DNA from: Bryobacterales bacterium
Lineage (GTDB): Bacteria > Acidobacteriota > Terriglobia > Bryobacterales > Bryobacteraceae
NCBI GenBank assembly: GCA_026954325.1
Contig: JAIXKK010000069.1
Span: 1 to 34,213 of the forward strand
DNA length: 34,213 bases
Reading direction: 5' to 3'
Position numbers and translations under genes: made by a program. Numbering within the stretch: the stretch's first letter is position 1; each line of letters opens with the position of its first letter. Under the pieces are notes generated by a model. That model was not told the origin of the DNA and did no database searches. It worked only from the letters and a program-made list of their open reading frames with translations. Shown here piece after piece: positions 1-34,213 of the stretch.

Positions 1-2
1 CG

Positions 3-104
3 CCCTTCACTTTCTATTTCCCCGAATTCTTCTCCTGGCTCTCGGTCTTTACCCGCGATGCTGCCCCTCCGGCCCAGGCCACCCCCTCTTCGCCGCCCGA
101 ATGA
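3..104 (+). CDS. C-terminal end of an unidentified protein (partial, enters from the left edge)
   Basis: Reading frame 3 is open from the window edge to a TGA at 102-104 and encodes 33 residues. The first part is aromatic and hydrophobic (FTFYFPEFFSWLSVF) and is followed by a Pro/Ala/Ser-rich tail. That composition looks like the end of a membrane protein with a low-complexity C-terminus, and more protein-like than the two competing frames. The family cannot be recognised from so short a piece. It could also be a chance open frame. Confidence 0.35.
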   Translation, partial: PFTFYFPEFFSWLSVFTRDAAPPAQATPSSPPE

Positions 105-489
105 CCCGCGCGAAGTCATCAAAAACAGTGGGCGTGGCGCGGGTGGTCGTAATTATGCCCTTGGCGAAGCTACCATCGTCCTGCGGCTTCGGTCCATTCC
201 GCTTATGAAGCCGGACCCCCGGTTCGAAAAAGCGTACTCGAACGTCAACGGAGTCCAATTTCTGGTGGTGGACCGGCTGTTGGCCACGAACCGGAGCACA
301 AGTTGCGTTCTCCCCGAATTGAATATTTTTGTCTGGTCTTGAGATGGAAGGAAGCATGCGCAATGCCGCCCGATTTCTGTCTATTGAGGAGCGATCCAAC
401 TTAAGAATTAGCGCAGAGCCTCCAAGCGGTTCATTTCAATTACCGCAAGGCTTTCAAGTGATGGAGCGGGTACGAGGGAAATAATCCCT
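105..489. other. Intergenic stretch with no supported gene
   Basis: About 385 bp separate the probable end of the upstream gene from the convergent DUF4097 gene. Open frames exist on both strands (49-399 minus, 58-342 plus), but their translations are Arg/Pro-rich, show no family motif and mutually overlap. I saw no convincing terminator hairpin, tRNA or repeat. Confidence 0.5.
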
Positions 490-1416
490 TCAAAGCTTCT
501 GAATGCGGATGGCGCCGTTCGAACTCGAAAGGTTGATGAGGGGTCCGCCGGAACCGATGGTTCCATCGAGGCGGTTCTTCGAGAGGCTGCCGTGGACGGT
601 GAGATCGAATTCGCTGTTGATGCTGGAATTCGAAGTGCTCGCCTTGAGGCGGGCATTGATTGATGAGGGCAGGCGGACGGTGATGGAGGAATTGCTGGTG
701 GATGCCTGCACGTCGCTCCCTTTGAGGGATTCGACAGTAAGGTTGATTCTCCCGTTGGAACTGTCGGCCTTGATGGGTCTTCCGCTGGCTTCCACCACCT
801 GCGCGTCGATGGCGCCGTTGGATGTGGTGGCTTCAAAGAAGCCGCGCACTCCGGTGGCGTGAATACTGCCGTTCGAGGTATGGAGCGTGGCCCCTCCGGT
901 GAAATCGGCAAGCTCCACGCCTCCGTTGGATGTGCCTGCGTCGATGTCGCCCTTGAGATTGGCGGCGTGCACACTGCCGTTGGAGGTTTTCAGCCGCGCG
1001 CTTCCTTCGAGGTCCCGAACCCGAATGCTTCCGTTCGAGCTGGCGATGCGCTCGAGAATCACTTTGCGGGGCACACTGAGGACAAACTTTACACCCATGC
1101 TGCCGTGGCGGCCGAGAGGGCGGACGGTCCGCACGCGAAGAGACTCGGGCGAAGAGACGATATCGATTTTGATCTCGTTCAGCAGGTCGCGTGTAGCAGC
1201 CTGCTTGGTTCCGTTGATCTCGACAGTATTTTTGTCCCAACCGGCGATCTCGATGCTTCCGTTGAAGCTTTCCAACTCAAGCCTGCCGCCGGGTTTCAGA
1301 TCGTAGCTGTAATGAAAGTCCTCTTTCTCGCGGATGCCGCCATCGAATCCTTCGATATCGCAGCCGGTGAGAACGAGGCATGTTGCCAGGATGACGCTTC
1401 CTGCAAGCTGGTTCAT
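490..1416 (-). CDS. DUF4097-family lipoprotein with SNG beta-strand repeats
   Basis: This 308-residue protein starts with a lipoprotein signal peptide ending in the lipobox LTGC (Cys about residue 19), so it is probably anchored to a membrane on the outer side of the cytoplasmic membrane. The rest is a repetitive beta-rich domain. The motif [T/S]SN[G/S]-x-[I/V] recurs about nine times at roughly 18-22 residue spacing, as in DUF4097 proteins, which are thought to form a beta-helix-like fold. The start is supported by a GAGGTG ribosome-binding site a few bases upstream on the minus strand. It is transcribed divergently from the pyruvate carboxylase gene with about 107 bp between the starts. DUF4097 proteins have no established biochemical activity and often sit near envelope-stress or sigma-factor regulators. 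None is visible here. Confidence 0.85.
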   Translation of the reverse strand: MNQLAGSVILATCLVLTGCDIEGFDGGIREKEDFHYSYDLKPGGRLELESFNGSIEIAGWDKNTVEINGTKQAATRDLLNEIKIDIVSSPESLRVRTVRPLGRHGSMGVKFVLSVPRKVILERIASSNGSIRVRDLEGSARLKTSNGSVHAANLKGDIDAGTSNGGVELADFTGGATLHTSNGSIHATGVRGFFEATTSNGAIDAQVVEASGRPIKADSSNGRINLTVESLKGSDVQASTSNSSITVRLPSSINARLKASTSNSSINSEFDLTVHGSLSKNRLDGTIGSGGPLINLSSSNGAIRIQKL

Positions 1417-1523
1417 GGTTTCACCTCACGGACGTGTAGTCTCGTTTCCCTGTTAATACGGTTTCAGCGGGGTGAACGTTCCATGTTACGCTCAAAAAAG
1501 TATTCCCACCCTGAAGTTCTTAC

Positions 1524-4500
1524 ATGAAGAAACTGCTTGCACTCAACCGCGGAGAGATCGCCATTCGCATCTTCCGCGCAGCCAACGAGTTACGAATCCG
1601 CACGGTAGCCGTCTATTCGAAGGAAGACCGGCTGAGCCTGCACCGTTTTAAGGCTGACGAAGCGTACTTGATTGGCGAAGGAATGGGCCCGGTCCAAGCA
1701 TACCTGGATGTGGATGGCATTGTCGCGCTCGCTGTCGAGAAGGGCGTCGACGCCATCCACCCCGGATATGGCTTCCTCTCTGAAAACCCCGCCCTGCCCC
1801 GCGCCTGTGCGGCTTCCGGCATCACATTCATCGGGCCCAGCCCCGACTTGCTGGACCTGCTGGGAGACAAGCGGGCGGCCCGCCAGTTGGCGCAAAAGGC
1901 GGGGATCCCCGTGGTTCCAGGCACTGAGCAACCGCTGAACAAGGTGGAATCCGCGCTCACCATCGCGGGGCAGATCGGGTTTCCGCTGATCATCAAAGCC
2001 GCTTTCGGCGGCGGCGGACGCGGGATGCGGGTGGTGGAGAAGGCCACGGACCTGCCCGCGCGTTTCGAAGAGGCGCGGCTCGAGGCGGGTAACGCGTTCG
2101 GCAACGATGCGCTCTTCATGGAACGCTACATTCGCCGCGCGCGGCACGTGGAGGTGCAGATTCTGGGGGACACGCACGGCAACATTCTTCACCTCTATGA
2201 GCGTGATTGTTCCGTGCAGCGGCGGCACCAGAAGGTGGTGGAAGTGGCCCCGGCAGTGGGGTTGAAAGAATCCATCCGGCGGGAACTGGCCGAAGCCGCG
2301 GTTTCGCTGGCGCGCGCGGCGGATTACTATAACGCCGGCACGGTGGAGTTTCTCGTCGACGTGGATACGGGCGAATGGTTTTTTATTGAAGTGAACCCGC
2401 GTATCCAGGTGGAGCACACCGTCACGGAGATGGTGACGGGCATCGACATTGTGCGCGCGCAGATCCAGGTGGCCCGGGGATGCACGCTTCACGGGAGTGA
2501 GATGATGCTTCCCCGCCAGGAGGGCATCCCGCTCCACGGCTACGCGCTGCAATGCAGGGTAACGACGGAGGATCCGGAGAATAACTTCATCCCGGATTAC
2601 GGCAAGATTCATACGTACCGCTCGCCGGCTGGATTCGGCATCCGCCTGGATGGGGCGTCGGCCTACGGCGGGGCAGTCATTACTCCGTACTATGATTCGC
2701 TGCTGGTGAAGATGACAGCGTGGGGGCGCGAGTTTCCCGTGGCCTGCCAGCGCATGGACCGGGCGTTGCGCGAGTTTCGCATCCGGGGTATCAAGACGAA
2801 CATCCCGTTCCTTGAGAACGTCGTCAATCATCCGAAGTTCGAGCGCGGCGAAGTCACCACGGGCTTTCTGGACGAGCACAAGGAACTGTTTCGCTTTACT
2901 CCCCGGCGTGACCGCGCCACACGGCTTCTTACCTATCTGGGTGATGTCATCGTCAACGGCAACCCGGAGGTGGCGAAAAAAACCAGGCCTGCCGTTATCA
3001 AGGAAGCGGCCGCCCCGGCGCGCAATCCGCTGACGCCGCCGGAAGGGACGCGCCAGTTGCTGCTGCGGGTGGGCGCGGAGAAGTTCGCGGAATGGACGCG
3101 CAAACAGAAGAGGCTGCTGCTCACGGACACAACCTTCCGTGATGCGCATCAGTCATTGATGGCGACGCGTGTTCGCACGTATGACATGATGCGGATTGCC
3201 AATTACGTTTCGCATCATCTGCACAATCTGTACAGTCTGGAGATGTGGGGCGGCGCCACGTTCGATGTGGCGCTGAGATTTCTGCATGAGGACCCTTGGG
3301 TACGGCTGGCACGGCTGCGGGATGCGATTCCGAACATCTGTTTCCAGATGTTGCTGCGAGCTTCCAACGCCGTGGGTTATACAGCCTATCCGGACAACGT
3401 GGTCCGGGAATTTATTTTTGAGGCGGCCGATCAGGGTATCGATATCTTCCGCGTGTTTGATTCGCTGAACTGGCTGCCCAACCTGAAGGTTTCGATGGAC
3501 GCCGTCCGGAAAACGAAGAGCGTTTGCGAGGCGGCAATCTGCTACACGGGCGATATTCTGGACCCGAAGCGCGACAAGTACCCGCTCGCTTATTACGTGA
3601 AGATGGCAAAGGAATTGGAACGGATGGGCGCGCACGTGCTTGCCATCAAGGATATGGCGGGACTGTGCAAACCCTATGCCGCCGGGAAACTGGTAAGGGT
3701 GCTGCGCGAAGAGATAGGATTGCCCGTTCACTTCCATACGCACGACACGAGCGGCGTCAACGCCTCATCGATTCTGAAGGCAGCCGATGCCGGCGTCGAC
3801 GCCGCCGACGGGGCGATCGCATCCATGAGCGGCACTACGTCGCAGCCCAATCTGAACTCCGTGGTGGCCGCGCTGGCGAATACGAAGCGTCAGACCGGAT
3901 TGGACATCGAGGCGCTCAATATCTGCGCGGACTATTGGGAGACTGTGCGCACGTGGTACCTTCCCTTTGACAGCGCGCCGAAATCGGGAACCGCCGAGGT
4001 GTACTTGCACGAGATGCCAGGCGGGCAATACACCAATCTGAAGGAGCAGGCCTCCTCGATGGGCCTTGGGGAAAAGTGGCCGCAAATCGCGCGGGCGTAC
4101 GCGGACGTGAACATGGCCTTCGGCGATATCGTCAAAGTGACTCCTTCGAGCAAGGTTGTAGGAGACCTCGCCATCTTCCTGGTGAGCCACGGATTGACGG
4201 TTCACGATCTGCTGAATCTCGGTCCGAATCATTCGCTCACGCTGCCGAATTCGGTGATCGAAATGATTTCCGGCGATCTGGGCGAACCCGAAGGCGGGTG
4301 GCCGAAGAAGATCGTGGAGGTGGTGCTGAAAGGCGGCAAGCCTCGCAAAGGCCGTCCGGGAGCGCACCTGCCCGCTGTTAACCTGGCCGAGGCCTCCGAA
4401 ACGCTGGAAAAGAAGACCGGGCACGCGCCGAGCCGGACGGATCTCATGAGCTACCTCCTGTATCCGGAGGTGTTTCTCAAGTTTGCCAGGAACCGCCAGG

Positions 4501-4961
4501 CGTGGGGTGACATTGAAGTACTGCCCACGGCGCAATTCTTCTACGGCATGGAGAAAGGCATGGAGATCTCCGTGGAGATCGAACCCGGCAAAGCGCTGAT
4601 CATCAAGTTCCTGGCGGTGAGCGAGGCTCATCCGGACGGGTCGCGGACGGTGTTCTTCGAACTCAACGGGCAACCCCGGGAGGTGAATGTTCGCGACAAA
4701 ACTCTGCAAGTGACCACCGCGGCAAGGGAGAAAGCCGACCCGAATAATTCAGGACATATCGGCGCGCCCATTCCGGGAGTGATCAGCAGCATCGCGGTGG
4801 AACTTGGCCAGCGAGTGGAAAAAGGCGAACGCGTGTTGGTGATGGATGCGATGAAAATGCAGACGACAGTTTACGCTCCCATGGCGGGGCAGGTGAAGAA
4901 GGTGAGCGCCAAGGTGGGGCAGAGCGTGGAGCCGAAAGACCTGCTGCTGGTGGTGGAGTGA
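1524..4961 (+). CDS. pyc: Pyruvate carboxylase
   Basis: At 1145 residues this is a full-length single-chain pyruvate carboxylase, which makes oxaloacetate from pyruvate, bicarbonate and ATP (anaplerosis). The order is biotin carboxylase (about 1-450, with the Gly-rich ATP-grasp loop FGGGGRGM and EVNPRIQVEHTVTE), carboxyltransferase (from about 530, with TDTTFRDAHQSLMATR and later HFHTHDTSG), and a C-terminal biotinyl domain with AMKM. The biotin-accepting lysine is K1111. The fused domain order separates it from two-subunit oxaloacetate decarboxylase or acetyl-CoA carboxylase systems. The ATG at 1524 begins MKKLLALNRGEIAIRIFRA, the expected start of the family. No strong ribosome-binding site precedes it. 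It stands alone, convergent with the signalling gene 17 bp downstream. Confidence 0.97.
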   Translation: MKKLLALNRGEIAIRIFRAANELRIRTVAVYSKEDRLSLHRFKADEAYLIGEGMGPVQAYLDVDGIVALAVEKGVDAIHPGYGFLSENPALPRACAASGITFIGPSPDLLDLLGDKRAARQLAQKAGIPVVPGTEQPLNKVESALTIAGQIGFPLIIKAAFGGGGRGMRVVEKATDLPARFEEARLEAGNAFGNDALFMERYIRRARHVEVQILGDTHGNILHLYERDCSVQRRHQKVVEVAPAVGLKESIRRELAEAAVSLARAADYYNAGTVEFLVDVDTGEWFFIEVNPRIQVEHTVTEMVTGIDIVRAQIQVARGCTLHGSEMMLPRQEGIPLHGYALQCRVTTEDPENNFIPDYGKIHTYRSPAGFGIRLDGASAYGGAVITPYYDSLLVKMTAWGREFPVACQRMDRALREFRIRGIKTNIPFLENVVNHPKFERGEVTTGFLDEHKELFRFTPRRDRATRLLTYLGDVIVNGNPEVAKKTRPAVIKEAAAPARNPLTPPEGTRQLLLRVGAEKFAEWTRKQKRLLLTDTTFRDAHQSLMATRVRTYDMMRIANYVSHHLHNLYSLEMWGGATFDVALRFLHEDPWVRLARLRDAIPNICFQMLLRASNAVGYTAYPDNVVREFIFEAADQGIDIFRVFDSLNWLPNLKVSMDAVRKTKSVCEAAICYTGDILDPKRDKYPLAYYVKMAKELERMGAHVLAIKDMAGLCKPYAAGKLVRVLREEIGLPVHFHTHDTSGVNASSILKAADAGVDAADGAIASMSGTTSQPNLNSVVAALANTKRQTGLDIEALNICADYWETVRTWYLPFDSAPKSGTAEVYLHEMPGGQYTNLKEQASSMGLGEKWPQIARAYADVNMAFGDIVKVTPSSKVVGDLAIFLVSHGLTVHDLLNLGPNHSLTLPNSVIEMISGDLGEPEGGWPKKIVEVVLKGGKPRKGRPGAHLPAVNLAEASETLEKKTGHAPSRTDLMSYLLYPEVFLKFARNRQAWGDIEVLPTAQFFYGMEKGMEISVEIEPGKALIIKFLAVSEAHPDGSRTVFFELNGQPREVNVRDKTLQVTTAAREKADPNNSGHIGAPIPGVISSIAVELGQRVEKGERVLVMDAMKMQTTVYAPMAGQVKKVSAKVGQSVEPKDLLLVVE

Positions 4962-4978
4962 GCGTTCGTATTCGGGGT

Positions 4979-7089
4979 CTACTTAACGCCGGAAGGGTTT
5001 TGGCGGAAGACGGACTCCACATTCTCCGCGAAGACAGGCGGATGGAGGTGATAGCCTTGTCCAAACGGACACCCCAGTTCCGCCAGTCTTTCTGCCTGCC
5101 GGCGGGTTTCCACCCCTTCGGCAACCACCGGGATATCGAGGCTCCCGGCCATGGACAATATCGCCTTCACCACGGCCTGGCTTCTCGGCGATTCGAGCAT
5201 TCTGGACGTAAAAGAACTGTCGATCTTCAGCATTTGAACCGGCAGGCTGGCCAGGTAGTTGAGTGAAGAATAGCCGGCGCCGAAATCATCCAGCCATACG
5301 CCGATGTTGAGTTCGCTCAACTTCGGGACTGCATGCTCGATCAGGCTCAGGCAGCCGATGAGAGACCGCTCGGTGATTTCAATGCTGAGCCACTGTTCCG
5401 GGGGCCCGGCAAGGTCCAAGGTTTCCTTGAGGCTCTCGATCAGCGACGGCCTGGACAGAAACGCCGCCGACAGGTTGACGCTCAGTTTGACGTCCATACC
5501 GAGCGATCCGCGCCAGCGCCGCTGCTGTTCGGCAACAAGCGTCAGCGCGAGTTGATCCAGTTCCGCCACCAGGCCGACATCCTCGGCAGGGGAATGAATT
5601 CGGAAGCGGGAGCCCACTCACCGTTTGAACGGCGCCAGCGCAACAAGCACTCCCAGTGTTTGATTTCCCCACCTGGAAGACAGGCCACGGGCTGGTAGGC
5701 GATGGCGAACTCACGGCAGGCGATCGCGCGGCGAATATCGTGTTCGAGTTTCAACCGGCCACGGGTTGTGGAGGATGCCGTATCCTGGGAGGCGGCGATG
5801 CGCGGGCTGCCTTTGGACTTGGCTTCATACAGGGCGCTGTCGGCGGATTGCACGAGATCCTGGGCGCGGGAGTCGTGCTCTCCACTCAGGGCGACACCGA
5901 TGGTTACGCTGGGATAGACCGCCTGGGAGCCGAGGAACAAGGGCTCGCATAAATCGTGCCGCATGTCCGACGCAAACTTGAGGGCATCCTCCATCCCGTT
6001 GACGGGATCGAGCAGAATCGCAAAATCGTCCCCGCCGAAGCGCGCAATCGTGTCGGTGGGGCGTAGTCTCTTAGACATGCGTCCGGCCGTCACTTGAAGG
6101 AACGTGTCGCCGGCGGCCTGCCCGAAGGAATCGTTGATGAACTTGAAGCGGTCCACATCGAGCAGCAGGAGGGCGAACGGGTGGCCGCGCTGATTACGCC
6201 ACACTCTTGTGCGATGATCGAGACGCTCGAGAAAAATCGCCCGGTTATAAAGACCGGTCAGCGTATCATGGAAGGCATTGAAGACCATCTGCTCCTCCAT
6301 GTTTTTTCGCAGCGTGATTTCCGTCAGCGATCCCGCCATGCGGTATGGGGCGCGGCCGGCCCGGCGTACCGCCAACCCGCGGGTCAGTGCCCACCGGTAG
6401 TCCCCGCGGGGGGATCGAATGCGGTGCTCATGTTCGAAATGAGGGCTTTCGCCCTGAAGGTGGGAGAGAAGGCCGGCCCTCAACCTTCGCACATCCCGCG
6501 GATGGACCAGCGTGAACCACTCCTCCATGGTCCGGGGCTGCGGGACGCCTTCCTGGCCGAACATGGCAATCCACCGCGCCGACAGAAAGAGGAGGCCGGA
6601 GGCAATGTCCCAGTCCCAAACGACGTCGTTCGAACCGTTGGCGGCAAGGGCGAAGCGTTCCTCGCTCTCGCGCAGGGCTTGTTCGACGGATTCTTTTTGC
6701 TGCGTCGTCTTCCATTGATCAAGAGCCCTTTCCGCGATATGGGGCATGTCGGACAGCGCCGCTTCCGACTTCACGACATAATCGGTGGCTCCCCGTTTCA
6801 TTGCCTCGACCGCCAATCGTTCACTGCCGAAGGCGGTGAAGAGAATTACGGGGCAAGGCGCCTTCAGATCCAACAGGCTGGCGCCGGCGCCTTCGCCGTC
6901 GGGCAGGCGCCAGTCCGCCAGAATGACCTGCGGGAGGATCCCGCTCCTCAGAAGGTCCACCGCGTCGGTAAAACTGGGCACGGCAAAGAAGTCCGTTTCC
7001 GGCATTTTGATGCGGAAGGCGCGGCGCACCAATTCCACGTGATCCGGTTCATCATCGACCATGAGGACAACTTTCAGGCGCGGTGGCAT
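4979..7089 (-). pseudogene. REC-PAS-GGDEF-EAL cyclic-di-GMP signalling protein, split by a one-base frameshift
   Basis: Reading from 7089, the protein has a receiver domain (acid pair D12/D13, phosphoacceptor D59 in ILADW, K107), a PAS domain (about 140-265), and a GGDEF domain whose active-site motif is GGDDF (352-356). An EAL domain begins with ECL in place of EAL (E480). Near residue 501 the frame shifts. The first frame reads SEFIPLPRM and ends at 5542, while the second continues with PAEDVGLVAELDQ and carries the other EAL motifs (SVNLS, EITER, DDFGAGYSSL, LKIDSS, AEGVET) to a stop at 4979. Family alignment predicts FIPLAEDVGL, which one extra base beside 5587 restores, so a single deletion or a read error explains it. 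The start MPPRLKVVLMVDDEPDH is preferred over the upstream in-frame start at 7383, which would overlap the divergent neighbour. Likely role: a phosphorylation-controlled enzyme making and/or degrading c-di-GMP. Confidence 0.85.
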
Positions 7090-7359
7090 CAGGCTTTGTG
7101 CGCCCCCCCAAGCAGCGCATTGCCGGATGCAAAGACCCAACTCAATCGCACGGCAGCCGCGCGGCGGCGGGGATAGGAGGCGCCGGCATCTATCGGGCAT
7201 ACCCGTCCGGAATTCAGAGTGGAGCCGGTTACAGCCCAACGCTGAATGCCCGGCGCGAGAACGGCCAACGCCCGAAAAACTGCCCGCATCGGATACTTGC
7301 CCATGTGCGCGATCTGCAAGCCACTTTATCATGACGAAAACGATTCCGCGATTCAGCCT

Positions 7360-7368
7360 TGTTATGAT
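7360..7368 (+). promoter_or_regulatory. Possible extended -10 promoter element
   Basis: TGTTATGAT matches the extended -10 pattern TGnTATAAT at all but one position and ends 8 bp before the ATG at 7377. No good -35 box lies upstream. If it is used, the transcript would start almost at the ATG, giving a leaderless or nearly leaderless mRNA. Such a short match can occur by chance. Confidence 0.25.
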
Positions 7369-7376
7369 GTCCCCAG

Positions 7377-8327
7377 ATGGCATTTCTCACCGTCTCGGGC
7401 GAGCCTGGCTGCCGCGTGGAAGAGATCGCCCGGGTGACCGCGCAGCGCCTCCAATTCGAGGTTGTCACGGAATCGCGGCTGCGTGAATTGATCGCCGGGG
7501 AGTTTGGATCGGAAGGGATTCCGGAAAAAGCATGGGCAGCCGTGGCTACCAGCATGCTCGCTCACCTGGCCATGGAAGCGCCGCTCGTTGTCTGTGTGCC
7601 GGGAGCGGAACTGCTGTTTCATGACATCCCCGGGGTGTTGCGGACTTTCGTGGTGGCGTCAGAGGCGCGAAGAGTGGGATTGTTAATGCTGGAACACCGC
7701 CTGGACCGCGTTGGGGCAAAGCAATTGCTGCGGCAACTGGAGCGGCAGTGGAAGGAGACGAGAAGACTGAGGTTTGGAAGGGTGAACCTGCCTTCCTCTA
7801 CCTATGACCTCGCGTTCAACGCCGGACAGTTGGACAGCGAGGCCATTGCGGAACTGCTGGACCAGGCCGCGCGGTTGAAGGGCTTGCTTGTGGAGCCGCG
7901 ATTGAACCCCGGCGCCGAGGCGCAGATCCAGTTTCAAACGCGCCTGCAACTGGCAAAATTCGGAATCAGCCCTCCCGGCAAGGTGGCCTTGAAGCGGAAG
8001 GCTTTTGCGAATCCGAGTGAGCAGATATTCGCCAACCTGCTCGACTTTTACCGCATCGCCTGGGAGTATGAGCCCCGCAGTTTTCCGATTCAATGGGATA
8101 AGGACGGCCGCGTACTGGAGGCGTTTACTCCGGATTTCTACCTGCCGGAGTTCGATCTGTATGTGGAACTGACCACCATGAAACAAGCGCATGTGACCAA
8201 GAAAAACCGCAAGGTGAAGCTGCTGCGAGCCATGTATCCTCATATCAATATCCAGGTGTTCTATCAGAAAGATTTCCGTAATCTGATCTTCAAGTACGGG
8301 CTCGCGGACCGGGCCGTAAACGTATGA
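7377..8327 (+). CDS. Cytidylate-kinase-like N-terminus fused to a PD-(D/E)XK-like C-terminal domain
   Basis: The 316-residue product begins with FLTVSGEPGCRVEEIARVTAQRL, similar to the start of cytidylate-kinase-like P-loop proteins, but the loop lacks the usual GSGGK/T, so nucleotide binding is doubtful. The C-terminal part, from about residue 215, has EAFTPDFYLPEFDLYVELTTMKQ followed by a basic helix and a VFYQKDF strand. This resembles the PD...ExK core of the restriction-endonuclease-like fold, but the expected ExK is ELT, so nuclease activity is uncertain. Its stop overlaps the hpt start by 4 bp (ATGA), implying translational coupling and a shared role. The start ATG has little Shine-Dalgarno sequence. 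The function is not known to me; a link to purine salvage is inferred from context only. Confidence 0.75.
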   Translation: MAFLTVSGEPGCRVEEIARVTAQRLQFEVVTESRLRELIAGEFGSEGIPEKAWAAVATSMLAHLAMEAPLVVCVPGAELLFHDIPGVLRTFVVASEARRVGLLMLEHRLDRVGAKQLLRQLERQWKETRRLRFGRVNLPSSTYDLAFNAGQLDSEAIAELLDQAARLKGLLVEPRLNPGAEAQIQFQTRLQLAKFGISPPGKVALKRKAFANPSEQIFANLLDFYRIAWEYEPRSFPIQWDKDGRVLEAFTPDFYLPEFDLYVELTTMKQAHVTKKNRKVKLLRAMYPHINIQVFYQKDFRNLIFKYGLADRAVNV

Positions 8328-8881
8328 GTCTTCCCCTTCCGGCCGGCGTGGAGCGAGTCCTGTTCACGGAAGAACAGATTCATGAGCGGGTGCGGCGAGT
8401 GGCCGCGGAGATCAGCGAGCGCTATCAGGGGCGGGAGTTGAAACTGGTCGGCGTGCTGAAAGGGTCGGTGTTTTTCCTCACGCAACTGGCGCGCGCCATC
8501 GAGATTCCCGTGAAGATTGACTTTCTCTCGATCTCGAGCTTTTCGAGCAAGAGCGGGTCCGCCGGGGTGGTGCGCATCGCCAAAGATCTGGACGATAGCA
8601 TCGAGGGCGAAGACGTACTGCTGGTGGAAGACATCATCGACACGGGATTCACCATCCGCTATCTGCTCCAGACGCTGGCCGGGCGCGGGCCGAACTCGAT
8701 GGGCCTGTGTACCCTTCTCGACCGGACGTCGCGTCGAATTGTGCAGGTTCCCGTGGACTTTCGCTGCTTTGAGATCGGCGATCATTTCGTCATCGGTTGC
8801 GGACTGGATTACAAGCAGCTATACCGGAACCTGGACTACATCGCGGTGATGAACCCCGAGATCCTGAAAAAATCCGTATGA
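8324..8881 (+). CDS. hpt: Hypoxanthine phosphoribosyltransferase
   Basis: This 185-residue protein is of normal length for hypoxanthine(-guanine) phosphoribosyltransferase, which salvages purine bases to IMP/GMP using PRPP in the cytoplasm. The PRPP-binding loop is VLLVEDIIDTGFT (about residues 103-115). The family segments LVGVLKGSVFFLTQLAR and VDFLSISSF, and the C-terminal FVIGCGLDYKQLYRNL, are also present. The ATG overlaps the stop of the previous gene by 4 bp, and its own stop overlaps the next start by 4 bp (8878-8881), so it is the middle of a tightly coupled three-gene unit. Confidence 0.95.
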   Translation: MSLPLPAGVERVLFTEEQIHERVRRVAAEISERYQGRELKLVGVLKGSVFFLTQLARAIEIPVKIDFLSISSFSSKSGSAGVVRIAKDLDDSIEGEDVLLVEDIIDTGFTIRYLLQTLAGRGPNSMGLCTLLDRTSRRIVQVPVDFRCFEIGDHFVIGCGLDYKQLYRNLDYIAVMNPEILKKSV

Positions 8882-10239
8882 CCCGTTTCGCCCTGATGTG
8901 GATTCTGGCGCTGACGCTGGCCGGACAGACCCAGAAAGCGAGGCCGCGTCCTAAAGGCAAGACCCCGGCCCCGGTGAAGGCGTCGCAGCCCAAGGCCGAG
9001 GAGAAGCCTAAGTTTCCCATTGTTTCCTTGCAGGTGGACGGCAATCGAATCTTCCACACGGACCAGATTCTGGCGGTTGCTGGAATTCGTTTGGGCGAAG
9101 AGGCGAATGAGGCCGCCTTCGAGGCCGCCAGAAACCGGTTGGTGAACTGTGGGTTCTTTGAGACCGTGGGTTACAAGTATGGCCCCTCCGCGGATGGGAC
9201 CGGATACGCAGCCTCGTTCCAGGTGAAAGAAGTGCAGCAATCGTATCCCGTGCACTTCGAGAGGATCGCCAAGCCGGAGAAGGAACTGCGGGACATACTT
9301 CGCAAAGCGGACCCGTTGTTCGGGGATCAGACGCCGGGGACGAAGCAAATTCTCGACAGGTACGCCAAGATCCTGGAACCCGTTGCCGGGGAGCGCATCG
9401 TTGGGCGGGTGATGCCGGGTCCGGATGGGGCACTGCGGATCGTCTTTCAGCCGGCGCGGATGCCGCCTTCGGTCGCCGAAGTGGAGTTTGTGAAGAACTC
9501 GGTGCTGCCGGCCTCGGCATTGCGGAATGCGGTGGCGGGCGCCGCGGTCGGCACGGTGTACGAAGAAACGAAGTTCCGGCAGATTCTGGAGGCGAGCATC
9601 CGGCCGCTGTATGAAGCGCGAGGGCGGCCGCGGGTGGCTTTTCCGAAGATTACGACGGAACCGCTGAAGGACGTGAACGGGTTGCGTGTAACGGTGGAGG
9701 TTTCCGAAGGAGACACGTTCACTTTGGGCGATGTCAGGGTGACGACCGAGGCGCTGCCGGCAAGGGACTTGCTTCGCGCGGCCGATCTCAAGACGGATGA
9801 CATCGCCAACTTCAAGGAGATCAACGCGGGTATCGAGCGCATGAAGAGCATGGTAAGACGCCATGGCTACCTGCTGGCGAAGGCCACCGTGGAACGCCAA
9901 CTGGATGACGCCCATAAGAAGGTGAACCTGACCGTCCACATTGATCCGGGCAAGCGTTTTGTGTTCTCCAGGTTGACTATCAAAGGCCTTGATATTCTCT
10001 CCGAGCCGCAGATCCGCAAAGCCTGGGCTCTCAAGGAAGGCGAGCCTTTCAATCCGGACTACCCCGATGCGTTCCTGGCGCGTCTGCGGGAAGAGGGCGT
10101 GTTCGAAAATCTGGGCAAGACAAAGGCTGAGGTGAAGACCGACGAGCAGAGCGGCGCCGCGGAAGTGACGCTCTATTTTTCGGCGGAGGCCCCGGCTACG
10201 CCCGGCCGAAGAGAGCGGAGATCTCCCGGCTTGCAATAG
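8878..10239 (+). CDS. Secreted POTRA-repeat protein lacking a beta-barrel
   Basis: The 453-residue product starts with a signal peptide (MTRFALMWILALTLAGQTQ), then a Lys/Pro/Ala-rich linker, then several POTRA-type repeats as found in BamA/TamA. The first is VSLQVDGNRIFHTDQILAVAG...LGEEANEAAFEAARNRLVNCGFFETVGYKY. The last is SRLTIKGLDILSEPQIRKAWALKEGEPFNPDYPDAFLARLREEGVFENLG. The chain ends shortly after the last repeat, so the outer-membrane barrel of BamA is absent. It is therefore probably a periplasmic partner, not an insertase. An in-frame upstream start (8797) lies inside hpt; the ATG at 8878, overlapping the hpt stop, is chosen because the signal peptide follows directly. It ends 44 bp inside the convergent DUF1501 gene. 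Confidence 0.8.
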   Translation: MTRFALMWILALTLAGQTQKARPRPKGKTPAPVKASQPKAEEKPKFPIVSLQVDGNRIFHTDQILAVAGIRLGEEANEAAFEAARNRLVNCGFFETVGYKYGPSADGTGYAASFQVKEVQQSYPVHFERIAKPEKELRDILRKADPLFGDQTPGTKQILDRYAKILEPVAGERIVGRVMPGPDGALRIVFQPARMPPSVAEVEFVKNSVLPASALRNAVAGAAVGTVYEETKFRQILEASIRPLYEARGRPRVAFPKITTEPLKDVNGLRVTVEVSEGDTFTLGDVRVTTEALPARDLLRAADLKTDDIANFKEINAGIERMKSMVRRHGYLLAKATVERQLDDAHKKVNLTVHIDPGKRFVFSRLTIKGLDILSEPQIRKAWALKEGEPFNPDYPDAFLARLREEGVFENLGKTKAEVKTDEQSGAAEVTLYFSAEAPATPGRRERRSPGLQ

Positions 10240-11419
10240 CTTGCGGCGCGGCGAACGGCTCGACGTAATGGAAGCGACGCCCGGAGGGTGTGGTCTCGAT
10301 GGTTTTCGACCAGTCGATGCCCATTGCGGAGTAGATGGTGGCGGCGATGTCTTCCATGAAGATGGAACGTCCCGCATCCCATCCGCCGTCGATTACTCCG
10401 GAGCCGGTCTCATCGGTCTTGCCGATGATCTGGCCGCCCTTGATGCCGCCGCCCGCCGCGAGAACGGTGAACGCATGCGGATAGTGATCCCGGCCCTTCA
10501 AGGATGTGACGTCTCCGGGAGTGCGTCCGAATTCGCCCATGCAGATCACCATGGTCTGGTCGAGAAGAGACTGTCCGTCTTTGCGCTTGCGTCCGGCGAG
10601 GTCTTCGAGCAGCGATGAAAGCGCGGCATCGAGATCCCAGGAATGCTGATAGTGATTCTTGCGGTGGTAGATATCCTTGTGATGATCCCAGCCGTTCTGC
10701 TGGAGGAAGATGAAGTGCGTTCCCGCGCCGGCTTCCACGAGATTTCTGGCGATGACAGCGGCGTCTCCCGTAATCGTGGAGCCGTAGCGCTGGTGCTCTT
10801 CGGGGGAGACCTCGAAGACAGGCGCCGTGCTGGGGGCCAACCTGGAGGACGAGAGGCTCACCGAAGCATCGATGTGGAAGGGTGAGCAGGCGGCGGGAAG
10901 GAACCCGGAGGTAAGCGGGCCAGCCTGACTCTCTGTCACGTTCATAGCCACGTAGGGCGGCAAGGTGTCCGAATCCCGGCGGCGCGCGGCGTACTCCATG
11001 GCCACTACGGCGCCGACGGGCGGGATTTCCCTTTGCAGCGCCGGATTCAATGCGCGCCCCGCCTGTACGTAATATTGAGCGCGTCCGTGGACGCTATCCC
11101 TCGCCTCTACCGAACGCAACAGAGCGAACCTGTCGAATTGCTTGGCCAGGCGCGGGTAGAGCGCGGTGGGCCACTTCAGCCCGGGGTGGATCTGCTTGAC
11201 TTCGAAATCCGGCGGCGTCCATTTCCCCTCCTTGAGGTCCCAGGCATCCACATGGCTCTGTCCGCCATCGAGCATGAGGAAAATGCAGAACTTCGCCGTC
11301 CCGCGCGGGCTCACCTTTGACGCGGCACGGACGTTATTCGGCCGTAACAGGGGAGAGACGCGGTAGGATGACAGGGAAACTCCGCCAATCCGCAGCGCCT
11401 CCCGGCGAGTCAGCATCAT
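10196..11419 (-). CDS. DUF1501 family protein with Tat signal
   Basis: Starting at MMLTRREALRIGG, the protein has 407 residues and a twin-arginine signal (TRREALRIG), indicating folded export to the periplasm. The core has the DUF1501 hallmarks: LMLDGGQSHVDAWDLK near the N-terminus and GEFGRTP...GRDHYPHAFTVLAAGGGIKGGQIIGKTDE near the C-terminus. DUF1501 proteins are related to the alkaline-phosphatase/sulfatase superfamily and are abundant in Acidobacteriota and Planctomycetota, often beside DUF1553/DUF1549 proteins. No such partner is present here. An upstream in-frame start (11632) is rejected because it would bury the Tat signal and overlap the divergent neighbour. The true activity is unknown. 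Confidence 0.88.
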   Translation of the reverse strand: MMLTRREALRIGGVSLSSYRVSPLLRPNNVRAASKVSPRGTAKFCIFLMLDGGQSHVDAWDLKEGKWTPPDFEVKQIHPGLKWPTALYPRLAKQFDRFALLRSVEARDSVHGRAQYYVQAGRALNPALQREIPPVGAVVAMEYAARRRDSDTLPPYVAMNVTESQAGPLTSGFLPAACSPFHIDASVSLSSSRLAPSTAPVFEVSPEEHQRYGSTITGDAAVIARNLVEAGAGTHFIFLQQNGWDHHKDIYHRKNHYQHSWDLDAALSSLLEDLAGRKRKDGQSLLDQTMVICMGEFGRTPGDVTSLKGRDHYPHAFTVLAAGGGIKGGQIIGKTDETGSGVIDGGWDAGRSIFMEDIAATIYSAMGIDWSKTIETTPSGRRFHYVEPFAAPQAIASREISALFGRA

Positions 11420-11432
11420 GTTTGGTGTGAGT

Positions 11433-11438
11433 ATTATA
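11433..11438 (-). promoter_or_regulatory. Candidate -10 box (TATAAT) for the DUF1501 gene
   Basis: The minus strand reads TATAAT, a perfect -10 hexamer, 13 bp upstream of the ATG at 11419. The divergent gene starts at 11467, so only 47 bp separate the two coding regions. No recognisable -35 box is present. Use of this box would put the transcript start within a few bases of the start codon. No good Shine-Dalgarno is seen either, which would fit leaderless translation. Confidence 0.35.
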
Positions 11439-11466
11439 ACCCCCCTGGCTTGCGCGAATCTGGCGG

Positions 11467-11844
11467 GTGCGATACACTGATTACTTGCGCCGGGCAAGCG
11501 CCATCCTGCTTCTTCTCTCCACTGCCTTCGGGCTGGTGAGCCCGCTGCTGGCCGCGCGCACTGCGTCCGAGCTTCCCGAGTGCTGCCGGAGGACGGGTTC
11601 TCATCGATGCGCCATGACGCGTTCGGATGCAAGCGACGCGCCGGGAATCACAGCGGCGAAATGTTCGATGTATCCCGCGGCTAAGGATCCATCGACGGCA
11701 GCCAAGACAGGGACATTCACTCCCGTAGGCGCCGTTATCACTCTTGTTTCCGGTTTGACCGCCAAGGTGGAGCAGACGGAAGCCGGATACCGGATCTCCC
11801 TGGGCCGGTCATGCCTGAAGCGCGGTCCTCCTTCCATCTCCTGA
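11467..11844 (+). CDS. Small secreted Cys-containing protein of unknown function
   Basis: A GTG-initiated 125-residue product has an N-terminal hydrophobic signal segment (ASAILLLLSTAFGLVSPLLAA), followed by ELPECCRRTGSHRCAM, a cluster of three Cys with His and Met. A further Cys follows (KCSMYP). The rest is low in recognisable structure. The CC...HxC arrangement could bind a metal ion or heme in the periplasm, but this is inference. It lies 79 bp before a TonB-dependent receptor on the same strand, and the gene after that encodes a BNR protein with a CQCC motif, so the three may form a functional set. I do not recognise a named family. Confidence 0.55.
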   Translation: MRYTDYLRRASAILLLLSTAFGLVSPLLAARTASELPECCRRTGSHRCAMTRSDASDAPGITAAKCSMYPAAKDPSTAAKTGTFTPVGAVITLVSGLTAKVEQTEAGYRISLGRSCLKRGPPSIS

Positions 11845-11923
11845 ATATCCTTCACGTTCATTTTGACTTCACCTCCCATGTGGCGCGGAGCGGCGTGGGA
11901 GGAGGGATATTGCCGGAGGGGAG

Positions 11924-14728
11924 ATGTTTACTATCTGGACATTTCTGGGGCTGCTCGCCGGCGCGGCGAGCGCACAGGAAGCGATATACCACGCGAGCAT
12001 CAGCGGCCGGGTGACGGATGCCTCGGGCGCGGTTGTGCAAGGGGCAATTGTAACAGCGAGGCAGACGGAGACGAATTTCACAGGCGCCACCTCAACTGAT
12101 GGCGAGGGACGTTTCCGCTTTTCGTACCTGAAGGCCGGGCCATATGATGTCACCGTGCGCAAACCGGGCTTCATCGACATGGCGCAAGGGCTGCGGTTGA
12201 ACGCCGGGGGCGCCTACGACCTCAGCCTTCGGTTAACGGTAGGCGACCAGAGAACCAGCGTCAACGTGAGTGGCGAAGCCACGGTGCTGGAGGCGGCGCG
12301 CAGCCAGATTGCCGGCAGCGTTGTGGAGCACGAGATTCGCATTCTTCCTCTCAATGGACGCAGCTTTCTCGATCTGGCTCTCCTGATTCCCGGAGTATCG
12401 CCCACCAACACGGGAAGCAATCAACTCTTTGCGGAGACGTCGGCAGTGCCCGGACAGGGTATCTCGACCGGCAGCCAGAGAAACTTTTCGAACAACTTCA
12501 TCGTGGATGGCCTTTCGGCGAACGATGACGCGGCAGGCTTGAGCGGGGTCTTCTACGGCCTTGACACCGTGCAGGAACTCCAGGTGGTGACTTCCGGCGG
12601 GCAAGCCGAATTCGGCCGGGCGCTGGGAGGCTTTGTGAACGTGGTTATCAAGAGCGGAACCAACACCGTGCATGGCGATCTCTACGGCTACTTCCGCAAC
12701 CAGCGCTTCAATGCCGCTAACCCGCTATCGAACGACACACTGCCGATGACACAAGCCCAATATGGAGCGAGCCTGGGCGGACCCATGGCGCGCGACCGCA
12801 CCTTCTACTTCGGGAATTTCGAACGCCGGGACTTGAATCAGAGCGGCCTGGTCACGATATCGCCCGCCAACGCGGCTGCCATCAACTCGCGGTTGGATGC
12901 GATCGGCTTTCAAGGACAGCGTATTTCGACCGGCATCTACCCGAATCCCGTTCATCTCACGAATCTGCTAGCGAAAGTCGACCATTCCCTTGCGGCGCGT
13001 GATCAACTTGCGGTGCGCTACAGCCTGTATGACGCCAACAGCGGCAACTCGCGCGGCGCCGGAGGCTTGAATGCAGTCACGGCGTCGGCTGGATTAGACA
13101 GCACGGATCAAACCATCGCCGTGAGTAACATACTTACGCTGTCGCCCCGGACAGTGAATGAAACAAGGGGGCAATTCGCGCGCGGCAACCTGCTCGCTCT
13201 GCCCAGCGACCCCGCCGGTCCTTCGGTGAGCATTGCCGGAGTGGCGGCTTTCGGGCGGCTCTCCGGGTCGCCGGCGGGGCGCTTGAACAATCTGTATGAG
13301 ATCGCGGACAATCTCTCGCACCAGGTGGGCGCGCACGCGATCCGGATGGGGGCGAACCTCCTGTACAACGACACCGCCATCACGTTTCCGCGCGCCGTGA
13401 AGGGAGGCTACTCCTTCTCCTCGCTCGTGAATTTCCAGCTTGGGCTCTACAATAATGCCGGCTACACGCAGACGTTCGGCAATACCGTGGCGGGGCAGAC
13501 GAATCCGAATATCGGCTTCTTCGCGCAGGATGAATGGAAGGCCGCGCCGTCGCTGACGCTGAATGCGGGCATCCGGTACGACCTGCAATTTCTGGACACC
13601 ATAGAGACGGATACGAACAACGTATCGCCGCGGGCCGGATTTGCCTGGACGCCCTTCGCTTCGCGGCGCACGGTGGTGCGCGGCGGTTTCGGCTTGTTCT
13701 ATGACCGGGTTCCGCTGCGCGCATTGGCCAACGCGCTGCTCTCGAGCAACAACACGACTACACTGACAAGCGCGAGCCAGGTGAGTGTCAACTTGTCGCC
13801 GGCGCAGACGGGCGCACCTGTGTTCCCGAATATTCTCCCCGCTCTCCCCTCGGGGGCGCTGATGAATTATTCGACGATGGATCGACGGATGCAGAATGCC
13901 TATTCGACGCAGGGGAACGTCGAAGTGGAGCACCAGATTGGGCAACGCGGGACGTTGAGCGTGGGCTACGAGCACTTGCGCGGACTCCACCTGATCGTAT
14001 CGATGAATCAGAATGCGCCAACCTGCGTGGCGGCGGGCGGAAACAACGGCTGCAGGCCGAATCCGAACTATGCAAATAATAGCCAGTACCGCTCGCAAGG
14101 CGATTCGGTCTATAACGGGCTGCATGTTTCCTATCTGCAGCGCCCGGTCAGGTTTGGGAGTTTCCGGATCTCGTATGCGCTCTCGAAAGCGATGAACAAC
14201 GTAGGGGAGTTCTTCTTCAGTTCGCCGATTGATCCCTACAACATCTGGCGCGATTACGGACGGTCCGACGATGACCAGCGCCATCGCGTGGTGTTCGACG
14301 GAGCCCTCAATTCGCCCATGCGGCCAGCGCGGTCGTCATGGCAGAAGCTGAGCTTCGGGTTCCAATTGAGCGGAATGCTGCAATACTATTCCGCGCTTCC
14401 ATTGAATATCACCACCGGCTCGACGACGATCCAGGGAACAGCGGCGCGCCCCCTGGTGGACGGCGAATACTTACAGCGAAACGCCGGGACCGGATCGGAC
14501 TTTTTCGGCGTGAGCCTGCGGACCAGCCGGGTGTTTCCCGTGACGGAACATCTGAAGATGGAATTAATGGCCGAGGCCTTCAACGCACTGAACCATCGGA
14601 ACAACCTGACCAGGAATGGGGTGTTCGGGTCCGGCGCCTACCCATCGGCGCCGGCCGCCGGTTTCGGACGGGTGACGGCGGTGAATGATCCAAGATCGAT
14701 GCAGTTCGCCTTACGGCTGCGATTCTAA
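11924..14728 (+). CDS. TonB-dependent receptor with carboxypeptidase-regulatory-like N-terminal domain
   Basis: The 934-residue product has a signal peptide (FLGLLAGAASAQ), then a beta-sandwich carboxypeptidase-regulatory-like domain (about 24-110, ISGRVTDASGAVVQGAIVTA). A plug region follows (VVEHEIRILPLNGRSFLDLALLIPGV... VQELQVVTSGGQAEFGRALGGFVNVVIKSGTN), and then a long beta-barrel ending in FALRLRF, whose terminal Phe fits a BAM recognition signal. This is the large acidobacterial OmpA/TonB-receptor type, presumed to import an unknown substrate across the outer membrane using TonB energy. GGAGG lies 4 bases before the ATG. The substrate cannot be told from sequence. The gene sits between a small secreted Cys protein and a BNR-repeat protein. 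Confidence 0.92.
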   Translation: MFTIWTFLGLLAGAASAQEAIYHASISGRVTDASGAVVQGAIVTARQTETNFTGATSTDGEGRFRFSYLKAGPYDVTVRKPGFIDMAQGLRLNAGGAYDLSLRLTVGDQRTSVNVSGEATVLEAARSQIAGSVVEHEIRILPLNGRSFLDLALLIPGVSPTNTGSNQLFAETSAVPGQGISTGSQRNFSNNFIVDGLSANDDAAGLSGVFYGLDTVQELQVVTSGGQAEFGRALGGFVNVVIKSGTNTVHGDLYGYFRNQRFNAANPLSNDTLPMTQAQYGASLGGPMARDRTFYFGNFERRDLNQSGLVTISPANAAAINSRLDAIGFQGQRISTGIYPNPVHLTNLLAKVDHSLAARDQLAVRYSLYDANSGNSRGAGGLNAVTASAGLDSTDQTIAVSNILTLSPRTVNETRGQFARGNLLALPSDPAGPSVSIAGVAAFGRLSGSPAGRLNNLYEIADNLSHQVGAHAIRMGANLLYNDTAITFPRAVKGGYSFSSLVNFQLGLYNNAGYTQTFGNTVAGQTNPNIGFFAQDEWKAAPSLTLNAGIRYDLQFLDTIETDTNNVSPRAGFAWTPFASRRTVVRGGFGLFYDRVPLRALANALLSSNNTTTLTSASQVSVNLSPAQTGAPVFPNILPALPSGALMNYSTMDRRMQNAYSTQGNVEVEHQIGQRGTLSVGYEHLRGLHLIVSMNQNAPTCVAAGGNNGCRPNPNYANNSQYRSQGDSVYNGLHVSYLQRPVRFGSFRISYALSKAMNNVGEFFFSSPIDPYNIWRDYGRSDDDQRHRVVFDGALNSPMRPARSSWQKLSFGFQLSGMLQYYSALPLNITTGSTTIQGTAARPLVDGEYLQRNAGTGSDFFGVSLRTSRVFPVTEHLKMELMAEAFNALNHRNNLTRNGVFGSGAYPSAPAAGFGRVTAVNDPRSMQFALRLRF

Positions 14729-14738
14729 AGGAGCGGTG

Positions 14739-15794
14739 ATGATTCCTTTCCTGCTGTTTGCAATCAGTATCCAACCGGCGCAGGATGGCGTTCCTCCGCG
14801 TCAGCCGCAACCGGCTGCATCGCCCGGGATGGCGGCGATGACGTATGGAGCGGGTTCCTCCATCTACTTCGCCTTCTCGCCGGATGGAGGGCGTTCGTTC
14901 GATGCCCCCGTGAAGGTGGATACCGTGGGTGCTTTGGCATTGGGGCGGCATCGCGGGCCGAGGCTGGTGATTCTGCGCGATTCCCTGGTGATCACGGCCG
15001 TGGCGGGGCGCTCAGTTGCGCCGGGGCCTCACGCACATGGCCTGCCGGAAAACGGCGATCTGGCCGTGTGGCGATCATCGGGAAACGGCGCGGCATGGAC
15101 CCGCGCCGGCGTGATCAACGATGTGCCGGGGGCGGCTCGTGAGGGTCTGCATGCCATCGCGGCCGGACCGGACGGCACACTCTTCGCGGTCTGGCTCGAT
15201 CTGCGCGGCAAAGGAACGCAACTCTACGGGGCGCGGTCGAAAGACGGCGGGCTTACGTGGTCGAAGAACGTGCTGGTGTACTCATCGCCCGATGGCGCGA
15301 TTTGCCAGTGCTGCCATCCTTCCCTGGCATTCGACGGCAGCGGGATGCGGGTGATGTGGCGGAATGCCGTGGACGGCTCGCGCGATTTATACATGACTCG
15401 TTCCGCCGACGGAATCCATTTCGAGCCCGCGCGCAAACTGGGCGGAGGAACGTGGAAGATCAACGCGTGTCCGATGGACGGCGGGGGCTTCGTGGTCTCG
15501 AATGAGGGCGCAGTGACGTCGGCTTGGCGGCGCGGCGAGGAGATTTTCCTGCTGGAGCCCGGCCGGCCGGAACAGAGTTTAGGGTTCGGGAAGGATGTGG
15601 CCATAGCGCGCGGAAAGGACGGGATATATCTCGCCTGGACGAAGGAAGGGGCAGTGTGGGTGAAGACTCCACGCGACGCCGCTCCGCGGGCGGCAGGCGC
15701 CGGAGGTTTTGCAAGTCTCGTGGCGCTTGCGGACGGGGCGGTATTGGCGGCGTGGGAAGGCGGGGGCGCGATCCATACGCTGCGCCTTCCATAG
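14739..15794 (+). CDS. BNR/Asp-box repeat (sialidase-fold) secreted protein with a CQCC motif
   Basis: With the ATG at 14739, preceded by AGGAG, the protein has 351 residues and a short hydrophobic N-terminus that may be a signal peptide. At least two clear Asp-box repeats occur (SPDGGRSF, SKDGGLTW) and a third weaker one (SADGIHF), which places it in the beta-propeller sialidase/BNR superfamily. The sialidase catalytic set cannot be confirmed. Between repeats sits AICQCCHPSLAFDG, a CxCC-H cluster that suggests metal or heme binding or disulfides and is not needed for a plain sialidase. It follows the TonB receptor gene by 10 bp and is probably co-transcribed. An upstream in-frame start (14685) lies inside the receptor gene and has no good ribosome-binding site. 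Confidence 0.75.
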   Translation: MIPFLLFAISIQPAQDGVPPRQPQPAASPGMAAMTYGAGSSIYFAFSPDGGRSFDAPVKVDTVGALALGRHRGPRLVILRDSLVITAVAGRSVAPGPHAHGLPENGDLAVWRSSGNGAAWTRAGVINDVPGAAREGLHAIAAGPDGTLFAVWLDLRGKGTQLYGARSKDGGLTWSKNVLVYSSPDGAICQCCHPSLAFDGSGMRVMWRNAVDGSRDLYMTRSADGIHFEPARKLGGGTWKINACPMDGGGFVVSNEGAVTSAWRRGEEIFLLEPGRPEQSLGFGKDVAIARGKDGIYLAWTKEGAVWVKTPRDAAPRAAGAGGFASLVALADGAVLAAWEGGGAIHTLRLP

Positions 15795-15839
15795 CGCAAT
15801 TTCATAAGGCGTTCCGCTCAGCCGGAGCGGACATCGCGC

Positions 15840-16646
15840 GTGCTATGTTGGATAGAAGTGTCTTCGCCGCCGTTGAACTTTCGACTCCAGCAATATGAAG
15901 GGCCGCTCGACCTGTTGCTAGATCTGATCCGCAAGCAGCAGATCAATATCTACGACATCCCGATCGCCCAGATTACACAGCAATACCTGGAGTATATGGA
16001 ACAGGCCACCGCGCTCGATATCGAGTTGGGGGCGGAGTTCATTTTCATGGCGGCGACTCTCATCCATATCAAGAGCAAGACTCTTCTGCCGCGGGATCCG
16101 GAACTGGAGAAGATCTCCCCCGAGGAAGACCCTCGCAAGGATCTGGTGGACCGCCTGCTGGAGCATGAGCGCTTCAAGAACGCCGCGGAGATGCTGCAAC
16201 AGAAGCGGATGATTGAAGAAGCAGTCTGGTCGAATCCTCAAATCGGCCACTTCCAGGCGGCTGATGAGGACCCGGGTCTGGATGTGACCCTGTTCGATCT
16301 GGTGAAGGTCTTCCAGGAAGTACTGGAGAGGGCGAAGAACCGTCCTGTCTACCAGATTGAAAAGGAAGACGTCACGGTGCCGGACATGATTCAGTACATG
16401 AAGACGATGCTCGACGGCAAGCCCAAGGGGCATCGCCTCTCGACGCGGCAATTGTTCGAGTCGCAGCGCAGCCGCCGCGCCATAATCTGTCTCTTTCTGG
16501 CCCTGTTGGAACTGGTGAAGCGCCAGGCGATCACGCTGCAACAAAGTGAACTGTACGGCGACATTGACGTCTCCAAGGAGCGGCCCGTGGAGGAAACATT
16601 TCTCGGCCCCGAGTCGCTCGATAAGCTCCAGGAAGAATACAAGTAG
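15840..16646 (+). CDS. scpA: Segregation and condensation protein A
   Basis: This is the kleisin subunit of the bacterial SMC-ScpAB condensin, which bridges the SMC head domains. The N-terminal segment FRLQQYEGPLDLLLDLIRKQQINIYDIPIAQITQQYLEYM is characteristic. A middle region around AATLIHIKSKTLLPRDPE and a C-terminal winged-helix region (RRAIICLFLALLELVKRQAITLQQ) follow. Length (268 aa) is normal. The start is uncertain: GTG at 15840 or GTG at 15858, either of which gives a complete N-terminal domain. The scpB gene follows after about 20 bp, the usual partner order. Confidence 0.93.
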   Translation: MLCWIEVSSPPLNFRLQQYEGPLDLLLDLIRKQQINIYDIPIAQITQQYLEYMEQATALDIELGAEFIFMAATLIHIKSKTLLPRDPELEKISPEEDPRKDLVDRLLEHERFKNAAEMLQQKRMIEEAVWSNPQIGHFQAADEDPGLDVTLFDLVKVFQEVLERAKNRPVYQIEKEDVTVPDMIQYMKTMLDGKPKGHRLSTRQLFESQRSRRAIICLFLALLELVKRQAITLQQSELYGDIDVSKERPVEETFLGPESLDKLQEEYK

Positions 16647-16666
16647 GAAGTTCGACGCGAGCAGTG

Positions 16667-17548
16667 ATGAATCCGAGTGAATTGCCCATGCAAGAAGAGC
16701 CGGTGGAAACCGGAACCGGCGCCGGGACCGCTCCCGCGACAAGCGAACCCGCGGAAGAGGCGCGGCGGACGCAACCGGAGCAGGACGAAGAAGAACAGCA
16801 ACCGGGCGGCGATGCGGCGCCGGAAGCTGATCCCGTGGAGGATGCGGCCCAATTTCTTGAAGCCAGTTCGGAGGAGCAGCCCTCCGCCGAGAGCATGGCG
16901 GAAGCAGACCTGCGGGCGGTTGTGGAAGCGGTTATCTATGTGACCGAGGAGCCGCTGACGTTAGAGCAGATCGCGGCTGCCCTGGAGCAGCCCAAGGAGC
17001 GCATTGCGGCGGCTCTGGAGCAACTGATCGCCGGCCATGCGCGGCCGGAACGAGGCATCAGTATTCGTGAGGTGGCCGGCGGCTACAAGATGGGCACCAA
17101 GCCGGAGCATCACGATGCCGTTCGCGCCTTTGTCAAGCGCCTGAAGCCGCCGCTGAAGTTGTCGATGGCGGCGCTCGAGACTCTGGCCGTCATTGCTTAC
17201 AAGCAGCCCATCACATCGCCGGAGATCATGGAAATCCGCGGCGTGCAAGGCGCCAGCGTTTTGAAGACGCTGCTTGACCGGAAGCTGATTGTCCCCGCGG
17301 GGCGCAAGCAGGTGGTAGGCAAGCCCGTTCTCTACAAAACAACCAAGGACTTCCTGCTTCAGTTCGGATTGAAGGATCTTGCCGAATTGCCGACTCTCAA
17401 GGAATTTGAGGAACTGCGGCGTCTGGCGTTCAGTGACGTGGAGGAGGCTCCTCAGGAGCCGTCTGCCGCCGCGGCGGCAAGCCCAGCGGCGGGAGAGGCG
17501 CCACCCGCGGAACCGCCCGTGGAAGCGTCCCCAACCGAAGCGGAATAA
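16667..17548 (+). CDS. scpB: Segregation and condensation protein B
   Basis: ScpB forms a dimer of winged-helix domains that binds ScpA in the SMC complex. The conserved core begins near residue 80 (DLRAVVEAVIYVTEEPLTLEQIAAAL) and includes LSMAALETLAVIAYKQPITSPEIMEIRGV and LLDRKLIVPAGRKQVVGKPVLYKTTKDFLLQFGL. It is longer than usual at 293 residues because of a strongly acidic Glu/Pro/Ala-rich N-terminal extension of about 80 residues and an Ala/Pro/Glu-rich C-terminal tail, both probably disordered. The start may alternatively be the GTG at 16664. The stop codon directly abuts the ATG of the next gene. Confidence 0.93.
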   Translation: MNPSELPMQEEPVETGTGAGTAPATSEPAEEARRTQPEQDEEEQQPGGDAAPEADPVEDAAQFLEASSEEQPSAESMAEADLRAVVEAVIYVTEEPLTLEQIAAALEQPKERIAAALEQLIAGHARPERGISIREVAGGYKMGTKPEHHDAVRAFVKRLKPPLKLSMAALETLAVIAYKQPITSPEIMEIRGVQGASVLKTLLDRKLIVPAGRKQVVGKPVLYKTTKDFLLQFGLKDLAELPTLKEFEELRRLAFSDVEEAPQEPSAAAAASPAAGEAPPAEPPVEASPTEAE

Positions 17549-18304
17549 ATGGCACTCGAACGTATTCAGAAAATTCTGTCCGGCGCCGGAGTGACCAGCC
17601 GGCGCAAGGCGGAGGAGTTGATTCTGCAAGGCCTGGTTACCGTGAACGGGCAGGTGGTGACCGAACTGGGTTCGAAAGCGGACCTGGCGGTGGATCACAT
17701 CAAGGTGAAGGGGAAGCTGGTCCATCCGGCTCGCCATCACGTGTATCTCATGCTTCACAAACCCAAAGGGTGTGTGACGACGCTGACCGACCCCGAGGGC
17801 CGTAAGACGGTGATGGACCTGATCCACGGAGTGAAGGAGCGGGTCTACCCGGTGGGCCGTCTCGATTACGATAGCGAGGGCCTGCTGCTGCTCACCAACG
17901 ATGGAGACTTCGCCAACCTGATTACCCACGCCAAGAGCCAGGTGCAAAAGGTTTACGTGGTGAAGGTGAAAGGCATGTTGACTCCGGAACAGGAGAACAT
18001 GTTCCGCGCGGGTGTGCCGCTCCATGGCCGCCCCACGGCGCCGGCGGAACTCCGGCTGCTGCAGCGGGGACAAAATCCGTGGTACGAAGTGAAGCTGATA
18101 GAAGGACGGCAGAACCAGATCAAGCTCATGTTCCGCCACTTCGGATTGCTGGTGGAGAAGTTGAAACGGGTCAAGATCGGTTTTCTCGAACTAGGCTCGC
18201 TCCGTCCGGGCAAGTCCCGCCATCTGGAACCGGAGGAAGTGGAGCGATTCCGGAGAAAGCTCAAAGCAGGGCCGCCGCGCCGGCGCCAGAACAAGATGGA
18301 GTGA
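17549..18304 (+). CDS. rluB: RsuA/RluB-family rRNA pseudouridine synthase
   Basis: The 251-residue enzyme has an N-terminal S4 RNA-binding domain (LERIQKILSGAGVTSRRKAEELI) and a catalytic domain with the family motif GRLDYDSEGLLLLTNDG, where D106 is the predicted catalytic aspartate. KPKG upstream and LIEGRQNQIKLMFRHFG near the C-terminus match RluB/RluE/RsuA enzymes. Adjacency to scpA-scpB is the common arrangement of rluB, which modifies 23S rRNA, so RluB is preferred over RsuA; the sequence alone does not settle the target uridine. The C-terminus is basic. Translation probably couples to scpB because the stop and start codons are contiguous. Confidence 0.9.
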   Translation: MALERIQKILSGAGVTSRRKAEELILQGLVTVNGQVVTELGSKADLAVDHIKVKGKLVHPARHHVYLMLHKPKGCVTTLTDPEGRKTVMDLIHGVKERVYPVGRLDYDSEGLLLLTNDGDFANLITHAKSQVQKVYVVKVKGMLTPEQENMFRAGVPLHGRPTAPAELRLLQRGQNPWYEVKLIEGRQNQIKLMFRHFGLLVEKLKRVKIGFLELGSLRPGKSRHLEPEEVERFRRKLKAGPPRRRQNKME

Positions 18305-18311
18305 TTTTATA

Positions 18312-18707
18312 GTGACTGTCGAGGAACTGCTGCAAGAGGGCCGTGTGATCGCCGTGGTAGGCCTCTCGCCAAGCCGCTTTCGCCCAAGCTACGGCGTCTC
18401 TGAGTACATGCAGGCGCAAGGGTTCCGCATCATTCCAGTGAATCCGAACGAGACCGAAATTCTGGGCGAGCGATGCTACGCCTCGCTCGAGGATGTACGG
18501 GAGAAGGTGGACATTGTGAACATCTTCCGGCGCCCGGAGTTTGTTCCGCCGCTGGTGGACTCCGCCATCCGCATGGGAGCGAAATGCGTCTGGATGCAGG
18601 AAGGAGTGGCGCATGAAGGAGCCGCGGAACAGGCAAGGGCAGCGGGTCTGCTGGTGGTGATGGACCGGTGCATTTTGAAGGAACACCGGCGGCTGGCCAT
18701 GAGATAG
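18312..18707 (+). CDS. CoA-binding domain protein (YccU type)
   Basis: A GTG-started protein of 131 residues forms a single Rossmann-like CoA-binding domain. It begins GRVIAVVGLSPSRFRPSYGVSEYMQAQGFRIIPVNPNE and continues with CYASLEDVREKVDIVNIFRRPEFVPPLVDSAI and VWMQEGVAHEGAAEQARAAGL. This fits the small stand-alone YccU-like family related to the succinyl-CoA synthetase alpha subunit N-terminal domain. The biological role is unknown. It follows the pseudouridine synthase by 7 bp and is the last gene of the scpA operon. Confidence 0.88.
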   Translation: MTVEELLQEGRVIAVVGLSPSRFRPSYGVSEYMQAQGFRIIPVNPNETEILGERCYASLEDVREKVDIVNIFRRPEFVPPLVDSAIRMGAKCVWMQEGVAHEGAAEQARAAGLLVVMDRCILKEHRRLAMR

Positions 18708-19043
18708 ATTTCCTCGCGCGGCCAATTGATATTGCCTGGCGATATTCACCCAAAGCCTGGCCGGCAAGGCATTATCCGAATGAAATGCCTGGAGCCGCGC
18801 GTGAGGTTTTCGTGAAATTTCCTCACGACCGGCGCAACGATTCCTAATTGAAATTCACTAGAATATTGACCCTGGTTGTGGGCCGAAATTGCTCGCAGCC
18901 TGTAGATCAAACCGTTCCGCGGGCCGCGGGCGCCGGCCTCTTACCAGAGGCAGCGTGTCCGCGGCGATCAACATTTGGTCTGTCCGGCGTACCTACGGAC
19001 GGACCCACATTCAGGGCGTAACTCTCAACCAAGGAGGCTACCC
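18708..19043. promoter_or_regulatory. 336-bp gene-free leader region of the candidate RiPP operon
   Basis: No gene is seen here. It separates the scpA operon from the 19044 operon and, being far longer than the gaps around it, probably holds a terminator and the operon promoter. There is an AT-richer patch near 18840-18870. A small inverted repeat, GTCCG (18982-18986) with CGGAC (18996-19000), lies about 45 bp before the first start codon. I could not assign a convincing -35/-10 pair. Confidence 0.35.
19031..19037 (+). promoter_or_regulatory. Strong ribosome-binding site of the Cys-rich peptide gene
   Basis: AAGGAGG lies 6 bases before the ATG at 19044. It is the best Shine-Dalgarno sequence noticed in the window and fixes the start against the in-frame upstream start at 18975. 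Such a site suggests high expression, as expected for a RiPP precursor relative to its enzymes. Confidence 0.75.
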
Positions 19044-19520
19044 ATGCCCTTTCGCGTGAAAGACATCCTCATCGATGTACTTCAACCCCAACCTTGTCCG
19101 CAGCACACGATTATCCCGTGCCACTTCCAATGTACGTTCGTGCACAGCATCTGCCACTTCGGCTGCACCATTCAGCCGACGTGTCATTTCTATCCGACCT
19201 GGATCACATGCGGATTCCATTGCTCGCATCTGATCTCGTATTGCCCCCAGGGCTCCATCGTCTGCCCCGGCGGTTCCATTCAGTGCCCGGGTGGTTCCAT
19301 TGCCTGCGGCGGTTCCCTGATCGATCCCGGCCCCCTGACGCCGGAGGCGATTCGGGAGCGGCTGAAGGCGCAACTGGCGGCGGCGCAGGCTGCCGAGGAA
19401 ACGGCGGCCGAGGCGATGAAACCGCAGACCCTCGAGCAGGTGGATTTGCTCGAAGGGAAGTTGAAGGAAGCACTGGCTGACTTGGGCCGGCGCCGGGAAG
19501 AACTGAAGAAGAAAGGGTAG
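19044..19520 (+). CDS. Cys/Ser/Thr-rich repeat peptide, candidate lanthipeptide-type RiPP precursor
   Basis: The 158-residue product has three zones. Residues 1-17 (MPFRVKDILIDVLQPQP) form a short possible leader. Residues 18-93 hold 12 Cys (18, 26, 30, 37, 41, 47, 56, 60, 67, 74, 81, 88) and 13 Ser/Thr, arranged as four CHFxC[T/S]-like units (26-61) and then tandem CPxGSIx heptads (67-93). In the heptads Ser71, Ser78 and Ser85 each lie three residues before a Cys, the S-x-x-C spacing of a lanthionine ring. Residues 97-158 are Cys-free, Ala/Glu/Leu/Lys-rich and probably helical, ending REELKKKG. No signal peptide is visible. The next two genes encode a lyase-like protein and a kinase-LanC protein, which is why a precursor role is proposed. 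A metal-binding protein is the main alternative. Confidence 0.65.
   Translation: MPFRVKDILIDVLQPQPCPQHTIIPCHFQCTFVHSICHFGCTIQPTCHFYPTWITCGFHCSHLISYCPQGSIVCPGGSIQCPGGSIACGGSLIDPGPLTPEAIRERLKAQLAAAQAAEETAAEAMKPQTLEQVDLLEGKLKEALADLGRRREELKKKG
19119..19226 (+). repeat. CHFxC(T/S) repeat block within the precursor
   Basis: Four degenerate units at protein level: CHFQCT (26-31), CHFGCT (37-42), CHFYPT (47-52) and CGFHCS (56-61), spaced 9-11 residues apart. The third lacks the second Cys. Each unit pairs aromatic/His residues with Cys and a following Thr or Ser. Confidence 0.7.
19242..19322 (+). repeat. Tandem 21-bp repeats encoding CPxGSIx heptads
   Basis: Three 21-bp units (19242-19262, 19263-19283, 19284-19304) encode CPQGSIV, CPGGSIQ and CPGGSIA. 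An 18-bp fourth unit (19305-19322) encodes CGGSLI, having lost the Pro codon. The head-to-tail array suggests growth by internal duplication. Confidence 0.85.
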
Positions 19521-19546
19521 TTCCAAACCGGAAGGGGGGCCGAGCG

Positions 19547-20737
19547 ATGCCGGCGACTATGGTCAATGCACTTGTGACGAGCCAGGACACACAGATCCGC
19601 AACATCCTCGGAGCCCGCTTCCGGGCAAATCCCGAATATCAACTGATCCCGTTTGAGCGCCTCCCGGCCGGGCAGCGGGAACAATGGAAAGAACTTGCGC
19701 GCGACCCGTCTTTTTTCGGGTTGCTGCTGCCTCGCGAAGGTTCAGCCTGCCGCATGAAATCCGCCTGCCGGGACACAGCGCTTCTCTTCTTTACCATGCA
19801 GTCAGCGGGTGTCTTGCCAGCCTTCGCGGTCCACGCGGGTAACGGCGAAGCGAACCGGACGATTGCCCAACTCGTGCTGGATGGAATCCTGGAGATAGAA
19901 GCGAACGGAGAGTTCTTCACCGGTCCCGCCGCGGCATCACGCATTTTTCCGGAAACGAAGGCGGAGGCTTCCAGACACCCGCTTGCCGGTCTTTCCGCGG
20001 ATGCAGTCCGCTATGGCGCGTCCCTCGATTCACTGGACGCCGGCCAGATCGCCGCGCGGCTGTATTTCTATAACCGCATCCCGCTGACTGCCCGATGGCG
20101 AACCCTGTATGCCACGAAGGAAGCGGTGCTCGCCCATCTCGGCGCGAAGGACAACCCGGTTCTGCGGCGGGATTGGATGGAATTGCCCGCGGATCCGGAA
20201 AACAATGCATGGATTTCCTGGCGCCGCCGGTCTCAATGGAACGTCCCCGTGGACGGGCAGACTTATAAACTGTATTTGAGTCCACGGCCGGATCATCTAA
20301 CTGAAGCATTTCGTGCATTTGTAAGCGCCATTTCCGGAGCCGGCTGCCTGAATTTCAAAGCCGGCAGTGACGCAGGAGCGCTGCTGCGGCCCGACAAACT
20401 GGTGGCCTATTTCCATTCCAAAGAGGACCTCGATGATGCAGCGGCCCGGCTGGAATGCGGACTTGCGGGCTGCCCGGCTCAGGGCGTCCCATTTACGGCA
20501 CCCTCCGGAGATTCGCTCCTCGTTTCCTGGGGCATCGATCCTCCGGCGGAGGAATGGGAGCGGCGGGAGAGCTGGCGTCTTTGGGTCACCAAGAGGCTGG
20601 CGGTTCATATCAAAGCAGGCAGCACGGCGCGTCCCGCCGTAGATCCCGTGAAGTTTGCCCTGGAGAGGATGCGGCTGGAGGCAGTGGACACATCCATCTG
20701 GACGCCCGCGCCGGGCATCTGGAAACCGGGCGAGTAA
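19547..20737 (+). CDS. Putative stand-alone lyase-like RiPP enzyme (phosphothreonine-lyase/HopA1-like core)
   Basis: This 396-residue protein starts 26 bp after the precursor gene, behind a G-rich ribosome-binding site. The region around 60-125 (CRDTALLFFTMQ... TIAQLVLDGILEIEANGEFF) has the helix-turn-helix look of a PqqD-like RiPP recognition element. The region 238-300 contains YKLYLSP (240-246), NFKAG (269-273) and RPDKLVAYF (281-289). Their order and spacing resemble the lyase domain of class III/IV lanthipeptide synthetases and of OspF/HopA1-type effectors, where a K-x-H motif starts the catalytic strand. Here the His position is Tyr243. The proposed role, eliminating phosphate from phospho-Ser/Thr of the precursor, depends on this weak resemblance plus the neighbouring kinase-cyclase gene. 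The similarity was judged by eye; the family is otherwise unrecognised. Confidence 0.55.
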   Translation: MPATMVNALVTSQDTQIRNILGARFRANPEYQLIPFERLPAGQREQWKELARDPSFFGLLLPREGSACRMKSACRDTALLFFTMQSAGVLPAFAVHAGNGEANRTIAQLVLDGILEIEANGEFFTGPAAASRIFPETKAEASRHPLAGLSADAVRYGASLDSLDAGQIAARLYFYNRIPLTARWRTLYATKEAVLAHLGAKDNPVLRRDWMELPADPENNAWISWRRRSQWNVPVDGQTYKLYLSPRPDHLTEAFRAFVSAISGAGCLNFKAGSDAGALLRPDKLVAYFHSKEDLDDAAARLECGLAGCPAQGVPFTAPSGDSLLVSWGIDPPAEEWERRESWRLWVTKRLAVHIKAGSTARPAVDPVKFALERMRLEAVDTSIWTPAPGIWKPGE

Positions 20738-20761
20738 GTGAACCACGGAAAGGAGAAAGTC

Positions 20762-23098
20762 ATGGAAGGGAATCTGATATTGCCGCCGGACATCCGGTTT
20801 ATCCCGGCTATGGAGCTAAGCGAGGAAATTCGCCGAAAGATCGGCGCCGGGGACGGCGACCTCACCGTGACTCGTCCTCACTCCCGCGCTCCTTCGAAAG
20901 TCGTTGACCCCGAGACCTATGCGCTCCTCAAGGAATTCGAGAAGCCGAATACGATTGTTCAGGCGGTCCTACGGTTCAGCAAACAACGGAAACTGCGCGC
21001 GGAGCAGGTTCTGGACGATGCATTTCCCCTGCTGCGGAGCTTCTTCGAGAGCAAGTTGCTGGTCGATCCGGACTCCGTGGAAGCGCAGCGGGTTGAAGCC
21101 GCTCATTCGGTTGGGCAGCAGGTGGCCGGCGTGTTCGTCGAAGAGGTGCTCGCGGTCATCTCCGACACGGAACTCTATCGCGGGCGGACCAGCGACGGGG
21201 AAGCAGTCTTGAAGATCGGGCGCACCGCGGACCCGTCTATTCGCTATCTGCTGAAACGCGAAGCCGGGATCCTCGAACACGGACAGGCCACGGGCGTGCT
21301 TCCGGCATTGTTGGATCGCGGCGAACTCGATGGGAAAGCGTTTCTCGTCATGGAGTATTGCCCCGGCATCGATGCGGCATCCGCGGCGGCGGAAGCGAGA
21401 GGACAAGGCGCCGCGACGGCATGGGACCTGTGCGGGCGGATCCTCGAAGCCTACAGCAGGCTGCATGGAGCGAACATCGTGCATGGCGACGTGCATCCGC
21501 GCAACATACAGGTTGACGGTGACATCGTCCGGTTGCTGGACTTCGGTGTTTCCGTCGTCGAGGACGAATCGGGTGAGAAGGGACATGCGCCGCGGGCGGG
21601 AATCGGATATTTCTTCGAGCCCGAGTATGCGCGGGCAGTGCTGGCGAATGCGGCGCCTCCCAAGGCAACGAAGGCGAGCGATCAGTACGCCCTGGGTGCG
21701 CTCTGCTATCTGCTGATCTCCGGAGAACACTATCTCGATTTTCCAGGGGAGAAGCGGGAGATGATGCGCGCGATCGCGGAGGATCCGCCGGTTCCGTTCG
21801 CAATGAGAGGCGCAAGCGTGCCGGATGCGGTGGAACGCGCCGTGTTCCGGGCTTTGGAGAAAAATCCCGCGCATCGCTTCGCCTCCACCGGCGAATTCGC
21901 GGCGGCGTTCCGAGGCGCGATCCAGGGAAGCGCGAAGATGCCGCGGGGCCAGGCTCCCCAGGCATTGATAGCGGCAAAACTCGACGAGGTTCTGCGCGAA
22001 CTCGACCAGCCGCGGACAACGTTCGAATACCGCGGACCGCGGAGCCCTTCCGTGTCCGTAACGTATGGCGCCGCCGGGATCGCTTACATGCTTTACCGGT
22101 TGGCCTGCGTGCGGGGTGGCGCCGGACTGCTGTCACTTGCCGACCAGTGGGCCATCACGGCCGCCGCGCATGCCGCGGATGCGGACGCGTTCTATCACCC
22201 GGATGTGAAGATCAGTCCGGAGACAGTGGGCCGCGCTTCGCCTTATCACACCGCGAGCGGTGTCCACGCCGTGCAAGCCCTGATCGCGGCGGCAATGGAT
22301 GACCATCTTTCCTTAGGTGTTTCCATCGAAGCCTATCTTGCCGCCTCCAGCGAGCCTTGCGACAAGCTGGATCTCACCCTTGGGCACTTCAGTACCGTGA
22401 TCGGATTGACGATGCTGATGGATGTGGTCCCGGATGGCGAGGGCAAGCATCTGCTGTCGAAAGAGGGCAGCCGGCGCTTTGCCGAAGCCTGGGCGCAAGT
22501 GGAAAGAATGGGGCCTATCGCGACATGCAGGCAGGAGCCCTACCTTGGCATCGCGCACGGGTGGGCCGGATTCCTGTACACCGCGCTGCGATGGGCAAGC
22601 GCGAAGGGTTGCCGCCCGCCGGAAGACGTCGAGAGCCGCCTGCACGAACTGGCTGCCTTGGGCGAACCGCATCGCAAAGGAATGCGTTGGCCGTTCCACC
22701 TGGAAGCGCGGGGAGCCGCGCGGCATATGGGCGGCTGGTGCAATGGAACCGCGGGCTTCCTGCAACTGTGGACGCTGGCGCATCGAGTCTACCGCCAGGA
22801 ATGGCTGCTGCGGTTGGCGGAGCAATCAGCGGAAGAGTGCGCCGCGGCGCCCGGCGGTGTTGCAAGCCTGTGCTGCGGGGCGGCCGGCCAAGGCTATGCG
22901 CTGCTGGCGCTTCACAATCACACGGGCGAGCAGCGGTGGCTGGATGCGGCGCGCGGGAAAGCGATCGAGGGCGTGCAGGCATCTTCGCGGAGCCGCGGCG
23001 AAGAACTGCCGTTCAGCCTGTACAAAGGCGACGTGGGACTCGCGTTGCTGTGCGCGGAGATCGAGGCGCCTTCCCTGGCGGCGATGCCGTTCTTCTGA
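20762..23098 (+). CDS. Lanthionine-synthetase-like protein: RRE-like segment, protein kinase and LanC cyclase
   Basis: AGGAG 6-7 bases upstream sets the ATG at 20762 (778 aa) over an in-frame GTG at 20738. Residues about 45-102 (VVDPETYALLKEFEKPNTIVQAVL... LLRSFFESKLLV) resemble PqqD-type recognition domains. A protein kinase follows (about 130-385) with K151, E167, the catalytic loop HGDVHPRN (D243, N248) and DFG (260-262). From about 430 is an alpha-toroid LanC domain with repeated small-residue motifs, LGIAHGWAG (595-603), GWCNG (C660) and SLCCG (C704, C705). C660, C704 and C705 are the expected zinc ligands; CCG in place of CHG is the pattern of ProcM-like cyclases. The lyase domain found at the N-terminus of class III/IV synthetases is absent and may be supplied by the preceding gene. 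No transporter or protease follows. Confidence 0.85.
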   Translation: MEGNLILPPDIRFIPAMELSEEIRRKIGAGDGDLTVTRPHSRAPSKVVDPETYALLKEFEKPNTIVQAVLRFSKQRKLRAEQVLDDAFPLLRSFFESKLLVDPDSVEAQRVEAAHSVGQQVAGVFVEEVLAVISDTELYRGRTSDGEAVLKIGRTADPSIRYLLKREAGILEHGQATGVLPALLDRGELDGKAFLVMEYCPGIDAASAAAEARGQGAATAWDLCGRILEAYSRLHGANIVHGDVHPRNIQVDGDIVRLLDFGVSVVEDESGEKGHAPRAGIGYFFEPEYARAVLANAAPPKATKASDQYALGALCYLLISGEHYLDFPGEKREMMRAIAEDPPVPFAMRGASVPDAVERAVFRALEKNPAHRFASTGEFAAAFRGAIQGSAKMPRGQAPQALIAAKLDEVLRELDQPRTTFEYRGPRSPSVSVTYGAAGIAYMLYRLACVRGGAGLLSLADQWAITAAAHAADADAFYHPDVKISPETVGRASPYHTASGVHAVQALIAAAMDDHLSLGVSIEAYLAASSEPCDKLDLTLGHFSTVIGLTMLMDVVPDGEGKHLLSKEGSRRFAEAWAQVERMGPIATCRQEPYLGIAHGWAGFLYTALRWASAKGCRPPEDVESRLHELAALGEPHRKGMRWPFHLEARGAARHMGGWCNGTAGFLQLWTLAHRVYRQEWLLRLAEQSAEECAAAPGGVASLCCGAAGQGYALLALHNHTGEQRWLDAARGKAIEGVQASSRSRGEELPFSLYKGDVGLALLCAEIEAPSLAAMPFF

Positions 23099-23108
23099 CG
23101 TGGATGCC

Positions 23109-24641
23109 TCAAAGCGAGCCCGGATCCCAGCCCTTGCGGTATTCCCGCGCCAGGTATTGGTTCGCTTCGGCCACATTCGTAATGGTCATCGTCGAAGCAT
23201 CATAGAGCAGTTTGCGGCGTGTCCGCAAAGCAGCGGCATAGAGGTTCACAGCCTCCGAAATAGGCCATGCGTTGAGGAAATTGCCTCCGGATTGTTGCCC
23301 GCCCTTGCAGGCGGAGATCCACTGCCGCAAGCCAGGCGAGATTTCCCCCGGTTCGCGCTGCCGCCGCCGCGGGGTTTCCGCCGCCTGGTAACCGCGCATG
23401 CGCCGCTCCGGAATGAGACGCGGGCTTTCGACCCGGAAGCCCGATACAATCTTCCCCTTGTCGCCGACGAACATCATGCCTTCGGCGGGAAACTCCTTCC
23501 CGTCCTCTTCGAGTTCTTCGGGAGTGGGCGGCTTGAACCCTCCCTCGTACCAGATGAGATCCACGGGCGGCCTCTGTCCGCGGGCCGGAAACTTGAAGCG
23601 CACGGCACTGGCGGAGGGGAAGGAGAAATCGTTCCTGATGGTGGTGGAGACGCCATCCTTCAAGAGACATTCGTGACTCAACATCGGCTCCACACTTGTG
23701 GGAGAACTCAATTCGAGCGCGTTGAATACGGTCCACAAACTGTAGTGGCCCATGTCCGCCATGGAGCCGCCGCCAAAGTCATACCATCCGCGAAACACCA
23801 TGTGGGTGTAGTTGGGATGATAAGGACGGTCTGCTTCCGGGCCAAGCCACAGGTCCCAGTCGAAGCCTCGCGGCACGGGTGGCGTATCGGAGGGCAGGGT
23901 GGCATATTGCGGCCACACGGGGCGGTTGGTCCAATTATGGATCTCACGCAAAGTGCCGATGGCGCCTTCCTTGATCCACGCCATCACCGGCTCCATCGAG
24001 CCGTTGCTGTCCCACGGCATGAAATGAGTGGCCACCCCGCGCTCCCGCGCGGTGTCGATGACCCGTTTGGCCTCTTTCAACCGGTTCGAAATGGGCTTGT
24101 GCATGATCACGTGCTTGCCCTTTTTCATTGCCGCGATGCTGATCACCGCATGGAGGTGATCGGGCGTCATCACTTTGACGGCATTGAGATCCTTCTCCTT
24201 GTCCAACAGTTCGCGGAAGTCCGCATAGGCGGTGCATCCCCGCGCCTTTTCGCCGGAGCGTTTCGAGGAGTAGTATGTCTCGACGATGTTCTTGCCTGCT
24301 TCGCGTCCGCCGGGAATGATTTCTTGCCCACCCGGACTCCACTCCGGCGTCTCGAGAGCGCGCCGCACGCTACGAAGGAGCCCGTCCTTCGACCAGTCGC
24401 GATATCCGGTGGCGTATTGGCTCGGATCGCAAACCGCAATGATCCGGATGTCCGGAACCGCGAGCAACGTGAGCATCTCGCGGATTCCCTGCGTGCCGAT
24501 GCCGATGTAGGCGAGCGTAATTTTGTCGCTGGGAGCGACAACTCCGGGTCCTCCCAATGCGTGCCTGGGGACGATGGTGAATGCGGCCGTTGCCGCGGCC
24601 GCGGTTCCTACAAACTTGCGGCGATTCTCGTCGGTGGTCAT
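23109..24641 (-). CDS. Gfo/Idh/MocA-family oxidoreductase with Tat signal
   Basis: The 510-residue protein begins with a twin-arginine-type signal (ENRRKFVGTAAAATAAFTIVP), then a Rossmann domain (KITLAYIGIGTQGIREMLTLL...IIAVCDP). The conserved VKVMTPDHLHAVISIAAMKKGKHVIMHKPISNRLKEAKRVIDTA contains the family Lys-Pro of the sugar dehydrogenase superfamily. The C-terminal part is the substrate-binding domain. Exported members of this family in Acidobacteriota are presumed to act on sugars or other polyols in the periplasm with NAD(P); the substrate is unknown. It ends 10 bp from the convergent RiPP-like operon and follows the DUF4384 gene by 53 bp. Confidence 0.92.
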   Translation of the reverse strand: MTTDENRRKFVGTAAAATAAFTIVPRHALGGPGVVAPSDKITLAYIGIGTQGIREMLTLLAVPDIRIIAVCDPSQYATGYRDWSKDGLLRSVRRALETPEWSPGGQEIIPGGREAGKNIVETYYSSKRSGEKARGCTAYADFRELLDKEKDLNAVKVMTPDHLHAVISIAAMKKGKHVIMHKPISNRLKEAKRVIDTARERGVATHFMPWDSNGSMEPVMAWIKEGAIGTLREIHNWTNRPVWPQYATLPSDTPPVPRGFDWDLWLGPEADRPYHPNYTHMVFRGWYDFGGGSMADMGHYSLWTVFNALELSSPTSVEPMLSHECLLKDGVSTTIRNDFSFPSASAVRFKFPARGQRPPVDLIWYEGGFKPPTPEELEEDGKEFPAEGMMFVGDKGKIVSGFRVESPRLIPERRMRGYQAAETPRRRQREPGEISPGLRQWISACKGGQQSGGNFLNAWPISEAVNLYAAALRTRRKLLYDASTMTITNVAEANQYLAREYRKGWDPGSL

Positions 24642-24694
24642 CGAGGGAATGATACTGGATGCCTACGGCGGCGACAAGGGTGGAGGCGGCCGTG

Positions 24695-25423
24695 TCATTT
24701 CAAATGCCGCAGGAGGATCTCCACAAGCAGCGGGGCATCATCCTTCGCTCCGCCCGCCACATAGACGGCGGTTCCCGAAAAACTGGACCGCTTGTCGTCC
24801 TCCACCTGCTGGTACACCAGGTCTCTCGCGACGAGGCCCTCCCCCTTGCGTCGTGGGGACGGAGACGCCTGCCCTTCCATCGGCTCCAGGTTGAGACGAT
24901 CGACAATGGCGCGGGCGGATACTGAAGTTCGCGAGACGATCAGGACCAGACGCTCCTCTCCCGGCGTCGTGTCAAAGGCGAAAGACCCCGTGGAATCCGG
25001 AATGCTACATACCTCGAAAGCACCCAACGGCTCGATGGGCGCGGCTGCGCGGGGATAAAGAACTCCCCACGTTCCGCTCGAACCGCGCTGCAGGACCGCG
25101 ACGTATGCCTCCTGACTGGCTTGGATGCGAAGGCGGACGCGGTCGCCCGCGTGAAACACGGCCGCTTTCGGATCCACGCCGGCAAACGTGCCGTCAGGCT
25201 GCCGGCGAAGCAATCCGTAAAGGATGCTCAGCGGAGCGCTGGTTGGGGCCGCGTTCGATTCCGCATTCACAAACAGATCCCGCGGACTGGGCGGCGCTTT
25301 CTTGTATGGGGTCTGCCCAAAGCAGACCAGTCCGAAAAGCGTAATCCAGCGTATGGCCGCGGCGCCCATCGCCCGGCAGTCGAACGTGCCATCCAACAGC
25401 GGGAGGCTCATGAAGCGAGGCAT
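24695..25423 (-). CDS. DUF4384 domain protein, exported
   Basis: The chain has a hydrophobic N-terminal stretch (IRWITLFGLVCFGQTP) and then a DUF4384-type beta domain: FHAGDRVRLRIQASQEAYVAVLQRGSSGTWGVLYPRAAAPIEPLGAFEV. DUF4384 domains often appear C-terminal to caspase-like or Ser/Thr kinase modules, but here the domain stands alone behind a signal segment. The start is uncertain. ATG at 25423 has GAGG about 6 bases upstream and gives 242 residues; ATG at 25369 would give a more compact signal peptide but a weak ribosome-binding site. It follows the interrupted TonB receptor gene by about 50 bp on the same strand. Confidence 0.75.
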   Translation of the reverse strand: MPRFMSLPLLDGTFDCRAMGAAAIRWITLFGLVCFGQTPYKKAPPSPRDLFVNAESNAAPTSAPLSILYGLLRRQPDGTFAGVDPKAAVFHAGDRVRLRIQASQEAYVAVLQRGSSGTWGVLYPRAAAPIEPLGAFEVCSIPDSTGSFAFDTTPGEERLVLIVSRTSVSARAIVDRLNLEPMEGQASPSPRRKGEGLVARDLVYQQVEDDKRSSFSGTAVYVAGGAKDDAPLLVEILLRHLK

Positions 25424-25475
25424 CACATCCCTCTTCTATGAGGTAGTGATGCAAGGCTCCGGTTCGTTTCAGTGC

Positions 25476-27823
25476 TCAGAACTGAAGGCGCAAGGCGAAT
25501 TCCGTCTGCCGGCTGAGATTCGCTTGAGACGAAATCCGTCCGAAGCTGGCATTTCCCACTGTCGTGTTTGGCCCGCCGAAGACCGGGTGGTTGAACAGGT
25601 TGTAGGAAGAGGCGCGGAACTCCAGTTTCACCTTCTCCACAATCTGGAATGCCTTGGTCAGAGTCAGGTTGATGTTGTTCATGCCGGGCGTGCGAACGGT
25701 GTGTAGTCTGGGCGCCAAATTCCCGATGGCGAAATCAGCCGGCCTCGCAAACGCCGCGGTGTTGAAGTAGCGTCCCAGCCGCTCGCTGTGGCTGCCCGAA
25801 ACGCCAGATGTGGGGTCGCCCACCACATCCGGACCTCGGCGCGCCGCGCCGGGAACTCCCGTGCCGCCTTGCACGCCAAACGCGGTAGGGAAGCCGCCCT
25901 GGAAAGTTTGGAACGTGGATAGCTGCCACTGTCCCACCAGCAGATCCAAGGCTCGCGAAGCATTGTTGAGATAGCGCCTGTTGCGGCCTACAGGCATATC
26001 CCACGCGCCGCCAATGGTCAGCCTCTGCGGCACATCGAAGTCGCTCACCGCGCGCTCCACACGGCGATTGTAGGAATCCTGCGGCGAATTCAGATCGCTG
26101 ATGTTCTTTGAAATCGTGTAGGAAATCAGCCCGGTCAGCCCTTGGGAGAGCCGCTTCTCCAGCTTCACCTGCATGGAGTGATACACGCTGTTTCCGTAGG
26201 CCGGGGTAACGCGGCTCACTGATGTGAATTGCGGATAAGGCCGCAGCAATTGCTGTCGTTGGATGGTGCTCCCGCCGAGCGGCCCGGTGAGGATTCCGAA
26301 GAAGGGATTCTCCACGGTCTGGGCGAGTTGCGCACCCATGGACAGGTACTGTGTAGGGAGCTGATTCAATGTTTCATCAGGAGCAATCAGGTTAATGCCT
26401 CGCGTTCCGACATAGCCCACTTCGAGCAGCGCCTGTCCTGGAATCTCGCGCTGGATATTGAACTGCCAATTGTGGAACTTCGGGTAAATGTCGGCCGGCT
26501 CGACGAAGGAAACGGCTTGTCCCACCAGCGTTGCAAGACCCTGGGAGTTTCCGATGGGCGGCAGAAGGCCGTTGGGCAGCGGGTTGCTCAACCGGTCCTT
26601 CACCGTGATTCCTCCATCGGTGGAACTTACCCACGGCGTATCGTTGCTGTAGCCCGTTGCCAGCACCGAACCAACCACCGGGATATAGCTCAGCGCATAA
26701 CCGCCGCGCAGCACGGTCTTCTTGTTGAGGCTGAACGCGAATCCGATGCGTGGAGCAAAGTTGTTCCGGTCCGGATTGTACAAACCGCGCGAAGCGCCGT
26801 TCACTCCGGCATAGAGCAAGCCACCTCGAAGATTGAGGCCCGGCGCCTTTACCGGCGAGACGGCGCCGTAGTCAAATCCGCGCGTGGTGCGGTCATATCG
26901 TTCGGTGCGCGGCGATTCGTATTCCCAGCGCAGTCCCAGATTCAACGTCAGCCGCGGCGTCACACGGAAGTCGTCCTGGAAGTAAAGCGCGTAGTAGACA
27001 TTCTGAATCGACAGCCCGGTGTTAAAGGGCACATTGCCGCTGCCGAAACCTACAAGGAAGGAGGCAAGGCCGAATCCACCCGAGGGTAGAGCCGCATTTG
27101 GGCCTCCTGTTTGATTCGGTCCGAAGGAGAACGTTCCGGACGGGCTCAGATTGCGGAAGTAGTTGCCGCGCAGCAGCCGTGTTTCCCCGCCGAACTTAAA
27201 GAGATGCTTGCTGCGCTGCATGGTCATGCTCGGCTGCAGGGACCACGTGTCGCCGGGATCGAAAATATACGGGCTCCCCGCCAGCCCTTCGAAATCCGAC
27301 ACGGAGATAGTGGGGAAAGCGAAGCTCTGCACAAGTTTTGTGTAGGCCGTGGGAAAGCCCAGCGATGGGAGATCGAAGCCATCGGACCATGGGCGGTTGT
27401 TCTCAATGCCGCGCGCATAGCCTAGCCGGACATCCAGTGTTGTGGAAGGGCTCAGGATGAGTGTATCGCCGATGGCCACGCCGAAATTCGGCCGCTTCAC
27501 ATTGTTCCGCCCGCCTGTGGCGATGCCTTCGAATTGATATGGAAAGACAAGCCGCCCCTCGCCTTTGTTCATGCGCACAAATGCCTGATGACTTGGGCTG
27601 AACTGATGGTCAATCTTGATGACGGTGGCGTCGTAATCGCGAGGCCACTTGAACGATTGGCTGAAGTTCTGCACGTACGGGCGGCGCGCGTCCGGGCCCA
27701 CCTGGTTGGCCTCCGGCCAGTATTTCATGATGTTCCGCGCTACCGCATCCTGCGCCTGCTGAGGCACGATGTTGCCGGGGAAGGGCTGGCGAGTTGGAGT
27801 GCCGTTGATTGTCTTTACAGATA
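25476..27823 (-). pseudogene. TonB-dependent receptor, C-terminal part (separated by insertion sequences)
   Basis: This is the beta-barrel part of a large acidobacterial TonB receptor. Read upstream of its first in-frame start, the frame continues through SVKTINGTPTRQPFPGNIVPQQ up to the end of the IS1380 element at 27824. It ends FALRLQF, an outer-membrane-type C-terminus. Typical family segments are present (KIDHQFSPSHQAFVRMN, GYVGTRGINL, FLVGFGSGN, PRLTLNLGLRWEYESPRTE). It lacks a signal peptide, the regulatory-like domain and the plug, all of which lie at 31113-32168. Joined to that part through the 5-bp duplication AGATA, the frame is restored (IYDPLSVKTING). On its own the fragment would not be exported. 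Confidence 0.9.
27819..27823. repeat. Target-site duplication AGATA, left copy (IS1380 element)
   Basis: AGATA immediately precedes the left inverted repeat at 27824 and is repeated at 31113-31117 directly after the right inverted repeat. Five base pairs is a usual duplication length for IS1380 elements. Confidence 0.85.
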
Positions 27824-27843
27824 CCTGAATTATGCACGCAGAT

Positions 27844-29360
27844 CACTCCTGTGCAAATTAGCTTTCATCCGCCATGCTGAGGTGTATCCGAGGGGTGGCG
27901 GGGACGGCGGGGCACCCGGTCTGGTAGGGTTGACTCAGGTTTCGCCAAGAAACTGAAACCCACTCAACGAGGAGTCCCCCGCCATGATTCGAGTATCCAG
28001 CATTTTCAGCCAGTTGTTGCAATTTTTCCCGCGTCTGGAGTTTGAGGCGTTAGTCCGCAAGCATGCCGCCGAGCGCCACGCCCGCGGTTTCACCTGCTGG
28101 CAGCAGTTCGTAGCCATGCTGTTTTGTCAACTGGCCTACGCGCAGAGCCTGCGTGAGATCTGCGGCGGGTTGGCGGCTTTGGAGGGCAAACTGCGTCATC
28201 TCGGGGTCATGGATTGCCCCAAGACCACCACGCTGTCTTACGCCAACGCGCATCGGCCCTGGCAGTTGTATCGGGCCCTGTTTGAGCAAACCCTGGCCCG
28301 CTGCCAGGCCGAAGCAGCGGCGCGCACCAAACGCCGGTTCCGGTTCAAACACAAACTCCTGAGCCTGGATTCCAGCATGGTGGAGTTGTGCGCGGAGGTC
28401 TTTGACTGGGCTCAGTACAAGCGCACCAAGGGGGCACTCAAACTCCATCTGGTGCTCGATCACGACGGGTTCCTGCCTTGCTACGCGGTAATCACCGAGG
28501 GCAAGACAGCCGACGTCACCGTCGCACGGACGATCGACTTCGCACCGGGCACGCTGGTAGTGTTTGACCGCGGCTATAGCGACTACGACTGGTGGCTGAA
28601 ACTGACGCGATCGGATGTGCACTTCGTCACCCGGCTCAAAGACAGCGCCCGCTATGGCATTGTAGAGTGCCGGCCGGTGGTGGAGGGCACCAACATCATA
28701 CGCGACGAAGTGATTCTGCTTACCAGCCAACAGGAGATCGGACCCGAAGCGCGGCTGCGGCGCATTGAGTTGTGGGTGGAGGAGAAGGAGGAGACGATGG
28801 TCTTGCTCACCAACAACCTGAAACTGGCGGCCAGTACCATCGCGCGAATTTACCGCGACCGATGGCAGGTGGAACTTTTCTTCAAGGCGCTGAAGCAGGG
28901 TCTGAAGGTCAAGACCTTCGTCGGCACCAGTGAAAACGCGGTGCAGATTCAAATCTGGACCGCCCTGATCGCCATCCTGGTTCTGAAGTACCTGCAATTG
29001 AAGAGTACCTTCGGCTGGAGTCTGTCCAATATGGTCGCCCTGCTGCGGCAACAACTGTTCGTCTATCGGGATCTGTGGACGTGGCTGAACGACCCCTACC
29101 AGGCCCCGCCGCCCCTGGTGGCGGCCGAACAGTTGGCATTGGGGCTGTAATTTGGAAAGCACATCGGCAGGAATCCAGGAAAAGGCGGGCAATGCAGGGC
29201 AGAATGAAGTTCAACTTGGATAGCAAGGGGCGGCAGAACCGATAACACCAACCCAGAATGGCAGACCCAACCAGGAATCCGTCAGGATGCCCAGGCGGAG
29301 CTTATCTCCAAGCCTTGCAACACCGGCGTCTCAGCGATGAGGCTAATTTGCACAGCAGTG
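27844..29360 (+). mobile_element. IS4-family insertion sequence
   Basis: The element is 1517 bp. Its terminal inverted repeats are CACTCCTGTGCAAATTAGC (27844-27862) and, reversed, CACTGCTGTGCAAATTAGC (29342-29360), differing at one base. It is flanked by the 9-bp direct repeat CACGCAGAT at 27835-27843 and 29361-29369. It carries one transposase gene and about 190 bp of non-coding sequence after it. The near-perfect ends and exact duplication suggest a recent insertion. Its target lies only about 11 bp inside one end of the IS1380 element. Confidence 0.93.
27984..29150 (+). CDS. IS4-family transposase (DUF4372 + DDE domain)
   Basis: The 388-residue protein has an N-terminal DUF4372-like region (FSQLLQFFPRLEFEALVRKH... 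FTCWQQFVAMLFCQLAYAQSLREI) and an RNase-H-like DDE domain. The acidic residues appear in LLSLDSSMVEL, LVVFDRGYSDYDWW and the IS4 signature Y(2)R(3)E(6)K, seen exactly as YRDRWQVELFFKALK. Length is normal and the frame intact. GAGGAG stands 9 bases before the ATG. The product cuts and pastes the element by hydrolysis and hairpin chemistry, as known for the family. Confidence 0.95.
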   Translation: MIRVSSIFSQLLQFFPRLEFEALVRKHAAERHARGFTCWQQFVAMLFCQLAYAQSLREICGGLAALEGKLRHLGVMDCPKTTTLSYANAHRPWQLYRALFEQTLARCQAEAAARTKRRFRFKHKLLSLDSSMVELCAEVFDWAQYKRTKGALKLHLVLDHDGFLPCYAVITEGKTADVTVARTIDFAPGTLVVFDRGYSDYDWWLKLTRSDVHFVTRLKDSARYGIVECRPVVEGTNIIRDEVILLTSQQEIGPEARLRRIELWVEEKEETMVLLTNNLKLAASTIARIYRDRWQVELFFKALKQGLKVKTFVGTSENAVQIQIWTALIAILVLKYLQLKSTFGWSLSNMVALLRQQLFVYRDLWTWLNDPYQAPPPLVAAEQLALGL

Positions 29361-29369
29361 CACGCAGAT
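29361..29369. repeat. Target-site duplication CACGCAGAT, right copy (IS4 element)
   Basis: The same nine bases occur at 27835-27843, directly left of the other inverted repeat. Joining the flanks through one copy gives a continuous IS1380 end: CCTGAATTATGCACGCAGAT followed by GGAGCG. Confidence 0.9.
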
Positions 29370-29489
29370 GGAGCGTGCTGCCGAGGCCGACGTTGGCTTC
29401 GAGGTAGTTGAGCGCGAGCCTGTCACGCGGTAGTTTCTGCGCTTTTTGTACCCCCTCCTGTAAGATGCTGATTTCCTTCAGCCACCTGT

Positions 29490-29505
29490 GCATAGAATCC
29501 TATGC
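29490..29505. terminator. Small perfect hairpin just downstream of the IS1380 transposase stop
   Basis: GCATAG-AATC-CTATGC forms a 6-bp stem with a 4-base loop, about 10 bp beyond the end of the transposase gene (minus strand). No T-run follows, so a classical intrinsic terminator is not shown. It may instead be an element-internal structure. Confidence 0.3.
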
Positions 29506-29515
29506 GCTTCCTGGT

Positions 29516-30973
29516 TCAGTTGCGAATTGCGGTGGCCAATACCGGCGACAAAGCAGTGCCAGTGAAGGTGATGGACCGCACGCGATCCATCAGCCGCCGG
29601 AAGATGCCCTGCTCGGCATAGTGGTCGCTGTAGCTGACGCCGGCACGACCGGCGTGACGCCAGATCTTGGCGGCCAGGAATAGGAATCGTAGGCGTGTCG
29701 TGGCCAGCGTGGTGTGCGGAAGTTCGCTGACGGTGATGTTCTCTTCACGATGGAAGAGCATTAGCCAGCAGTTCAGGTTGTAAGCCAGCATGGCGATCTG
29801 AAAGTGGACACAGTTCATCGCCCAGCGCCTCGACGGATGCGCAGCCAGTCCCGCGTCATTGTTCGCTTCTTTGATCAGGTTCTCGGACGTGGCCCGCTGC
29901 CGGTAGAAGCCGACCAGCGCATCGATCGGCGCATCCATGTTCGTGACGAATACGCGGTAGCTGTACTCGGGCGTGTCGAACAACTGGTATTGCTCGGGCT
30001 GGCCTGGTTCGGCGGCCTTGGGTGTCTTGACGTAGCGCAGGGCGACGAACCGATAGGCTTTCCCCCATCCTTCCGGCTGATAGCGGAACTCGCATTGCCC
30101 GTCGGCGTCGGTGCGTGGCGATCCGGTCCAGCGCGCCGCTTTCAGTTCATCGAGCAACCGAGGCGTCTTGCGGACCGATATCACGAAGAGACACCCCTTG
30201 CCCTCATAGGCCTGCACCGCCGCCCAGCAATAAAAGCCCGAGTCGGCTCGCGCGTACACCGTCTGGACGCCCGGTGGCAGCCCGGCGAACACACCGCTCA
30301 GATGCTGCGCGATCTGCTTGCCCGTCGGCCGGTCGCCCTTGAGCAACTCCCCGCCAATGTATTCTCGTGTTTCGGCCAGGAACGTCAGAATCGGCTGGTA
30401 GCTCTTCTTGCCGCGGTTCTTGGGGTTGTAGCCTTTGCGCGCTCCCATCTGGTGGCCGAACACGGTATGCACTGTCGTGTCGGTATCCAGGGTGACTGCG
30501 GTTAATTGCACGTGGGCCGCTTCCCACACTCGATTGCGCATCGCCTGCTGCACTTTCAGCAACTGTCCTGCGACCGTCAAATGCAGCGATGCCAGAAAGC
30601 GCCAGAAGGTGCATTGCAGCGGCAGCCGCAGCACCTTCAGAATCCCCGTCAGCATCGGCTCGCGCTCCAGGAAGCGCAGATGATTGAGCCGCGAGAAGCC
30701 GACGTAGCAAGCCAGGACCATACCCAACACGAACTGGTATGGCTGCATCGACCGTGTCAGACGCTTCACGGTCACTGTCTCTTCCACCAGTTCCTGGAAC
30801 TTCAGGCGTTCGAGCATGGTGGCAACCGGGAGAAGGCCGCCGTAGGCAGTCAAGTTCTTACTGTCGAAGTCATAAGGCGTGGAAGCCCCGATTTCATTAG
30901 GCTCCCGATTACTGGTCTGGACCCCTTGTTTTGCGGGCTTTTTCGCGATATCCTCTGGAACGTGTTTCACCAT
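29516..30973 (-). CDS. IS1380-family transposase
   Basis: With the start at MVKHVPEDIAKK, preceded by AGGAG at good spacing, the protein has 485 residues, usual for IS1380. DDE-type residues are visible in TAVTLDTDTTVHTVFG (first Asp), YARADSGFYC (second Asp) and RATSENLIKEANND (Glu), and the family segment GARKGYNPKNRGKKSYQPIL is intact. An in-frame start at 31009 is less likely because it lacks a ribosome-binding site. The gene is undisrupted, although the IS4 insertion has moved one end of its element about 1.5 kb away. Confidence 0.95.
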   Translation of the reverse strand: MVKHVPEDIAKKPAKQGVQTSNREPNEIGASTPYDFDSKNLTAYGGLLPVATMLERLKFQELVEETVTVKRLTRSMQPYQFVLGMVLACYVGFSRLNHLRFLEREPMLTGILKVLRLPLQCTFWRFLASLHLTVAGQLLKVQQAMRNRVWEAAHVQLTAVTLDTDTTVHTVFGHQMGARKGYNPKNRGKKSYQPILTFLAETREYIGGELLKGDRPTGKQIAQHLSGVFAGLPPGVQTVYARADSGFYCWAAVQAYEGKGCLFVISVRKTPRLLDELKAARWTGSPRTDADGQCEFRYQPEGWGKAYRFVALRYVKTPKAAEPGQPEQYQLFDTPEYSYRVFVTNMDAPIDALVGFYRQRATSENLIKEANNDAGLAAHPSRRWAMNCVHFQIAMLAYNLNCWLMLFHREENITVSELPHTTLATTRLRFLFLAAKIWRHAGRAGVSYSDHYAEQGIFRRLMDRVRSITFTGTALSPVLATAIRN

Positions 30974-31112
30974 CTGGGTGACTCCTGGAAAATGGAATTG
31001 GCGAAGCACACACTTCGCGGTTCTTCTGTTTTAACGCAGATTTTCCAGGGTCTCCAGGTGGTCGGTCCGCTCAACCGCTCAGCGCAACCTCACATTCTGT
31101 GCATAGGTCAGG

Positions 31113-32168
31113 AGATAAGGGATCGTAGATGGCGCCGGAGAATTCGGAGAAATCGCCGCTGCGCATCCTGGCGGTAGGCACGTTGAGAACAGGGCTGATG
31201 CCGTTGCCTTCGCGGGAACCTTCGAAATTGAAAAAGAAGAACGTTCGATTGCGCCCGTCGTAGAATTTCCCGAGCCATACCGGACCGCCGACGCTGAACC
31301 CGTACGTGTTCGAACCGTAGCGCGCCAGACGTCTGCCCGCCGTATTGTTGAAGAAGAGGTTTGAATCGAGCGCCGCGTTGCGCAGGTATTCATAGACGGA
31401 GCCATGCAGGTTGTTCGTGCCGCTGCGAATGACGATGTTCATGATGCTGCCGCCCGAGCGGCCATATTCCGCGGGCAGGGTTCCGGTCTGGAGCTTGAAT
31501 TCCGCTACTGCGTCCACTTGCGGCACCCACTGCGAGATGTTGACTCCGCGATTGACGTTGACGGTGTTCGCCACTCCGTCCACCGACACGTCGCCGGAGG
31601 CGACAGGCGATCCGTTAGACGAGTAGGAAACGTTGGTGATCGTGTCGTTGGGCCGCGTGTCTTCCCCGTAACGGTTGTTCACCACTCCCGTCGCCAGGGT
31701 AAACATGAACAGACTGCTGTGTCCTTTCAGCGGCAGCGTATCCACCACTTTGCGGTTCAGGACCGATCCGAGCGAACTCGATTCGGATTGCACCGTTGCC
31801 ACTTCTCCCGCTACAGTCACGGTTTCCGTAGCCTGGCCAAGCGACAACTCGATGTCGAGTCTCGAGTTGTCGCCCAGGCTGAGAATGATGTCTTCGCGCT
31901 GGTCGGTCTTGAACCCCGAAGCCTTCGTGGTTAGGACATACTTTCCCGGAGGCAGGAATTGAAAGATGTAATGCCCCGCGGAATCGGCGGCCGCCTCCCG
32001 TTCCACGCCCGTATCGGTATTTTTCAGGGTCAACGAAGCTCCCACAATCGCGGCGCTCGTCGGGTCCGTGATGGTTCCTTGCAAGGTGGCGCGAAACTCT
32101 TGAGCCATGGAGTGGGAGGCCAACAGTGCAACAACAGCAATAAGAGATCCCATATGCATGCGGGACAT
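31113..32168 (-). pseudogene. TonB-dependent receptor, N-terminal part (interrupted by insertion sequences)
   Basis: The fragment encodes 352 residues of receptor: a signal peptide (MGSLIAVVALLASHSMAQ), a carboxypeptidase-regulatory-like domain (ATLQGTITDPTSAAIVGASLTLKNTDTGVEREA) and a plug (VVDTLPLKGHSSLFMFTLATGV... AEFKLQTGTLPAEYGRSGGSIMNIVIRSGTN). At 31113 it meets the IS1380 end; translation then reads about 14 foreign residues and stops at 31071. The barrel lies at 25476-27818. Splicing the parts through AGATA gives one open frame of 1132 residues ending FALRLQF. The truncated product would be exported but could not form a barrel. The downstream DUF4384 and oxidoreductase genes may lose transcription from this gene's promoter. 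Confidence 0.92.
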
Positions 32169-32339
32169 GTTATCCCAAAAAAGGATCGGCGTGGGCTGCG
32201 GATCACGCCGTCACGCGCTTTTGCGGCGAAGACATCACCCGAGACCTGAGCATTGTCCAGGCCCTTCGGGCAACTGGATTGCTCGCATGTTCCCGCGGAC
32301 TCAGCGCCGCATTCCGGTCAGCCGAAGCGGCAACAGTGG

Positions 32340-33017
32340 TTATGCGCGGACGGACACGGTTTCCGGAAGGAGCACCGCCCGCGCGCTACACATCGCCATT
32401 TGGGGGCTCGAGAGCATCCGCGGTCCCGCGTCCGTGAAGCGGGCGGCAATGCGCGCCATGGATGCCTGCGCGAGCACGACAACATCCACTCTCGGCCGAA
32501 GTTCCGCCAGCGAGGAGGCGAGCATTTCGTCGTGCCGTGAGGCATCGCCCGCCATCAAGCATTCGAACGCGCCTTCCGCAAGTTGCGGCACAATTTCGAC
32601 GGCGCGTCCCGCGCGAGCGGCGGTTTCGCGCAACAGAGCCACGGTAGGCTCCAGCGTGGTCTTCAAAGTGGCCGCGACTCCGATGCGGCGCCCCGCTTCC
32701 ACCGCGGCCTCGGCCATCGCCTCATCCACTCGAAGCACCGGGAAATCGAACACCTGCCGGGCGACGGGAACTCCCTCCCCAATCGACGAGCAGGTTACCA
32801 TCACCGCATCCGCGCCGCCTTCGCGGGCTGATTCGATGTGCCCGAGCAGTCTTCGAAGAGTGAGCTTCGTCATGGAACCGGAAGCAATCGTATTCCGGAT
32901 GAGAGACTCATCCAGCATGTGAAAAACCTCAACGCCGGGCAGTTGTTCCCTGGCCAGTTGGCCGAAAACCGGAATGAGGACATGGCCCGTATGAAGAAAC
33001 GCAAGACGAGTGCTCAT
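32340..33017 (-). CDS. Aspartate/glutamate racemase superfamily protein
   Basis: This 225-residue protein matches the Asp/Glu/hydantoin racemase fold in length and motifs. The N-terminus is RLAFLHTGHVLIPVFGQLA, the first catalytic-type Cys is C76 in VMVTCSSIGEG, and a later strand reads VVVLAQASMARIA. In classical two-base racemases a second Cys occupies that later strand; here no Cys is there, so the protein may be an isomerase or lyase-type member (as in maleate isomerase or decarboxylase relatives) or have another activity. It is on the minus strand upstream of the TonB receptor gene, about 170 bp from it, with no coupling seen. Confidence 0.8.
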   Translation of the reverse strand: MSTRLAFLHTGHVLIPVFGQLAREQLPGVEVFHMLDESLIRNTIASGSMTKLTLRRLLGHIESAREGGADAVMVTCSSIGEGVPVARQVFDFPVLRVDEAMAEAAVEAGRRIGVAATLKTTLEPTVALLRETAARAGRAVEIVPQLAEGAFECLMAGDASRHDEMLASSLAELRPRVDVVVLAQASMARIAARFTDAGPRMLSSPQMAMCSARAVLLPETVSVRA

Positions 33018-33255
33018 TGTTCGTTCGCATCATACCATTCTCCCGCCGCGGCACTGCCCTCCCCAGCCGCCGCGGCGCCCGCGTATCCACCGTCGCGGAA
33101 ATACCATGAGGGCAGGATTCACCCGCATCTCCCGTTGGTCCTATGATGAAGAAGAGTGAACGAATTCTCCGCGCAATGACGGGAGGGGCGCTGGACTTCT
33201 CCCGGCATACGTAACTGTGTCCGCCGGGGCCGTCGGCCATCGGGTATTTCCTTGC

Positions 33256-34213
33256 GTGATTGAGCACATCATCCCAGTGCGTTGGCAAAACATTGTTGAC
33301 TTCGCCGTGTTGTCCACAGCCTTGTACCTATTGCTCAAGTGGAGCGCGCAGGCAAGGGCGATGCGGCTTTCGCTCAGCATCGTCGCGTTGTTTGCCGCCG
33401 CCAATCTCTCCCGCCGTCTGGACCTGGTGATCACCGCATGGGTGATCGAGGCGTCCGCCTGGATCATGACCGGGTTGCTTCTGATCTCTTTTCAGCACGA
33501 GTTGCGCCGCATGGTCATGCATATTGAAGACCGGCTCCGCGGCCGCGTGCGGCCCGACGCCGAAAGGGAGGCGAGTGCCCGCGCCATCGCGCGAGCGGTC
33601 CTGACGCTCGCCAAGACCCGTATCGGAGCGCTCATCGTGGTGGTGGGCAACAACTCGATTGAAGAACTCTGCGGAGGCGGTGTCGGGTTGGATGCCCGCG
33701 TCTCCGAGGATCTGCTGGTGGCTCTCTTCCAGAAGGATTCTCCCTTGCACGACGGCGCGGTTGTCATCGATCAGGAGCACATCCAGCGGGCAGGCGCCCT
33801 GCTTCCCCTCTCACAACGAACCGATTTACCGCCATTTTATGGAACGCGGCACAGGGCGGCAATTGGCCTGGCCGACCGCAGCGACGCACGCGTCATCGTG
33901 GTTTCCGAGGAACGGGGTGAAGTGACCTGTCTCCGGCAGCAGGAGCGGTTTCACGCGAGCGCGGAAGCGGCAGTCTCCGGGTGGCTGTCCCGGAACACGT
34001 CTCCGGAGCGCACCTCACTCCCGCGCCAGGCGCTGCAAATGTTTTCCACCAATCTACACCTCAAGTTCTCGGCTATCGGACTGGCCGCCGTCGTCTGGAG
34101 TCTGTTTTTCTTCACCGCGGGAGTCACGCTGCGGCAGTTGCGGGTTCCGATCGAATTCAACAATGTCGGGTCCGGCCTGGACGTCACCACACAGTCAACG
34201 AACTCGGTGGAAG
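33256..34213 (+). CDS. Diadenylate cyclase fused to a YbbR-type region (partial, runs off the right edge)
   Basis: The frame is open from a GTG at 33256 to the window end (319 codons). The start resembles CdaA: an N-terminal membrane region (VRWQNIVDFAVLSTALYLLLKW, IVALFAAANLSRRLDLVITAWVIEASAWIMTGLLLISFQHELRRM). A DAC domain follows with the two catalytic motifs DGA (SPLHDGAVVID) and RHR (YGTRHRAAIGLADRSDARVIVVSEE), which make cyclic di-AMP from two ATP. The chain then continues into another transmembrane segment (FSAIGLAAVVWSLFFFTAGV) and VPIEFNNVGSGLDV, which looks like the start of YbbR (CdaR) repeats. CdaA and CdaR are usually separate adjacent genes. The exact start is uncertain because no clear ribosome-binding site is present; GTG at 33217 is an alternative. 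Confidence 0.85.
   Translation, partial: MIEHIIPVRWQNIVDFAVLSTALYLLLKWSAQARAMRLSLSIVALFAAANLSRRLDLVITAWVIEASAWIMTGLLLISFQHELRRMVMHIEDRLRGRVRPDAEREASARAIARAVLTLAKTRIGALIVVVGNNSIEELCGGGVGLDARVSEDLLVALFQKDSPLHDGAVVIDQEHIQRAGALLPLSQRTDLPPFYGTRHRAAIGLADRSDARVIVVSEERGEVTCLRQQERFHASAEAAVSGWLSRNTSPERTSLPRQALQMFSTNLHLKFSAIGLAAVVWSLFFFTAGVTLRQLRVPIEFNNVGSGLDVTTQSTNSVE

Follow-up and report, generated by a model that had tools for sequence, protein, structure and literature searches.

The stretch of DNA analyzed here (the window, 34,213 nt, from a source genome of 7.0 Mb in 228 contigs) carries three tightly spaced genes on its forward strand. The first, a precursor gene (19044-19520, +), starts with ATG, is preceded by AAGGAGG at 19031-19037 and encodes 158 aa including 12 Cys. 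After a spacing of 26 nt follows a gene of 396 aa for a predicted phospho-Ser/Thr lyase with a HopA1/LanY-type fold (19547-20737, +), and then a gene for a protein combining an RRE-like, a kinase and a LanC-like domain (20738..23098, +). For the last gene, the ORF tool called the start at GTG 20738 (786-aa reading), whereas ATG 20762, with AAGGAG at 20750-20755, is the more likely start and leaves a spacing of 24 nt. The original prediction of three closely spaced same-strand ORFs was therefore recovered with its 26-bp gap, while its 24-bp gap holds only with ATG 20762. A purine-rich ribosome-binding stretch, as read from the sequence, precedes each of the three genes. Directly upstream of the operon, a CoA-binding protein gene ends at 18707, and genes for an oxidoreductase, a DUF4384 protein and an outer-membrane barrel lie downstream on the opposite strand.

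A two-pattern scan of a species-genome collection yielded at least 64 other loci. Kinase-protein sequence was found downstream of the lyase in all 64, and the association of the two consequently exceeds chance; the kinase frame starts within 600 nt of the lyase frame end in 61 loci and about 0.95 kb further in L006, and the contigs of L013 and L036 break off after the kinase-protein N-terminal domain has started. In the window as in the 64 other loci, the lyase has a gene to itself, in agreement with its predicted location on a chain of its own. LanC was detected by sequence in 54 other loci and by Pfam in L062, is cut in L010, L013, L014, L036 and L046, and is absent from four loci (L057, L058, L060 and L065). 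Because the 64 loci were selected via the lyase, a reverse test was made in 396 genomes of the window's phylum (own genome included), in which the lyase profile matched six genomes (best four candidates scored per genome) and the RRE profile matched eight (best 10 or fewer scored), six of these being the lyase genomes, with seven adjacent pairs. The weak RRE-profile matches in G070 and G108 (E 2-3e-5) were not counted, because the L087 reading resembles, by eye, an FkbH/HAD-type protein. The window's own genome has a single lyase, a single precursor (E up to 1) and a single LANC_like domain, all at the operon.

The precursor was divided into a leader-like segment (residues 1-14; 19044..19085, +), the putative RRE ligand; a core (residues 15-93; 19086..19322, +), which would be the site of dehydration and ring formation and holds all 12 Cys (residues 18-88); and a conserved, helical-looking C-terminal follower (residues 94-158; 19323..19517, +). 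The short N-terminal leader motif of the window reads F-R-V-K-D-I-L-I, and the core is rich in Cys, Ser and Thr, with CxxxS and CPGGSI repeats. Identity to the window in leader, core and follower was 98%, 65% and 79% among eight close rows, and 44%, 27% and 30% among 28 distant rows; across the family the precursors are long and hypervariable, and a follower pattern like PQTLEQVDLLEGKLKEAL was seen again at loci from several phyla.

A precursor profile, built on 41 precursors chosen by pattern and eye and run for three rounds, recovered a relative ahead of the lyase gene in 52 of 65 loci, the window's own included, a reach that is not an independent figure because the training set covered most of these loci. 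The precursors of L053, L054 and L065 fell beyond the distance filter for no other reason than a lyase frame extending further upstream, and that of L028 sits behind the kinase gene. In total, a related precursor was present at 55 of the 64 other loci, or 55 of the 62 testable ones (L002 and L045 being without upstream DNA). The profile detected no precursor at L011, L014, L017, L051, L052, L056 and L062, among which L011, L014, L017, L052 and L062 have, among the ORFs listed, a small ORF whose start looks leader-like by eye. As to specificity, the single extra match among 11,926 ORFs was L011 (E 0.001, one round). The precursor alignment, used as a database query, retrieved 38 proteins.

For 38 of the 64 loci the whole genome was scanned, and 33 of these genomes contained a precursor match, with 35 matches in total. 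The 33 best matches all lay within the enzyme locus, 32 of them no more than 4 kb from the lyase frame and that of L028 4.04 kb behind, and the remaining two (L006 and L020, positions computed by hand) also fell within the locus. The profile was blind in five of the 38 genomes, although in four of these (L022, L044, L049 and L061) the locus does hold a divergent precursor. Orphan, prochlorosin-like precursors away from the locus were thus not found in the window's own genome or in these 38, and divergent orphans could escape the scan because the profile misses divergent on-locus precursors. Homologues lying mostly away from LanC-like genes had been named beforehand as an outcome that would speak against the prediction; the matches are instead at the enzyme locus. 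This location also argues against a Cys-rich protein that binds metal or forms disulfides while the kinase, lyase and LanC act on another target, a reading that we consider extremely improbable. It would fit the cores of the window's own group, which are rich in His as well as Cys (CHFGC repeats), but His makes up only 4% of residues in 49 family cores compared with 19% for Ser and Thr, and LanC-less, Cys-poor precursors have the same leader motif.

Pfam and NCBIfam gave no match for the window's lyase protein. A profile search against PDB sequences returned one chance-level match to GGDEF (E 0.26), which was rejected, and PF17914 was touched in nine of 50 lyase relatives at E up to 1, the window protein being untouched. 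The lyase was identified instead by a fold search with AlphaFold models, one per protein part, in which the fold was closest to HopA1 and the class V enzyme LxmY. A stand-alone HopA1/LanY-type lyase, as in class V, is therefore present by fold, and the proposal that the protein starting at 19547 is lyase-like, which a structure prediction lacking a lyase fold would have refuted, is backed by both fold and conservation. The predicted active-site residues K241, K271, R281 and Y288 (20267..20410, +) are each kept in 64/64 other loci, and the spacing from K271 to R281 (+10) and on to Y288 (+7) equals that of K219, R229 and Y236 in CaoY, residues given in the accessible part of PMC9486802. The lyase of L002 is 94% identical to that of the window.

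The alignment with LxmY starts only at residue 136 of the window lyase, and the preceding domain (residues 17-136; 19595..19954, +) is probably an RRE of its own. In the kinase protein, a PqqD-like RRE was recognized by fold at the N-terminus (residues 11-117 in the 786-aa reading; 20768..21088, +). Pfam searches with 59 kinase-protein N-termini touched PqqD in two (best E 0.016), ThcOx in four (best 0.02) and DUF7782 in eight (best 0.0025), and as these signals were too weak alone, the RRE-like domain was modelled by itself. The predicted RRE-like N-terminus of the kinase protein is accordingly supported by fold, while the predicted number of one RRE is not, the lyase probably having a second. 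According to the portions available of PMC10604976 (class II-V enzymes) and PMC7470986 (classes II-IV), RREs are not identifiable, or expected, in these kinase-type enzymes.

The Ser/Thr protein kinase domain spans residues 141-410 (21158..21967, +), with K159, D251, N256 and D268; D251 and N256 are kept in 62/62 other rows, and K159 and D268 in 61/62 with one gap each. PF00069 matched the window kinase with 50.3 bits (E 2.9e-13), above the Pfam cut-off, and APH (PF01636) narrowly passed its own cut-off of 23.2 with 25.0 bits (E 1.8e-5). The nearest solved kinases, among the structures listed, are StkP and PknE/PknB. The LanC-like cyclase domain (22055..23095, +) matched PF05147 (LANC_like) with 78.6 bits (E 4.3e-22), above the cut-off and over positions 6-347 of 350 in the model. 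Its residues H607, C668, C712 and C713 (HCCC) were found in the window and in 53/53 readable loci, a count leaving out nine rows (L009, L010, L014 and L046, which are cut; L019, whose LanC continues in a second frame; and the four loci without LanC) as well as L013 and L036, which lie outside the alignment. A CCC in place of CCH corresponds to the "CCG" cyclase type in the accessible part of PMC11251773. As originally predicted, the RRE, kinase and cyclase are together on a second chain, by Pfam for the latter two and by fold for the RRE, and the operon is of lanthipeptide type, with a Cys- and Ser/Thr-containing precursor beside dehydratase-type and cyclase-type genes.

To describe possible rings, 49 cores were used, namely the 52 precursors from loci not lacking LanC (window included) minus three with fewer than four Cys. 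A Ser or Thr lies 2-6 residues away from 550 of 554 Cys, compared with a fraction of 0.877 ± 0.015 in shuffled controls, none of the 500 shuffles reaching the observed value; kinship among rows inflates these statistics. Relative to Cys, Ser/Thr occurred at +4 in 262 cases, −2 in 179, +1 in 175 and +5 in 147, and at +2 in only 26. Because +4 is the commonest offset, with −2 next, we would guess at five-residue Cys-x-x-x-Ser/Thr rings. The four LanC-less loci have precursors with 1, 1, 1 and 3 Cys, the count of 3 covering an upstream extension past whose likely start a hand count leaves 1 Cys, compared with a median of eight and a minimum of two in the other 52 precursors (Mann-Whitney P 0.001, the four loci being related). 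L040 and L025 carry LanC despite only 2-3 Cys. These results bear on whether the system only dehydrates, with LanC adding another thiol such as glutathione or forming no ring at all. LanCL proteins are reported to add glutathione, LANCL1 and LANCL2 are the LanC-type structures in the 60 solved chains listed out of 319, and LanC-less loci do exist; but Cys abounds in the precursors, with Ser/Thr placed at ring distance, and loci without LanC have precursors with almost no Cys, which makes dehydration without rings highly unlikely in our judgement.

Lanthipeptide classes are defined by the build of their dehydration and cyclization enzymes, and the operon was compared with each class on the definitions in the accessible parts of PMC12328550, PMC10676316 and PMC12291118. 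Class I needs a LanB dehydratase, and LanB had no match among the operon's three proteins; class II needs a LanM dehydratase fused to LanC, and the LanM model matched the LanC part only (443-753; 50 bits against a cut-off of 304). Class III LanKC and class IV LanL share with the window a Ser/Thr kinase followed by a LanC-like domain and predicted phospho-lyase chemistry. Their lyase, kinase and cyclase share a single chain, whereas here the lyase is separate and the kinase-LanC chain has an RRE-like domain instead of a lyase domain; the cyclase ligands are CCC here, as compared with CCH in class IV and none defined in class III in the part of PMC11251773 available. Class V (CaoK/CaoY, LxmK/LxmY) likewise has a separate HopA1/LanY-fold lyase, with Lys, Arg and Tyr spaced as in CaoY. 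Here, however, the lyase is extended at its N-terminus by a domain that is probably an RRE and has K241 in place of Arg187 of CaoY, and the kinase is closer to PF00069 than to APH and is fused in one ORF to the RRE-like domain and LanC, whereas class V has kinase and cyclase on separate chains.

Class VI LanKCb is likewise a kinase-based synthetase, described in the accessible parts of PMC10676316 and PMC12328550 as a single synthetase, truncated in its lyase and cyclase, confined to streptococci and acting on short substrates; the present system has a separate full-length lyase and a nearly full-length LANC_like domain. As the name "class VI" is already taken by streptococcal LanKCb, it was rejected here. 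The type IIa LanM cyclases of photosynthetic bacteria have the same Cys-Cys-Cys triad ("CCG"; PMC11251773, in part), but the window has a kinase and a separate lyase with no LanM dehydratase, and scattered precursors were not found in the genomes scanned. The available part of the same survey, which used a VenL-based lyase model, also lists as "L-CCC" eight predicted peptides nearest a lyase-type dehydratase and a CCC cyclase; some of these may belong to the present family, although no separate RRE lyase or RRE-kinase-LanC chain is described there. Each printed class I-VI thus fails at least one defining feature tested here, although the class V feature of an APH-type kinase points both ways.

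The split is absent from the accessible part of PMC7268733, which mined four classes, and those of PMC11520301, PMC13289728 and PMC11002830 contain nothing nearer. More broadly, neither the layout of the chains nor the pair of RREs, the precursor family or the spread of the system was found described in the open-access PubMed Central literature, as far as its text was available, which agrees with the earlier view that this arrangement is not known as a described class; the predicted bond and every single domain are already known. The accompanying view that class IV functions had been split was not upheld, since the lyase fold is nearest HopA1/LxmY and the cyclase is CCC rather than Cys-Cys-His.

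A rival reading takes the operon for ordinary class V or class IV with fused genes, its RREs and CCC cyclase being trivial variation; this could account for the lyase fold nearest to LxmY and HopA1, the separate lyase typical of class V, the match of the NCBIfam class IV LanL model to the kinase-cyclase (144 bits) and the passing of the APH cut-off by the kinase, APH being the best kinase match in the LanC-less L065. Nevertheless, the LanL match falls short of its cut-off of 650 bits and, spanning 168-743 of the kinase protein, leaves out the lyase part of the model, the kinase scores twice as high with PF00069, has StkP and PknE/PknB as its nearest solved kinases among those listed and is fused to LanC, RREs are said to be unidentifiable in those classes (PMC10604976 and PMC7470986, in part), and the precursor brings a leader motif of its own together with a long follower. 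We therefore regard such a variant as unlikely. In our assessment it is very probable that the operon makes a multiply thioether-bridged lanthipeptide through a two-protein synthetase split unlike classes I-VI, consisting of a HopA1/LanY-type lyase, probably with its own RRE, and an RRE-like/Ser/Thr kinase/LanC-like protein with three conserved Cys.

Drawing on gene order, folds, conserved residues and co-occurrence, all derived from sequence or models, we infer that this two-protein synthetase would act in four steps. The RREs likely bind the leader, F-x-(V/I)-K-D-(L/I)-(M/L)-(I/V); the kinase would phosphorylate Ser/Thr of the core; the lyase would remove the phosphate via Lys271/Tyr288, with Lys241 and Arg281, to give dehydro residues; and the LanC domain, its zinc presumably on Cys668, Cys712 and Cys713, would join Cys thiols to these residues in (methyl)lanthionine rings.

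With regard to the fate of the product, 516 neighbouring ORFs within about 6 kb were clustered and judged by eye. The clusters comprised precursors (29 loci), kinase-looking ORFs (12), regulator-looking ORFs (8) and a seven-locus cluster dismissed as an antisense reading of the operon; the remaining clusters covered five or fewer loci and none was transporter-like, so that within these roughly 6 kb, on contigs that are partly short, no recurrent exporter or protease was found. In the window itself likewise no linked transporter or protease was seen, as had been noted. Because of this and because the C-terminal segment is conserved, the product probably stays in the cell with its follower or is handled by unlinked machinery, and the lack of a linked exporter raises the question of the role of a non-exported lanthipeptide.

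The family combines a class V-type lyase fold, a class III/IV-like kinase-LanC chain and a type IIa (CCC) metal site. We hold with moderate confidence, and as an evenly balanced judgement, the wider view that it represents a further lanthipeptide synthetase class, spread horizontally over more than 10 phyla, in which lyase and kinase-cyclase each have a related RRE reading one short leader, the products are long, multi-ring, follower-bearing and cell-retained peptides with many Cys-first (Cys-x-x-x-Ser/Thr) rings, and one branch that has lost cyclase and cysteines together would make dehydro-peptides only. The occurrence is patchy, as only four of 12 genomes of the window's own genus carry the family, and spread by horizontal transfer is inferred. 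Taxonomy was taken from record titles, many of them of MAGs, which name Acidobacteria, Armatimonadetes, Thermoflexales and Dictyobacter (both presumably Chloroflexi), Fuerstiella (which we take to be Planctomycetes), Proteobacteria, Trichodesmium (presumably Cyanobacteria), Gemmatimonadetes, members of Bacteroidota and Actinobacteria, Eremiobacterota, Verrucomicrobia, Elusimicrobia and one "Nitrososphaerales archaeon". By these titles the family spans over ten phyla and is not peculiar to acidobacteria such as the genome in which it was first noted. Since it consists of three genes only and is present in named isolates (Dyadobacter, Amaricoccus, Dictyobacter and Bailinhaonella), the system is directly testable.

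The C-terminal follower of the precursor (19323-19517), with the pattern PQTxEQVxxLExKLxEAL, was found again across phyla; it looks helical and might serve as a carrier, folding or anchoring part. Among the precursors of the other split-synthetase loci, those of Chitinophagales (L049:7327-7950 and L047:544-885) have cores of near-perfect tandem repeats of the TCKRTNDDDI and TSCTHVT types, which are strongly unlike the acidobacterial cores, whereas the leader motif is similar. At another locus, from an Armatimonadetes MAG (L006:2366-4058), two long precursors of 270 aa with 28 Cys and 282 aa with 26 Cys lie in tandem upstream of a single lyase, and an additional ~0.95 kb was observed ahead of the kinase frame.

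A reduced, LanC-less form of the system was observed at four loci, from Sphingomonas, two Nitrosomonas and Neoroseomonas (L057, L058, L060 and L065, respectively). Their kinase proteins keep the RRE-like part; in the place of LanC they have a stretch of ~260-280 residues in which no LanC was matched, as searched with Pfam for L057, L058 and L065. Their Cys-poor precursors share a PDCGGTS motif. The lyase is reduced as well at L058 and L060, where its frame has only ~258 codons and lacks the N-terminal domain. The products of these four systems may be dehydro-peptides only.

Downstream in the window, the minus strand carries an OMP_b-brl_4 outer-membrane barrel gene in two pieces, C-terminal (25476-27767) and N-terminal (31071-32168), and two transposase genes (27984-29150 and 29516-31009) lie between these.
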